Notes under the pieces: model-generated | Database searches by the model: none | Told to the model about the DNA's origin: nothing | What the model saw: the letters and a program-made list of their open reading frames with translations, nothing else | Program-made: the position numbers and the translations under genes | DNA from: Guptibacillus hwajinpoensis | Lineage (GTDB): Bacteria > Bacillota > Bacilli > Bacillales > Bacillaceae_O | Assembly: GCA_016841765.1 (NCBI GenBank) | Contig: JAENYN010000009.1 | Span: 1-64,000 of the forward strand | Reading direction: 5' to 3' | DNA: 64,000 bases | In this document: positions 1 to 64,000 of the stretch, piece after piece | Layout: each line of letters opens with the position of its first letter | Numbering within the stretch: position 1 is the stretch's first letter

Positions 1-214
1 TTTTGCCTTGAATTTGTCTTCGGGACGGTAATGGACTGATAAGGGCAACTGCGTCTCTGTCTTCGCCAAAAGCCCGCGATTCGGGGAGTTTCCCTTGTAT
101 TCGCCGGGGGGGAGGCCGTTGGTTTTCACTTTGTAATCAGGACGACATGGGGTTTGTATCCCTGTTGATCGACCGGTGGAATCCTGGTAATGGGATTGTT
201 CTGCATATGTAAAG
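1..214 (-). pseudogene. Decayed N-terminal part of a short-chain dehydrogenase (yhxC-like), continues off the window edge
   Basis: Minus strand starts MQNNPITRIPPVDQQGYKP, then fragments in other frames resemble SDR N-termini (RPDYK..., EYKGN, AFGEDRDAVALISPLP). The TGGxxGIG cofactor motif is missing and stops/frameshifts interrupt. Sits next to a yhzC-like gene as yhxC does in B. subtilis. Confidence 0.45.
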
Positions 215-258
215 CCAGGTCCGCAACCTGGCTGTCTGCATGTGCTAAAAAATAAGAA

Positions 259-537
259 TCAAGTATGGAGCATCAATTTGTTATATTGGCTTGAGAGCGT
301 GATGAACGATTCATAGTTCCGGGTATCAAGTGCATGGTTGATTTTTTCTTGAAGTTTTTCTTTGCGGAAGTTGTGCAGTGACTCGTCAAGGACCATCTGG
401 ACATACACCTCAAGCGCCTTGTTTCCTTTTTGCTGGCGCTTCATTGCCTGCTGTTTCATTTTCTCTTGATATGATCTTTCATTTTGCATGAACCTCACCC
501 CAAAGTCCTTTTTGTTATTATATGTAGGTTCGGTCAA
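259..537 (-). CDS. yhzC: IDEAL-domain small protein (YhzC-like)
   Basis: C-terminal ALDTRNYESFITLSSQY resembles the IDEAL domain; adjacent to comK as in B. subtilis. Confidence 0.6.
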   Translation of the reverse strand: MTEPTYNNKKDFGVRFMQNERSYQEKMKQQAMKRQQKGNKALEVYVQMVLDESLHNFRKEKLQEKINHALDTRNYESFITLSSQYNKLMLHT

Positions 538-573
538 AAATTCAAGGATATTTTCTTATTATTCTGAAATTAA

Positions 574-1050
574 TCAAAAAGGGGCTTTTCCGGTAAGTAT
601 CAATAGGACACCGGCCGCCATAAGAATAAACGGCCAGATGGCAATGGATAAAAAGCCCTCGATTCCGATCAAGAGAAAGAAAAAAGCCGGTATAAGCGGC
701 CAGAATGGAAGCGGCGGTTCTGAACGGGCCGGTTTGCTGGCTGCCGATATGAAAAATAGTGCCAAAAATGAGAGGAACAGAAATAAAAACAGCCACGGTT
801 TGTTGTTTTTTAAACCGATTAAGCTGACGGTATCATACATAAAAAGCGAAAGGGAACAAAGAGCTGTCAGAAGAACGCCTTCATTTTGGACATATGGTGA
901 CCTGCCTGAAAAGAAATACAGCATGAGGAGACTCATGCCGGTAAGCGGCAATGGCCAGAAGGCATCGAACAGCGAAATGTTGAGAATGAAGAATAAAACA
1001 CCGGCAAGGACAAAGAGGCTTCCGGCGATGATAGGTTTTTGACCGGACAA
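574..1050 (-). CDS. Hypothetical multi-pass membrane protein
   Basis: 158 aa hydrophobic ORF, TTG start preceded by GAGGGGG. Confidence 0.6.
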   Translation of the reverse strand: MSGQKPIIAGSLFVLAGVLFFILNISLFDAFWPLPLTGMSLLMLYFFSGRSPYVQNEGVLLTALCSLSLFMYDTVSLIGLKNNKPWLFLFLFLSFLALFFISAASKPARSEPPLPFWPLIPAFFFLLIGIEGFLSIAIWPFILMAAGVLLILTGKAPF

Positions 1051-1112
1051 CTGGCTGCACCCCCTCTGTACTTATCCTATTCAGGAGGGTGCTGCGGTAG
1101 ACAACATTTTGA

Positions 1113-1589
1113 TCAGCGGGGCTTCCGGTGGGTGACTAAATATTCCTCTTTAGTGATATAGAAATCCAGTGTGGGCCTTTCACCCAATAGATTGCGGTTT
1201 TCGAGTTTATAGAAACTGACTTTCCGGTAAGGGTCACCTTCGATGTAAGGAAGTTCACCTGTCTCTTTAACATAAGCATCGACAGCTGCCTGGATCTTAT
1301 CTATTGCAATACAGATTTCGCGTTCATCTTCCTCAAAAATCTCATACGTGGCACGCGACATATAAAAATTTTTTTCGGGGATGCCGTGAAGGTAAGGGGC
1401 CAGAAGATCATAATCGATCGTGTTGTCGTCTTTGACAAGGACACTGGAATAGATTCCTTTCGGCGCGTTATCAGCAAATGCCCTGACAGCTTCCCTGACA
1501 TCCTGTAAGCTTGCATCAATGACCGGAAGCTTCTTTTCAGGCGGGGGCATGTTTCTATGCGGTTTCTTATTGCGTTTCCAGCCAAGCAT
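1113..1589 (-). CDS. Hypothetical protein (possibly DUF3939 family)
   Basis: ORF with AAGGAG about 10 nt before the internal ATG at 1589. Confidence 0.55.
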   Translation of the reverse strand: MLGWKRNKKPHRNMPPPEKKLPVIDASLQDVREAVRAFADNAPKGIYSSVLVKDDNTIDYDLLAPYLHGIPEKNFYMSRATYEIFEEDEREICIAIDKIQAAVDAYVKETGELPYIEGDPYRKVSFYKLENRNLLGERPTLDFYITKEEYLVTHRKPR

Positions 1590-1744
1590 GTGGATCACAC
1601 TCCTTTATGTATATTTTCCCCTTTTCAGAAAATTTTATCAAGTGGATGTTTGTCCTGAGAAGGAGATTGCCAAAAAAGGATTTCGGTCCGGTCATCAAGA
1701 AAACAATGGATAGGACCCTGTAGAGAATTAAAGGAGGAAGGCCA

Positions 1745-2740
1745 ATGAAAGCATTTGTTCATGAAGAGCATAAAGGGATTAACGGCATCAAACTGAAAGA
1801 AATGCCGGAACCGGAACCGAAACATGGAGAAGTGAAGGTGCACGTAAAAAGGGCGGGTCTCAATCACCGCGATCTTTTTGTTCCGTACCGGCGGGAAGAC
1901 GGGGATCCGCCTGTGGTTCTTGGATCGGACGGTGCAGGTGTGATTGCAGCCATCGGTGAAGGGGTTGAAGGCTGGAAGGAAGGGGACGAAGTCTTAATCA
2001 ATCCGGGCATCGGCTGGAAGGATAAGAGCCCGGCCCCGCCGGAAGGATTCGATATTCTCGGTGTACCGACGAACGGTACCTTTGCGGAATACACTGTTGT
2101 TCCGTCTGGTAATATTGAAAAAAAGCCTGGGTATCTCAGCTGGGATGAAGCCGGCGTGCTGCCGCTCGCAGCTCTGACAGCTTACCGTGTCCTGTTCACC
2201 AGGGGACAGGTGAAAGAGGGCGAAACGGTTTTCATACCCGGTATCGGCAGCGGTGTGGCGACATACCTGCTATTATTCGCGAAGGCGGCCGGCGCACGTG
2301 TCATCGTCACCTCCCGTAAAGAGTCCAAGTTGGAAAAAGCAAGGGAACTTGGAGCGGACCTTGCGATTAACAGTAACAGTGACTGGCAGCAAGAACTTGA
2401 AGGCGAAACGATCGACCTTGTAATTGAAAGTGTAGGTGCCGCAACATTTGACCGGTCACTCGCCCTGCTCAAAAAGGGAGGCACGATTGTCACATTCGGG
2501 GCGTCTGCCGGTGACGATGTCAAAATCAATATCCGCTCTTTTTTTTACGGCCAGTATAACCTGCTCGGCTCGACAATGGGGAGCGGTGAAGAGTTTAAGG
2601 AGATGCTGTCATTTATTGAAAAACATCAAATCAAGCCGGTGCTGGACCGGGTATTCCCACTTGAGGAAACGGCTAAAGCTTTTTCGTATATCGAGGAGGC
2701 TGAACAATTCGGAAAAGTGGGCATTAATATAGAAGGATAG
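1745..2740 (+). CDS. Zinc-type alcohol dehydrogenase / quinone oxidoreductase family (MDR superfamily)
   Basis: 331 aa; GLNHRDLFVP, LGSDGAGVIAAIGEGVEGWKEGDEV, nucleotide-binding region; strong RBS aaaggagg. Confidence 0.88.
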   Translation: MKAFVHEEHKGINGIKLKEMPEPEPKHGEVKVHVKRAGLNHRDLFVPYRREDGDPPVVLGSDGAGVIAAIGEGVEGWKEGDEVLINPGIGWKDKSPAPPEGFDILGVPTNGTFAEYTVVPSGNIEKKPGYLSWDEAGVLPLAALTAYRVLFTRGQVKEGETVFIPGIGSGVATYLLLFAKAAGARVIVTSRKESKLEKARELGADLAINSNSDWQQELEGETIDLVIESVGAATFDRSLALLKKGGTIVTFGASAGDDVKINIRSFFYGQYNLLGSTMGSGEEFKEMLSFIEKHQIKPVLDRVFPLEETAKAFSYIEEAEQFGKVGINIEG

Positions 2741-2745
2741 ACATG

Positions 2746-2772
2746 AATCCCGCCTTTTTTCAGGCGGGATTT
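2746..2772 (+). terminator. Intrinsic terminator
   Basis: AATCCCGCCT...AGGCGGGATTT hairpin just after the MDR gene. Confidence 0.75.
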
Positions 2773-2884
2773 GTTTATTTGTACATAAAAATAAAAAACA
2801 GCAAGAAAATAAACCCAGAAAATTCAGAATTTGTTAAAATAGACCTACGCTTATTATCCTGAATCGGTGAAAGGAGCGGTCTAT

Positions 2885-3403
2885 GTGGAATTAACAACAT
2901 ACCCCCTGCCCAAAAGTACATTTGAAGTGAATGTGGAAACAATGGCAGTGATAGCAGAAAAAGGTGACAGTGGTGAAATGTACACAAAAGTGATTCAGAT
3001 GGAGGAGGAATTTTCAGTTGGCATGAGGCCCCTTGCCATCATTGAAAAGAGCTGCCGATACTTTGGTTCCAGCCTGAAGGGCAGGCAGGATGGAACGAGG
3101 GAGATAACCGGCTTCACCCACAAAGCGCCGGTTGCGATTGACCCTGCAAGCGGCATCTATATGTTTCCGACACTTTCCCCTTATAAAGAAGACTGCTCAT
3201 GGCTTTCCCATTCCTTTATCAAACAGCTTGAAGCGATGGATGCGTACCGCACCAAAATCGTTTTCCTGAACGATAAGGAAGTTGTCTTGAATGTTTCCAA
3301 AGGATCATTTGAAAACCAGCTCCACCGTACGGCCCAGTTCCGTTTTCTGCTGTCGGAAAAAATTAAGTCCCTTACCCTTAGCGGAAATAAAGAATCAGGA
3401 TAA
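2885..3403 (+). CDS. comK: Competence transcription factor ComK, C-terminally short
   Basis: SCRYFGSSLKGRQDGTREITGFTHKAPVAIDP, MFPTLSPYKEDCSWLSH and SFENQLHRTAQFR match the ComK core. GTG at 2885 follows AAAGGAG. Confidence 0.85.
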   Translation: MELTTYPLPKSTFEVNVETMAVIAEKGDSGEMYTKVIQMEEEFSVGMRPLAIIEKSCRYFGSSLKGRQDGTREITGFTHKAPVAIDPASGIYMFPTLSPYKEDCSWLSHSFIKQLEAMDAYRTKIVFLNDKEVVLNVSKGSFENQLHRTAQFRFLLSEKIKSLTLSGNKESG

Positions 3404-3720
3404 CCGGAAACACTCTCTTCCGGCATCCCCTTTACTTCCCCATCGCTTTTCTTTTTCCGTGCGGAAGCGGCATAGCTTCTTCCGTTCCTCCAAATATCTT
3501 TTTCTTGAACTTGCATTTCAGGAAGTTAAGGTGAGTAGGCGGAATCTTTAATTCACCTGCCCTCTCTTTGGATAATTGGCTGAAATGATATGGGATCCAC
3601 GTTTTTGAATGAAAATATGAAAAGACGGCAGATTCCTCTTCAAATATTCCTTAACAAGCTTCTTTGTCCTCAAAGGTTTATAATGGAATAGCATATTATG
3701 AACAAGAGGAAGGAGTTTGA

Positions 3721-5412
3721 TTGATGGGTTCATTTTACATCGAAGCGCCAGGACTGCAAAACCCGGAAGAACTGAAACAACAACTTGAAGAACTGGTGCA
3801 GATACCGGTTCATTCCGCCGAGGAATTGAAGGCTGCTCTGTTAAAACAATCATCGTTTTTTGATAAAATCGAGGAATTGCTGACCGGCCATTATATCGAG
3901 TTCCAGCAAAACAATGCCGATCAGAAGGCTAAAGAACAGTTTGAACATGACCAGAAAAAGCTTTTGCCGATTCTGAAGGAATACGAAGCAAAGCTTGATG
4001 AGGCTTTTTATAACAGTCCTTACCGCGAAAAGCTGGATGTGTCCTTTGACATGCTAAGCAGGAGCAAACGGAATGCGATTGAATTGTTCCGCCGTGAAAA
4101 TATTCCGCTGGAGGTTGAGGAGGACCGGCTCAACACCCGTTATTTTGAAATAACGGGCGGAATGACTGTTACATGGAATGGTGAAGAAAAAACACTCAGC
4201 GAAATGCAAGCTTTTTTGCAAGACCCTGATCGGGAAGTACGGGAAACGGCCTGGAAAGCCATCCAGCATGAATTGTTGTCCCGTAAAGATGACTTGCAGG
4301 AAATCATGGACCGCCTCATTCAAATCAGGCAGGAAAAAGCCGGAAATGCGGGGCTTGATAATTATCGTGATTATATGTTCAAAAAGTACGAGCGGTTTTC
4401 CTATACACCGGAAGATTGCCATCGGCTTGCAGAGGCAGTGAGGGAGCATGTCGTGCCTGTAAAGGAAACACTTGATCGCGAACACCACGCCAGGCTCGGC
4501 ATTGAACCATATCGCCCCTGGGATACAGAAGCAGTCCTTCCGGGGGAGCATCCTTTAAAGCCGGTTGCTGACACGGAACAGCTCATAAGCGGCAGCATCA
4601 TGATTTTCAAGCAGCTTGATCCCGCTTTTGCACATCTGGTTGAAACGATGCATGTAAAAGGCCTGCTCGATTTGAAGAGCAGGAAAAATAAGTCTCCCGG
4701 CGGTTTTTGCTCGGAGCTTCCCGTTACCGGTCTGTCCTTCATTTTTATGAATGCGGCGAACACCCATGACGACCTCGTAACATTTCTTCATGAAATGGGA
4801 CATTGCATCCATAACGACTTGAAAAAAGATATTGAATTGACCAAATACAGGGAGACTCCAATGGAGTCATCGGAGCTTGCGAGCATGGCAATGGAATTGT
4901 TCACCATGGAATATTGGGATATGTTCTACAGCACGGAAGAGGAATTGAAACGCGCCAAACGCGAGCAGCTGGAGGGGATTATCCGCTTTTTGCCATGGGG
5001 GATCACGATTGATCAGTTCCAGCACTGGATGTATGAAAATCCCGACCACACTGCAGAGGAGCGGAACGGCAAGTTTTATGAGCTGGCCGGCAGCCTGTCA
5101 GCCAGTGCAGTCGATTGGACAGGGTATGATGAAGAATTGCGCAACCGGTGGCTGAGGCAGCTTCATATTTTTGAAGTGCCGTTCTATTATATCGAGTATG
5201 TAATCGCCCAGCTCGGCGCTCTCCAGCTATACCGGCTGTTCAAGGAGGATAAGCCGGCTGCGCTATCCGGCTACCGCAAAGCTCTGGCGCTCGGCAATTC
5301 TGTTTCTCTGCAGGAAGTGTACGAAGCTGCCGGAATCCGCTTTGATTTCTCTTCCGGCATGGTGAAGGATCTTATGGCATTTCTGCAGGATGAACTTTCG
5401 TCACTTTCATGA
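3721..5412 (+). CDS. M3 family oligoendopeptidase
   Basis: 563 aa; zinc motif FLHEMGHCIH and downstream E region typical of M3 peptidases. Confidence 0.9.
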   Translation: MMGSFYIEAPGLQNPEELKQQLEELVQIPVHSAEELKAALLKQSSFFDKIEELLTGHYIEFQQNNADQKAKEQFEHDQKKLLPILKEYEAKLDEAFYNSPYREKLDVSFDMLSRSKRNAIELFRRENIPLEVEEDRLNTRYFEITGGMTVTWNGEEKTLSEMQAFLQDPDREVRETAWKAIQHELLSRKDDLQEIMDRLIQIRQEKAGNAGLDNYRDYMFKKYERFSYTPEDCHRLAEAVREHVVPVKETLDREHHARLGIEPYRPWDTEAVLPGEHPLKPVADTEQLISGSIMIFKQLDPAFAHLVETMHVKGLLDLKSRKNKSPGGFCSELPVTGLSFIFMNAANTHDDLVTFLHEMGHCIHNDLKKDIELTKYRETPMESSELASMAMELFTMEYWDMFYSTEEELKRAKREQLEGIIRFLPWGITIDQFQHWMYENPDHTAEERNGKFYELAGSLSASAVDWTGYDEELRNRWLRQLHIFEVPFYYIEYVIAQLGALQLYRLFKEDKPAALSGYRKALALGNSVSLQEVYEAAGIRFDFSSGMVKDLMAFLQDELSSLS

Positions 5413-5465
5413 TTTTTTATCGATGGCCTCTTTTCACACCTGGCTGCCTTACAGCAGACGGGCAA

Positions 5466-5852
5466 TCAGTGTGACGAGAGGTTTTTTTGTTTTGCAGCGA
5501 CGGCTGCCGATAAATAGTGGCGCAGGAGATCTTCCACGTTACTGCGGATTCGGGGATTGAAATAGTTATGTATTTCCTCACGGCCATTGTACACAAACGT
5601 GTAGCTTGTGAAAGCTTCGTCACGTTCACCCGCAAATACTTTCCATCTCCGTTTGTTCATTTCGAATTTGGTATCGCGTAAATCCTGGCGGGCACGAAGT
5701 ATCGCGGCTTCAATCAGTTCCAGGTAGGGCTTTTTCAGTTTGAACGGACTCATCTCCACTTGCCGCATATCCAAATTCAGCACTTTTACCGCCATCGGCA
5801 AAAAAATGTACTGTTCAAATAGTTTCCGGTCCTCATCTGGAATATGAAGCAT
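5466..5852 (-). CDS. yhjD: YhjD-like hypothetical protein
   Basis: About 128 aa ORF in the yhjD position between comK and yhjE/sipV; RBS GGAG before ATG at 5852. Confidence 0.55.
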   Translation of the reverse strand: MLHIPDEDRKLFEQYIFLPMAVKVLNLDMRQVEMSPFKLKKPYLELIEAAILRARQDLRDTKFEMNKRRWKVFAGERDEAFTSYTFVYNGREEIHNYFNPRIRSNVEDLLRHYLSAAVAAKQKNLSSH

Positions 5853-5973
5853 GTGCAGCACTCTCCTCTGGAAGCGAACGTTTGTTTGGTTTCATTATAC
5901 GCAGGAAATGGAACGGTATGCAACCTGATTCTTTTTACAGGGAAGGCCGCCCTCTGTCCTATTCCATATAAAA

Positions 5974-5999
5974 AGCGCATTCCCCAAGGGGAATGCGCT
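5974..5999 (-). terminator. Intrinsic terminator for the HxlR gene
   Basis: AGCGCATTCCCC-ttgg-GGAATGCGCT followed by TTTTTAT on the minus strand. Confidence 0.8.
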
Positions 6000-6034
6000 G
6001 TTATTATGCCGTTTATCCATAAAAATATTTCAGA

Positions 6035-6346
6035 TCACTGTACCCAGTCTTCAGCCCAGCTCTGGATCGCCGTCATCACCGGTTGAAGGGCTTTCCCCTT
6101 TTCAGTCAACTGGTATTCGATCCGAACCGGCGTATCAGGGAACACTTTCCGAACGATAATACCTGATGCCTCCAATTGTTTCAGACGATCTACGAGCATT
6201 TTATCACTCATGTTCGGTATATATTCAGATATATCTTTGAAGCGTTTTGGCGAATCGAGCAGAACATTGATGATCAGCCCGGTCCAGCGCCTCCCGAGTA
6301 TTTCGAATGCTGTTTCAAACTTCGGACATAACTGGATCTGCTGCAT
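6035..6346 (-). CDS. HxlR-family winged-helix transcriptional regulator
   Basis: CPKFETAFEILGRRWTGLIINVLLDSPKRFKDISEYIPNMSDKMLVDRLKQLEASGI is a classic HxlR profile; ATG at 6346 preceded by AGGGGGTG. Confidence 0.88.
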   Translation of the reverse strand: MQQIQLCPKFETAFEILGRRWTGLIINVLLDSPKRFKDISEYIPNMSDKMLVDRLKQLEASGIIVRKVFPDTPVRIEYQLTEKGKALQPVMTAIQSWAEDWVQ

Positions 6347-6590
6347 GAAACCACCCCCTGTATGGATCCCCGAAAATTTTGACCGCTTGCATGCATCTCT
6401 GTTCCTTTTCTCTAGTATAAAAAAAGTTTTCAAATGGAACATTATGTTTTTAAGTAAAGTTGTGATGAAAAAAGGAATTTTTTTGTAGGGTTCAAGATGT
6501 CCGCAAGATGGGAATGTACAACATAATATAGTACACTTTAAGTAGACAGGGTAACCGGCTCAGCAGCCAATTTGCGAGGGGAAATGAGCA

Positions 6591-7217
6591 ATGAATTTTG
6601 ATATGGAATGGCTAAAAGAGTATTTCACAATTGAACACATGACTGAGATGTTAGGTGAATATCGGGCGCTCGGACCGCTTCCGGGAATATTGCTGCCGAT
6701 GATCGAAGCCTTTCTTCCGATTTTCCCCCTCGTTTTATTTGTCATGGCCAATGCAGCCGCTTTCGGTTTATGGAAAGGATTTATCTTATCGTGGTCCGGT
6801 GCGGTACTTGGGGCCTTGCTCGTCTTTATTATCATCCGCAAGCTCGGGCAGCAGCGTTTTTTCCGCTTCATTCGCAGGCACCCGCAGGTTCAGAAGCTGA
6901 TGAACTGGCTTGATAGGCATGGGTTTGGCCCGCTGTTCCTCCTGCTGTGCTTTCCTTTTTCCCCTTCTGCTGTCATCAATGTCGTAGCGGGGCTGTCACG
7001 AATAAGCACTTATCAATTTTTGTTGGCCGTTATGCTCGGAAAAGTGGTGATGATCTTCACAATTTCATATATTGGTTATGATATCATGTCGTGGATCCGC
7101 AATCCGGCCAAATCCGTTATCATCCTCATTTCCATCGCGCTGCTGTGGCTGATCGGCAAAAGGATTGAAAGAAGACTGCAAAAAAAAGTGAAGGCCAGGA
7201 CCGATCACTCTTCCTGA
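6591..7217 (+). CDS. yhjE: TVP38/TMEM64 (VTT-domain) membrane protein, YhjE-like
   Basis: LPGILLPMIEAFLPIFPLVLFVMANAAAFG; FPFSPSAVINVVAGLSRI; located directly before sipV. Confidence 0.8.
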   Translation: MNFDMEWLKEYFTIEHMTEMLGEYRALGPLPGILLPMIEAFLPIFPLVLFVMANAAAFGLWKGFILSWSGAVLGALLVFIIIRKLGQQRFFRFIRRHPQVQKLMNWLDRHGFGPLFLLLCFPFSPSAVINVVAGLSRISTYQFLLAVMLGKVVMIFTISYIGYDIMSWIRNPAKSVIILISIALLWLIGKRIERRLQKKVKARTDHSS

Positions 7218-7328
7218 TCCTGTCAAAATTTCAGCGTTTATGTCATTTCTCGGGAAATAATCCGGGTAAATTGTCAGATAAATCTGTACACTGTTATACT
7301 TGTCATAGGGAGTAAAACAGGGAAAAGG

Positions 7329-7886
7329 ATGCTGGTTCGATTGAAAGAGAAGAACAATTTTCACTGGATAAGGACAATTGTACTGGCTATCATTGTGGCC
7401 TTCATTTTTCGAATGTTCTTTTTCACAAGCTACATCGTGGAAGGGGAATCCATGTTCCCGACGCTCGAAGACGGCAACTTGCTCATTGTGAATAAAATAG
7501 AGTACCGCATTGATGAAATCGACCGTTTTGATGTCATAGTATTCCATGCAAATGAAACAGATGATTATGTGAAAAGGGTCATCGGGCTGCCGGGAGATGA
7601 AATAGCTTATCGGGACGATGTGCTTTATATAAATGGCGAGGCATACAAAGAACCTTATCTGCAGGAAAATAAAAAAGAGCTATTTTCCGGGCAGTTGACC
7701 GGAAGCTTTACGCTTGAAGAATTGACAGGTTTTGAAAAGGTGCCGGAGGGCCATCTGTTTGTCATAGGCGACAACCGGCGAGGAAGCCATGACAGCAGGC
7801 ATTTCGGTTTCATTCCGGAAGAGCAGGTGGTCGGAAAGGTCAATCTCCGCTATTGGCCGGTGGAGCAATGGGCTGTTACCTTTTAA
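7329..7886 (+). CDS. sipV: Type I signal peptidase
   Basis: VEGESMFPTL (Ser nucleophile), KRVIGLPGDE (Lys), GDNRRGSHDSRHFG. Confidence 0.9.
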   Translation: MLVRLKEKNNFHWIRTIVLAIIVAFIFRMFFFTSYIVEGESMFPTLEDGNLLIVNKIEYRIDEIDRFDVIVFHANETDDYVKRVIGLPGDEIAYRDDVLYINGEAYKEPYLQENKKELFSGQLTGSFTLEELTGFEKVPEGHLFVIGDNRRGSHDSRHFGFIPEEQVVGKVNLRYWPVEQWAVTF

Positions 7887-7902
7887 CGTATTTCCGAAAG
7901 AA

Positions 7903-8187
7903 GTCTCCCTCTTCAAGTGTGAAGGCGCAGCCCAACGGTAAGGGGGAGATGAATCGCCTTCGGACAAAAGGTGGATTACTTGCCGCCTTGAATGTCCGAC
8001 TGTTCGCGAGCAAGTTGAATTAGATGAAGAATTACTTGGGTACGAGTTCCAAAACCCTTATCCTCTTTGTACGTATCCTGGAAAACATAATACAACGGGC
8101 TGCATTAAGTCGTTAAAGGCCTGATACATAAGCATTTGTCTTTCCTGGAACTGAACCCGTCAATCCCATATATGGGTTGGCTTTTTT
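7903..8187 (+). ncRNA. Candidate structured noncoding RNA or 3' UTR with pseudoknot and terminator
   Basis: TCTCCCTCTT pairs AAGGGGGAGA, GAAGGCG pairs CGCCTTC in a crossing arrangement, ACTTGC/GCAAGT, and GGGT..AGTTCCA/TGGAACT..ACCC, then a hairpin plus TTTTTT. Confidence 0.45.
8161..8187 (+). terminator. Intrinsic terminator
   Basis: CAATCCCATATATGGGTTGG followed by CTTTTTTA. Confidence 0.65.
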
Positions 8188-8222
8188 ATAATGGAGCATT
8201 ACAGTTAAGCATAGCCATACAA

Positions 8223-8261
8223 AGACAGAACGCCTTGACTTGGTATCCAGGCGTTCTGTCT
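8223..8261 (-). terminator. Long inverted repeat, probable terminator of the antiporter gene
   Basis: AGACAGAACGCCT / AGGCGTTCTGTCT, perfect 13 bp arms. Confidence 0.65.
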
Positions 8262-8304
8262 GCGTTGTTTTAATATTGTCTTCGGTTTTTGCGATATAGC
8301 TTAT

Positions 8305-9471
8305 CTATATATCGGCAGATTCCGTTTCCGTGTTTGCGTTTTTAAAAAACGTTTCTGTCAGCTTCGGGGCCAGCATGAACACAAGCATTCCGATAAATGC
8401 AGCGGCCAGAATATAGATCCCTGTAAAAATTTGCAGTGTCCCTGTTGCTAGTCCGGCGATGATGACAGAAAACTCCCCGCGCGGAGTAAGGGAAAAACCG
8501 GCGAGTGCGGCCTCCCTTTTTTCAAGTCCGTACCATTGCCCTCCGAAGTAACCAACAATGACTTTATATAGAATCCCCCAGAGAAGCAAAACGGCCAGAA
8601 GACCAATGGAAGGTACGCTGTCAGTAAACTCCATGGACATTCCGAAATGCAGGAAAAAAAACGGCAGAAACAGATTTCTGACTGGCATCATAGCACGCTT
8701 GACCAGCCTTTTCACCTTTAAATCAGCCAATATCATGCCTGCCAGGAAAGCACCGATGATTTCAGAAAGCCCGAGCAGGACAGCGACACCGCCATAAGCG
8801 AGTGCGCTGCCGACAACTAACAGGATGAAAGCATCATCGGTAACAATGCGCTTGACATACGGTTGAGCCCATTTAAACATAACTTTACTGAGAATGAATG
8901 CACCTGCTGCCAATCCGGCAATTTTCACAAAAATGAGCACAAAGTCAAGTGGTGTAAAAGATTTGCCGGACATACCGATTAAAACGGTGACGAGCACCGG
9001 TGCGACAAGATCTTCAAATATGAGCAGGGACAGCATGAATTCCGATTCCCTGTTTTGCAGCCTGTCCGAGTGTTCAAGCAGTTTTGCGGTAATGGACGAA
9101 CTGGTCGCATATACAATCCCCCCGATGATCAGGGCCGGGAAAAAATCGAGCCCGAACAGGTAGGCGACAAACGTGGTGATGACGATTCCGAAAAAGGCGT
9201 CGAGTGTCCCCGCTTTCCAAACCCTTTTAATGTTATCAGCAAAATGTTCAACATTATAGCGCATGCCAAGGAGGAAAAACAGCAAAATCATGCCGATTTC
9301 TCCAGCCACTTTAATGGCTTCCGATTCATGGATGAAAAAAGATAAACCGATTCCAAGCAGCACATATAGTACGATGTCCGGTACGCTTAATAATTTTATT
9401 CCGATGAAGCCTGACAGGGCCAGGGCGAGTAAGATAAGTCCAACAACGAGCGGCAAGTTCACATAGTTCAA
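8305..9471 (-). CDS. CPA2-type cation:proton antiporter (KefB-like membrane domain)
   Basis: 388 aa multi-pass; GEIGMILLFFLLGMRY, ATSSSITAKLLEHSDRLQNRESEFMLSLLIFEDL, SLTPRGEFSVIIAG. Confidence 0.85.
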   Translation of the reverse strand: MNYVNLPLVVGLILLALALSGFIGIKLLSVPDIVLYVLLGIGLSFFIHESEAIKVAGEIGMILLFFLLGMRYNVEHFADNIKRVWKAGTLDAFFGIVITTFVAYLFGLDFFPALIIGGIVYATSSSITAKLLEHSDRLQNRESEFMLSLLIFEDLVAPVLVTVLIGMSGKSFTPLDFVLIFVKIAGLAAGAFILSKVMFKWAQPYVKRIVTDDAFILLVVGSALAYGGVAVLLGLSEIIGAFLAGMILADLKVKRLVKRAMMPVRNLFLPFFFLHFGMSMEFTDSVPSIGLLAVLLLWGILYKVIVGYFGGQWYGLEKREAALAGFSLTPRGEFSVIIAGLATGTLQIFTGIYILAAAFIGMLVFMLAPKLTETFFKNANTETESADI

Positions 9472-9661
9472 TCCTTCCTGAGGTTCTTATAATGTCTTTC
9501 CTTTATTCCCCGGCTCAGGATTATTCACTCCTGTTTTTTTAAAAGATGGTGACATCCATAAAATGACAGAAATGAAAAATAGTAATAAGACTGATTGAGA
9601 GGATTTTCACGCAGCATCACGAACACTACTTTATAGAAATATAGAGCAGGGGGGTTATGAC

Positions 9662-10210
9662 ATGATAAATAAGCCGCTATTCCATGGAGACCGTGTAAAA
9701 TTGACGGCTTTTCAAGAAGAGGATGCCGCTGTGCTGGCTGCATGGCATGAAGATGATGAATTTCTGCAATTGTTTGACGCCAGGCCGGCTGTTCCGAAGT
9801 CAAAGAAAGAAATGGAGGAATGGATCAGCAGCGAAGAATCTGACAGTTTTCGCTTTGCCATCAGGTTAAAAGGCACTGAAGAGCTGGCAGGTTTTATTGA
9901 AATCGATGGCATCCTGTGGAATCATGGATGCGCCTGGATTTCCGCTGCACTGCAGCGGCAGTATTGGAGCCAGGGATATGGGACAGAAGCAATGAGCCTT
10001 GCGATTCGTTACGCATTTGAAGAATTGAATCTGCACCGCCTGCAGCTGACCGTGTTTTCTTATAATGCGAGAGCAAAACGGATGTACGAGAAACTCGGAT
10101 TCATCAAAGAAGGATCGTACAGGGAGTTTCTCGAACGCCGCGGCAGGCGGCATGATCTTGAACTTTACGGCATGCTGAAAAGGGAATGGATGGAAAAAGA
10201 GCACAGCTAG
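9662..10210 (+). CDS. GNAT family N-acetyltransferase (RimJ/RimL type)
   Basis: QGYGTEAMSLAIRYAFEELNLHRLQLTVFSYNARAKRMYEKLGFIKEGSYRE. Confidence 0.88.
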   Translation: MINKPLFHGDRVKLTAFQEEDAAVLAAWHEDDEFLQLFDARPAVPKSKKEMEEWISSEESDSFRFAIRLKGTEELAGFIEIDGILWNHGCAWISAALQRQYWSQGYGTEAMSLAIRYAFEELNLHRLQLTVFSYNARAKRMYEKLGFIKEGSYREFLERRGRRHDLELYGMLKREWMEKEHS

Positions 10211-10236
10211 GCGGTTTGCCTGCTGCGCTCTTTTTG
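10197..10236 (+). terminator. Terminator overlapping the end of the GNAT CDS
   Basis: AAAGAGCaCAGCtAGGC...GCCTgCTGcGCTCTTTTT. Confidence 0.65.
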
Positions 10237-10244
10237 GCTGTTAA

Positions 10245-10418
10245 GGAAATTATAAATTTGTGCGTTGTGGATAAAAAGCGGGAAGGGAGTCATCCAGCTC
10301 CAGGAGCCAGCGGCTATCGTCATAAGCGGTGATCCCCTCCGGAAGGAAAGATCACCTTCCTGCGGATACCCCCGCTTATGCGTACGCCGCTAAGCGGGCG
10401 CCCTGCGCTTTTGTTCTT
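10245..10418. repeat. Dispersed intergenic repeat family A, copy 1
   Basis: Shares GGAAATTATAAA...GGATAAAAAGCG.GAAGGGAGTCATCCAGCTCCAGG.GCCAGCGGCT.TCGTC.TAAGCGGTGAT...CCGCTTATGCGTACGCCGCTAA...GCGCTTTTGTTCTT with 41216..41382. Confidence 0.85.
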
Positions 10419-11284
10419 CATTCATGTTGCTGCTCTTTTTTGCTGCGGACCATCGTCCTGGCAAACGTGTAAATCAAATAGAGAATAAAAACGGTTAGTA
10501 CCGCGAGTCCGGCCATATTCAATCCGAGCAGCTTTAAGAGGACACTCAGCCATGTAATGACATAGAGCAAGCCGAGGCGTTTTTTGATTTCCGGATCGCT
10601 GAAATAAGCTGTCAACCGGGCTCCGATCTGTCCGCCGATTAAGGCGCCGATGACCAGCATGATTCCGATGACATAATCGATTGGTGTTGTAAGTGCGTAT
10701 GATATAAAGCCTGAGATGACAATGAAGAAGACACTGACAAGGCTCGTGCCGACAGCAATCCTTGGCGCCAGGGCAAGCATCGATATAAATAACGGAACGA
10801 TGATGAAACCGCCTCCGACCCCGAGCGTCGTCGATGCAAAACCGCCGAAAAAACCGATGAAGAGGATAATCGGGAGGGAGTGCTTGCCGGTTTTAGCTGT
10901 TTCTTTTTGCTTCCCTTTTTTCTTGCGGAGCATTGAAAAAGCGAAGTAACCAAGCAATAACAGATAAAAGCCCGGGATGACTGTTTCAGAAAGCCCTTTG
11001 TCCTCAAGGAAAATGACAAAAGGGTGAGCCACCCTTGTGGCGGCAAGCCCGCTCACACCTGTAATGAACGCCAGCTTCCAATCGATGTTGCGGAGCCGCA
11101 AATGGGCAATCACCCCGGATACTGATGTTCCGATCGTATAAAGCAGGCTTGTTGCAATGGCAGTTACAGGTACGAAGCCGAACAAAAGCAGGACCGGTGT
11201 CAAAACAAACCCGCCGCCTACTCCGAAAAAGCCGGAGAGTATTCCGATTATGGCCCCGATGAGCAGATATGCAGCTAATTCCAA
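10418..11284 (-). CDS. TauE/SafE family (sulfite exporter-like) permease
   Basis: Two GxxSGFFGVGGGFVLTP-type repeats (GILSGFFGVGGGFVLTPVLL; FASTTLGVGGGFIIVPLFI). Confidence 0.88.
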   Translation of the reverse strand: MELAAYLLIGAIIGILSGFFGVGGGFVLTPVLLLFGFVPVTAIATSLLYTIGTSVSGVIAHLRLRNIDWKLAFITGVSGLAATRVAHPFVIFLEDKGLSETVIPGFYLLLLGYFAFSMLRKKKGKQKETAKTGKHSLPIILFIGFFGGFASTTLGVGGGFIIVPLFISMLALAPRIAVGTSLVSVFFIVISGFISYALTTPIDYVIGIMLVIGALIGGQIGARLTAYFSDPEIKKRLGLLYVITWLSVLLKLLGLNMAGLAVLTVFILYLIYTFARTMVRSKKEQQHE

Positions 11285-12098
11285 AATGATTGCTCCTTCC
11301 GTTCAACAGATAATTTTAGTTTAGCCAGAATGATGTCCTCAGAGCAAATTTTTCGTTTTGGTTGAATTGAGAGGAAGGTGCTGTGATGATGGTGACTTAT
11401 GCATCCTGGTGGGAAGAGAGGAATGAAGTTTCTTTCGTTTGAACGCGACAGTTGTTGCGCCTGCAGGTCTGTTAATCAGCTTTGTGGCGAAAAGGCAGGT
11501 GAGGGATGATATGGGAACCTGGCATCTTTTGTCTACTGGTCTCAGCAGATTGGACGGGCTCTTGACAGGAAATGAAACGGTTCTGCAACGGCATGAATAG
11601 CAGGGGATTCGGCGCAAATGTGTGCTCTAACGTGATTGGTGAAAGATATGGCGTGAAAATGCGATGTTATGGCGCAAAACCTCTTCGGCAGGGATCCGCA
11701 TTGTGAAGGGAATGTAACGTATTCATCGTCCTGAAGCGGAAAACTGGCGGTCTCAGCCTCGCTTCATGTATTTTCAGCTCAACCAAAAAGCTCTTCCAGC
11801 TGACTTCATCAATCGGTACCTGAAAAGGTGGAAAAGAACGGAAAAACCTGCTAAACTTATAGAACGGATGTTCGAATGAGAGTCATCATATATTGGCAGT
11901 TGAAAAAGGTTTATCGGTATTCGCGGAAATAGTATCATAGAATAGGAACCTATTGATAAAAAGATAAACAGATACATACAGGCGGCCGTTTCGTACGAAA
12001 TTCAGCACAGACGGCCTGTTTTTCATTTTTAACATAAAGAGGCAGCTCCGGCATTCTCCGGGCTGCAGACAGATTTTAGCAGGAGCGGAGGTTATTCA

Positions 12099-15000
12099 AT
12101 GACAGTGCGATTTGTCATCGGACGGGCAGGCAGCGGGAAGACGTCGCTTTGCAAAAATGAGCTGCGTAAGCGGCTTAAGGAGAATCCGGTTGGAAACCCG
12201 CTGATTTATCTTGTGCCGGACCAAATGACATTCCAGACGGAGTATGACTTGATTACAACGCCTGGACTGGGCGGCATGATCAGGATGCAGGTATTCAGTT
12301 TTACGAGGCTGGCCTGGAGGGTGCTGCAGGAAACAGGGGGGATTTCCCGTTACCATATCAGTACGCTCGGCCTTAACATGATGATACGGAGGATTCTGGA
12401 AAGCCGCAGGAAAGACCTCAAGGTGTTTGAAAAGGCAGCTGAGAAGAACGGATTTATTGAGCAGCTTGAAGAGATGATGGCGGAATTCAAGCGTTATTGT
12501 GTCACCCCTGCAGATCTTGAGCAGAAAAGGCGGGAACTGGATGCCGGCGGAAATGCGGAAGCGGGAACGGAGAGCCTGAAAGAAAAGCTGCATGATTTTC
12601 AGCTCGTTTATGAAGACCTGGAGAGAAGCCTGTCCGGCCGGTATGTGGATTCTGAAGATTACTTGCGGCTGCTTGCCGAGAAAATAGCGGATTCCGAGTT
12701 CATAAGAAATGCGGAAATATATATTGATGGATTCTACAGTTTTACACCACAGGAAGAGCTTGTTCTCGGAGCGCTCTTTCAACATGCCAGGCGGGTGACT
12801 ATATCGCTGACGCTTGACCGGGAGTATGAACATCCTCCCCATGAGCTTAATCTGTACCGGATGACCGGCGATACGTTCATGAAGTTGAGGGAGCTTGCCG
12901 GGAGCCTTGGGGCGGAACTGGAGAAGACGGTTGTATTGGATGGGAAGCCGCCCCGTTATGAGAAGGCACCGTCGCTTGAACATCTTGAACGCTATTATGA
13001 TGTAAGACCGGCACAACAAATTGAGTCCGCAGGGGATATCCTACTTGCGGCGGCCGTTAACAGGCGGGCAGAAGTGGAAGGCGTTGCCAGGGAAGTCCTG
13101 AAGCTTGTCAGGGAAAAAGGGTACCGATTCAGGGATATCGGCATATTCGTCCGTAACATGGGAGATTACCAGAAGCTGATGGAAACGATTTTCGGTGATT
13201 ATGAGATTCCTTATTTCATTGACCAGAAGCAAACGATGCTGAATCATCCTTTGTTTGAGCTGATCCGGTCATCCCTCGATGTCATCCATACGAACTGGCG
13301 GTATGATCCGGTGTTCCGCTGTGTGAAAACTGATTTGTTTTTTCCGCTGGAAAGCCATATTGAAGGACTCCGGGAACAGATGGACCAGCTGGAAAACTAT
13401 GTGCTGGCCCGCGGAATCCAGGGCAGGAGGTGGAAACAGGAGGAGCCGTGGACCTACCGCCGCATCTATTCGCTTGAAGATACGGACACCGTACAAACCG
13501 ATAAAGAGAAGGAAGTCCAGGCCCGGATCAACCGGCTGCGCAGGTTGATTGCTGCGCCGCTCGCTTCCTTTGAGGAAGGGATGAAACGGGCGAAGACAGG
13601 ACGTGAGTATGCGGAAGCGCTCTATCATTACCTTTCCGGAATAAGAGTCCCTGAGAAAATAGAAAAGCTGCGTGATACGGCGGCTGAAAACGGAAATCTT
13701 TCACTCGCCCGCCAGCACGACCAGGTGTGGGATGAGTTCATGGATTTGCTCGATCAGGTTGTGGAGATCGCCGGTGATGATGAGTTGACGTTTGACATGT
13801 TCATGAAAATGATCGGCACCGGATTGGAATCGATGAAATTCGCCCTGGTGCCGCCTTCACTTGATCAGGTGTTGGCCGGTACGCTTGACCGGACCCGGTT
13901 CGGGGATGTGAAAGTGTCGTTCATTCTTGGTGTCAATGAAGGTGTCCTCCCTGCTGTGCCGAAGGAAGACGATGTGATATCTGATGAGGAAAGGCAGCTT
14001 CTCCTTGATTCAGGTGTACAGCTGGCACCCGGCAGCCGCGAGCAGCTTCTGGATGAAAACTTCCTTATCTATCTTGCCCTGACCAGTCCGTCGGAACGGT
14101 TGTGGGTAAGCTGGCCTCTTGCGGATGAGGAAGGGAAATCTTTGAATCCGTCCGTTCTAATCAAACGTATCAAAAGCCTGTACAGCTCCCTGGATGAAAA
14201 ACTCATTTTTAACGATCCGGCCGAAGTGACCGAGCAGGAGCAGCTTGATTTTGTCACGACAGGCAAGAAGACGCTGTCATACCTCGCCGCCCAGCTCCAG
14301 GCATGGAAACGGGGATATCCGGTTTCACCGCTATGGATCGATGTCCTGAATGAGTTTATCACGAGTGAGCAGTGGTCGGACAAGGCCCGCACCGTCCTTA
14401 GCAGTTTATTTTATAAAAATGAAGCGAAGAAGCTCGATCCCAGTGTAAGCAAAGAGCTGTATGGCGAACGGATCCAGGCGAGTGTTTCAAGGATGGAACA
14501 GTTCAATTCCTGTGCATTTTCCCAGTTTGCCTCACACGGGCTGAAGTTGAAGGAACGGCAAATTTTCAAGCTGGAAGCTCCCGATATCGGGCAGCTGTTC
14601 CATGGGGCGCTAAAGCGGATGTCCGAGTTGCTTCAGGAGCATGGACTTGAGTGGAATGAGCTGACCAGCAAACAGTGTGAGCAATTTTCCGTCCAGGCGA
14701 TTGATGAATTGGCGCCGCACCTTCAGGGAGAAATTTTGTTGAGCTCCAACAGGCATAACTATATAAAACGGAAATTACAGCAAGTGGTGGCAAAAGCTTC
14801 GGGTGCCATGAGCGAACATGCCAAATCGAGCGGATTCGTCCCGGTCGGCCTTGAGGTTCCGTTCGGAACCGGCCATGATTTGCCTGCCATCACCTTCAAG
14901 CTTCCGAATGGGACCGAAATGGAACTGGTCGGCCGAATCGACAGAGTTGATAAAGCGGAAAGCTCAAAAGGGGTGCTTCTGCGGGTTGTCGACTACAAAT

Positions 15001-15611
15001 CAAGCGAGAAGGCGCTCAACCTTGCTGAAGTTTACTTTGGCCTGGCCCTGCAGATGCTCACCTATCTCGATATTGTGCTTACCCATTCCGATAAATGGCT
15101 CGGTTCGGAAGCACACCCTGCCGGAGTCCTGTATTTCCATGTTCACAACCCGATGATCAATTCGGATTACCGCCTCCCTGATGATGCCATTGACAGGGAG
15201 CTGTTCAGGCAGTTCAAGATGAAAGGCCTTCTGGTTGCCGATGAAGAAGCGATCAAGCTGATGGATAACTCGCTTGACAGCGGGCATTCCGATGTTGTCC
15301 CGGCAGGACTGAAGAAAGCGGGCGGCTTTTACAGCAATTCCTCGGTAGCAAGTGATGAAGAATTCGATCATCTGAGGAACCATGTGAGGGAATTGATCAA
15401 GAAGGTCGGCACGGATATCACGGACGGAGTCATTGATATTGCGCCGTATAAAATGAAGGACAGGACGCCCTGCACATTTTGTTCCTATAAATCGTTCTGC
15501 CAGTTTGATAACTCGCTCGAAGAGAATGATTACCGGCTGCTGAAGCCTGAAAAAGATCAAATTGTCCTTGATAAGATGAGAAAGAAAGGAGGCGACGATG
15601 ATGATCAGTAA
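12099..15611 (+). CDS. addB: ATP-dependent helicase/deoxyribonuclease subunit B
   Basis: N-terminal GRAGSGKTSLCKNEL, C-terminal nuclease VVDYKSS and Fe-S cysteines (CTFCSYKSFC); followed by addA. Confidence 0.95.
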   Translation: MTVRFVIGRAGSGKTSLCKNELRKRLKENPVGNPLIYLVPDQMTFQTEYDLITTPGLGGMIRMQVFSFTRLAWRVLQETGGISRYHISTLGLNMMIRRILESRRKDLKVFEKAAEKNGFIEQLEEMMAEFKRYCVTPADLEQKRRELDAGGNAEAGTESLKEKLHDFQLVYEDLERSLSGRYVDSEDYLRLLAEKIADSEFIRNAEIYIDGFYSFTPQEELVLGALFQHARRVTISLTLDREYEHPPHELNLYRMTGDTFMKLRELAGSLGAELEKTVVLDGKPPRYEKAPSLEHLERYYDVRPAQQIESAGDILLAAAVNRRAEVEGVAREVLKLVREKGYRFRDIGIFVRNMGDYQKLMETIFGDYEIPYFIDQKQTMLNHPLFELIRSSLDVIHTNWRYDPVFRCVKTDLFFPLESHIEGLREQMDQLENYVLARGIQGRRWKQEEPWTYRRIYSLEDTDTVQTDKEKEVQARINRLRRLIAAPLASFEEGMKRAKTGREYAEALYHYLSGIRVPEKIEKLRDTAAENGNLSLARQHDQVWDEFMDLLDQVVEIAGDDELTFDMFMKMIGTGLESMKFALVPPSLDQVLAGTLDRTRFGDVKVSFILGVNEGVLPAVPKEDDVISDEERQLLLDSGVQLAPGSREQLLDENFLIYLALTSPSERLWVSWPLADEEGKSLNPSVLIKRIKSLYSSLDEKLIFNDPAEVTEQEQLDFVTTGKKTLSYLAAQLQAWKRGYPVSPLWIDVLNEFITSEQWSDKARTVLSSLFYKNEAKKLDPSVSKELYGERIQASVSRMEQFNSCAFSQFASHGLKLKERQIFKLEAPDIGQLFHGALKRMSELLQEHGLEWNELTSKQCEQFSVQAIDELAPHLQGEILLSSNRHNYIKRKLQQVVAKASGAMSEHAKSSGFVPVGLEVPFGTGHDLPAITFKLPNGTEMELVGRIDRVDKAESSKGVLLRVVDYKSSEKALNLAEVYFGLALQMLTYLDIVLTHSDKWLGSEAHPAGVLYFHVHNPMINSDYRLPDDAIDRELFRQFKMKGLLVADEEAIKLMDNSLDSGHSDVVPAGLKKAGGFYSNSSVASDEEFDHLRNHVRELIKKVGTDITDGVIDIAPYKMKDRTPCTFCSYKSFCQFDNSLEENDYRLLKPEKDQIVLDKMRKKGGDDDDQ

Positions 15612-18600
15612 AATGCCAAAGCCTGAAAACAGCACCTGGACGGACGAGCAATGGGACGCCATCACCGCCTCCGGGCAAGACATCCTCGTTGCGGCCGCGG
15701 CCGGATCGGGAAAAACAGCCGTCCTGGTCGAACGGATCATCAAAAAAATCACGTCACTGGAAAATCCGGTTGACATCGACCGCCTCCTTGTTGTTACGTT
15801 CACAAATGCGGCAGCATCAGAAATGAAAAAACGGATAGGGGATGCGATCGAAAGGGAACTCGAAAGCCACCCATCCTCGCTTCATTTACGGAGGCAGCTT
15901 GCCCTCATTAACAGGGCTTCTATTTCAACATTGCACTCATTCTGCCTGAATGTCGTCAGAAAATATTATTACAGGCTTGATATCGATCCGGGTTTCCGGA
16001 TAGCAGACGGGACTGAAGCCGATCTCCTGATGGATGAGGTCCTTGATGAGCTGTTTGAAGAGGAATACGGACAAGAAGAGAATGAGGCATTTTATGATCT
16101 GGTTGACCGGTATGCAAGTGATCGGAGTGATGCCGACCTGCAGGACTATGTCCGCAAGCTCTATACTTTTTCACGCGCGCATCCGTGGCCGTTTGAATGG
16201 CTTGACACGGTTGCGGAAGAGTATGAAAAAGCCGGGGAGGGCATCGGCATTGAAGATCTTCCATGGATGACCGATCTTGCCGGCGATGTGAACCTGCAGT
16301 TGGCCGGTATGGAAGCGATTCTTGTCAATGCCATGACGTTGACGAAGGAACCGGAAGGACCGGCTGCTTATGCAGATAATCTCGAAGATGATCTCAGAAT
16401 CATCCAGGGACTGCAGGCTGCTGCCTGTGCCTCATGGCAGCACCTTTATGAAGAAATGCAGAAGGTTGCCGCCTTTTCGAAGCTGAAAACGATTAGGAAG
16501 GGCGAGGCGGATAAAGACCTCCAAGACCGGGTCAAGTCGCTGCGCGAAAAAGTGAAAAAGCAAGTCGGCAAGTTGAAGGAAGAACTTTTTGCCCGCAGCC
16601 CCGACGCTTATATGGAGGATGTCCGCGAGATGGCTCCTGTTGTCCGGACGCTTGTCGAGCTGGTGAAAAAGGTGTCGGAACGATACGAGAAAGCCAAAAA
16701 AGAACGGGCGCTTGTTGATTTCAATGACCTTGAGCATTATGCGCTGGCAATTTTGGCCGAATCCCATCACCAGGCCGGCGGGAAGACCGATGTCATCCCG
16801 TCCGATGCCGCCATACAATATCGCCGGCAATTTGCAGAATTGCTTGTTGATGAATACCAGGATACGAACCTTGTGCAGGAAACGATTATCCGGCTGATCG
16901 CAAAGCCCCGGACAGAGCAGGGCAATGTATTTATGGTGGGCGATGTGAAACAGAGCATTTACCGGTTCCGCCTGGCCGAACCGGGGTTGTTCCTTTCGAA
17001 ATATAAACGGTTCGGAACCAGCTCCGTTAACGAAGGAATTAAAATAGATTTATCGAAAAACTTTCGCAGCCGTAAAGAAGTGCTGCATGGCACAAACTTT
17101 ATATTCAAACAGATCATGGGTGAAACAGTCGGTGAGATCGATTACGATGAAGCTGCCGAATTGAAGCCTGGCGCGTCTTATCCCCCTGGGCCCGATACCG
17201 AAACGGAACTGCTGATCGTCGACAAGCAGAAAAACGATGAGGATAAGCAGGAAGTGCCTGACGAAAGCCTCATCAATCCTGATGAATATGAAACCGTCCA
17301 GCTGGAAGCCCGCCTGATGGCAAAGAAGATCAAAGAGATGGTCGGCACCTATCAGATTTTTGATAAAGACATCAAGGGGATGCGGACTGTCACATACCGT
17401 GATATCGTTATCCTCCTGCGTTCGATGCCATGGGCGCCGGCCATTATGGAAGAGTTCAAAAAGTACGGCATACCTGTTTATGCCGAGCTGTCCACCGGTT
17501 ATTTCGAAGCGACCGAGGTATCGGTCATGCTTTCATTGCTTAAAGTGATTGACAATCCGCTTCAGGATATTCCGCTTGCCTCTGTGCTGCGCTCGCCGAT
17601 TGTAAACTTGAGTGAAAGCGACCTGGCTTCGATCCGCCTTGAGAATAAGAAGGATTCTTATTTTGATGCAATCCTGACATATATCTCCGGCACCAGGGGG
17701 AACCTGGTTTTAAAGGAGAAGCTCAGCAGATTCTATAAAAACCTTGAAGAATGGCGGACAAAAGCGCGGCAGGGTGCCCTTTCCAGTTTGATCTGGGATT
17801 TATACGGAGAAACAGGTTATTACGATTTTGTCGGAGGAATGCCGGGCGGCAGGCAGCGCCAGGCCAACTTGCGGGCGCTATACGACCGGGCAAGGCAGTA
17901 CGAGGAAACATCATTCCGCGGATTGTTTCGGTTTCTCCGTTTCATTGAGCGCATGCAGGAACGCGGGGATGACCTCGGTGCTGCCCGTGCTCTCGGTGAG
18001 CAAGAGGATGTCGTACGCATCATGACAATCCACAAAAGCAAAGGGCTGGAGTTCCCGGTTGTTTTCACAGCAGGACTTGCCCGCCAGTTCAATATGATGG
18101 ATCTTCACCAGAAGGTGCTTCTCCACAAAGAACTGGGTTTCGGATCGCGTTTGATCAATCCTGAGCGGCGGATCAGCTATCCGACACTTCCGCAAATTGC
18201 CATTAAGCGCAGGGCGAGGATGGAACTGATTGCAGAAGAAATGCGCGTTTTATACGTTGCCCTGACCAGGGCGCGGGATAAGCTATATTTGATTGGTTCG
18301 GTGAAAGACCGCTCCAAAACGATTGATTCATGGAAAGAGCATGTCGGGCATGAGGATTGGCTGCTGCCTGACTATGAACGATCGCGGAGTACATCCTATC
18401 TTGACTGGATTGGGCCGGCGCTCATCCGTCATCGCCATATTCTTGATGAGCTTGAAGAAATACAGGGCAATACAGATACAGAAGTGGCAGGGCACCCTTC
18501 AAGTTGGAAACTCAATTTTGTAAAAGGGGAGACATTGACGGAGGAAGCACCTGAAGATCAAGCCCGGGAAGAAGAATTAATGGAATCACTCCGCACCTGG

Positions 18601-19359
18601 ACCCGCTATCCGGAAGATTCCCCTTTTGCTGATGAGGTGCAGCGCCGGCTGGAATGGCGCTACCCTTTCAGGCAGGCATCCTTCCACAGTGCGAAGCAAT
18701 CGGTAACCGAAATGAAAAACAGGCATGGTGCCGCCGATGAAAATAGCGATATCCGCTTGATCCAACGTTTCCAGGCCCCGATTGAGAAACGGCCGCGCTT
18801 TCTCCAGGAACAAAAGTTGACAGCAGCCGAACGCGGGACAGCAATGCATATGGTCATGCAGCAGCTCAAAACCGCCGATGGGATTAGTTCTGATGAAATA
18901 AGGGAACAAATCAGTAAAATGGTTACCCGCGAATTGCTTACTGACCAGCAGGCTGAAGCCATTGAACCGGAACACATCGCCGACTTCTTCGGCAGTGAGC
19001 CGGGACGCCGTTTTCTGAACGCAGCGAAAGTGGAACGTGAAATCCCGTTCAGCTTAGCCCTGCCGGCAACCGAAGCCTATCCAGAATGGCAGGGGGATAA
19101 TGAAGAATTTGTCCTTGTCCAGGGTGTGATTGACTGTCTTCTGGAAGACGAACAGGGACTGGCAATCATCGATTATAAAACGGATAATATTTCAAAACGG
19201 TTCAATGGCGATTTCAGCGAGGCGAAACCGGTGCTTACCGACAGGTACCGCACCCAGTTGAAACTATACCAGCAGGCAGTCGAGCAGATTTTCAAAAAGA
19301 AAGTCAGCCAGAAATACTTGTATTTCTTTGATGGCGGTTATCCATTGGAGTTGGATTAA
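15598..19359 (+). CDS. addA: ATP-dependent helicase/nuclease subunit A
   Basis: ILVAAAAGSGKTAVLVERI, UvrD motifs (VDEYQDTN, MVGDVKQSIYRFR), nuclease AIIDYKTD; overlaps addB by 14 bp. Confidence 0.96.
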   Translation: MMISKMPKPENSTWTDEQWDAITASGQDILVAAAAGSGKTAVLVERIIKKITSLENPVDIDRLLVVTFTNAAASEMKKRIGDAIERELESHPSSLHLRRQLALINRASISTLHSFCLNVVRKYYYRLDIDPGFRIADGTEADLLMDEVLDELFEEEYGQEENEAFYDLVDRYASDRSDADLQDYVRKLYTFSRAHPWPFEWLDTVAEEYEKAGEGIGIEDLPWMTDLAGDVNLQLAGMEAILVNAMTLTKEPEGPAAYADNLEDDLRIIQGLQAAACASWQHLYEEMQKVAAFSKLKTIRKGEADKDLQDRVKSLREKVKKQVGKLKEELFARSPDAYMEDVREMAPVVRTLVELVKKVSERYEKAKKERALVDFNDLEHYALAILAESHHQAGGKTDVIPSDAAIQYRRQFAELLVDEYQDTNLVQETIIRLIAKPRTEQGNVFMVGDVKQSIYRFRLAEPGLFLSKYKRFGTSSVNEGIKIDLSKNFRSRKEVLHGTNFIFKQIMGETVGEIDYDEAAELKPGASYPPGPDTETELLIVDKQKNDEDKQEVPDESLINPDEYETVQLEARLMAKKIKEMVGTYQIFDKDIKGMRTVTYRDIVILLRSMPWAPAIMEEFKKYGIPVYAELSTGYFEATEVSVMLSLLKVIDNPLQDIPLASVLRSPIVNLSESDLASIRLENKKDSYFDAILTYISGTRGNLVLKEKLSRFYKNLEEWRTKARQGALSSLIWDLYGETGYYDFVGGMPGGRQRQANLRALYDRARQYEETSFRGLFRFLRFIERMQERGDDLGAARALGEQEDVVRIMTIHKSKGLEFPVVFTAGLARQFNMMDLHQKVLLHKELGFGSRLINPERRISYPTLPQIAIKRRARMELIAEEMRVLYVALTRARDKLYLIGSVKDRSKTIDSWKEHVGHEDWLLPDYERSRSTSYLDWIGPALIRHRHILDELEEIQGNTDTEVAGHPSSWKLNFVKGETLTEEAPEDQAREEELMESLRTWTRYPEDSPFADEVQRRLEWRYPFRQASFHSAKQSVTEMKNRHGAADENSDIRLIQRFQAPIEKRPRFLQEQKLTAAERGTAMHMVMQQLKTADGISSDEIREQISKMVTRELLTDQQAEAIEPEHIADFFGSEPGRRFLNAAKVEREIPFSLALPATEAYPEWQGDNEEFVLVQGVIDCLLEDEQGLAIIDYKTDNISKRFNGDFSEAKPVLTDRYRTQLKLYQQAVEQIFKKKVSQKYLYFFDGGYPLELD

Positions 19360-19371
19360 AAGGAGGAGTAC

Positions 19372-19737
19372 ATGATGAATCCGTATTTACGCAAAGGGCT
19401 GCTGCTTGGCCTCGGCATCGCGGCAGCGAGCAAGGAAAAAGTTGAGAAGTATGTGAATGACTTGACTGTAAAAGGCGAAATTGCACCCCAGGAAGCGAAA
19501 GAATTGCTGAACAGCCTTCTGTCAAAAGGGGAGTCGGTCGAACAACGGTACACCGAAGATTTCAGGTCTGATGTGAAAGAAAACATTCAAGAACTCGGAT
19601 TTGTGACGATCGAGCAATACCGGGATCTGGAAAAAAGGGTCAGGGAGCTTGAGGCAAAGCATATGGAATACAATGAAACGAAACAGGACAGCATGAAATC
19701 GGCGGAAGATTTATCCCCTGATGATTTCAATCAATAA
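19372..19737 (+). CDS. Small coiled-coil protein (phasin / PHA-regulator-like)
   Basis: MMNPYLRKGLLLGLGIAAASKEKVEKYVNDLTVKGEIAPQEAKELLNSLL plus C-terminal LEKRVRELE; strong RBS AAAAGGAGG. Confidence 0.7.
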   Translation: MMNPYLRKGLLLGLGIAAASKEKVEKYVNDLTVKGEIAPQEAKELLNSLLSKGESVEQRYTEDFRSDVKENIQELGFVTIEQYRDLEKRVRELEAKHMEYNETKQDSMKSAEDLSPDDFNQ

Positions 19738-19761
19738 TAGTGCTGGGAAAAGGTGAAGCAG

Positions 19762-21432
19762 ATGTTTCGCAGAAGATTTCGACATATGAACCGTTATCGG
19801 GAAATCGCAGTAATCCTTTCAAAAAATGGCTTCGGCTATATACTTGATGATATCGGCCTGTTTCATATGCTGTCATTGCCGAAACGAGTGGCGGCTGACT
19901 TCAAGAAGCCGGAACACTCGTCGATGGGGCCGAAACTCCGCAAAACGCTGGAAGAACTTGGCCCGGCATTTATTAAACTCGGGCAGATTTTGAGCACGCG
20001 GCGGGATATTTTTCCGGTTCCGATCATAAAGGAGCTGGAAAAGCTCCAGGATGACGTCAATCCGTTTCCTTTCGAGGATAGCAAAGCGATAATCGAAGAT
20101 CAGCTTGAAGCGCCTCTTGATTCCCTTTTTGATGATTTCAGTGAGGAGCCGGCTGCATCTGCTTCAATAGGGCAGGTGCATCTTGCCCTGCTGAAGGACG
20201 GTACGAAAGTGGCTGTAAAGGTGCGGCGTCCGGATATCGTGCGGCAGGTAGGGATCGACCTTTCCATTATGAAAGAACTGGGAAGGCTGCTGGAACAGCA
20301 GTTTGACTGGGCCCGTTATTATCGTGTCAGGGATATTATTGATGAGTTTTCCCGTTCTATCAAGGATGAACTTGACTACACGCTGGAAGCCCATCATACA
20401 GAGAAGGTTGCCAATCAATTCAAGGAAAATGAGAACATTGTCATACCATCAATCTACTGGGATTATTCGACAGAAGCCGTTCTTGTCCAGGAGTTTATCA
20501 AAGGCGAAAAGCTGGGTGCGGTGGAAGGACTTTCAGATGAAGAAAGGAAGAAACTGGCCGACAGTCTCGTCAACTGTTTTTTCGAACAGATTTTCATAAA
20601 CGGTTTTTTTCATGCCGATCCCCATCCGGGCAATGTTTTTTATCTTCCTGAAGGGAAGCTTGCGCTGATCGACTTCGGCCAGGTCGGCAGGCTTACAAAG
20701 ACGATGCGTTATCAGTTTTCAAATCTTGTCATTGCCATGCTCAAGCAAGATCCTGATGCGATCATGGATACGTTCATCGATATGTCCCTGGTCGATTCGG
20801 ATGTCGATGAAAATCGTCTTCGTTCCGATATCGAGCTGCTGAATCAAAAGTACTTCGACATGAAGTTAAGTGAAATCAGCATCGGGGATGCCGTCAACGA
20901 CTTATTCATGGCGGCCCAGCGCAACAATATCATCATCCCGGTCGAATATACGATTCTTGGAAAAGCCGTTCTGACGGTCGAATCACTTGCGGAGGAGCTT
21001 AATCCGGATTTGAGTATTTTGAAATTGGCAGAGCCCTATGGAAAACGCCTCGTAATGGAACGATACAATCCCAAGCGCGCCGGCGAGCAAGTCTTGGATG
21101 ACTTGAAGGAATGGGGGGAACTGCTGCAGTCGCTTCCGAAACAGACCCGTGACCTGTTATCGAAAGCGAACAAAGATAAGCTCCGGGTCAATGTCTCTTT
21201 GCCGGAAACGCAGCAGCTCCTCTTTAAGCTTGACCGGATCAGCAACCGGATTTCTTTCAGTATCACGCTGCTTGCTTTCAGTATCATTGTGGTCGGATTG
21301 ATCATCGGTTCGACATTCGGTACCCGTTCATCGATATTGACGGAAGTGCCTGCGATTGAAATCGGGTTTGTGATTTCTTTCCTGATGTTTTTATGGCTTA
21401 TTTTTTCGATTTTGAAGTCCGGAAAATTTTGA
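19762..21432 (+). CDS. ABC1/AarF/UbiB-type atypical kinase
   Basis: LGPAFIKLGQILSTRRDIFP, ASIGQVHLALLKDGTKVAVKVRRP, FHADPHPGNVFYLPEGKLALIDFGQVGRL; C-terminal TM pair. Confidence 0.92.
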   Translation: MFRRRFRHMNRYREIAVILSKNGFGYILDDIGLFHMLSLPKRVAADFKKPEHSSMGPKLRKTLEELGPAFIKLGQILSTRRDIFPVPIIKELEKLQDDVNPFPFEDSKAIIEDQLEAPLDSLFDDFSEEPAASASIGQVHLALLKDGTKVAVKVRRPDIVRQVGIDLSIMKELGRLLEQQFDWARYYRVRDIIDEFSRSIKDELDYTLEAHHTEKVANQFKENENIVIPSIYWDYSTEAVLVQEFIKGEKLGAVEGLSDEERKKLADSLVNCFFEQIFINGFFHADPHPGNVFYLPEGKLALIDFGQVGRLTKTMRYQFSNLVIAMLKQDPDAIMDTFIDMSLVDSDVDENRLRSDIELLNQKYFDMKLSEISIGDAVNDLFMAAQRNNIIIPVEYTILGKAVLTVESLAEELNPDLSILKLAEPYGKRLVMERYNPKRAGEQVLDDLKEWGELLQSLPKQTRDLLSKANKDKLRVNVSLPETQQLLFKLDRISNRISFSITLLAFSIIVVGLIIGSTFGTRSSILTEVPAIEIGFVISFLMFLWLIFSILKSGKF

Positions 21433-21559
21433 ATGTGCCGGAAAACGGCATTTGTATTGCACACATCTGTTTCACTTGTCCTTTCGTCGCACCCAATCGG
21501 CGGAAGGGCCTTTTTTGGAAATATGAAGGTTAATAGAGTAATAGAAAGGGTGGGGAGAT

Positions 21560-22735
21560 TTGCGGCTTATACATACAGCCGACTGGCATCTGGGGAGGAC
21601 GCTGGAAGGCAGAAGCAGATTGGCTGAACAGGCCGATTTTTTGGATGAACTCGCTGACATAGCAGCAGAAGAACAGGCCGATGCGATTTTGATGGCTGGC
21701 GATGTCTTTGATACCGTCAATCCGCCCGCTGCAGCTGAACAGCTATTTTACGAAAGCGCCGCAAGGCTTTCTGATGGAGGAAAGAGGCCGCTGTTTTTCA
21801 TTTCCGGCAATCATGATAATCCCGACCGGCTGTCAGCGGCATCGCCGCTTGCAGGCAAGCATGGCATTCATTTGTTCGGGCTGCCGGACCTGCAGCCATT
21901 TTCAACGGTGATCCCTTCCACAGGGGAACGGATCAATCTCGCGCTGCTGCCGTATCCATCCGAAGCAAGGCTGAGGGAAATGCTTTCACAGGAAAATGCC
22001 GAAGATATTCTCCAAAAACACTATGATCGGAAAATCAAAGCGATTTTTGAAAAACTGGGCGAATCGTTTACAGACGATGCTGTAAACATCGCCATGAGCC
22101 ATATTTATGTTGCTGGCAGCAGTTCGAGTGATTCCGAGCGGCCGATTGAAGTCGGCGGAGCATATACTGTGTCTGCCGACAGTCTGCCATCTGGTGCCCA
22201 GTATACAGCGCTAGGTCATTTGCACCGCCCGCAGAATATCCGGAAGGCAAAAGGGCCGGCACGGTATTCCGGTTCTCCGCTTGCCTACAGTTTTTCCGAA
22301 TCGGGCTATGCGAAGTCCGTAACCATCGTCGATGTGAAGCCTGGCAGTGAAGCGCAAGTGAAGGAAATTCCGCTATCCAGCGGAAAACCGCTTGTCACCT
22401 GGAAAGCGGCCGAAGGACTGAATCAGGTTTATCAATGGCTTGATGAAGGAAAAGATGCCAATTCATGGATTGACCTTGAAATCCATCTGAAGAATGCGCT
22501 GTCACTTGAAGAAATCCATCGGCTCCGCAAGCTGCACAACGGTTTTATCCATATCAGGCCGGTATTTGAAACAAAAGCGGAAGAGGAAAACAGGCAAGCG
22601 GCCAGCAGCCTGCCGCTTGATGAACTGTTTAAGCGTTTTTATGCAAGGCAAACGGGCGGAGCAGAACCTGAGCATGAACTGACAGGCTTGTTCATGGAGC
22701 TCGTGAACGAAGACGAACTGGAAGGGGAGGAATAA
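21560..22735 (+). CDS. sbcD: Exonuclease SbcCD subunit D
   Basis: RLIHTADWHLGRTLEG, GDVFDTVNPP, SGNHDNPDRL, ALGHLHRPQ; TTG start codon. Confidence 0.94.
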   Translation: MRLIHTADWHLGRTLEGRSRLAEQADFLDELADIAAEEQADAILMAGDVFDTVNPPAAAEQLFYESAARLSDGGKRPLFFISGNHDNPDRLSAASPLAGKHGIHLFGLPDLQPFSTVIPSTGERINLALLPYPSEARLREMLSQENAEDILQKHYDRKIKAIFEKLGESFTDDAVNIAMSHIYVAGSSSSDSERPIEVGGAYTVSADSLPSGAQYTALGHLHRPQNIRKAKGPARYSGSPLAYSFSESGYAKSVTIVDVKPGSEAQVKEIPLSSGKPLVTWKAAEGLNQVYQWLDEGKDANSWIDLEIHLKNALSLEEIHRLRKLHNGFIHIRPVFETKAEEENRQAASSLPLDELFKRFYARQTGGAEPEHELTGLFMELVNEDELEGEE

Positions 22736-22737
22736 TC

Positions 22738-25700
22738 ATGCGTCCGATAAAATTGGTTGTTGCAGGATTGCACAGTTTCCGCGAACCGCAAACCGTCCAG
22801 TTCGACTCCCTGTGTGCTGCAGGTGTTTTCGGCATTTTTGGGCCGACAGGAAGCGGAAAGTCTTCGCTTCTTGATGCCATGACGCTGGCCCTCTACGGAA
22901 AAGTGGAACGTGCGGCCAATAATACGCAGGGCATCCTCAACCATGCCGAAGATGAGCTGTATGTATCGTTCACGTTTCAGCTGAAGGATGGCACCGTTTC
23001 AAAAAAGTATACGGTTGAGCGCCGTTTCAAACGGACTGGTGACGTAACAGTGAAAACATCAGTCTGTCGTCTTATTGATGAAAGCGACCAAGAAAAAACA
23101 ATCGTGATGGCGGACAAAAATAGTGAAGTGAATCGTGAAGTTATGGATTTGCTGGGACTGACAATCGATGACTTCACCCGGGCGGTTGTTCTTCCGCAGG
23201 GGAAGTTCGCTGAATTTTTGTCGCTCAAAGGGACCGACCGCCGCCAGATGCTGCAGCGGCTTTTCAACCTGGAAAAGTACGGTGATGAACTGAATAGGAA
23301 AATCAGGGGCAGAATCGGGAAGCAAAAAACAGCGTATGAAAAAGTGATTTCAGAACAGGCCGGACTTGGCGATGCTTCCGATGAAGCCCTAAAAGAAGCG
23401 GAAACAGCCACAGCCGAAGCGGATGCCGCCCTGAAAAAAGCTGAAACGGAGTACGATAAGGCAGAAACGCTTTACCAGCACCAGAAGGAAAAGTGGGCCC
23501 TTCAGAATCACAGGGAAAAACTTGTGGAGGAAAGGGACAAAGAGCGCCGTCGCGAAGAAGAACTGACAGGCTTGCGAACAATGCTCGAGCATGCGCGAAT
23601 TTCAGACCGGCTTTCCCCCTATCTCGATGAATATGAAACGGCAGCAAGCCGCAAAATGAATTGGCAGCGCGAGAAGGAGCAGGCAGCTGCAGCCCTCGAA
23701 CAGGCCAGGGCCGGGCATGACAGCAAGGAAAACCGCTATAAGCAAGCAAAAGAAAAACGGGAGAAAGAGGAGCCTGTATTAGCTGTAAAGATTGAACAGC
23801 TTAAGCAGGCGGCTGAAACAGAAAAAGAAATGGATGTCCTGGCACAAGAAATAAAGGGGATTGAAGAAAAACTAAAAGAAACTGGGATCCGGATTAAAAA
23901 GGAACAGGAAGAGCAGGGCACCTTGCAGGACAAGCATAAGAGAGGCATGGCCAAACAGCAGCGCCTGAAAGAGGAGCTTTCAACAGTAACGGTCTCTTCA
24001 AAAGAGCGGGAAGACATCCGCCGGGCAAACGAAGAAAGGGCCCATATTGTAATCGCTGAAAAAAACAAAGCAGAAGCCGGAAAGGAATATGCAGCTAAAA
24101 AAGCAGCATGGGAAGAAACGAAAAAGGAACACGAACAATTACTGCTGGAGGGCCAATCACAGCAAAAGAAAGGATCCGCTTTATTCAAAACGCTGGAAGC
24201 ACAGTTTTATTATGTGAGTGAAAGACTCAATGAAATAGAGCAGCTGGAAAGTTATCTTCTCAACCGAATCGAAAAGAAAGAAGCTGAATTCGATCAGGCA
24301 AGAGTGGCGGAAATTGCCTCGGGCCTTGCCGATTCCCTCGCAGAAGGTGAACCATGCCCTGTTTGCGGATCGACTGAACATCCTGCACCTGTCCATAAAG
24401 AGGGACATTCTGCCGGGGAGATGCAGCAGGAACTGAAGAAGTTAAAAGGGACGATTGACAGCATCCGTACGGAAAGCCGAACGCTGCACCAATTGAAACT
24501 TCAGTATGAACAGCTGTCTGAACGGATGAGCGAAGCCCTTGCGCCGCTGAAAATCGAACCGTCGAGCGGGCAAAAAGAGGTGGAACCGATTGTCAATCTG
24601 GACCTGAGCCCCTCAGCGGAACAGCTGGCTGAAACCGCCTTCCGGATTGGCACAGAAACCAGAGCGCTGAAACAGGATTACCTTGAAACAGCTGAACATG
24701 TCAAGCATACTGCCGGTAGCCTGACAGATCTGTCACGCCGCCTGGAGCGGTCGGCCCAGGCCGTAAAGGAACTGGAACAGAATCTGGAAGAGAGGCAGAA
24801 AAAGCTGGATTTCGCCGTAAACGAACTCGAAGAAAAAATGACTTTCTGGTCAAAACAATTTCCTGGTTTTTTAGTCCAGGAAGCTGTAAAACTGCAGCAG
24901 GACATTTCCGAAAAAGACAGCCGGGCGGAAGAACTGAAAGAAAGCATCGAAAAAAGTGTCCGTTATCTCGAAAACTGGGAGACTGACATTGAGCAACGGA
25001 AACAAATCCTGACCGACATGCAAATAAAAATGACGGAACAGAAGTCGAACCTTTCCTATAAAAAAAAGAGTTATGAAAAAGCTGAAACGGAATTGAGACG
25101 GCAGGCCGGAGACCGCAAACCATCAGAATTGCTGGAAGAAACATCAGGCAAGCTGGAAGGATTGAAAAAAGAAGAAACCTTTTCCTATGAATCTCTTGAA
25201 AAGGCCCGCACCCATTTGCAGGAGGCCGAAAAACGGTTATCTGCCGCTGCCCAATCTCTGCAAGACTATGAAAGCCGCTTGCAGGAAGCGGAAGATAAGT
25301 GGCGCCAGGCCTTGAACAATTCACCGTTCACCGAAAGCGATGAGGTGAAGCAGGCGAAGCGCAGTGAAATGGAACAACAGCAATGGCAGGCCGAAATTGA
25401 GCAGTACCAGGAAAAAATGAAACAGATCGAACATGAAATCGGCCAGTTAAATGAGAAAATCGGGGCCGAATTGTTAACAGCGGAAAAGTGGGCCCAAACA
25501 CAAGAAAACCGGGAAAACATGAAAGAAAAAGTAAATGCCGCGCTCCAGGATAAAGGTGAGAAGATGAAATGGCTGAGTGTGCTGCAGGAAAATCATGCCC
25601 GCTATAAAACGCTGGAAAACAGGCGGATCGAGATGGAACAGGAACTGGAGAAGCTCGGGAAATTGCAGCAGGTGTTCCGCGGCAACCAGTTTGTCGAGTA

Positions 25701-26154
25701 TATCGCCGAAGAACAGCTGATCCAGGTGGCCCGCGATGCATCAGAACGGCTCGGTCAACTTACGAGGCAGCGTTATGCAATTGAAGTCGATTCCGCCGGT
25801 GGATTTGTCATCAGGGATGATGCAAACGGCGGTGTGAGACGTCCGGTGTCGACGCTATCCGGAGGCGAGACGTTCCTGACATCACTTGCCCTCGCTCTGT
25901 CACTGTCTTCGCAAATCCAGCTCCGCGGCCAATTCCCGCTGCAGTTCTTTTTCCTTGATGAAGGATTTGGCACACTTGACCATGAGCTCCTTGATACCGT
26001 GATGACTTCATTGGAAAAACTGCAGTCGAGCAGTATGGCAATCGGTGTGATCAGCCATGTTCAGGAATTAAGAGAACGGATGCCGCGGAAGCTTGTTGTA
26101 AAACCGGCGGAACCGTCCGGAAGCGGAAGCGCCGTATTCCATGAGATGATGTAA
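22738..26154 (+). CDS. sbcC: Exonuclease SbcCD ATPase subunit C
   Basis: Walker A GPTGSGKSSLLDAMTLALYG, zinc hook GEPCPVCGSTEHP, STLSGGETFLTSLALAL signature, Walker B FFLDEGFGTLD. Confidence 0.95.
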   Translation: MRPIKLVVAGLHSFREPQTVQFDSLCAAGVFGIFGPTGSGKSSLLDAMTLALYGKVERAANNTQGILNHAEDELYVSFTFQLKDGTVSKKYTVERRFKRTGDVTVKTSVCRLIDESDQEKTIVMADKNSEVNREVMDLLGLTIDDFTRAVVLPQGKFAEFLSLKGTDRRQMLQRLFNLEKYGDELNRKIRGRIGKQKTAYEKVISEQAGLGDASDEALKEAETATAEADAALKKAETEYDKAETLYQHQKEKWALQNHREKLVEERDKERRREEELTGLRTMLEHARISDRLSPYLDEYETAASRKMNWQREKEQAAAALEQARAGHDSKENRYKQAKEKREKEEPVLAVKIEQLKQAAETEKEMDVLAQEIKGIEEKLKETGIRIKKEQEEQGTLQDKHKRGMAKQQRLKEELSTVTVSSKEREDIRRANEERAHIVIAEKNKAEAGKEYAAKKAAWEETKKEHEQLLLEGQSQQKKGSALFKTLEAQFYYVSERLNEIEQLESYLLNRIEKKEAEFDQARVAEIASGLADSLAEGEPCPVCGSTEHPAPVHKEGHSAGEMQQELKKLKGTIDSIRTESRTLHQLKLQYEQLSERMSEALAPLKIEPSSGQKEVEPIVNLDLSPSAEQLAETAFRIGTETRALKQDYLETAEHVKHTAGSLTDLSRRLERSAQAVKELEQNLEERQKKLDFAVNELEEKMTFWSKQFPGFLVQEAVKLQQDISEKDSRAEELKESIEKSVRYLENWETDIEQRKQILTDMQIKMTEQKSNLSYKKKSYEKAETELRRQAGDRKPSELLEETSGKLEGLKKEETFSYESLEKARTHLQEAEKRLSAAAQSLQDYESRLQEAEDKWRQALNNSPFTESDEVKQAKRSEMEQQQWQAEIEQYQEKMKQIEHEIGQLNEKIGAELLTAEKWAQTQENRENMKEKVNAALQDKGEKMKWLSVLQENHARYKTLENRRIEMEQELEKLGKLQQVFRGNQFVEYIAEEQLIQVARDASERLGQLTRQRYAIEVDSAGGFVIRDDANGGVRRPVSTLSGGETFLTSLALALSLSSQIQLRGQFPLQFFFLDEGFGTLDHELLDTVMTSLEKLQSSSMAIGVISHVQELRERMPRKLVVKPAEPSGSGSAVFHEMM

Positions 26155-26215
26155 CCGTCAGTGAATCAAGAGCACTGGTATACTTTAAACAAAGAATTAC
26201 AAAGAGGTGACGGGA

Positions 26216-26518
26216 GTGAGCAGGAAAGAAAACGGGAGTGGAACTTGTGAGCTTTGCGGGCGCAGCGGCGTGCAGACGACTGTGCATCACTTGACGCCAA
26301 AAGAAATAGGCGGAACATTTTTGCCGGTCGCCAGTCTTTGTATCCCCTGCCATAAACAGATTCACGCCCTGTTTTCGAATGAGGAACTTGCCGACTCCCT
26401 AAATACAATCAAATCATTGCAGCACAATGACCGTATGCAAAAATATTTGAAGTGGATCCGCAAACAGCCTCCGACCCGGGTGCCCGGAACGAAAAAGTCG
26501 CGGCGGAAAAGAAAGTGA
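26216..26518 (+). CDS. yisB: HNH endonuclease family protein
   Basis: CELCGRSGVQTTVHHLTPKEIGG...LCIPCHKQIHALFSNEEL; synteny after sbcC. Confidence 0.8.
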   Translation: MSRKENGSGTCELCGRSGVQTTVHHLTPKEIGGTFLPVASLCIPCHKQIHALFSNEELADSLNTIKSLQHNDRMQKYLKWIRKQPPTRVPGTKKSRRKRK

Positions 26519-26580
26519 CTGATCTTCCAGTGAAGGCTGAACAATTCCTTTTCTCGGTGAACCAATACCATATGTTCTAT

Positions 26581-26612
26581 AAGACCAACTCATATATGTG
26601 TTGGTCTTTTTT
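26581..26612 (+). terminator. Intrinsic terminator
   Basis: AAGACCAAC...GTTGGTCTTTTTTCTTTTTT. Confidence 0.8.
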
Positions 26613-26718
26613 CTTTTTTGAGAGAAGGAAATTCTGGGGGGGTCTGGGAAACATCCTCATCGCTGGCGTTAAGACTCGTAGAGGTGTTGAATATGATTTT
26701 ATGGGACTTTTAGCTTAT

Positions 26719-26744
26719 GATTGCCTGGCAATTGCCAGGCAATC
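26719..26744. repeat. Perfect 26 bp palindrome, copy 1 of paired element
   Basis: GATTGCCTGGCAATTGCCAGGCAATC. Confidence 0.9.
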
Positions 26745-26906
26745 GTCATAAAAAAAAGAAATAACCGATGTTTTGAAAGAAAAAAAGGGAAAGTTGATGA
26801 TAAATGGCTGATACAAAAAGATAAAACTGGTTTTTTGAAAATTAATCTGTGAGGGTGGCTTCGAAAGGGTTCTGTCAGCATGTGTTAAAGGGACTTATGG
26901 CCTATG

Positions 26907-26941
26907 GTTGCCTGGCAATTGCGAGGCAATTGCCAGGCAAC
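26907..26941. repeat. 16 bp perfect inverted repeat around GAG, copy 2 of paired element
   Basis: GTTGCCTGGCAATTGC-GAG-GCAATTGCCAGGCAAC; preceded, like copy 1, by GGGACTT...TATG. Confidence 0.9.
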
Positions 26942-27119
26942 GCGCCGTCATCGGATACAAATCCTAAAAAACGACGCTGAATTTCAGTATCCCTGCGTAT
27001 ATTTAACTGTTTTTCCATATTTCCAGAACGACAGTAAGTACAGACCGCTTGTCTTTTTAGAGGCATTTCAAATACAATTGTAGTGCATGCCAAAAAAAGA
27101 TTTTCCGGGAGGAATTATT

Positions 27120-27554
27120 ATGAACAAAGGTTCGATTTCATTTGAAAATGGAGAAGTCATCAAATTTGATTTATATCCAAATGAGGCACCGGGCACAGTC
27201 GAGAACTTTTCAAAACTTGCAAATGAAGGTTTCTACAATGGTTTGACATTCCATCGGGTCATTCCCGGTTTTGTAGCACAGGGGGGCTGTCCAAAGGGAA
27301 ACGGCACAGGCGGTCCGGGCTATACAATTAAATGTGAAACGGAAGGAAACCCCCATAAGCATAAAGCAGGTTCACTTTCCATGGCACATGCCGGTAAAGA
27401 TACGGGCGGTAGCCAATTTTTCATCGTCCATGAGCCGCAGCCGCATCTTGACGGCGTCCATACCGTATTCGGACAGGTGACAGAAGGCATGGATACTGTT
27501 CTCCGCATTCAAGCAGGGGACCAGATGAAAGAAGTGAAAGTCTGGGAAGAGTGA
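27120..27554 (+). CDS. ppiB: Peptidyl-prolyl cis-trans isomerase, cyclophilin type
   Basis: [51 protein letters not shown]. Confidence 0.93.
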
Positions 27555-27642
27555 TTCATTGCTTTGGATAAAAAAGAAACTTATCCCCGGCCATGTTCGG
27601 GCGCTTCACCGCGGGAACATACGAGGATATGAACTAAACAAG

Positions 27643-27672
27643 AAAAAGGCTGTCAGAACTGACAGCCTTTTT
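27643..27672. terminator. Bidirectional terminator between ppiB and gerPF
   Basis: AAAAAGGCTGTCAG-aact-GACAGCCTTTTT. Confidence 0.85.
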
Positions 27673-27681
27673 CTTCGTTTT

Positions 27682-27897
27682 TCATGCATTTGCGGTCGTA
27701 TTTGCGTCGGATACATCAGGATCTCCGGTATTCGTTGAACTCAGTCCGTTATTTGTATTAATGAAGTTGCCGGTATTAAAGGCTCCTGAACCTGCATAGG
27801 TTTTCCCGGTGTTTTTCGGGGAAACATAAAACGTATCCCCGAAATTGACCACGCCTGATGCATCATTGATATTAACCGGTCCGACTATTGATGGCAT
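27682..27897 (-). CDS. gerPF: Spore germination protein GerPF
   Basis: MPSIVGPVNINDASGVVNFGDTFYVSPKNTGKTYAGSGAFNTG. Confidence 0.92.
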   Translation of the reverse strand: MPSIVGPVNINDASGVVNFGDTFYVSPKNTGKTYAGSGAFNTGNFINTNNGLSSTNTGDPDVSDANTTANA

Positions 27898-27973
27898 AAA
27901 AATACACCCTTTTTCGTTCTAGCTTTATAGTTCAACTTATGAGGACCCGGCCACTTTAGTTCGGGCTTACTGT

Positions 27974-28366
27974 CTACAGTTTTTCAAGATCGCTTCTTGG
28001 AGCCAGCTGGCGGATATGTTTCACACGGGCTTCCGCCTGGATCCAGCACGTTGATCCGATATGGAGTGAACTGGAAGTGGATATGCCTTTAATTTTTATA
28101 TTCCCGACACGGATGACAGGGTCCTCATACACCTGAAGGGCCTGAAGTGCAGGCTTCCTTATCTGCGGGGGAGGGGGGAGCTTTCGTAAGAACAATGGAT
28201 AGGCGAATGGCCCTTCCCTTCCCAGGAAAAGTTGCTGTTCACGCTGTACGGCAAGTACCTGTGATTTCAAATCCATGTGATGCGAGTCCCCGATTTCAAA
28301 GACGGAGCTGAAGAGAACGGCATTTACATGCACATGATCTGTGACTGAAAATCGTTGATACATCAC
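27974..28366 (-). CDS. gerPE: Spore germination protein GerPE
   Basis: Position in gerP operon; VNAVLFSSVFEIGDSHHMDLKSQVLAVQREQQLFLG. Confidence 0.85.
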   Translation of the reverse strand: MMYQRFSVTDHVHVNAVLFSSVFEIGDSHHMDLKSQVLAVQREQQLFLGREGPFAYPLFLRKLPPPPQIRKPALQALQVYEDPVIRVGNIKIKGISTSSSLHIGSTCWIQAEARVKHIRQLAPRSDLEKL

Positions 28367-28367
28367 A

Positions 28368-28559
28368 TCAGCCTATTGTTTCCGGAGAAAGCGAAACGAA
28401 CGGGCCTATGATCAGTGATTCAGCTGGAGTGTCGAAAATGGATGACAGGCCAATGGATTGCGTATCACCGATAAGGACGATTGAGGAACTGGATACACCC
28501 AGAATATTGATGTCTCCAACACACAATTCACGGTTGACTACGGTGTATTGCATTTTCAT
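28368..28559 (-). CDS. gerPD: Spore germination protein GerPD
   Basis: MQYTVVNRELCVGDINILGVSSSSIVLIGDTQSIGLSS. Confidence 0.88.
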   Translation of the reverse strand: MKMQYTVVNRELCVGDINILGVSSSSIVLIGDTQSIGLSSIFDTPAESLIIGPFVSLSPETIG

Positions 28560-29215
28560 TCTCCTTTCGGCAAATGCTTGATAAATGCTTCAACAGCATT
28601 TCTGATATCTTCCTTAACCCGTGCCGTAATCGACTCCGCTATTTGTGTTGCATCTGAGCGATTATCGTTATTTTGGGTATGTTGCTGCATATAATAGCGA
28701 ACTCTGCTCTCCAACTGGCTATTAATATCATTGACTATGAGCTCCCTGTATTCGCGGCTTAAAGGATAGCTGTATTTCTGTTCCATTTCATCCAGAAGGG
28801 GAGCTGTTTCTTCTTCCAGATATCTGTCCAGTTCACTCATTACATCCTCCATCATTTCATCATTAAACATTGAAGAAGGCTGGCCTGAAGGCGGGTATGG
28901 CTGGCCTGGGCCCGGATACGGCTGACTTGATCCCGGATATTGCTGGCCTGTTTGGTTGATGATCATTTCCTCAATCGGTTCGCCGCCGGTCGGGGTGAGG
29001 CCGATATTCAATGTGCCTTCAAGCGTCTCGATTTTGAGCTGGTCAAAGCTGTATTCAATCCTTTCGATATTGGTGCCGGGCTGGTCATTTAATCGTTGTA
29101 CGGTTTCCCGGAGCTGCTCAATTTCAGCCTCCATTTTTTTTATTTTTTTCCGCTGATGCTGATGGAAAAGGTGCATTTCATACAAGTACTGGAGCAGCTC
29201 ATTCGAACAAATCAT
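28556..29215 (-). CDS. gerPC: Spore germination protein GerPC
   Basis: LLQYLYEMHLFHQHQRKKIKKMEAEIEQLRETVQRL; IERIEYSFDQLKIETLEGTLNIGLTP. Confidence 0.88.
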   Translation of the reverse strand: MICSNELLQYLYEMHLFHQHQRKKIKKMEAEIEQLRETVQRLNDQPGTNIERIEYSFDQLKIETLEGTLNIGLTPTGGEPIEEMIINQTGQQYPGSSQPYPGPGQPYPPSGQPSSMFNDEMMEDVMSELDRYLEEETAPLLDEMEQKYSYPLSREYRELIVNDINSQLESRVRYYMQQHTQNNDNRSDATQIAESITARVKEDIRNAVEAFIKHLPKGE

Positions 29216-29247
29216 AAGGTCACTCCTTCACTTGAGAAAGCCCCATC

Positions 29248-29460
29248 CTATGTCGGCTGCCCTAAGGGAACCAGAGGCCCCGGGCCTGGCGGAGAAGGCT
29301 CCAACGGTTCGGGGGCAGGTTCTGTGAATCCCCCGGTATTATAAAGATTGGACAACATGCCGATCATGCCGGCACTGCCTATCTGAAGCACGGAAGAGTT
29401 TGAGATGCCGCCGATTCGGATGGTTTGAATCATGATGGATTGCGTGACGAAAAGCTTCAA
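29248..29460 (-). CDS. gerPB: Spore germination protein GerPB
   Basis: LKLFVTQSIMIQTIRIGGISNSSVLQIGSAGMIGMLSNLYNTGGFTEPAP; TTG start at 29460 after AAAAGGAGCG. Confidence 0.85.
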   Translation of the reverse strand: MKLFVTQSIMIQTIRIGGISNSSVLQIGSAGMIGMLSNLYNTGGFTEPAPEPLEPSPPGPGPLVPLGQPT

Positions 29461-29631
29461 TCGAACACGCTCCTTTTCTGCTGATTTCACAGCGGCTGTT
29501 CCCGGAGGTTCCTGATAATGCAAACGGACTGGCGCACGCCGGGAAAGCGCTGGCTGTTTTTCATGAATGATGATAGAACCTTTCTTGAAATTTATATGAA
29601 AGAAAAACAGAAATCAGTACATGCAATCCAT

Positions 29632-29853
29632 CTAAGCATTGGCAACCTGTGTCTGATCCGCAATGTCACCGTCCGACGTATTTGTCTGACTGTATTCGTT
29701 ATAGTTTTCAACGGATTCCCCGGTATTGAAGGAACCGGCACCGGCAAAAGTCTTGGCCGCACTTCTTGGCGAGATGGAGAAAACATCGCCGATATTGAAG
29801 ACGCCAGATGAACCGATGGCGTTCACACTTACCGCTCCCACAATCGAAGGCAT
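29632..29853 (-). CDS. gerPA: Spore germination protein GerPA
   Basis: MPSIVGAVSVNAIGSSGVFNIGDVFSISPRSAAKTFAGAGSFNTG. Confidence 0.9.
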   Translation of the reverse strand: MPSIVGAVSVNAIGSSGVFNIGDVFSISPRSAAKTFAGAGSFNTGESVENYNEYSQTNTSDGDIADQTQVANA

Positions 29854-29993
29854 AACAAAAACACCCTTTTTTGGTCTTCTTCAGACAGTATATGAAATCA
29901 GCTGGGCTTCTGTTCCACGCTGTAATGAATGGCAAAGAAGTGATATTATGTTACAATAAATTAGAATATTCTTAACATTTTAGGGGGATGCTC

Positions 29994-31577
29994 ATGATTG
30001 TGCCTTTGCTGTTGACTGATTTTTTGGACAGGGCCGTGAAATTGTATGGAGACAAAACCGCCGTTATCGATGACTCAAAAACGTTGACCTACAGTGAACT
30101 TGAGGGGCGGGTAAACCAATTGTCCTACGGGTTGGAGGACCTTGGTGTGGAAAAAGGGGACCGTATCGCCTATCTTGCTCCGAACACCCTTGAAATGCTG
30201 GAAGGCTTTTATGGCATTTTTCAAATAGGCGGAATCATGGTGCCGCTGAACATCCGCTTGACTCCGGAAGATTATTTGTACATCTTGAATCATAGTGAGA
30301 GCAAAGTTTTATTTGTGGATGAAGAATTGTACCACTTGATTAAACCGATCAAAAAGGATTTGGAAACAGTTGAGAAAATCATTGTCCATCAAGGCCGGGA
30401 TGGGGGAGATGAGACAGCTTACGACAGCTGGCTGCAGCAATACCCCAAAACAGCCTTCAAGCGGACGCAGCTTGATGAAAATGATGTTTGCAGCCTGTTA
30501 TATACGAGCGGGACAACCGGCAAGCCGAAAGGTGTCATGCTGACACACCGGAACAATTATTTACATGCGTTGAGCACCCAGCACCATCTGCGCGTATCCG
30601 ATTCCGATGTCTATCTCCATGTCCTGCCGATGTTCCATGTCAACGGCTGGGGAGGCCCTTTTTATTACACCGGCAACGGGGCAACACATGTCATGCTCAG
30701 AAAAGCGGCTCCTGAGGCCATTATTGAAAAACTGCAGAAACACGGTGTCACTTCGATGCATATGGCGCCGACTGTACTGAACAGCCTTCTCCAATATGCA
30801 GAGAATAATAAACCGGTCCATGATCAGGATGTCCGCGTTGTCATAGCCGGTTCCGCCCCGCCGCCATCCTTTGTGACAAGGGTGGAAGATGACCTTGGCT
30901 GGGAGTTCATCCAGGTATACGGGATGACAGAATCCTCACCGCTCAGTACGTTTTCCACACCGCGGGTCCAGCACCAGGATCTGCCGAAAGAGAAGCTGCA
31001 CCGCATGAAGGCGCAAGCGGGATACCCGATGATCGGCACCGATGTGAAAGTTGCCAGGGACGACGGTGAAGAAGTAGCATGGAATTCAAAGGAAATCGGG
31101 GAAGTGCTGACAAGGGGCAACATTGTCATGAAAGGGTACTGGAAAAATGAAGAGGCCACCATGGCGACAATCCGTGATGGATGGCTCCATACCGGTGATA
31201 TGGCAGTTGTCGATGAACTTGGCAATATCGAAATCGCCGATCGTAAAAAAGACATTATCATTAGCGGCGGGGAAAATATTTCCTCGATCGAAGTCGAAGG
31301 TGCACTATATGAACATCCTCAGGTTGTGGAAGCTGCCGTCATCGCTGTGCCGCATGAGAAATGGGGCGAGACGCCGCATGCCTTCGTTGTGAAAAAAGAA
31401 GGGGAAGAGCTGACAGAGCAGGAACTCATCACCTTTGCCCGTGAGCACCTTGCCCATTTCAAAGCTCCGACTGCCGTGACGTTTGTTGAAGAACTCCCGA
31501 AAACGGCATCCGGCAAAATCCAAAAAGTAAGGCTGCGCAAATCGTTTTGGGAAGGTAAAGAACGACTGGTCAATTAA
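29994..31577 (+). CDS. Long-chain acyl-CoA synthetase / AMP-binding ligase
   Basis: LLYTSGTTGKPKGVMLTHRN, YGMTESSP, DGWLHTGDMAVVDELGNIEIADRKKDIIISGGENISS, KTASGKIQK. Confidence 0.92.
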   Translation: MIVPLLLTDFLDRAVKLYGDKTAVIDDSKTLTYSELEGRVNQLSYGLEDLGVEKGDRIAYLAPNTLEMLEGFYGIFQIGGIMVPLNIRLTPEDYLYILNHSESKVLFVDEELYHLIKPIKKDLETVEKIIVHQGRDGGDETAYDSWLQQYPKTAFKRTQLDENDVCSLLYTSGTTGKPKGVMLTHRNNYLHALSTQHHLRVSDSDVYLHVLPMFHVNGWGGPFYYTGNGATHVMLRKAAPEAIIEKLQKHGVTSMHMAPTVLNSLLQYAENNKPVHDQDVRVVIAGSAPPPSFVTRVEDDLGWEFIQVYGMTESSPLSTFSTPRVQHQDLPKEKLHRMKAQAGYPMIGTDVKVARDDGEEVAWNSKEIGEVLTRGNIVMKGYWKNEEATMATIRDGWLHTGDMAVVDELGNIEIADRKKDIIISGGENISSIEVEGALYEHPQVVEAAVIAVPHEKWGETPHAFVVKKEGEELTEQELITFAREHLAHFKAPTAVTFVEELPKTASGKIQKVRLRKSFWEGKERLVN

Positions 31578-31618
31578 TTGAACAGCCTGCCACTCAGCTT
31601 ACATTATAAATTATCCGG

Positions 31619-31645
31619 GCCTCCGCCAGTGAAGCGGAGGCTTTG
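31619..31645 (+). terminator. Intrinsic terminator
   Basis: GCCTCCGC-cagtgaa-GCGGAGGCTTTG. Confidence 0.7.
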
Positions 31646-31870
31646 TGCTGCCATGCTGTGTATAAATTATGGAAACGTAGGGCATTACATTATGATGTAA
31701 TGAAAATGTTTAGAGGATTTCGAGCAATAAATATCCTCGTCAACTGATGAAAGGCATTGAACGGTTTCAAGGGCTTTAGTTTAAACGGGCTGGCCACCTG
31801 TACCAAGGACCATGCTGCTCCATTCTTTCGCAGACTCACCCTATGTCTTGTAGTACAATAAAGGAGAAAG

Positions 31871-33091
31871 GTGGTAGCGAAATTGGAAGGTAGCGCACAG
31901 CCGGTCGGCGGTACAGAAAGAATCTTATCACTTGATATTATGAGGGGATTTGCCATATTCGGTATTTTTCTCGTGAATATGGAGGATTTTCGCGCCCCAT
32001 GGCTTTATCTGGATATCGGGCAAATATGGGATCGTCCTGTGGACATTGCAGTTCAGCGTTTTATTGATATTTTTGCCCAGGCAAGCTTTTATACCCTGTT
32101 TTCATTTTTGTTCGGGTACGGGATGATCATCTTCATGGAACGGGCGGAAAGGAAGGGCTATTCCGCTTCGCTGCTATTTTCAAGAAGGCTGGCCGTCCTG
32201 CTGATTATCGGCATTATTCATGCTTTTTTCATCTGGCACGGGGACATTCTGATCACTTACAGCCTCCTCGGATTTTTTCTCATTCCTTTTTATAAAAGCA
32301 GTTCAAGGGCGCTTGTGTATACAGCTCTTGCCCTGATTGCCGCTAAGGTGCTGGTCATCGGCATGATGCTCAGCTTGGTCAGTGTGACACAGACCGGCAC
32401 GGAATATGGCACAACGAAACACCCGATGGTAAATGAGTCGATTGAAGTGTACGGTGAAGGTACATACGGCGAGATTACAAGCCGGCGAATCGAAGACTGG
32501 TCGTATGTGAACATCGCCGGCGGAGCAGGTCCGGTCTTCCTGTTTTTGTCCCTGTTTCCGATGTTTCTACTCGGGGCAGCAGCTTCCAAGTTCCGTTTGT
32601 TTCAGGATTCATCAGGCCATTATCGCTTCATTTTAAACATCTGGATGGTTTCTCTGGTGTTTGCAATCGTGTTCAAGTTCCTTCCATATGTGATTGGCCG
32701 CACGCCGGCTGCTGATTACTTCCAGGATGAAATCGGCGGGCCCGCTGCAGCGCTGTTGTATGCATCATCAGTTGTGCTTTTAACAAGGAGAAAAACATTT
32801 GTGAGCTGCATGCGTCCGTTTGCGGCGGTCGGAAAACTGTCAATCAGCAATTACTTGTTACAGTCCGTGATTGGCACCCTCATTTTTTACAGCTATGGCC
32901 TCGGGCTGTATGGCAAAGTCGGGCCTGTACCCGGAACTCTTTTGGTGATTGGTATATTTGGATTGCAGGCGGCGGCAAGCAGCTGGTGGATCAAACGGTA
33001 TCGGTTCGGTCCGGTTGAATGGCTGTGGAGGAGTTTGACTTATGGGTCTTTTCAGCGCTTCAAACGTTTGGAAACTGAAAAGGAGGGGTGA
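31871..33091 (+). CDS. DUF418 (YeiB-like) multi-pass membrane protein
   Basis: RILSLDIMRGFAIFGIFLVNMEDF; C-terminal FAAVGKLSISNYLLQSVIGT...GPVEWLWRSLTYGSFQ typical of DUF418. Confidence 0.88.
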   Translation: MVAKLEGSAQPVGGTERILSLDIMRGFAIFGIFLVNMEDFRAPWLYLDIGQIWDRPVDIAVQRFIDIFAQASFYTLFSFLFGYGMIIFMERAERKGYSASLLFSRRLAVLLIIGIIHAFFIWHGDILITYSLLGFFLIPFYKSSSRALVYTALALIAAKVLVIGMMLSLVSVTQTGTEYGTTKHPMVNESIEVYGEGTYGEITSRRIEDWSYVNIAGGAGPVFLFLSLFPMFLLGAAASKFRLFQDSSGHYRFILNIWMVSLVFAIVFKFLPYVIGRTPAADYFQDEIGGPAAALLYASSVVLLTRRKTFVSCMRPFAAVGKLSISNYLLQSVIGTLIFYSYGLGLYGKVGPVPGTLLVIGIFGLQAAASSWWIKRYRFGPVEWLWRSLTYGSFQRFKRLETEKEG

Positions 33092-33093
33092 CA

Positions 33094-34290
33094 ATGTCCC
33101 GCCAATGGTTGAAAAAAGAAGGCCCCAAATGGGTGAGAGACGGAGTGATCACAGAAGGCCAATACGATGTTTTGTTGGCTCGCTATCCGAAGAAACGGTA
33201 TAAAAGCCTGCTGCCGCTGTTTGCAAGCATTCTGGTCGCACTTGGGATACTGAGTTTTGTTGCGGCGAATTGGCAGGAAATCCATGAACTTGTCCGGGTC
33301 TCCCTTATTGTCGGGGCAATGGCTGGGTTTTATTGGGCCGGTTTTCGGCAGTATGAGAAAGGAAATGACAGGGTCGGCGCCGGTCTAACCGGTATCGGGG
33401 TCGCGGCATTCGGGGCCGGGATTTTTCTGATCGGGCAAATGTTTCATTTTGTGTCCTTTAACGCTTCTCCCTTTATATTATGGGCCCTTGCCGGTCTCGG
33501 CGCTGCAGCCCTGATTCCGAGCAGATTCCTGCTTATTCTGCACATGCTGATAGCGATTGCGGGACAGGTGTATACGTTCGGAAACTTTCATTCGTTCAGC
33601 TACCTGCTGGCTGCGGTCTTTCTGTTTGGGGCCGGGCACTTTGTCTATCACCGTGCTTCGATTGAGACAAGTGCTGTGTTCGGCCTGGGTTATGCGATAA
33701 CAGGACTTCTTTTTGTCATCACCGAGTTTGAATCGGGGCTGTGGATGCCCGTTTTGCTCGCTCTGCTTTATATTCTTGGCGCCATTTCCGGCAAAGACAG
33801 CATATACTGGCCGTTCCGGTGGGTCAGCCTGTTCGGGAGTGTCATATTCAGTCTTTTTATGGTGTTTTCCGGCGGCGCTGCAGAAGAATTTCCACAGCCT
33901 GTGCTGCTGGCGGTATTGACTGCAGCAGCGGCGGGTCTGCTTTTCTGGCTCATTACCAGGACGGATAAGACAGATCTCCCCGATCTCCTCCTGTTTTTGC
34001 CGTGGTTCTATATTGGTGAGGCAGCGGACGTATTTTATGTGATCCTGCTGCTTATATACAGCATTCTTAGCCTGCTGATCGGATACAAAGAGGAGCGGAT
34101 TGAAAAAGTCAATTTCGGCACAGTCATCTTTCTTGTCAGTACACTTGCAGCGTATATTCATCTGGCCTGGGATTTCATGCCAAAGTCGCTGTTTTTCCTT
34201 TTCGGAGGTGTGCTGCTGTTCGCTTTGAGCTGGTATTTGGAGAAACGCCGCCGGGCAGCCGGGGGCATTGGAGGCGGGCAGGATGAATAA
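33094..34290 (+). CDS. DUF2157 membrane protein
   Basis: N-terminal EGVITEGQYDVLLARYP-like region followed by ALGILSFVAANWQEIHELVRVSLI. Confidence 0.8.
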   Translation: MSRQWLKKEGPKWVRDGVITEGQYDVLLARYPKKRYKSLLPLFASILVALGILSFVAANWQEIHELVRVSLIVGAMAGFYWAGFRQYEKGNDRVGAGLTGIGVAAFGAGIFLIGQMFHFVSFNASPFILWALAGLGAAALIPSRFLLILHMLIAIAGQVYTFGNFHSFSYLLAAVFLFGAGHFVYHRASIETSAVFGLGYAITGLLFVITEFESGLWMPVLLALLYILGAISGKDSIYWPFRWVSLFGSVIFSLFMVFSGGAAEEFPQPVLLAVLTAAAAGLLFWLITRTDKTDLPDLLLFLPWFYIGEAADVFYVILLLIYSILSLLIGYKEERIEKVNFGTVIFLVSTLAAYIHLAWDFMPKSLFFLFGGVLLFALSWYLEKRRRAAGGIGGGQDE

Positions 34291-34813
34291 AAAAATGCTC
34301 AAGGCAGCCGGCATCATATTTATTGCAGTCCAGGTCTTCGTATTGATGGGGCTGACGGCTTCGTACTATCTTGCAGACGATGTCGGGGAAGAGATCCGCC
34401 TGAAAACGGAACCAATCGATCCGCGTGATTTGTTTTATGGTGATTATGTGTATTTGAATTATGAAATCAGCTCGTTACCGGAGACTCTCTGGAAATCTGC
34501 AGAGCCCATCCCCCGCGAAGGACGCAATGAAAAGGTGTATGTCCTGCTCGAGCCTTGCGGGTCCCTCCATTGTGCCGAAGGGGTATATACCGAAAAAGTC
34601 GAAGGCAAAGAAGGCGTGTGGGTTTCCGGATTGTTGAACTATTACGATGAATACAGCAAAACTATGAGAATGCAATACGGCTTTGAAAAGTATTTCGTAC
34701 CGGAAAACACAGGGACAGAATGGGAACGGCAGCCGGAGCAGTTGATTGTGAAGATCAGTATTACGCCATGGGGACAATCAAGGATCATTGATATTTCCAA
34801 AGAAGAAAAATAA
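34283..34813 (+). CDS. GDYXXLXY-domain protein
   Basis: DPRDLFYGDYVYLNYEIS signature; overlaps the DUF2157 stop. Confidence 0.85.
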   Translation: MNKKMLKAAGIIFIAVQVFVLMGLTASYYLADDVGEEIRLKTEPIDPRDLFYGDYVYLNYEISSLPETLWKSAEPIPREGRNEKVYVLLEPCGSLHCAEGVYTEKVEGKEGVWVSGLLNYYDEYSKTMRMQYGFEKYFVPENTGTEWERQPEQLIVKISITPWGQSRIIDISKEEK

Positions 34814-34833
34814 GGGCGCCTTCATCGGCGCCC
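34814..34833 (+). terminator. Intrinsic terminator
   Basis: GGGCGCC-ttcatc-GGCGCCC then T-rich. Confidence 0.6.
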
Positions 34834-34865
34834 AAGTTATTATTTCTTGAAAATTATAGTGTTTA

Positions 34866-35027
34866 TTATGCATATCGCTTCACATTACCGCCCCGCGTAT
34901 ACTGCAGCTTGTTCAGGAGGTTGTCCAATTCCTGGCTGCACTGCACTGTTTTACTGTTGGTGAAGCCATATAAAAACGCGAGCTTCACAAGTTCTTCCCG
35001 TTTCGTCTCTACTGTTTTCTCTAGCAT
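34866..35027 (-). CDS. yisI: Spo0E-like sporulation regulatory phosphatase, YisI-like (missed by ORF track)
   Basis: MLEKTVETKREELVKLAFLYGFTNSKTVQCSQELDNLLNKLQYTRGGNVKRYA; SQELD signature, RBS AAGGAG, position between gerPA and yisK. Confidence 0.85.
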   Translation of the reverse strand: MLEKTVETKREELVKLAFLYGFTNSKTVQCSQELDNLLNKLQYTRGGNVKRYA

Positions 35028-35183
35028 CCTGTAAGCTCCTTACTCATTTTTTTCTTATGTAAATATAACATTAAAAGCGGCTAGGAGTATTATCTAACAA
35101 ATTTGCAAGCCTGCATAGGCTTTCGATAAAAGAAGTGGGGAATATACAAAATTCTACAGAGAGCAACATTGGGGGATAAAAAC

Positions 35184-35954
35184 ATGTATGATGCGCATAT
35201 CCACCTGGATAAGTTTGAAGAAACTGACATCCCGGCATTCATTGAATTGTGGAAAGCGGCTGGAGTGAAGGGGATTGTCGCTGTATCCACGGATCTTTCA
35301 TCCAGTTATAAAACTCTTGAATTAAAAGAGGGGTTTCCGGATTTTATAAAAGCGGCTGTCGGATTCCATCCGGAATATGAACTTCCTTCTGAACAAGAAA
35401 TTTTCGAATGGCAGACACTTATAAAAAAAGAAAGGGCACGGATCAGTGCTGTCGGGGAAATTGGCCTGCCTTACTACGAAAGGGAGCGCCTTGGTGTCTC
35501 GTCAATAGATCCTTATAGGGAAAGACTGGCCGAGTATGTCCGGACAGCAAAAAGTCATGGGTTGCCTGTTGTACTGCATGCTGTTCATGGAACAGCTTTG
35601 CCGGCACTTGAAGTTCTCATGGATGAACAGCATTTCCGTGCGCATTTCCACTGGCATAAAGCTTCCGAACAAGTGACGGAAAAAATCATTCAAGCAGGTT
35701 GCTTCATTTCCGTGACACCCGAAGTTTGCTGGCGGGAGCGGGACCGCCTGCTTGTTAGCCAGGTTCCTTCAAACCGACTTCTTCTGGAGACAGACGGACC
35801 CTGGCCGCTCGGCGGAATGTTTGATGGAATAAGAAACAGCCCGCTGCTTCTGGAAAGGTCAGCGGAAGCGATTGCGGAAATAAAAAAGAGTACAATAAAG
35901 GAAATAAAACGAGTGACAGCGAAGAATACAGAGAAATTTTATGGAACTGAATAG
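35184..35954 (+). CDS. TatD-family metal-dependent hydrolase
   Basis: MYDAHIHLDKFEE, AVGEIGLPYYER, VLHAVHG, LLLETDGPWPLGG. Confidence 0.88.
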   Translation: MYDAHIHLDKFEETDIPAFIELWKAAGVKGIVAVSTDLSSSYKTLELKEGFPDFIKAAVGFHPEYELPSEQEIFEWQTLIKKERARISAVGEIGLPYYERERLGVSSIDPYRERLAEYVRTAKSHGLPVVLHAVHGTALPALEVLMDEQHFRAHFHWHKASEQVTEKIIQAGCFISVTPEVCWRERDRLLVSQVPSNRLLLETDGPWPLGGMFDGIRNSPLLLERSAEAIAEIKKSTIKEIKRVTAKNTEKFYGTE

Positions 35955-35973
35955 CAAAAAGGGGGAAACAGTG

Positions 35974-36888
35974 TTGAAATTTATTACAGGTCAAACCGAA
36001 AGCCTGCCGTTTGTAGGCGTCCTGATAGATGGAGATCGGACAGTGGTCGATTTACATAAAGCGGAGCAGGTTATGGACAGGCAGGAAGTGATTCCAGGCT
36101 CCATGCTCGAAGCATTAAATATGGGGAGCATGTTCATTAAACGGACAGAAGAAATTTTGTCATGGATCGAAACCCAGCAAGACCGTCCATATTGTTCTGA
36201 TGTGGAGGAAGTCAAATTGCTCGCACCGATACCGCGCCCGGCAAAAAATATTTTTTGCATCGGCAAAAACTATCGGGATCATGCAATTGAACTCGGAAAT
36301 GAAGGTGATATACCGGAAGCGCCGATTATCTTCTCAAAAAGCCCGACAGCAGTGGTCGGCCATCAAGATCCGGTGAAATTGCATGAGCGAGTGACAGAGC
36401 AGCTTGACTACGAAGGGGAGCTTGCTGTCATTATCGGGAAAAAGGGCATTGCAATCAAAGAAGAAGACGCATATCAGCACATATTCGGCTATACCATCTT
36501 AAATGATGTGACTGCCCGGGACCTTCAGCAAAGACATAAGCAATACTTGCTCGGCAAGAGCCTTGATACTTCGTGTCCGATAGGGCCGTGGATCGTACAT
36601 CGCTCACAAATCCCTGAACCGTCTAAGCTTACAATTGAAACGAAAATCAATGGAGAAGTGCGGCAGCAGGGATCCCTCGATCAGCTGCTTTTCAGCATCC
36701 CGTATTTGATTTCGGTCATCTCCAGAGGGATGACGATTGAGCCCGGGGATATTATCGCAACCGGAACTCCTGCAGGTGTCGGCAAAGGCATGAAACCCCC
36801 GCGTTTCTTAAAAGGTGGAGACCGGATGGAAATCACCATACCTGAAATCGGCACATTGTCCAATACGGTCGGAGATGAGCAGCTTTGA
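35974..36888 (+). CDS. yisK: Fumarylacetoacetate hydrolase family protein YisK
   Basis: LHAPIP-like LLAPIPRPAKNIFCIGKNYRDHAIELG, SKSPTAVVGHQDPV, DYEGELAVIIGKKG; probable TTG start. Confidence 0.88.
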   Translation: MKFITGQTESLPFVGVLIDGDRTVVDLHKAEQVMDRQEVIPGSMLEALNMGSMFIKRTEEILSWIETQQDRPYCSDVEEVKLLAPIPRPAKNIFCIGKNYRDHAIELGNEGDIPEAPIIFSKSPTAVVGHQDPVKLHERVTEQLDYEGELAVIIGKKGIAIKEEDAYQHIFGYTILNDVTARDLQQRHKQYLLGKSLDTSCPIGPWIVHRSQIPEPSKLTIETKINGEVRQQGSLDQLLFSIPYLISVISRGMTIEPGDIIATGTPAGVGKGMKPPRFLKGGDRMEITIPEIGTLSNTVGDEQL

Positions 36889-36964
36889 TCATTCTCATCC
36901 TTAAACAATTAAAGCGTGAGAATTAAGCCTGCTTCAGCTGTACAAATAATGTAAGTTTCATTGA

Positions 36965-37010
36965 AAACACACTGGACTTCACATATGGAGTCTCAGTGTG
37001 TTTTTTTGTT
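36965..37010 (+). terminator. Intrinsic terminator
   Basis: ACACACTGGACT...AGTCTCAGTGTGTTTTTTT. Confidence 0.75.
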
Positions 37011-37239
37011 GGAAGAAGGAACATGGTTTTCAGATGTTGCCCGTTCCTTGCCGCTGCAGGCATTCGATTCTCTAAAGGCACAAGTGCGACATCTGTTACA
37101 ACTTTCCTCCGGTCGCACTCACGGTATCTTCTTTACCGCAGGGCAACAGGGGGCCTCGGCACTACTCGTGCCTGTGGAGATAAAGCTTCTTCAAAAAGAC
37201 ACTGCACGAAGAAAATTGGTTTTTATTTTTGAGAAGCGT

Positions 37240-37297
37240 GTTGAGGAGGCTCAGCGCCTGTCCAGCGGAAAGCGAGTCCCTGCAGCGTAAATCTACA
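37240..37297. repeat. Partial copy of dispersed Bacillaceae-type repeat family B
   Basis: GAGGAGGCTCAGCGCCTGTCCAGCGGAAAGCGAGTCCCTGCAGCG resembles the 3' half of 37470..37600. Confidence 0.65.
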
Positions 37298-37469
37298 CTA
37301 GCGTTTAACAGAGCCTTCCAAATAAGAAAGAAATAAAAAAGAGGCGGGCCATAAATATTTCTGCTAATGATAAACCCGAACGATTAGGTAAGATTTCAAT
37401 GAATCTCTCGCCTGACCGTTCGGGTCTTTATTTACTCTCATAAATTTTTTGCCACTATTTTTAAAAACT

Positions 37470-37600
37470 ATTGGAATGGAGCGGAAGACACTCGACTCCT
37501 ACGGGAAATAGAGGAAAGGCTGAGACCCCGCAGGCGAAGCCGAGGAGGCTCAGCTTCCTCCCCGTGGAAAGCGAGTGTCTGCAGCGCAATGGAACGAACT
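37470..37600. repeat. Dispersed Bacillaceae-type repeat family B, near-complete copy
   Basis: GGAATGGAGCGGAAGACACTCGACTCCTACGGG...GGCTGAGACCCCGCAGGCGAAGCCGAGGAGGCTCAGC...GTGGAAAGCGAGTGTCTGCAGCG; strong internal dyad. Confidence 0.75.
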
Positions 37601-37729
37601 TGTTTTTTTATCTTAACTGATTATTAGTAAACAGTATTACGTTGAATAGATAGTGTTCGTCTCTAAGCTTTAGTTATGTCCCAACCTCTTTAACTATAAA
37701 TGATTCTGTGTCATCAGAAGCTTGTTGTT

Positions 37730-39157
37730 TTAATCGATTCCAATAGAAACATATTTTGTTTCCAGGTAGTCTTCGATGCCTTCGATTCCGCCTTCACGGC
37801 CGATTCCGCTTTGTTTCATGCCACCGAATGGTGCCTGTGCGGCTGACGGAACTCCGTCATTCCAGCCGATAATGCCGTAATCAAGCGCATTGACAACTTT
37901 GTTGCCGTTTGTGACACTTTCTGTAAAAACATAAGCAGCGAGACCAAACGGTGTATTGTTGGCATGCCGGATTCCTTCTTCGATGGTGGAGATCTTCTGG
38001 ATAGGGGCAATCGGCCCGAATGTCTCTTCGTTCATGATGATCATACCCGGTGTTACATCAGTAAGAACGGTTGGCTCATAGAAGTAGACTCCATCATTCA
38101 CATATCCCCTGCCGCCGGCTGCGGCTGTGGCGCCCTGTTTGACCGCATTTTGAACATGATTGTCAATTTTTTCGTAGCCTTCTTTATTGATGATGGGACC
38201 AATTTTCGTGTCTGGCTCCATTCCATTGCCGACTTTGAGTTCCTTCGTTTTTGCAACGAATTTCTCTGTGAATTCATCTAGAATGTTCTCCTGGACATAT
38301 ACGCGGTTTCCGCAAATGCATGTCTGGCCTCCGTTTCGGAACTTGGAAGCAAGGACCCCATCAACCGCTTTATCGATATCTGCATCATCGAGAACTATGA
38401 TAGGCGCATGCCCGCCAAGCTCAAGGGAGATTTTTTTCAGCGAATCGGAAGCCTGTTTCATAAGCATCTTGCCGATTTGTGTAGATCCTGTAAAGGTAAT
38501 TTTGCTAACGTGCGGATGGCTTAGCAGTTCACCGCCAATTTCTGCCGGATCTCCTGTAACGAGATTTACTACGCCTTTTGGTATGCCGGCCTGTTCGGCG
38601 AGTTCAACGATTTTGACTGCAGTAAGCGGGGTTTCTTCAGCCGGTTTCACAACAAAGGTACAGCCGGAAGCAAGTGCCGGCGCCAATTTTCGTGTGATCA
38701 TGGCAGCGGGGAAATTCCATGGCGTTATCGCGCCGACGACACCGACAGGCTGATGGCGGACCTCCATATGCTTGCCATCTTTATGCGGAGGGATAGTGCG
38801 CCCATAAACCCGTTTCCCTTCTTCCGCAAACCATTCCACAAAGGATGCTGCATAGCGGACTTCGCCTTTTGATTCTTCATAAGGTTTCCCCATTTCTTTC
38901 GTCATGATTTCAGCCAATTCATCTTCATGCTCAAGCATAAGATCGTTCAGCTTTTTCAAGTAGCCTGAGCGTTCGTATGCGGTGAGGTTTTTCCAATCTT
39001 CGAATGCATCGTAAGCAGCGTTAATTGCCTGGCGTGTCTCCTTTTTGCCGCCCATCGGGACAGAACCGAACAATTCCCCTGTTGCCGGGTTGTTCACTTT
39101 AAGGCGTTCAAGGTCGCTGCCTGTCCATTCTCCGTTAATGAAAAACTGTTTTTCCAT
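37730..39157 (-). CDS. gabD: NAD(P)-dependent succinate-semialdehyde dehydrogenase / aldehyde dehydrogenase
   Basis: ITPWNFPAAMITRKLAPALASGCTFVVKPAEETPLTA, LELGGHAPIIV, GQTCICGNR. Confidence 0.88.
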   Translation of the reverse strand: MEKQFFINGEWTGSDLERLKVNNPATGELFGSVPMGGKKETRQAINAAYDAFEDWKNLTAYERSGYLKKLNDLMLEHEDELAEIMTKEMGKPYEESKGEVRYAASFVEWFAEEGKRVYGRTIPPHKDGKHMEVRHQPVGVVGAITPWNFPAAMITRKLAPALASGCTFVVKPAEETPLTAVKIVELAEQAGIPKGVVNLVTGDPAEIGGELLSHPHVSKITFTGSTQIGKMLMKQASDSLKKISLELGGHAPIIVLDDADIDKAVDGVLASKFRNGGQTCICGNRVYVQENILDEFTEKFVAKTKELKVGNGMEPDTKIGPIINKEGYEKIDNHVQNAVKQGATAAAGGRGYVNDGVYFYEPTVLTDVTPGMIIMNEETFGPIAPIQKISTIEEGIRHANNTPFGLAAYVFTESVTNGNKVVNALDYGIIGWNDGVPSAAQAPFGGMKQSGIGREGGIEGIEDYLETKYVSIGID

Positions 39158-39354
39158 TTTCCACCCTCCTGGTTTTGTAAAAATTTAAATACATATATAT
39201 TGCCTCTAGTATGAATTCCTTTTCTGGACGGGATTTAAACGGGGTTTGGCTTGTTTGCGGGCTGTTACATTTTTGCTGATTTGGCTGGAACAAGCACTCT
39301 CCACGCATCATCAGGTTCATGAAGAAATTCCAGGCGTATCCTCTTCAAATATAA

Positions 39355-39387
39355 AACAGGAACGAATCGCTTGACTCGTTCCTGTTA
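39355..39387 (-). terminator. Terminator of rocD
   Basis: AACAGGAACGA...TCGTTCCTGTT. Confidence 0.7.
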
Positions 39388-39448
39388 TCGATGGAATTCC
39401 GGCCGGTCACCGTTCCGGGTTTGGTGACGGCGATAGTTCCATCAGGTG

Positions 39449-40642
39449 TTATACAGACATAATTTTCTTGATTTTATCAATCGCCCAGTCGAGGTCTTCT
39501 TGTGAGATAATCAATGGAGGTGCAAAGCGGAGGACATTTTCATGTGTCTCCTTGCACAACAGGCCTTCTTCTTTAAGCTTTTCAGCATAAGGGCGGGCTG
39601 GTTCTGTCAATTCCATGCCGATGAACAGGCCTTTGCCGCGGACTTCTTTGATGACCGGATTGTCGACTTCACGGAGTTTGTCCATCATATACTCTCCAAG
39701 CTCAAGTGAGCGGTCAGCCAGTTTTTCATCTTCAAGCACTTCAAGTGAGGCAACGGAAACGGCGCAAGCAAGCGGATTGCCGCCGAATGTCGATCCGTGT
39801 GAACCCGGCTCGAATACACCTAGCACATCCTTGTTTGCTGCGACACAGGAGATCGGGAATACGCCTCCGCCAAGTGCCTTGCCGAGTATATACATATCCG
39901 GCTCAACATCTTCCCAGTCACAGGCGAACGTTTTTCCGGAGCGGCCGAGGCCAGCCTGGATTTCATCCGCGATAAACAGGACATTATTTTCTTTGCATAA
40001 TTCGGATGCTTCCTTCAAGAATCCTTCAGGCGGAACGATAATTCCTGCTTCTCCCTGGATCGGTTCGACGAGGAAAGCGGCTGTGTTTTCGGTAATCGCA
40101 TTTTTCAGGGCATCAATATCTCCGTACGGCACAATTTTGATGCCTGGAAGCATTGGTCCGAAGCCCCTTTTGTATTCATCATTGGAGGACAACGAAACCG
40201 CTGTCATTGTCCGTCCATGGAAGTTGTTTTCACAGGCGATGATTTCAGCCTGGTTCTCCTGGACGCCTTTAACATCATAGGCCCAGCGCCGCGCCGCTTT
40301 AACGGCGGTTTCCACTGCTTCAGCGCCGGTATTCATTGGCAGGACCATTTTTTTGTTCGTAAGGCCGGACACTTTTTTATAAAACGGTCCGAGCTGGTCA
40401 TTGTGAAAAGCGCGAGAGGTCAGCGTGATCCGGTCAGCTTGTTCTTTTAACGCTTCGATAATTTTCGGATGGCGGTGCCCCTGATTGACTGCTGAATATG
40501 CACTCAGCATATCCATGTATTTGTTGCCCTCGGGATCTTCAACCCAAACTCCTTCCGCTTTGGAAATAACAATAGGAAGCGGATGGTAGTTATGTGCGCC
40601 ATATTCTTCGGTCAATTTAATGATTTCCTGTGTCTTACTCAC
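39449..40642 (-). CDS. rocD: Ornithine--oxo-acid aminotransferase
   Basis: [68 protein letters not shown] start at 40642 after GGAGGGG. Confidence 0.92.
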
Positions 40643-40819
40643 TGAAATCCCCTCCGATTCTATAATATCGAAAAACCGCATCTTTTATTATAACACGGGA
40701 TTGGGCTGAGAATTCAGAACGTTTTTAAAAATTCACTTAATTACTAGTTAATAGTGGAAACATGATATGATGGACACAGAATGATAGACACAGAATGATA
40801 GCTGAAAGGAGAACGACTA

Positions 40820-41161
40820 ATGATTCATGCTCACGTTACATCATGGTTCCTTGCACTTGTCCTGTTTTTTGTCGGATATTATTTACTGAGGACCGGGAAA
40901 GAAAAACCCAAAAAAATCGTCCACAATATCTTGCGCCTGTTTTACCTGCTTATTATCGGCACAGGATTTTATATGCTGGCAGCCTATTATTCCTTTTATG
41001 ATACTGCGATTTTCAAAGGGATCCTCGGCTTATGGCTGATTTTTTCCATGGAAATGATTCTTGTTAAGGATAGTAAGGGGAAAAAGACATTTGCCTATTG
41101 GATTCAGTTTTTGATTTCCCTGGTTCTTGTCATGTTTTATGGTTACATTGTTCTCGATTAA
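40820..41161 (+). CDS. yisL: YisL / UPF0344 membrane protein
   Basis: MIHAHVTSWFLALVLFFVGYYL...ILRLFYLLIIGTGFYML; synteny. Confidence 0.85.
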   Translation: MIHAHVTSWFLALVLFFVGYYLLRTGKEKPKKIVHNILRLFYLLIIGTGFYMLAAYYSFYDTAIFKGILGLWLIFSMEMILVKDSKGKKTFAYWIQFLISLVLVMFYGYIVLD

Positions 41162-41178
41162 TAATCTGATAAATGATT

Positions 41179-41205
41179 GCTGCCGTTGACTTACCGGCAG
41201 CTTTT
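41179..41205 (+). terminator. Intrinsic terminator of yisL
   Basis: GCTGCCG...CGGCAGCTTTTTC. Confidence 0.7.
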
Positions 41206-41215
41206 TCTTTGTTTA

Positions 41216-41382
41216 GGAAATTATAAAATTTTTGCTTTATGGATAAAAAGCGAGAAGGGAGTCATCCAGCTCCAGGCGCCAGCGGCTGTCGTCCTAAGCG
41301 GTGATTCCATCCGGAAGGAAAGTGCGGGTACCACCGCTTATGCGTACGCCGCTAAAACGGTCGCCTTGCGCTTTTGTTCTTT
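41216..41382. repeat. Dispersed intergenic repeat family A, copy 2
   Basis: Extended match to 10245..10418, same orientation. Confidence 0.85.
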
Positions 41383-41505
41383 GCGGCGGGCCATCCGTTA
41401 TCATGATGAGGGAATTCCTAAATAAGCACGCAAATGTGCCGATATAAAGAATAGGCCGGTGTTATATGGAAGATCGGCCTGGACAAATCGTGTGGCGGTG
41501 GAAAT

Positions 41506-44439
41506 GTGAAAACCTGGAACATCGTGTATGAGACAAAAGATAAATTGGAAAATTTCATAGATAAAAATGACATCCGGTCTGCCGATCGTGTACTTGTGCA
41601 AATTTTTTCGGGAATCACGGACCGGGACAAACTTCAGACGCTTGCAAATGAAATTGCAGACCTGCTTCCAAAAGCGGCTGTCGCAGGAGCGACGACTGAT
41701 GGTGAAATACATAACGGAGAACTCAGTTTTTCTGCAGCCGTAATCACGATTTCTGTGTTTAGAAATACAGAAATTCATACTGCTCATATTGGTTGGGAGC
41801 ATAACATTCCCGGCAGCAGGGCTGAAGGGAAGAGCCTCGCAAAAAAATTGGGATGTTCCGATCCGCAGGTACTGCTACTATTCAGCGACGGCTTGAATAC
41901 AGACGGTAAGCAATTTATCAAAGGGGTGGAGGATATCCATCCGGATGCAGTGATTGCAGGGGGGATGGCCGGGGATAACGGTTTATTCCGGGAGGCGTTT
42001 GTAATTGAAGGACGGAATATACTCCATAATGGAGCGGTTGCAGTGGCTCTTGTAAGTGATAATCTCCAGGCCAAAACGTTTTTGAACCGGAATTGGACAA
42101 GGGTCGGGAAGGAAATGACAATAACGTCATCTGCCGGCAGAAGAATCGTAACAATCGATGATAAGCCAGCCGTGGAAGCTTTCGGGAAGTACCTGGGCTC
42201 CACTTCCGATAAGGAACTTAAAATGACAGCTTCCGGTTTTCCGCTGATGGCAGGAAGGGAAGGGGAAGAACTCACCCTTTTTGTCAGCGGCCTGTTTGGC
42301 GATGGGTCGATTGAAGTGACGGAGCCTTTAAAGCAAGGGGAACAGGTCCAGTTTGCATACGGGAATGTGGAAGCGATGGTCCGCGACGCGGAAAAGATCG
42401 GCAACGAGTTGAAAAACTGGGCGACAGAAGCAGTTTTCATCTATTCCTGTATGGCACGGCGGCGTTTTTTGCAGGATTTTGCCGGACATGAACTGCAGGC
42501 CCTGAATATTGAGTTTCCAATTTCGGGTTTTTTCTCGTACGGAGAATTTTTCAGAGATGATAAAAAAGAAGCTGATCTATGGAGCCAGTCAATGACGGTT
42601 CTGGCACTGTCAGAAACAGTCCCTGAAACAGAAGTGAAGAAGGATGGGAGCCCTGCAGGCAGCAGGATCACCATACCGGAAAAATACCGTCCGTTCGTGG
42701 CCATGTCCCACCTCCTTCATTCCGTAACAGAAGAGCTGCAGCACCTGAATAATCATTTGCAGGAATCGGAACAGCTTTTCAGATCCCTTTTCGAACATAA
42801 TCCGGATATCGTGTACTCTACCGACATGGACGGTTACTTTATGAGTGTGAACCCAGCTTTTGAAAAAAAATTCGGGATAAGCCGGTCAGAAATCAAAGGG
42901 AGCTTTTCTCTCGATTATATTGATCCGGAGGACAGGGAGCGGGTGATGTGCCATTTTGAGAAAACACTTCAGGGCATTGAACAGCACTATGATATGCTTA
43001 TCGACGACCGGAATGGCAACAAGGTTCATTTGCAGGTAAAAAATGTTCCGATCATGATCAACGGTAAAATGGCGGGAGTGTTTGGAATTGGCCGTGATTT
43101 AACCGAGCAAAAAGAAGCGGAGGAACAAATTTCATTTTTGGCTTATCATGATGCATCAACCGGTTTGCCGAACCGTTATTATTTAAAAGAGAAATTGGAG
43201 TTTCTTGTGAACCGGGCCGAAGCGACGGATAGACCGCTTGCCTTGCTGTTCATTGACCTTGACCATTTTAAAGTGATTAATGACAGCCTTGGCCACCAGG
43301 TCGGTGATGAAATTCTGGAGATCGTCATAGAAAGGCTGAAGAAGGTCATGCCGGAAAGCGCTTTCCTGACCAGATTCGGCGGTGATGAATTTATTATGAT
43401 TGTGCCGCATCTCGATTCATTGGGTGACCTAGTGGTTGTCGCCCGCAGCCTGCTGTTTTCCCTTTCAGAAGTTGTCTATTATGCCGGCCGCGAATTTTTC
43501 ATTACCGCCAGTATAGGCGGGAGCGTATATCCGGATGACGGAGAGGATGCCGGGACTCTTATAAAAAATGCCGATGCTGCCATGTTCCGGGCAAAGCAGC
43601 AGGGCCGCAACAGAGTGGAATTTTACGCGACCGAAATGAACGATACAGCCAAATATCGCCTTGAGCTCGAATCTTACTTGCGGAAAGGGCTGTACAACAA
43701 TGAATTCTTCCTATGCTATCAGCCGATTATTGACATTGAAATCGGCCGTCTTACCGGCGCGGAGGCGTTGATCCGCTGGAACCATCCGAAACTGGGGCTT
43801 GTTTCGCCGGGAGACTTTATTCCAATTGCAGAAGAAATTGGAATAATCGAAGAAATCGGCCGCTGGGTCTTGTTTGAAGCATGTAAAACAATGAAAAAAT
43901 GGCATGAAGATGGATTTGGCAATCTGACGATATCTGTCAATGTGAGCGGGAAACAATTTCAGAGCGGCCGGTTTTTGAAAGATGTAAAAGAAGTGCTGCT
44001 CGAGACAGCGCTTAATCCGGCTTACTTGAATCTGGAACTCACCGAAAGTGTGATGCTGAGAAACACCAGGTACACGATCGATGTCATGACGCAGCTCAAA
44101 CAGCTGGGTGTAAAGGTCTCGATCGATGATTTCGGGACAGGTTATTCATCACTCAGTTATTTAAAAGACCTGCCGATCGATTTCATCAAAATCGATAAAT
44201 CGTTTATCCATAACCTTGAAGAGGGATCGCCGGATATGGCAATCGCCCAGGCGATCATCACGATGGGAAAGGGATTATCAGTCGGTGTGCTTGCCGAGGG
44301 CGTGGAAACAGCCCGTCAGCTTGAGATGCTGAAAAATCTGCGCTGCCGCTATATCCAAGGATTTTACATCAACAGGCCGTTAACGGAAGAACTGTTTGAA
44401 GAAGAAATGGATAAACTGATTGAATATAAGTACCGCTGA
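41506..44439 (+). CDS. FIST sensor - PAS - GGDEF - EAL cyclic-di-GMP signalling protein
   Basis: N-terminal FIST_N/FIST_C (VAGATTDGEIHNGE; FPISGFFSYGEF), PAS (LFEHNPDIVYSTDMDGYF), FGGDEF, TGAEALIRWNHP, SIDDFGTGYSSLSYL. Confidence 0.92.
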   Translation: MKTWNIVYETKDKLENFIDKNDIRSADRVLVQIFSGITDRDKLQTLANEIADLLPKAAVAGATTDGEIHNGELSFSAAVITISVFRNTEIHTAHIGWEHNIPGSRAEGKSLAKKLGCSDPQVLLLFSDGLNTDGKQFIKGVEDIHPDAVIAGGMAGDNGLFREAFVIEGRNILHNGAVAVALVSDNLQAKTFLNRNWTRVGKEMTITSSAGRRIVTIDDKPAVEAFGKYLGSTSDKELKMTASGFPLMAGREGEELTLFVSGLFGDGSIEVTEPLKQGEQVQFAYGNVEAMVRDAEKIGNELKNWATEAVFIYSCMARRRFLQDFAGHELQALNIEFPISGFFSYGEFFRDDKKEADLWSQSMTVLALSETVPETEVKKDGSPAGSRITIPEKYRPFVAMSHLLHSVTEELQHLNNHLQESEQLFRSLFEHNPDIVYSTDMDGYFMSVNPAFEKKFGISRSEIKGSFSLDYIDPEDRERVMCHFEKTLQGIEQHYDMLIDDRNGNKVHLQVKNVPIMINGKMAGVFGIGRDLTEQKEAEEQISFLAYHDASTGLPNRYYLKEKLEFLVNRAEATDRPLALLFIDLDHFKVINDSLGHQVGDEILEIVIERLKKVMPESAFLTRFGGDEFIMIVPHLDSLGDLVVVARSLLFSLSEVVYYAGREFFITASIGGSVYPDDGEDAGTLIKNADAAMFRAKQQGRNRVEFYATEMNDTAKYRLELESYLRKGLYNNEFFLCYQPIIDIEIGRLTGAEALIRWNHPKLGLVSPGDFIPIAEEIGIIEEIGRWVLFEACKTMKKWHEDGFGNLTISVNVSGKQFQSGRFLKDVKEVLLETALNPAYLNLELTESVMLRNTRYTIDVMTQLKQLGVKVSIDDFGTGYSSLSYLKDLPIDFIKIDKSFIHNLEEGSPDMAIAQAIITMGKGLSVGVLAEGVETARQLEMLKNLRCRYIQGFYINRPLTEELFEEEMDKLIEYKYR

Positions 44440-44483
44440 GAAGTGCGGATTTGTTTGTGAAATCATGAGATACATTATTGTTA

Positions 44484-44518
44484 AAGGCTTAGAGAGGTAA
44501 TTTTCTAAGCCTTTTTTA
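44484..44518 (+). terminator. Intrinsic terminator
   Basis: AAAGGCTTAGA...CTAAGCCTTTTTTAT. Confidence 0.75.
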
Positions 44519-44608
44519 TGTTTAGCAGGGTATTAAGGGATTTTTGCTTGAGGGTAATTGTTCATTGCCGTGGGTGATTTATGAGAAAGGCGAATTGGAC
44601 GGTCTTTT

Positions 44609-44897
44609 CGGAATTAGGTGCACTGAATAATGGTTCAGTGCAGATAATCTCAGTCTTTTTGGAATTAGGCGCACTGAATAATGGTTCAGTGCGTATAATG
44701 CCAGCTCTATACGGATTAGGCGCACTGAATAGAGATTCAGTGCGGATAATCTCAGTCTTTACGGAAATAGGCGCACTGAATAATGGTTCAGTGCGGATAA
44801 TCTCAGTCTTTACGGAAATAGGCGCACAGAATATCCGTTCAGTGCCTTTAATTCCAGGTCTTCTCGGAATAGGACACTGAACAGAAGTTCAATCCTG
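44609..44897. repeat. Tandem hairpin array 1, 51 bp period, about 5 units plus a decayed sixth
   Basis: Unit aggcGCACTGAAtaatggTTCAGTGCggataatctcagtctttacggaaat. Confidence 0.92.
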
Positions 44898-44917
44898 TAA
44901 CACGCTTTTTTAATTAT

Positions 44918-45097
44918 AGGCACAAGAACCGAGCTGCCGTGCCTATAATGGATGCCCTGGCCCGATGAAAGGCACAAGAACCAAACTGCCATGCTCATAA
45001 AGAATGCCCTGACCTGAATAAAAGGACAAGAACCAAGCCGCCGTGCCCATAATGGATGCCCCTGGCCTGAATAAAGGTACAAGAACCACCACGCCGA
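44918..45097. repeat. Tandem hairpin array 2, 52-53 bp period, 4 units
   Basis: Units begin at 44918, 44970, 45023, 45075: aGGCACaagaaccgagctgccGTGCCtataatggatgccctggcc. Confidence 0.9.
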
Positions 45098-45303
45098 TAT
45101 GTTTTTCTACCTTATTGAATCCCAAGCTGCAGAACGAGCCCCTCAGCATAAATCAAATCCCCTTATTATATCCCATTAAAAAACCCCTCTTTTAACAAAC
45201 CCACAAGAATGGTACATGCCCTTTCTCATTTCCAGGCAGGCGGCCGCATAAGCTGAATAAGTATAGGGAAATCAGCCGGTACCGAGCAGAAAGGGTGAAA
45301 GTT

Positions 45304-47151
45304 ATGTGCGGAATCACAGGCTGGATTGATTGGCGGCACAACTTGAATAACGAGCATGGGATAATTGAGAAAATGGCTGGAACCTTATCGAAGCGGGGAC
45401 CAGATGATGTTCAAACATGGTTTTTTTTTTCAAGCAGAAGACGGCATACGAGATTAATAGTGGTGGATCCCGCTGGCGGCAAGCAGCCGATGACTAAATC
45501 GGACCGGACCGGCTCTTATACGATTGTATATAACGGAGAGCTATATAATACAGAAGCGATCCGTAGTGAATTAAAAAGCAAAGGCTACTATTTCAATTCT
45601 TATTCGGATACAGAAGTGCTGCTTACGGCTTATATGGAGTGGAAAGAAAACTGCGTTGATATCCTGAACGGTATTTTTGCTTTTGCCATATGGGATGAAA
45701 GCGAACAAAGGCTTTTCATGGCCCGAGACAGACTTGGGGTCAAACCGTTATTTTTCCAGGAAAAAGACGGCCGCCTGCTGTTTGGTTCTGAATTGAAAGC
45801 GATTCTGGCGCATCCGGATGCAAAGCCTGAAATTGACCGGGATGGCCTTGCTGAAATATTTGCAATCGGCCCTTCCCGTACTCCCGGCCACGGCATTTTT
45901 AAAGGAATGGAAGAGCTGCGTCCTGCTCATGCGCTGACATACACAAGAAACGGATTGAAAAAATGGCGGTACTGGAACGTGGAGAGCAGGCCGCATACAG
46001 ACTCGCTGACAGAAACCGTTTCAAACATCAAAGCACTCGTCATGGATGCAATTGAGCGTCAGCTGGTGGCGGATGTGCCGGTTTGCACCTTTTTATCTGG
46101 CGGAGTTGATTCAAGTGCCATTACAGCCATTACAGCCAGAAAATTCAGACGTGAAGGGCAAAGCCCGTTAAATACGTATTCGGTTGATTACGAGGAGAAT
46201 GATAAATATTTTAAAAAAAATAAATTTCAGCCTGACCCCGATGGCCCCTGGATTGAAAAGATGTCAAAAGCATATGGGACAGCACATCACCGCTGCGTCA
46301 TTTCAAACCGGGACCTTGCCGGCCTGCTGAAGGAGGCGGTTATTGCCCGTGACCAGCCGGGAATGGCCGATATTGATTCGTCACTGCTCTGGTTTTGCAG
46401 TGAAATTAAAGAAGATATGACAGTCGGGTTGTCCGGTGAATGTGCAGATGAGATTTTCGGCGGCTATCCGTGGTTCCATCATCCGGAAGAAGCGGAAAAG
46501 GGGATATTTCCATGGATGAGATCCACAAAGGCCCGGCAGCAGCTGCTTCTGCCATCATGGCAATCGAAACTGAACCTGGAAGAATACGTTCAGCGCCGCT
46601 ATGCTGAAACTGTTAGTGAAACCCCTGTGCTGGAAGGGGAATCGGAAATCGATGCAAAGAGGCGCGAGCTCTTTTACATGAACATGATCTGGTTTATGAC
46701 TACACTGCTTGACCGGAAAGACCGCATGAGCATGGCGGCAAGCCTTGAGGTCAGGGTGCCGTTTGCTGATCATCGCCTTGTCGAGTATGTGTGGAATGTG
46801 CCGTGGGAAATGAAAATGCACGGCAACTGTGAAAAAGGGATACTGCGCAAAGCGCTTGAAGGTATACTTCCCGATGATGTCTTGTACCGGAAGAAGAGTC
46901 CGTATCCGAAAACCCATCATCCGGGGTATACCAGGGCAGTCCAGGAGTGGATGGAAGAAACATTGAATGACTCGAACGCACCGCTCTTTGAGTTCTTAGA
47001 CTGGAAAAAAGTGAAGGAGATCAATGATTCCGGCGGTGCTTCATTTAAAGATCCATGGTTCGGGCAGCTGATGACAGGACCGCAGCTGATTGCGCACCTC
47101 GCCCAGATCAATTACTGGTTTGAAGCGTATGGGGTGGAGGTTGTGGAGTAG
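45304..47151 (+). CDS. asnO: Asparagine synthase (glutamine-hydrolysing), AsnO-like; contains an adapter-derived artefact
   Basis: MCGITGWID, RGPDD, NGELYN, VPVCTFLSGGVDSSAITAI; synteny after yisL. Residues after RGPDDVQTW are corrupted (see adapter feature). Confidence 0.92.
   Translation: MCGITGWIDWRHNLNNEHGIIEKMAGTLSKRGPDDVQTWFFFSSRRRHTRLIVVDPAGGKQPMTKSDRTGSYTIVYNGELYNTEAIRSELKSKGYYFNSYSDTEVLLTAYMEWKENCVDILNGIFAFAIWDESEQRLFMARDRLGVKPLFFQEKDGRLLFGSELKAILAHPDAKPEIDRDGLAEIFAIGPSRTPGHGIFKGMEELRPAHALTYTRNGLKKWRYWNVESRPHTDSLTETVSNIKALVMDAIERQLVADVPVCTFLSGGVDSSAITAITARKFRREGQSPLNTYSVDYEENDKYFKKNKFQPDPDGPWIEKMSKAYGTAHHRCVISNRDLAGLLKEAVIARDQPGMADIDSSLLWFCSEIKEDMTVGLSGECADEIFGGYPWFHHPEEAEKGIFPWMRSTKARQQLLLPSWQSKLNLEEYVQRRYAETVSETPVLEGESEIDAKRRELFYMNMIWFMTTLLDRKDRMSMAASLEVRVPFADHRLVEYVWNVPWEMKMHGNCEKGILRKALEGILPDDVLYRKKSPYPKTHHPGYTRAVQEWMEETLNDSNAPLFEFLDWKKVKEINDSGGASFKDPWFGQLMTGPQLIAHLAQINYWFEAYGVEVVE
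45421..45454. other. Illumina P7 adapter plus poly-T embedded in the assembly (contamination)
   Basis: TTTTTTTTTT CAAGCAGAAGACGGCATACGAGAT, exact 24 nt P7 sequence; translates to FFFSSRRRHTR. Confidence 0.97.
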
Positions 47152-47240
47152 GGAAACAGGCTGCTGCAAGCGTTGAATTTCCTGTGGCGTGGGGGAAGCG
47201 TGCTCGGTCAAGTGCCTATAGGCAGGTGAAAGGAAAAAAT

Positions 47241-47482
47241 AGAGGCACGGGGTTTTGTTTGTCGTGCCTATAAATTGCGGTAGGACTAAAATAGAGGCAC
47301 GGGATTCTGTTTGCCGTGCCTATAAATTGCGTTGCGACCAAAATAGAGGCACGAGACTCTGTTTGCCGTGCCTATAAACAGCGGTGCGACCAAAATAAAG
47401 GCACGGGATTCAGTTCCGCGTGCCTATAAACTGCGGTGCGCCTCAAAATAAAGGCACGGGACTTTATACCCCGTGCCTTTAT
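47241..47482. repeat. Tandem hairpin array 3, 52-53 bp period, 5 units
   Basis: Units begin at 47241, 47293, 47345, 47397, 47450: agAGGCACGGgattctgtttgCCGTGCCTataaattgcg. Confidence 0.92.
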
Positions 47483-47742
47483 TCAATGAGAACCGAACAT
47501 TTCAGACTGAGCGCCAATCCACTCCACTGCCTCTATCTCCAGCTTTTTCACCCAGCAGGACCTTCACATCTCCATAGGACGCTGGATCACCGCACCAACA
47601 CTATCCAAGGTTTTTTCGATAAGTTTTATGCCTTCCCCAAATCTTAACTAATCCCATCCTAACCGTAATAACTGAATAGCCAAGACTGGTTGTTTTCAGA
47701 TCCTTATTTTACTCTTTCAAGGGCCTTCGAAAATAAAAAGAC

Positions 47743-49110
47743 CTAATGGGTCCGTGCCGCTTTTCCGATGCTATCCAGGCGTTCGATCAGGCCGGTGCCG
47801 AATGCTTCGGATCCTGGTGTTTCGTTTTGCAGAATGAAATCTTTAAACTCATAAGACTGGGAGCCGTGTTCAGCGAAATCAAGTCCTGCAATTTCTTCTT
47901 CCGGACTGACACGGATCGGGGAAAATAGCTTATGGAGCAAAAGGAAACCGGAAACAGCGGATAGTGTCCACGCGGCAATGGCAGCAATTCCGACTGCCTG
48001 AATCCCGAGCAGTGCAGCGCCTCCTCCGTAGAATAGGCCTGATGATGTGCTGAAAAGCCCGACGGCGAGTGTTCCCCAGATTCCGGCTACACCGTGTACA
48101 GCAATCGCGCCAACCGGATCATCGATTTTCAAAACCCGGTCGATGAATGGGACAGCTGCAGCAAGGATGATGCCGGAAACTGCACCAATCACGAGTGCGG
48201 CAGCCGGGGAAACATCGGCAGTGCCGGCTGTGATTCCGACAAGCCCGGCAAGTGCTCCGTTCAACGTCAGTGAAGCATCAATACGCCGGTATTTCAGATG
48301 GGAATAAAAAGCCGTCATCACTACTGCCGCAGATGCGGACAAAAGAGTTGTCGTCACGACATGTGGAATCAACTCAGGATCGGCTGCAAGCGTGCTGCCG
48401 CCGTTGAATCCAAACCAGCCGAACCAGAGAATGAATACTCCGAGAGCACCGAGCGGGATATTATGCCCTTTAATGATATTCACCTTACCGCCCTTGTATT
48501 TGCCGATCCGGCCGCCAAGTATTTTTGCCGCCGCAATCGCACCCAGAGCCCCGGTGAGATGGACGACTGAAGAACCGGCGAAATCAATGAATCCAAGTTC
48601 AGTCAACCAGCCTCCGCCCCATGTCCAGTGGCCGACAACAGGATAAATGAAAGCGGTCATCATGACTGTCAGCAAAAGATAGCTGGACAGTTTCATGCGT
48701 TCGGCAACCGCGCCGGAAATGATGGTTGCACAAGTCGCTGCAAAAACGGCCTGAAAGACAAAAAATCCGATATCCGCTTCCTTGCCGATCAGCGCAAACC
48801 CGTCTGTTCCGATGAAGCCGCCTGCGCTTGTTCCGAACATAAGGCCGAATCCGATAAAGAAATATAAAATTGAAGCGGCAGCGATTGTCAGCATGTTTTT
48901 CATGAGGATGTTCAGGGAGTTTTTCGAACGGGTGAACCCCGTTTCTACCATTGCAAAGCCGGCGTGCATGAAAAACACAAGAAAAGCTGCTGTGATCATC
49001 CAGATCATATCGACGGAAGCCGAAAGTTCTTCCACACCTTTTTCAGCAGCAAGTGCTGAAGTGGGGAATGACAGGGCAACAATGGACAATATGGCTGCTT
49101 TAATTTTCAC
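47743..49110 (-). CDS. amt: Ammonium transporter
   Basis: FFMHAGFAMVETGFTRSKN, GHWTWGGGWL, GSSVVHLTGALGAIAAAKILG, AVHGVAGIWGTLAVGLF. Confidence 0.94.
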   Translation of the reverse strand: MKIKAAILSIVALSFPTSALAAEKGVEELSASVDMIWMITAAFLVFFMHAGFAMVETGFTRSKNSLNILMKNMLTIAAASILYFFIGFGLMFGTSAGGFIGTDGFALIGKEADIGFFVFQAVFAATCATIISGAVAERMKLSSYLLLTVMMTAFIYPVVGHWTWGGGWLTELGFIDFAGSSVVHLTGALGAIAAAKILGGRIGKYKGGKVNIIKGHNIPLGALGVFILWFGWFGFNGGSTLAADPELIPHVVTTTLLSASAAVVMTAFYSHLKYRRIDASLTLNGALAGLVGITAGTADVSPAAALVIGAVSGIILAAAVPFIDRVLKIDDPVGAIAVHGVAGIWGTLAVGLFSTSSGLFYGGGAALLGIQAVGIAAIAAWTLSAVSGFLLLHKLFSPIRVSPEEEIAGLDFAEHGSQSYEFKDFILQNETPGSEAFGTGLIERLDSIGKAARTH

Positions 49111-49123
49111 GTTATTTCCTCCT

Positions 49124-49465
49124 TTAAATAATGGCGTTCAAACCGGTTTCGCCGGTCCGAATGCGAATGGCGTCTTCAATCGGGATAATAAAGATTTTTC
49201 CGTCACCCACTGTTCCGGTGCCGCAGGTTTGGACAATGACATCGATGATTTGGTCAGTAAGGTGATCTTCCACAACCATTTCGACCCTTACTTTCGGAAA
49301 CAATTTGATTTCATACCGGCTGCCGCGGAAGACGCCTTGTTTCCCTTCCTGTTTTCCGCAGCCGGCAGCCTCGGTGACAGTAAGTCCGCTGATGCCGATT
49401 TCTTCAAGCATGTTACGTAGATCCAGAAACTGTTCGGGACGGATTACCGTTTCGATTTTTTTCAA
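49124..49465 (-). CDS. glnK: P-II family nitrogen regulatory protein
   Basis: LKKIETVIRPEQFLDLRNMLEEIGISGLTVTEAAGCGKQEG...VGDGKIFIIPIEDAIRIRTGETG; TTG start. Confidence 0.9.
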   Translation of the reverse strand: MKKIETVIRPEQFLDLRNMLEEIGISGLTVTEAAGCGKQEGKQGVFRGSRYEIKLFPKVRVEMVVEDHLTDQIIDVIVQTCGTGTVGDGKIFIIPIEDAIRIRTGETGLNAII

Positions 49466-49488
49466 ATTCAAACACCCCAATTTGTTTA

Positions 49489-49505
49489 TGTTATAAAATA
49501 TAACA
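49489..49505. promoter_or_regulatory. TnrA/GlnR box
   Basis: TGTTATAAAATATAACA, perfect match to TGTNANAWWWTNTNACA, 23 bp upstream of the glnK TTG. Confidence 0.85.
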
Positions 49506-49881
49506 TGTTATGTAAGTTATAATACGATAAGAGGGCATTACTTGCAAGTATTTTTCAGAAAAATAGTAAAAAAAGAAACATTCCCGCATCAAAACGATGC
49601 AGGAATGTCATGAAACCTAACATATATTCATCTTTTAACCGGATGCCCGAATCTCATCGCCGCCCATTTCCTGTTTTTTCACCTCTTCATCATGAGGATG
49701 TATCTCAGCCGTTCACCGAAGCTGAAGGCGATCCATACACCTGCCGGGGCAGGGCCAAAGGCGTCTCTCAAAAAATCAGCATATGCAAGAAGATCCCATC
49801 CCAATGAATATCGGCTATGCTAAGGCAAATAGGGTCAATTTCTTTTTCTCTGGCATTTCCCCGTTTCGAGCAAAAGACAAA

Positions 49882-49908
49882 AGCCCGGACATTTTTCCGG
49901 GCCAACTT
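49882..49908 (-). terminator. Terminator of the GH13 gene
   Basis: GGCCCGGAAAAATGTCCGGGCTTTTG on the minus strand. Confidence 0.65.
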
Positions 49909-49914
49909 CTCTGA

Positions 49915-51684
<1,770 letters not shown>

Positions 51685-51705
51685 TCACCTCTTCATAAAA
51701 TGGTT

Positions 51706-51724
51706 GGCGCAATCGTTTGCGCAA
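51706..51724. promoter_or_regulatory. Putative LacI-family (MalR) operator 1
   Basis: TTGCGCAAACGATTGCGCC on the minus strand, upstream of the GH13 gene. Confidence 0.6.
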
Positions 51725-51743
51725 GTTAGATTTAATAGTTTAA

Positions 51744-51893
51744 ATGTATGGTAATCCGTTTCTGTTGTCAATAAGAGAAGACGGCACACAATCTATTGTT
51801 GGAGTGGGAAAGGAAGTAAAAGATTCTAATATTAAAGTAGAGGTTAGCCGCGGTAAAGAAATGCCACAAAACCAACAAAAGGACGAAATATAA
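51744..51893 (+). CDS. Small unannotated 49 aa ORF
   Basis: ATG..TAA encoding MYGNPFLLSIREDGTQSIVGVGKEVKDSNIKVEVSRGKEMPQNQQKDEI; no clear RBS. Confidence 0.2.
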   Translation: MYGNPFLLSIREDGTQSIVGVGKEVKDSNIKVEVSRGKEMPQNQQKDEI

Positions 51894-51955
51894 AGGGATT
51901 ATACGGTTTGTCCGGCGCTGTGAAGAGCAGAAATTCATTTTCTATTAAAAAGTAG

Positions 51956-51983
51956 TTGTCAAACCATCTATAGCAGGTATAAT
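51956..51983 (+). promoter_or_regulatory. Sigma-A type promoter of the maltodextrin operon
   Basis: TTGTCA - 16 nt - TATAAT. Confidence 0.65.
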
Positions 51984-51996
51984 GAAACTAGACAGG

Positions 51997-52012
51997 TTGC
52001 GCAAACGATTTC
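51997..52012. promoter_or_regulatory. Putative MalR operator 2
   Basis: TTGCGCAAACGATTTC just downstream of the -10. Confidence 0.6.
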
Positions 52013-52019
52013 ACTAAAT

Positions 52020-52033
52020 TGAAAACGCTTTTA
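52020..52033. promoter_or_regulatory. cre-like site
   Basis: TGAAAACGCTTTTA, one mismatch to TGWNANCGNTNWCA. Confidence 0.35.
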
Positions 52034-52046
52034 TTTTTTGGCGTTT

Positions 52047-52064
52047 TTGTGCAAACGTTTGTAC
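52047..52064. promoter_or_regulatory. Putative MalR operator 3
   Basis: TTGTGCAAACGTTTGTAC. Confidence 0.55.
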
Positions 52065-52106
52065 TGCCGGTCGAAACTATTAAACATTCTTTTAGGGGGT
52101 CCAATA

Positions 52107-53399
52107 ATGAAAAAGGTTTTGGCTTTATTCATGACTATGCTTCTGTTCCTGGGCGTTCTCGCTGCTTGCGGTCCGCAGGAATCGGAAGAAACGTCTTCAT
52201 CTGAAGGCGACAGCGGTGAAAAGGCGACAGAAAACGAAGATGCCAACAAGCCGGAAAAATTGATCGTTTGGGAAGATACTGATAAGTCTGCTGGTCTTGA
52301 ACCGGCTGTAAAAAGTTTTGAAGAAGAATATGGAATCACTGTGGAATTTGAAGAAGTGCCTATGCTTGACCAGCAGGATAAGCTCCGTTTGGACGGACCT
52401 GCAGGCACAGGCCCTGATTTGATCACTATGCCGCATGACCGCCTGGGCCCTGCTGCAACTGAGGGAATCATCGCCCCGCTTGAGGTGGGTGATGATACAC
52501 TTGGCATCTATATGGATTCAGCGGTGACTGCGATGCAGTACAACGGAGAACTTTATGGCCTTCCGAAGTCAACTGAAACACCGGTATTCATCTATAACAA
52601 AGAATTGATGCCGGAAATGACTGAGACATTTGAAGATCTGTATGCTTTCTCCAAAGATTTCACAAAAGACGGAAACTACGGCTACCTTGCGAACTGGACT
52701 GATTTCTACTTCGCATATGGTGTGATGGCAGGCAACGGCGGCTATGTATTCGCCAACGAAGACGGAACATTGAATCCTGAAGACATCGGCTTGAACAATG
52801 AGGGTGCTGTTGAGGGACTGGAGTATATTACGAAATGGTACGAAGAAGACTTGTTCCCGAGTGGCATCATCGGTGAAAATGCCGGCCAGACCATTGACGG
52901 CCTTTTCCAGGAAGGCAAAGTTGCCGCTGTCATGAACGGCCCCTGGTCTTTCCAGAGCTATCGTGATGCAGGTATTGACATTGGCATCGCTCCGCTTCCG
53001 ACACTTCCGAACGGTGAACATGTCCAGACATTTACAGGTGTTAAAGCATGGGTCGTAAGCTCTTATAGTGCAAACCAGGAGTGGGCTACAAAGCTTGCTG
53101 AATGGATCACCAATGAAGAAAACGCAAAGAAACGTTTTGAAAACACTGCGGAAATCCCGCCGGTGAAATCTCTTATCGAAGATCCTGTCATTGCTGATGA
53201 CGAGGGTGCAAAAGCAGTAGCTGTCCAGTCTTCATATGGCACTCCGATGCCAAACATCCCTGAAATGGCAGAAGTTTGGGATCCGATGAAGAATGCACTT
53301 CAGCTTTCTGCAACAAATAAGCAGGAACCGAAAGCCGCACTCGATGAAGCAGTGAACACAACCAAGCAAAACATTGAAACAAACCATTCCGGCAACTAA
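52107..53399 (+). CDS. Maltodextrin ABC transporter substrate-binding lipoprotein
   Basis: Signal peptide with lipobox GVLAACG; MalE-like GPAGTGPDLITMPHDRLG, NGPWSFQSY. Confidence 0.92.
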   Translation: MKKVLALFMTMLLFLGVLAACGPQESEETSSSEGDSGEKATENEDANKPEKLIVWEDTDKSAGLEPAVKSFEEEYGITVEFEEVPMLDQQDKLRLDGPAGTGPDLITMPHDRLGPAATEGIIAPLEVGDDTLGIYMDSAVTAMQYNGELYGLPKSTETPVFIYNKELMPEMTETFEDLYAFSKDFTKDGNYGYLANWTDFYFAYGVMAGNGGYVFANEDGTLNPEDIGLNNEGAVEGLEYITKWYEEDLFPSGIIGENAGQTIDGLFQEGKVAAVMNGPWSFQSYRDAGIDIGIAPLPTLPNGEHVQTFTGVKAWVVSSYSANQEWATKLAEWITNEENAKKRFENTAEIPPVKSLIEDPVIADDEGAKAVAVQSSYGTPMPNIPEMAEVWDPMKNALQLSATNKQEPKAALDEAVNTTKQNIETNHSGN

Positions 53400-53411
53400 T
53401 ACCCGGGTGTA

Positions 53412-53443
53412 TCGGCAGCACCGGTTTTCCGGTGCTGCTCCCT
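53412..53443 (+). promoter_or_regulatory. Intercistronic hairpin between binding protein and permease genes
   Basis: GGCAGCACCGG-tttt-CCGGTGCTGCTCC, no poly-U tract. Confidence 0.6.
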
Positions 53444-53482
53444 CAATAAGGAATGGAGGGAAGGGAAAGGGGCTGTATTCTC

Positions 53483-54769
53483 ATGGAGAATTATGCAAAA
53501 CAATCAAAACATCGTTATATTGCTCTCATTCTGTCAATCCTGACAGCCGGCCTTGGCCAGTTTTATAACCGGCAATGGGCGAAAGGTGCTGTATTTCTTG
53601 TCATTGAAGCAGCCTACCTGATCGCTTTTTGGAATACGATCGATATTGGGCTCTGGGGAATCGTCACACTCGGGACCGAGCTGCCCCGTGACCATTCCAT
53701 CATGCTTTTGGCCGAAGGAATTATAGCAGTATTAATACTCGGCCTGGGACTGCTCGTCTATGCTTACAATCTTTTCGATGCTTATCAAAATGGAAAAAAA
53801 CGCGATGAGGGAATCGCATTGAACTCCCTGCGCGAACAATATAAAAATGTAGTTGATAAAGGGTTCCCTTACTTAATGATTTCCCCGGGAGTGCTGCTCC
53901 TTACATTTGTGGTCGTGTATCCTCTTCTGTTCATGATCATCATGGCGTTCACAAACTACGATTTATATCATTCGCCGCCTGCAAAGCTGGTGGACTGGGT
54001 GGCATTCAAAAACTTCTTTGATATTTTCACTATTCCGATCTGGCGCAAGACATTCTTCGGAGTTCTGTCATGGACGATCATCTGGACACTTGCAGCCACG
54101 ACTGGCCAAATTGCCGTCGGCATGCTGCTTGCCATCATCCTGAATCAAAAAGACCTGAAGTATAAAGCGATTATCCGCACATTGCTGATTCTCCCATGGG
54201 CAGTTCCGGCTTTCGTATCCATCCTGGTATTTGCAAACATGTTCAATGAGTCTTTTGGCGCCATCAATAATGATGTTTTGGCGGTCTTTGGAATCGATCC
54301 AATACCCTGGATGACAGATCAGACCTTTTCAAGAATTGCTTTGATTTTCATGCAATGGTGGCTCGGATTTCCGTTCATTATGGCCATGATCACCGGTGTG
54401 TTGCAATCCATTCCTGATGATCTTTACGAAGCGGCAACGATTGATGGAGCGAGTATTTTCCAGAAGTTCAAAAACATCACGTTTCCGATGGTCATGTTCG
54501 CGACTGCGCCGATCATGATCACGCAATATACATTCAATTTCAATAACTTTAATATCATTTATCTGTTTAATGCCGGCGGGCCACCGGTTGCGGGCCAAAA
54601 CGCGGGAGGAACGGATATCCTCATATCCTGGATTTACAACCTGACGATGACCTCCGCACAATACAGCAAGGCGGCAGCGATCACAGTCGTACTTTCCCTC
54701 ATCATTATGACGTTCGCGCTGATCCAGTTCCGCAGAACGAAGTCTTATAAAGAGGAGGGCATGATGTAG
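53483..54769 (+). CDS. Maltodextrin ABC transporter permease (MalF/MdxF type)
   Basis: Multi-pass protein with EAA loop YEAATIDGASIFQKFKNITFP. Confidence 0.92.
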   Translation: MENYAKQSKHRYIALILSILTAGLGQFYNRQWAKGAVFLVIEAAYLIAFWNTIDIGLWGIVTLGTELPRDHSIMLLAEGIIAVLILGLGLLVYAYNLFDAYQNGKKRDEGIALNSLREQYKNVVDKGFPYLMISPGVLLLTFVVVYPLLFMIIMAFTNYDLYHSPPAKLVDWVAFKNFFDIFTIPIWRKTFFGVLSWTIIWTLAATTGQIAVGMLLAIILNQKDLKYKAIIRTLLILPWAVPAFVSILVFANMFNESFGAINNDVLAVFGIDPIPWMTDQTFSRIALIFMQWWLGFPFIMAMITGVLQSIPDDLYEAATIDGASIFQKFKNITFPMVMFATAPIMITQYTFNFNNFNIIYLFNAGGPPVAGQNAGGTDILISWIYNLTMTSAQYSKAAAITVVLSLIIMTFALIQFRRTKSYKEEGMM

Positions 54770-54770
54770 T

Positions 54771-55610
54771 ATGAATACAAAAACATCAAAGCGTATCCGG
54801 CTGACTGCATCGTACTTGATTTTGCTGCTGGCGATTGTAATTGTCGTCTATCCGGTTTTGTGGACGGTCGGCTCTTCTTTCAATCCGGGAAACAGTCTTG
54901 CCAGTTCATCAATGATTCCTGAAAATGCGAGCCTTGCCCATTATAAGGACCTATTCGCGGAAGGCAGTTACTATCTGAACTGGTATTGGAACACGATAAA
55001 GGTTTCCGTTTTGACAATGGTGTTCGCAACAATCATGATTTCGCTGACAGCATACGCCTTTTCGCGTTACCGTTTTATCGGCCGCAAAAATGGCTTGATC
55101 GCATTCCTGATCTTGCAAATGATTCCGCAGTTTATCGCGATCATCGCCATTTATGTGCTCATGTCCCTGCTCAGAATGATGGATACCCATCTTGGGCTTA
55201 TCCTCCTGTATACCGGCGGGCTTATCCCAATGAACACATGGCTTGCCAAAGGCTATTTCGACACGATACCGCGTGAATTGGACGAATCGGCGCGCATGGA
55301 CGGAGCCGGCCATTTCCGGATTTTCTGGCAAATCATCATGCCGCTGGCCAAACCGATCCTGGCTGTTGTCGCATTGTTCAGTTTCATAACGCCGTTTACC
55401 GAATTCATCCTGGCATCGCTTGTTCTCAGGTCTCCTGAAAAAATGACGCTGTCAGTCGGCCTTTATAAATTGATTTCAGATCCGCATGCCAGCAAATTCA
55501 CGGAATTTGCAGCCGGTTCTGTTCTGATTGCCATCCCGATCAGCATCCTGTTCCTGTCTTTGCAGCGCTACTTTGTTTCAGGCTTGACCGCAGGAGGTAC
55601 AAAAGGATAA
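54771..55610 (+). CDS. Maltodextrin ABC transporter permease (MalG/MdxG type)
   Basis: EAA-like loop ELDESARMDGAGHFRIFWQIIMPLAKP. Confidence 0.92.
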   Translation: MNTKTSKRIRLTASYLILLLAIVIVVYPVLWTVGSSFNPGNSLASSSMIPENASLAHYKDLFAEGSYYLNWYWNTIKVSVLTMVFATIMISLTAYAFSRYRFIGRKNGLIAFLILQMIPQFIAIIAIYVLMSLLRMMDTHLGLILLYTGGLIPMNTWLAKGYFDTIPRELDESARMDGAGHFRIFWQIIMPLAKPILAVVALFSFITPFTEFILASLVLRSPEKMTLSVGLYKLISDPHASKFTEFAAGSVLIAIPISILFLSLQRYFVSGLTAGGTKG

Positions 55611-55649
55611 TCTTTTGGTAATGAATATTTAGTTTGAGGAGGAACGAGG

Positions 55650-57185
55650 ATGAGCAAAAAAGCTTTCAGTCTGCTGCTAATCCCGTTTCTTCTTTTTTAC
55701 GCCTTCCCTGCTGAAGCTGCTGAAAAAGAAGAACGAAGCTGGCAAGATGAATCGATTTATTTTATTATGGTGGACCGTTTCAACAACGGGGACTCCAGCA
55801 ATGATTTCGATGTTGACTATGACGATCCGCGGGCCTATCAAGGCGGGGATTTACAGGGAATCATCGATAAGCTCGATTATATAAAAGAGCTCGGGTCGAC
55901 CGCCATCTGGCTTACGCCTGTCATGGACAATGAAGAAAAAGGCTATCATGGGTACTGGATCAAAGACTTTTATAAAGTGGATGAGCATTTCGGCACAATG
56001 GAAGATATGAAGCGCCTGGTCGATGAAGCCCACAAGCGAGACATGAAAGTCATACTCGATATGGTTGTGAATCATACGGGCTATCACCATGAGTGGCTTA
56101 ATGATCCGGAAAAAAAGGACTGGTTCCATGAAGAACAGCCCATCGGGAATTGGGAGGACCAGGAGCAGGTCGAAAACGGCTGGCTCGCCGAGCTGCCTGA
56201 TTTGAATACGGAAAACCCGGAAGTGAAAGCATATTTGCTCGATATGGCAAAATGGTGGATTGAGGAAACGGACATCGACGGCTATCGGCTCGACACCGTC
56301 AAGCACGTGCCGAAGCCGTTCTGGGATGAGTTTTCAAAGGAAATGCGGTCTGTGAAAAAAGACTTTTTCCTGATGGGCGAAGTGTGGCACAAGGATCCGC
56401 GCTATGTAGCGGAATATGAGGATACCGGCATTCGTTCTTTTGTCAATTATCCATTTTATGATGAAGCGGTAAGGATTTTCTCTGAACCGGATACAAAAGT
56501 GGAAGGCATGTATAATGTCTGGAAACGGACAGAAACATTCTTTGACTATCCGTATCTTCAGGCTAATTTCCTTGATAATCATGACAATGAACGATTTGTC
56601 CGCAAAGCGAAGCTGAAAAAAAACAATCCGGAAACCCGTCTGAAGATTGCGCTCACCTATCTGTATGCAGCACCGGGAATCCCGATTCTATACCAGGGGA
56701 CCGAAATCGCAATGGACGGAGGCCCTGACCCGGATAACCGCCGGATGATGGATTTCCGCTCGAATACGCAATATGCCGATATCGTGAAGCGGCTGGGCCA
56801 GATGCGCCAGGATTTTCCTTCACTGAGGCGGGGCACATTTGAAATGCTTCACAGCGAAGGCGGCATGGCTGTCTTTAAAAGGGAGTATGAAGGAGAAACG
56901 ACTATCCTGGCTGTCAATAACTCTACGGAATCAAAATCGGTGACCCTTGGGAATGACCAGATCCCAGATGGCATGGAACTGCGCGGCATGGTGGAAGATG
57001 ACCTGGTGCGGGGGGATGAAACCGGATATAACCTCATTATGGACAGGGAAAAAGCGAACGTCTATCTTTTAAAAGAAAAGTCCGGATTGAACATCCCGTT
57101 TATTTCGATGCTGGTCATCGTCTACAGTCTATTTATCTTTTTTATCATAGCCGCCTTGAAAAGAAGGAAAAAAGCCAGAGCCTAA
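55650..57185 (+). CDS. Secreted, C-terminally membrane-anchored GH13 alpha-amylase
   Basis: Signal peptide LLLIPFLLFYAFPAEAAE; GH13 motifs DMVVNHTGYH, DGYRLDTVKHV, MGEVWH, FLDNHDNERF; C-terminal TM plus RRKKAR. Confidence 0.9.
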   Translation: MSKKAFSLLLIPFLLFYAFPAEAAEKEERSWQDESIYFIMVDRFNNGDSSNDFDVDYDDPRAYQGGDLQGIIDKLDYIKELGSTAIWLTPVMDNEEKGYHGYWIKDFYKVDEHFGTMEDMKRLVDEAHKRDMKVILDMVVNHTGYHHEWLNDPEKKDWFHEEQPIGNWEDQEQVENGWLAELPDLNTENPEVKAYLLDMAKWWIEETDIDGYRLDTVKHVPKPFWDEFSKEMRSVKKDFFLMGEVWHKDPRYVAEYEDTGIRSFVNYPFYDEAVRIFSEPDTKVEGMYNVWKRTETFFDYPYLQANFLDNHDNERFVRKAKLKKNNPETRLKIALTYLYAAPGIPILYQGTEIAMDGGPDPDNRRMMDFRSNTQYADIVKRLGQMRQDFPSLRRGTFEMLHSEGGMAVFKREYEGETTILAVNNSTESKSVTLGNDQIPDGMELRGMVEDDLVRGDETGYNLIMDREKANVYLLKEKSGLNIPFISMLVIVYSLFIFFIIAALKRRKKARA

Positions 57186-57207
57186 AAATGCAGTGGAGGA
57201 GGACATC

Positions 57208-59583
57208 ATGTTAGACGATACAAGTTTTGCAATCCACCCCGGCAAGAAGAAAAGCCTTGGAAGCACAATGTACCATGATATCGGCAGCTTTTTGAATTAT
57301 AAAAAGAAAGACAATGTCCATTCCTTTCAATGTGAACATGGCAATGTGGACGTTATCGTATACAGCAGGGATATCATCAGGGTCATCATGAACCCATTTA
57401 CTGAACCGGAGCATTCCTCAAGCCCGGCACTCATCGGCAAAGCGGAGACAGCTGATGTGATGGTTAACGAAACGGAAGATACGATCACGATTCAGACGGA
57501 CAAAATAAAGGCAGCCGTCACAAAAAGCCCGTTCCGGATTTCTTTTCTTGAGGCGGACGGCACTCCTATTTTAAGTGAAGGCAAAAAAGGGCTGGGCTTC
57601 AAAGAATCGAATGAGGTCATCTGCTTTAAGGAAATGGCACCAGACGATCATTTTTATGGATTCGGGGAAAAATCAGGCTTTTTGGATAAACGCGGTGAAA
57701 AGTACGAAATGTGGAATACCGATGTATACGCACCACACAATCCGGAAACCGACCCGCTTTATGAATCCATCCCATACTTTATGGGGCTTAGGAACGGCAA
57801 GGCATACGGCATTTTCTTCGATAACACGTTCAAAACGGTTTTCGATATGAAGACATCCGAGGAGGACTACTCATTTTCGGCAGAAGGCGGGCAGCTTGAT
57901 TATTACTTTCTCGCAGGCCCCACGCCAAAAGATGTCGTTTCGCAATACGCAAGATTGACCGGTACGATGCCCCTGCCGCCAAAGTGGGCACTCGGCTATC
58001 ATCAGTCCCGCTATAGTTATGAAACGGAGCAGGAAGTGCGGGAACTGGCGGGAAAATTTATTGAAAAAGGGATTCCGCTTGATGCCATTTATCTCGACAT
58101 TCATTATATGGACGGCTACCGTGTGTTCACCTTCGACCGTGACCGGTTCCCAACTCCGGATAAAATGGTGCAGGATCTTAAAAAGTCCGGCATCCGCATT
58201 GTCCCGATTGTTGACCCTGGCGTGAAAAAGGACCCCGAGTATCCGGCATATAAGGAAGGAATCCGCCAGGACCGATTTTGCAAGTATATGGAGGGCGATG
58301 TCTACTACGGGGAAGTTTGGCCGGGAATAAGCGCTTTTCCTGACTTCAGCCAAAACGAGGTCCGAAAATGGTGGGGGGAAAAGCACTCTTTTTACACAGA
58401 TCTCGGCATTGAAGGCATTTGGAACGATATGAATGAGCCAGCCGTGTTCAACGAAACGAAAACAATGGATACGGATGTCATCCACGAAAACGACGGAAAG
58501 CCGGCAACCCACCGCGAACTGCACAATGTGTACGGGCTCATGATGGGCATGGCCACATATGAGGGCATGAAACAGCAGCTGGCCGGGAACCGCCCGTTTT
58601 TACTGACGAGAGCGGGCTATTCCGGTGTACAGCGTTATGCAGCTGTGTGGACCGGTGACAACCGCAGTTTCTGGGAACACTTACAGATGTCACTGCCGAT
58701 GTGCATGAACCTCGGACTTTCGGGTGTCGCCTTCACCGGCCCCGATGTCGGGGGATTCGCCCATGATTCGAACGGGGAACTCCTTGCCCGCTGGATGCAA
58801 GTCGGCGCCTTCACGCCGTACTTCCGCAATCACAGTGCGATCGGCACAGTCCGCCAGGAACCATGGTCTTTCGGTGAAAAATTTGAAGCAATCATTAAAA
58901 AGTATATAGAACTTCGCTATAAGTGGCTGCCGCACCTATATTCCCTCTTCAAGGAAGCAAGCGGTAACGGCCTGCCGGTCATGCGTCCGCTTTTTATGGA
59001 GTATCCAGACGATGCAAACACCTATAACATGTCCGATCAATTCATGGCCGGAAGCAATGTCCTGGCAGCGCCGATCATGACACCGGGCACTACTCACCGG
59101 GCCGTCTATCTTCCGGAAGGATCCTGGGTGGATTATTGGGATGGAAGCGTCTATGACGGCGGACAATTTATTTTATATAAGGCAGGACTTGAAACATTGC
59201 CGTTATTTATAAAAAAAGGATCTTTCATTGCCCACGGAACAGTCAAGCAGTCGACCGAAGTAAAAGAAGAAACCCCGGTCATCCATTTGTTTGCTGCCGA
59301 TGACGGAACAGCATCATTCACGCTATATGACGATGACGGCAAAACGTTCTCCTATTTGGAGGGCCATTATGTCGAACTCGGGCTTGAAGCCCGCTTCAGC
59401 GCCGGAAAAATCGATGTCACCACCGAAAAGCGCGGTGCCGGGTTTGACGATGCCTGGACGAACTGGACGCTTTCTGTCCATTGTGCGGGTGAAAGCCAGG
59501 AGTTGTTTGTAAACGGCAAAAAAATTGCCAGGGGCTCTGCAGAAGACCCGGAAGGCACCGCCAATTATCATGTGTTGCTGTAA
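57208..59583 (+). CDS. GH31 alpha-glucosidase
   Basis: GIEGIWNDMNEPAVF nucleophile region, TGDNRSFWEHL, GGFAHDSNGELLARWMQVGAFTPYFRNHS. Confidence 0.93.
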   Translation: MLDDTSFAIHPGKKKSLGSTMYHDIGSFLNYKKKDNVHSFQCEHGNVDVIVYSRDIIRVIMNPFTEPEHSSSPALIGKAETADVMVNETEDTITIQTDKIKAAVTKSPFRISFLEADGTPILSEGKKGLGFKESNEVICFKEMAPDDHFYGFGEKSGFLDKRGEKYEMWNTDVYAPHNPETDPLYESIPYFMGLRNGKAYGIFFDNTFKTVFDMKTSEEDYSFSAEGGQLDYYFLAGPTPKDVVSQYARLTGTMPLPPKWALGYHQSRYSYETEQEVRELAGKFIEKGIPLDAIYLDIHYMDGYRVFTFDRDRFPTPDKMVQDLKKSGIRIVPIVDPGVKKDPEYPAYKEGIRQDRFCKYMEGDVYYGEVWPGISAFPDFSQNEVRKWWGEKHSFYTDLGIEGIWNDMNEPAVFNETKTMDTDVIHENDGKPATHRELHNVYGLMMGMATYEGMKQQLAGNRPFLLTRAGYSGVQRYAAVWTGDNRSFWEHLQMSLPMCMNLGLSGVAFTGPDVGGFAHDSNGELLARWMQVGAFTPYFRNHSAIGTVRQEPWSFGEKFEAIIKKYIELRYKWLPHLYSLFKEASGNGLPVMRPLFMEYPDDANTYNMSDQFMAGSNVLAAPIMTPGTTHRAVYLPEGSWVDYWDGSVYDGGQFILYKAGLETLPLFIKKGSFIAHGTVKQSTEVKEETPVIHLFAADDGTASFTLYDDDGKTFSYLEGHYVELGLEARFSAGKIDVTTEKRGAGFDDAWTNWTLSVHCAGESQELFVNGKKIARGSAEDPEGTANYHVLL

Positions 59584-59675
59584 TTTTCGGTTAATGGCCA
59601 ATCCGCCGGGTGAAATAGTGTAAAATAAAAAGAAAATGGAATCATTCCAGCAAGCAGATAGGGAAGTGGTTGAGC

Positions 59676-60698
59676 ATGACTGTCACGATAAAAGATGTAG
59701 CACAATTGGCCAAAGTGGCGCCTTCTACGGTTTCACGTGTGATCGCCGATAGTCCGCGCATCAGCGAAAAAACAAAATTGCGTGTGCGTGACGCGATGGC
59801 AGAATTGAATTACCATCCGAATTTCAATGCGAGGAGCCTTGCGAATAAATCGACGCAGGCGCTAGGAATCGTCATGCCGAGTTCGGCCAATGATGTGCTG
59901 CAAAATCCTTTTTTCCCGGAAGTCATCCGCGGAATCAGCACAATGGCACACAATAAAGATTATGCCCTGTATATTACGACGGGGCAAACGGAAGAAGAAA
60001 TTTTTGAAGGCGTTGTCCGGATGGTGCAGGGCAGAAGGGTGGACGGCATTATTGTTCTCTATTCCCGAAAAAACGACCGTGTGCTGGACTTTTTATATGA
60101 ACAGGGTTTTCCGTTCACTGTAATCGGAAAACCGCTCGACCACGCTGGAGAAATCATGCACGTTGATAACGATAACTTTAAGGCGGCGTATGAAGCAACA
60201 GAATATCTGGTTGATGCCGGCCATAGCAGGATCGCGTTTGTCGGCGGTTCCAGCGATCTCACAGTGACAGCCGACCGGGTTGAAGGGTACCGGGCTGCCC
60301 TTGTGAAAGCCGGGCTGCCGCAGAAAGAAGAATATATCGTTCATGAAGAATTTTTGCGTGAAGGCGGCCGTGAAGCCGTATCTGAGTTGATGTCTTTGAA
60401 AGAGCCGCCGACTTCACTCGTTGTCGCCGATGACTTGATGGCTTTTGGCGTACTCAGCAGGCTTGATGATATGGGATTGAATGTGCCTGATGATGTATGC
60501 GTTATCAGTTTTAACAACCTCATGCTTGCCGAGTTGTCTAGCCCGGCTCTGACTTCAGTGGATATCCAGATCCATCAGCTTGGCTATGAAGCCTGCAAGT
60601 GTTTGATTGAAATAATAGACCAGCCGAACACTCCCGCCAGGCGGGTGATTGTTCCGCATCATATTGTGAAACGCGAGTCCTGCAAAAGCCGTCCCTGA
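59676..60698 (+). CDS. malR: LacI-family transcriptional regulator (MalR-type)
   Basis: TIKDVAQLAKVAPSTVSRVIADSPRISEKTKLRV HTH and periplasmic-binding-like domain, inside the maltodextrin locus. Confidence 0.88.
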   Translation: MTVTIKDVAQLAKVAPSTVSRVIADSPRISEKTKLRVRDAMAELNYHPNFNARSLANKSTQALGIVMPSSANDVLQNPFFPEVIRGISTMAHNKDYALYITTGQTEEEIFEGVVRMVQGRRVDGIIVLYSRKNDRVLDFLYEQGFPFTVIGKPLDHAGEIMHVDNDNFKAAYEATEYLVDAGHSRIAFVGGSSDLTVTADRVEGYRAALVKAGLPQKEEYIVHEEFLREGGREAVSELMSLKEPPTSLVVADDLMAFGVLSRLDDMGLNVPDDVCVISFNNLMLAELSSPALTSVDIQIHQLGYEACKCLIEIIDQPNTPARRVIVPHHIVKRESCKSRP

Positions 60699-60726
60699 AA
60701 GCGGGCCGCGTTTTTTTCAACTGGAA

Positions 60727-60745
60727 GTGCAAGCGGTTGCGCTTG
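60727..60745. promoter_or_regulatory. Putative MalR operator 4
   Basis: GTGCAAGCGGTTGCGCTTG upstream of the maltose phosphorylase. Confidence 0.45.
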
Positions 60746-60772
60746 AAAATACATGACTAGAGGGTGAATCCG

Positions 60773-63067
60773 ATGAAAAGACTGTTTAAAACAGATGAAT
60801 GGAAAATCGTCGAAGAAAAACTGCATGCTGAGGATAACCGCCTGGCCGAAAGCATGATGAGCCTGGGAAACGGCTACATGGGGATGCGCGGAAACTTCGA
60901 AGAAACCTTTTCCGGCGATACGCATCAGGGGACTTATATAGGCGGAGTCTATTACCCGGACAAGACGCGGGTCGGATGGTGGAAAAACGGCTATCCTGAA
61001 TATTTCGCCAAAGTGCTGAATGCCACCAACATAACAGGCATCAATGTGAACGTCAACGGCACCGAAATCGACCTGGCCAAAGTTGAATTCAAAGACTATT
61101 ACCGTGAGCTGAACATGAAGCACGGCTATCTATTCCGCACATTTACGATGATTGACGGCGTAGGCCGCGAAACGAAAGTGGAGGTGACCCGCTTTTTCAG
61201 CATCACCGAAAAGGAGATAGCAGCAGTATCCTACAAAGTGACACCGCTCAACCATGATGCACATGTCACCTTCACGCCTTACTTGGACGGTGATGTCCGC
61301 AATGAGGACGCCAATTATGATGAAGATTTCTGGATGCCTGTCGAACACAGTGCAGGGGAGTATGAAGGACTGCTGACAATGAGGACCCGGAAGACAGAAT
61401 ATGATGTTACCTCAGCAATGAAGGCGGGGTTATTCGGAGGCCGTAACACCGAAGTGACAGAAGTTGTGAATAACGAAGAATATGTGGCGAACACAATTGC
61501 GGTCAGTGTGAATGCCGATGAAACGGCGGAACTGGTCAAAATTGCTGCTGTCACGACAAGCAGGGACATTGAGAAAACGGCACTCGCTGACAGAGCTCGC
61601 AAGCTGGCGCAAACAGCGTACGATAAGGGGTTTGGCCAATTACTTGAAGAACAGAAACAGGCGTGGGAAGATCGCTGGAAGGGCGCGGATGTAAAGATTG
61701 TGGGCGATGCCGAAGCACAGCAGGGGATCCGCTTCAATATCTTTCATCTGTATAACACTTACACTGGTGAGGACCCGACGCTCAATATCGGCCCAAAAGG
61801 CTTTACCGGAGAAAAATACGGCGGCAGCACATACTGGGATACCGAAGCATACTGCCTGCCATTTTATCTCGGTACCGCCGATCAGCATATTGCCCGCAAT
61901 CTATTAATCTACCGCTATAAGCATCTTGGGAAGGCAAAGGAAAATGCTGCAAAGCTTGGCCTGAAGGGTGCCCTGTATCCAATGGTGACAATGAATGGGG
62001 AAGAATCCCATAACGAGTGGGAGATCACTTTTGAAGAAATCCACCGCAACGGCGCAATTGCTCATGCGATATATCATTATGTGAGCTACACAGGCGATGA
62101 AGCATACTTGCCTGAATACGGGTTTGAAGTGCTGGCTGAAATAAGCCGGTTTTGGGCATCGCGCGTCAACTACCAGCCCCGCAAGGACGTATATATGATG
62201 CTTGGCGTGACAGGCCCGAATGAATATGAAAACAATGTCAACAACAACTGGTACACAAACAGGATTGCGGCATGGACGCTTGAATATACCCTGGAAGTGC
62301 TCGGGCTATTAAAAGAGAAATATACCGGGCGTTATGAAGAAATGATGGAAAAAATCGCCCTGACCGGCGAAGAGACGGGCAAATGGCAGGAGATCATTGA
62401 TAAAATGTATTATCCTGTTGATGAAGAGCACGGAATATTCCTGCAGCAGGATGGATATTTGGATAAAGAACAAATCCTGGTCAGCGAGCTTCCGGAAGGG
62501 AATCTTCCGCTCAATCAGAATTGGTCATGGGATAGAATTCTGCGTTCCTGTTTCATCAAACAGGCTGATGTCCTGCAAGGACTGTATTTCTTGAATGACC
62601 GTTATTCCCTTGATGAAAAGAAGCAGAATTTTGACTTTTACGAGCCGCGGACCGTCCATGAATCTTCACTGTCCCCATGCGTTTATTCCATTATCGGCGC
62701 TGAAATCGGCTATGAGCAAAAAGCGTATGAGCTTTACTTGCGCACAGCCAGACTCGATCTTGATAACTACAATAACGATACCGAAGACGGCTTGCATATC
62801 ACGAGCATGGCCGGCTCCTGGCTGTCCATCGTCCATGGATTCGCAGGCATGCGGGTTAAAAACGGAAAGCTCTCATTCAAGCCGTTCATTCCGGATGCAT
62901 GGGATGAATATACATTTAAAATCAACCATCGCGGCAGCCGGTTTATGATCAGTGTGACGAAGGGGCAAGTGGCGATTACGCTTGAAAAAGGTGAGCAAGC
63001 CGGGGTGGAAGTGTTTGGCAAGGAATATTCGCTTTCACAAGAGAAGGGTTTGAAGGTTTCATTATAA
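60773..63067 (+). CDS. GH65 family glycosyl hydrolase, probable maltose phosphorylase
   Basis: SMMSLGNGYMGMRGNFEE, YWDTEAYCLPFYLGTADQHIARNLLIYRY, GVTGPNEYENNVNNNWYTNRIA. Confidence 0.92.
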   Translation: MKRLFKTDEWKIVEEKLHAEDNRLAESMMSLGNGYMGMRGNFEETFSGDTHQGTYIGGVYYPDKTRVGWWKNGYPEYFAKVLNATNITGINVNVNGTEIDLAKVEFKDYYRELNMKHGYLFRTFTMIDGVGRETKVEVTRFFSITEKEIAAVSYKVTPLNHDAHVTFTPYLDGDVRNEDANYDEDFWMPVEHSAGEYEGLLTMRTRKTEYDVTSAMKAGLFGGRNTEVTEVVNNEEYVANTIAVSVNADETAELVKIAAVTTSRDIEKTALADRARKLAQTAYDKGFGQLLEEQKQAWEDRWKGADVKIVGDAEAQQGIRFNIFHLYNTYTGEDPTLNIGPKGFTGEKYGGSTYWDTEAYCLPFYLGTADQHIARNLLIYRYKHLGKAKENAAKLGLKGALYPMVTMNGEESHNEWEITFEEIHRNGAIAHAIYHYVSYTGDEAYLPEYGFEVLAEISRFWASRVNYQPRKDVYMMLGVTGPNEYENNVNNNWYTNRIAAWTLEYTLEVLGLLKEKYTGRYEEMMEKIALTGEETGKWQEIIDKMYYPVDEEHGIFLQQDGYLDKEQILVSELPEGNLPLNQNWSWDRILRSCFIKQADVLQGLYFLNDRYSLDEKKQNFDFYEPRTVHESSLSPCVYSIIGAEIGYEQKAYELYLRTARLDLDNYNNDTEDGLHITSMAGSWLSIVHGFAGMRVKNGKLSFKPFIPDAWDEYTFKINHRGSRFMISVTKGQVAITLEKGEQAGVEVFGKEYSLSQEKGLKVSL

Positions 63068-63170
63068 AGGAAAACAGCATATGGTTGAGCGGTTAATTGT
63101 GCAATATAGGCATCCGGAAATGCGGATAAGCGCCAAATGCGTTGTATTTCCATTATGCTAACCATACTAA

Positions 63171-63206
63171 CAACAGGCGAATTCATCATGAATTCGCCTG
63201 TTGCCT
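63171..63206. terminator. Bidirectional terminator
   Basis: CAACAGGCGAATTC-atcat-GAATTCGCCTGTTG. Confidence 0.75.
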
Positions 63207-63284
63207 TACATCCATTATTTTTTATTTACACTTCCCAATCGAACATTCAGCTAAGCATGTGTTTCTATTGTCCTTAACCGGTGA

Positions 63285-63503
63285 TTAAAGGTTGTCTGTA
63301 TTGACACGGTTTTCGATAAAATCATCAACTTCACGGTCGGCGTCTTCTTTTGCCTTGCCGTACCGTTCCTGGATTTTGCCAGAGAGTTTGTCACGCTGGC
63401 CTTCAACCATATCAAGTTCATCATCGGTCAACTTACCCCATTGTTTTTTAGCTTCGCCTTTCAATTGATTCCATTGGCCTTTCATTTGATCATCGTTTGC
63501 CAT
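63285..63503 (-). CDS. CsbD family stress protein
   Basis: QMKGQWNQLKGEAKKQWGKLTDDELDMVEGQRDKLSGKIQERYG. Confidence 0.92.
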   Translation of the reverse strand: MANDDQMKGQWNQLKGEAKKQWGKLTDDELDMVEGQRDKLSGKIQERYGKAKEDADREVDDFIENRVNTDNL

Positions 63504-63531
63504 ATCTCATCTCTCCTTTTTGAAATTTGAG

Positions 63532-64000
63532 TTAACTGTGTACTATCGTGCCGCCATTGACATGGATGACCTGTCCTGAAACGTATGAAGAGTCATCAGA
63601 TGCAAGGTACAAATAGGCAGGCGCAAGTTCACGGGGCTGCCCTGGCCGCTTCATCGGAGTATTTCCTCCGAACTTCCCAACCTTTTCAGCAGAGAAAGTG
63701 GAAGGGATGAGCGGCGTCCAGATCGGTCCCGGCGCTACTCCGTTCACGCGTATGCCTTTTTTTGCAAGACTCTGGGATAGCGAATACGTGAACGCGGAAA
63801 TCGCTCCTTTTGTAGATGAGTAATCAAGAAGCTGCGGATTTCCTTCATACGCAGTGATGGAAGTTGTATTGATTATGGAACTTCCTTCTTTCAAATGTGG
63901 GAGCGCCGCTTTTGTCACATAGAAGTGGCCGAAAACATTTGTTCTAAACGTGCGTTCCAGCTGTTCAGTGGAAATATCTTCAAGACTTTCCTGCGGGTGC
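63532..64000 (-). CDS. SDR family oxidoreductase, 5' end beyond the window
   Basis: [57 protein letters not shown]; frame stays open to the window edge. Confidence 0.88.

What the first reader, a model, noticed from the sequence alone, without database searches (positions are those of the whole stretch)
45421..45454. Illumina P7 adapter plus poly-T built into the asnO coding sequence
The sequence TTTTTTTTTTCAAGCAGAAGACGGCATACGAGAT contains the exact 24 nt P7 oligonucleotide. It yields FFFSSRRRHTR right after RGPDDVQTW, where AsnO homologues have roughly a 12-residue segment ending GH(R/K)RL. The insert appears to replace the native bases without changing length, so the gene looks intact while about 11 codons in the glutaminase domain are wrong. 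Nothing biological should be inferred from this segment.
Basis: partly seen in the sequence, partly recalled or inferred. Interest (0 to 1): 0.9.

Follow-up and report, generated by a model that had tools for sequence, protein, structure and literature searches.

The report
Illumina primer overwrote part of asnO
A 34-base stretch in the middle of an ordinary asparagine-synthase gene is the anchoring oligonucleotide of an Illumina sequencing slide, not bacterial DNA; it probably sits there because the gene happens to contain a sequence resembling the end of that primer, and the same silent, length-preserving error was found in several unrelated published genomes.

Summary
In detail: ten T's (45421-45430) plus the exact P7 24-mer (45431-45454) lie in asnO, the only copy in the 4.27-Mb assembly. 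The artefact reading is supported, with two corrections.

First, fewer codons are wrong. In the sister species the same 34 columns end GGGCATACAAGAT, matching 11 of the last 12 bases of P7. His-Thr-Arg is therefore native in kind; only residues 40-47 (FFFSSRRR) are foreign.

Second, the place is not random. In six other independent records (E. coli prophage, Shinella katG, Klebsiella phage, Vibrio phages, two viral contigs) an index-less T10+P7, or T10+P5, replaces exactly 34 (or 39) native bases, and each native site resembles the primer's 3' end. The P5 behaviour was predicted before it was looked for.

Best explanation: a surface P5/P7 oligo with its 10-T spacer misprimed inside the insert; reads ran into primer and spacer, then returned to genome in register. 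Site similarity and length neutrality are shown. The mixed-cluster step restoring the register is inferred, since no reads were available.

This is not a biological feature, but an error mode that keeps reading frames open and lacks the TruSeq/Nextera sequence trimmers look for.

The parts
45304..47151 (+). asnO-type asparagine synthase gene, 615 aa from ATG 45304 (first in-frame GTG is 45295); the gene that carries the artefact
   Evidence: ORF; Pfam Asn_synthase and GATase_7; NCBIfam TIGR01536 above its cut-off; single-copy full-length relatives in nearly all of 40 genomes searched
45421..45430 (+). ten T's, the 5' spacer of the surface-bound P7 oligo
   Evidence: sequence; T10-P7 and T10-P5 immobilised primers in PMC11123353; about ten T's precede P7 in many contaminated records
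45431..45454 (+). exact Illumina P7 24-mer
45421..45442 (+). stretch that is foreign by comparison with the sister (T10 plus the first 12 bases of P7); spoils residues 40-47
   Evidence: native match 2/10 under the T run and 2/12 under the 5' half of P7
45443..45454 (+). inferred priming site: bases in which P7 and the native gene agree or nearly agree (sister GGCATACAAGAT); encodes the end of the conserved G-H-T-R-L segment
   Evidence: 11/12 match of the sister to the P7 3' end; no other 12-mer of the window reaches 11/12; only exact copy in the assembly

Best explanation
The 34 bases are a sequencing artefact. The asnO gene of this organism naturally has, or nearly has, GGCATACGAGAT where it encodes Gly-His-Thr-Arg-Leu, and that is the 3' end of P7. 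During cluster amplification the surface-bound T10-P7 oligo primed there inside a library insert. Shown: exact T10+P7; exact 34-for-34 replacement; a P7-like native site in the sister; the same features in six other independent records, with T10-P5 behaving likewise. Inferred: such clusters hold both truncated and full-length strands. A read coming from the downstream side calls genome, then the P7 complement and ten A's from the truncated strands; when those templates end it goes back to calling the full-length strands at the right cycle, in register. The read therefore carries an in-register overlay that assembles as if real, and the fragment lacks the TruSeq/Nextera sequence that trimmers look for.
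For: Exact oligo including spacer, single copy, no other adapter in the assembly. Sister 34-for-34 with 11/12 match at the P7 3' end. Independent cases, all exactly length-neutral on primer-like native sites: Klebsiella phage Marfa 12/12 of the last 12 bases, Vibrio phage D173 11/12, Shinella katG and an E. coli tail sheath as near-full-length gapped matches, viral contig L179 10/12, and for P5 viral contig L314 with a native 3' run of nine, GATCTACAC, 39-for-39. Internal copies tend to lack the index and adapter whereas contig-end copies have them, and the internal index-less P7 copies L179, L184 and L205 keep the frame. Vibrio D59 shows a native/primer mosaic in the spacer columns.
Against: No raw reads were available, so neither the mixed cluster nor the strand bias could be seen. 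The window organism's own bases at the site are unknown; the match is inferred from a sister at 86% protein identity. Eight sites with one mismatch to the last 12 bases elsewhere in the genome show no overlay, so a good 3' match is not sufficient. The E. coli and Shinella sites match P7 only with gaps.
Confidence: 0.85

Rival explanations
1. Same mispriming, but the overwrite is made by software: reads with a primer tail are aligned over the native place and a consensus or polishing step replaces the columns by majority.
For: Length neutrality and the native/primer mosaic in Vibrio D59 would also follow from column-wise voting.
Against: The same exact 34-for-34 result appears in drafts, finished genomes and metagenome contigs from different groups, also at gapped sites where an aligner might have placed gaps. 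Common aligners would be expected to clip a 22-base mismatching tail (own knowledge).
Confidence: 0.25
2. Ordinary adapter read-through or a chimera joined at a random place by the assembler, with no role for a primer-like site.
For: Read-through contamination with P7 is very common in public assemblies (PMC11536531).
Against: Read-through leaves index plus TruSeq/Nextera sequence next to P7 and sits at contig ends; here neither holds. Random joins would not be exactly length-neutral nor fall on primer-like native sites in seven of seven comparable cases.
Confidence: 0.05
3. The 34 bases are really in the chromosome, as an engineered or natural sequence.
For: The ORF stays open and in frame.
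Against: Chance is nil. The same 34-mer with the surface spacer sits in unrelated genomes at primer-like sites. It would put FFFSSRRR in place of the segment before the conserved Gly-His-x-Arg-Leu, including loss of the Gly that all 20 relatives shown have.
Confidence: 0.005

Closest known systems
Adapter contamination of microbial assemblies (Moeller et al. 2024, PMC11536531)
   Same: Illumina oligonucleotide sequence left in published assemblies.
   Different: That work screens for the TruSeq universal adapter AGATCGGAAGAG and finds it concentrated at contig ends. Here there is P7 alone with its spacer, far inside a contig, replacing native bases one for one; that screen would not find it.
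P7 read-through with index and TruSeq/Nextera sequence
   Same: T-run followed by P7.
   Different: No index and no Rd2 or Nextera sequence follows P7 here, unlike most of 124 P7 copies in genome contigs. Those insertions change length: for E. coli d1-58 the record with the adapter is 62 bp longer than another record of the same strain.
Index-less T10+P7 in Klebsiella phage Marfa, Vibrio phages D173 and others, Shinella katG, E. coli tail sheath, and viral contigs L179 (P7) and L314 (P5)
   Same: Exactly length-neutral replacement on a primer-like native site.
   Different: The closeness of the native 3' match varies from 13 identical bases to a gapped match. For the window the native sequence is known only from a sister species.
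AsnO/AsnB-type asparagine synthase
   Same: The host gene is an ordinary member.
   Different: Residues 40-47 as published are artefact.

Membership tests
Illumina P7 surface oligo | exact 24-nt P7 sequence | tested here: met
Illumina P7 surface oligo | ten-T spacer directly 5' of P7 | tested here: met
   the T10-P7 design of immobilised primers in PMC11123353
Ordinary adapter read-through | index plus TruSeq or Nextera sequence 3' of P7 | tested here: not met
   P7 is followed directly by TAATAGTGGTGGATCC, which aligns to the sister's gene
Ordinary adapter read-through | position near a contig end | tested here: not met
   45.4 kb into a 100,108-bp contig
Surface-primer mispriming overlay (class described here) | exactly length-neutral replacement | tested here: met
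   34 for 34 against the sister
Surface-primer mispriming overlay (class described here) | native site resembles the primer 3' end | tested here: met
   sister 11/12; the window organism's own bases cannot be seen
Surface-primer mispriming overlay (class described here) | overlay confined to reads of one direction, opposite strand native | not testable with these tools
   no raw reads available
Glutamine-dependent asparagine synthase (AsnO/AsnB) | Asn_synthase and GATase domains, Cys after the initiator Met | tested here: met
Glutamine-dependent asparagine synthase (AsnO/AsnB) | conserved Gly-His-x-Arg-Leu before the Val-Val-Asp segment | tested here: inconclusive
   HTRL is present but the Gly reads Arg because the overlay covers that codon

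The most novel reading that the evidence does not exclude
Mispriming by the P5/P7 oligos of the flow cell is a systematic error source whose sites can be predicted from sequence. It writes in-register, length-neutral 34- or 39-base overlays into published genomes, including finished ones, recurs at the same site in related isolates, keeps reading frames open, and escapes adapter trimming and contig-end screening.
Probability: 0.65. Interest if true: 0.5.

Novelty: not a real feature. Interest (0 to 1): 0.35.

Why it matters
For this genome, eight residues of AsnO must be ignored and nothing biological inferred from them. More widely, overlays of this kind do not break genes or contigs, contain no TruSeq/Nextera sequence, and recur in related isolates because the priming site is inherited, so they can pass for conserved sequence (eleven Vibrio phage records share one; Klebsiella phages Marfa and EI share another). 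A screen for 8-10 T's plus P7 or P5 followed directly by genome would find them, and candidate sites can be predicted from a genome's matches to the primers' 3' ends.

Tried and rejected
Rejected: chance; general untrimmed adapters in this assembly; contig-end contamination. My first idea, a consensus vote by the assembler, is kept as a rival. E. coli LR536430 asnB (H9) looked like a second asnB case but is a partial match elsewhere in the gene that reads as ordinary coding sequence. Records with P7 plus index plus adapter (L144, L145, L152, L153, L156, L157) belong to a different class that changes length. Direct junctions at contig ends (L062, L097, L109) and L133 were not compared with relatives. 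Proteus phage Saba has no close relative over the site. G725/L169 (index-less, internal) lies in a diverged stretch; two relatives have ATATGAGAT where P7 ends, which is suggestive only. A P5 test on L306 found no relative, and one on L311 was given in the wrong frame and not repeated. Recurring hits on Salmonella plasmids were left unfetched, and a 1-kb stretch of an Agrobacterium plasmid was fetched but not used.

Full report
OBSERVATION. The window reads TTTTTTTTTTCAAGCAGAAGACGGCATACGAGAT at 45421-45454. The last 24 bases are exactly P7: the only match within three mismatches in the window, none expected in shuffles, and the only match within two mismatches in the 4.27-Mb, 91-contig assembly. 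It lies 45.4 kb into a 100,108-bp contig, inside a 615-aa glutamine-dependent asparagine synthase. The assembly has no P5 (20-mer) within two mismatches, no AGATCGGAAGAGC and no Nextera end within two mismatches.

WHAT IT REPLACED. The closest relative held (same genus, 86% protein identity) aligns without a length change: TGG-[CTGAACGGGTCCGCGGCATTCGGGCATACAAGAT]-TAATAG against TGG-[T10+P7]-TAATAG, 34 bases for 34. The sister's last 12 bases match P7's last 12 at 11 positions, against 2/10 under the T run and 2/12 under the 5' half of P7. In the 64-kb window no 12-mer other than the insert itself reaches 11/12. In protein terms HTRL is shared with the sister, and the aligned relatives all have G-H-[TKR]-R-L; only the eight residues FFFSSRRR before it are out of place. 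The single exact GGCATACGAGAT of the whole assembly is the one in the insert, and eight sites with one mismatch elsewhere are untouched. This agrees with the best primer-like site of the genome having been hit, but it cannot prove that the strain's own bases were a perfect match.

COMPARISON CASES. T10+P7 was sought in E. coli genomes, phages and plasmids, and selected places were read. Two classes appeared. In one, P7 is followed by an index and TruSeq or Nextera sequence: ordinary read-through, which changes length. In the other, genome follows P7 directly. Every member of the second class that I could compare with a close relative was exactly length-neutral and lay on a P7-like native site. 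Klebsiella phage Marfa against HMGUkp2: native CCGGCATACGAGAT, 13 identical 3' bases; phage EI carries the same overlay. Vibrio phage D173 against 219E44-1: native GGACGGCATCCGAGAT, 11 of the last 12; eleven records share the overlay, all 52,228 bp long like clean relatives. Shinella katG: native CAAGCAGAAGTACGGCAACAAGAT, nearly the whole primer with two one-base gaps. E. coli prophage tail sheath: native CAGCAGAAGCCGTCAACGATAT, a match with one gap. In Vibrio D59 the spacer columns are a mosaic of native and T.

PREDICTION TESTED. If the surface primers are at fault, P5 should do the same. In viral contigs T10-P7 at contig ends is followed by adapter in 114 of 118 cases but in only 2 of 6 internal ones; for T8-P5 the figures are 64 of 73 at ends and 2 of 8 internal (one of the six internal 'direct' P5 cases, L325, shows a damaged adapter remnant). 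These scans were capped or limited in what they show, so the counts describe the sample only. Internal index-less P7 copies L179, L184 and L205 (the last is phage Marfa again) keep the reading frame, which a 34-base insertion would not. The internal P5 copy L314 has close relatives: exactly 39 bases are replaced and the closest native sequence ends GATCTACAC, the last nine bases of P5. The internal P7 copy L179 is 34-for-34 over native TGCAAACGAGAT, 10/12. That makes six independent comparison cases beside the window.

MECHANISM. Ten T's before P7 and P5 is the design of immobilised primers for bridge amplification: PMC11123353 adds a 10-T sequence to both to reduce steric hindrance on the surface. 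That Illumina's own grafted oligos have such a spacer is my own knowledge. The simplest account is mispriming by the grafted oligo at a primer-like site inside an insert. A mixed cluster of truncated and full-length strands would make a read run genome, primer, ten A's and then, when the truncated template is exhausted, continue in the full-length sequence at the right cycle. This gives exact length neutrality even at gapped sites, exactly ten T's, intact flanks on both sides, mosaic columns, survival of demultiplexing (the index comes from full-length strands) and escape from adapter trimming. The priming-site and length facts are shown; the mixed cluster is inference and needs reads. Column voting by software is the main rival for that last step, and priming by free P7 primer during library PCR remains possible, though such fragments would lack an index.

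KNOWN OR NEW. Adapter contamination of assemblies is well known and has been described as concentrated at contig ends and detectable by the TruSeq universal adapter (PMC11536531). I found no paper in the held library that describes length-neutral overlays by surface primers, but subscription journals and technical notes are not held. As biology the finding is not a real feature; the interest lies in the error mode.

Noticed in passing
L169 (G725:C5:84133-84160): A second index-less, internal T-run plus P7 in a draft genome of the same phylum, next to recQ-like coding sequence; two relatives have ATATGAGAT where P7 ends.
   Followed up: partly
NZ_AP040927.1 and NZ_CP187961.1 (L146): Two records of E. 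coli strain d1-58 differ by 62 bp in total length, and the longer one has an imperfect P7 plus index plus TruSeq stretch between adhE and tdk that the other lacks: a same-strain control for read-through contamination.
   Followed up: partly
plasmid records H50-H51, H58-H60, H64-H67, H70, H73: T-run plus P7 recurs at similar places in several Salmonella plasmid records of similar size, as would be expected of an inherited priming site; not fetched.
   Followed up: no
window 44900-45100 and 47200-47400: Imperfectly repeated intergenic units (GGCACAAGAACC...GCCGTGCCTATAATGGATGCCC before asnO; AAAATAGAGGCACGGGATTCTGTTTGCCGTGCCTATAAA after it) flank asnO on both sides.
   Followed up: no
window 41506-44439 (+): 977-aa protein with FIST, PAS, GGDEF and EAL domains upstream of asnO.
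   Followed up: no
window 47743-49110 (-): Ammonium transporter gene downstream of asnO.
   Followed up: no
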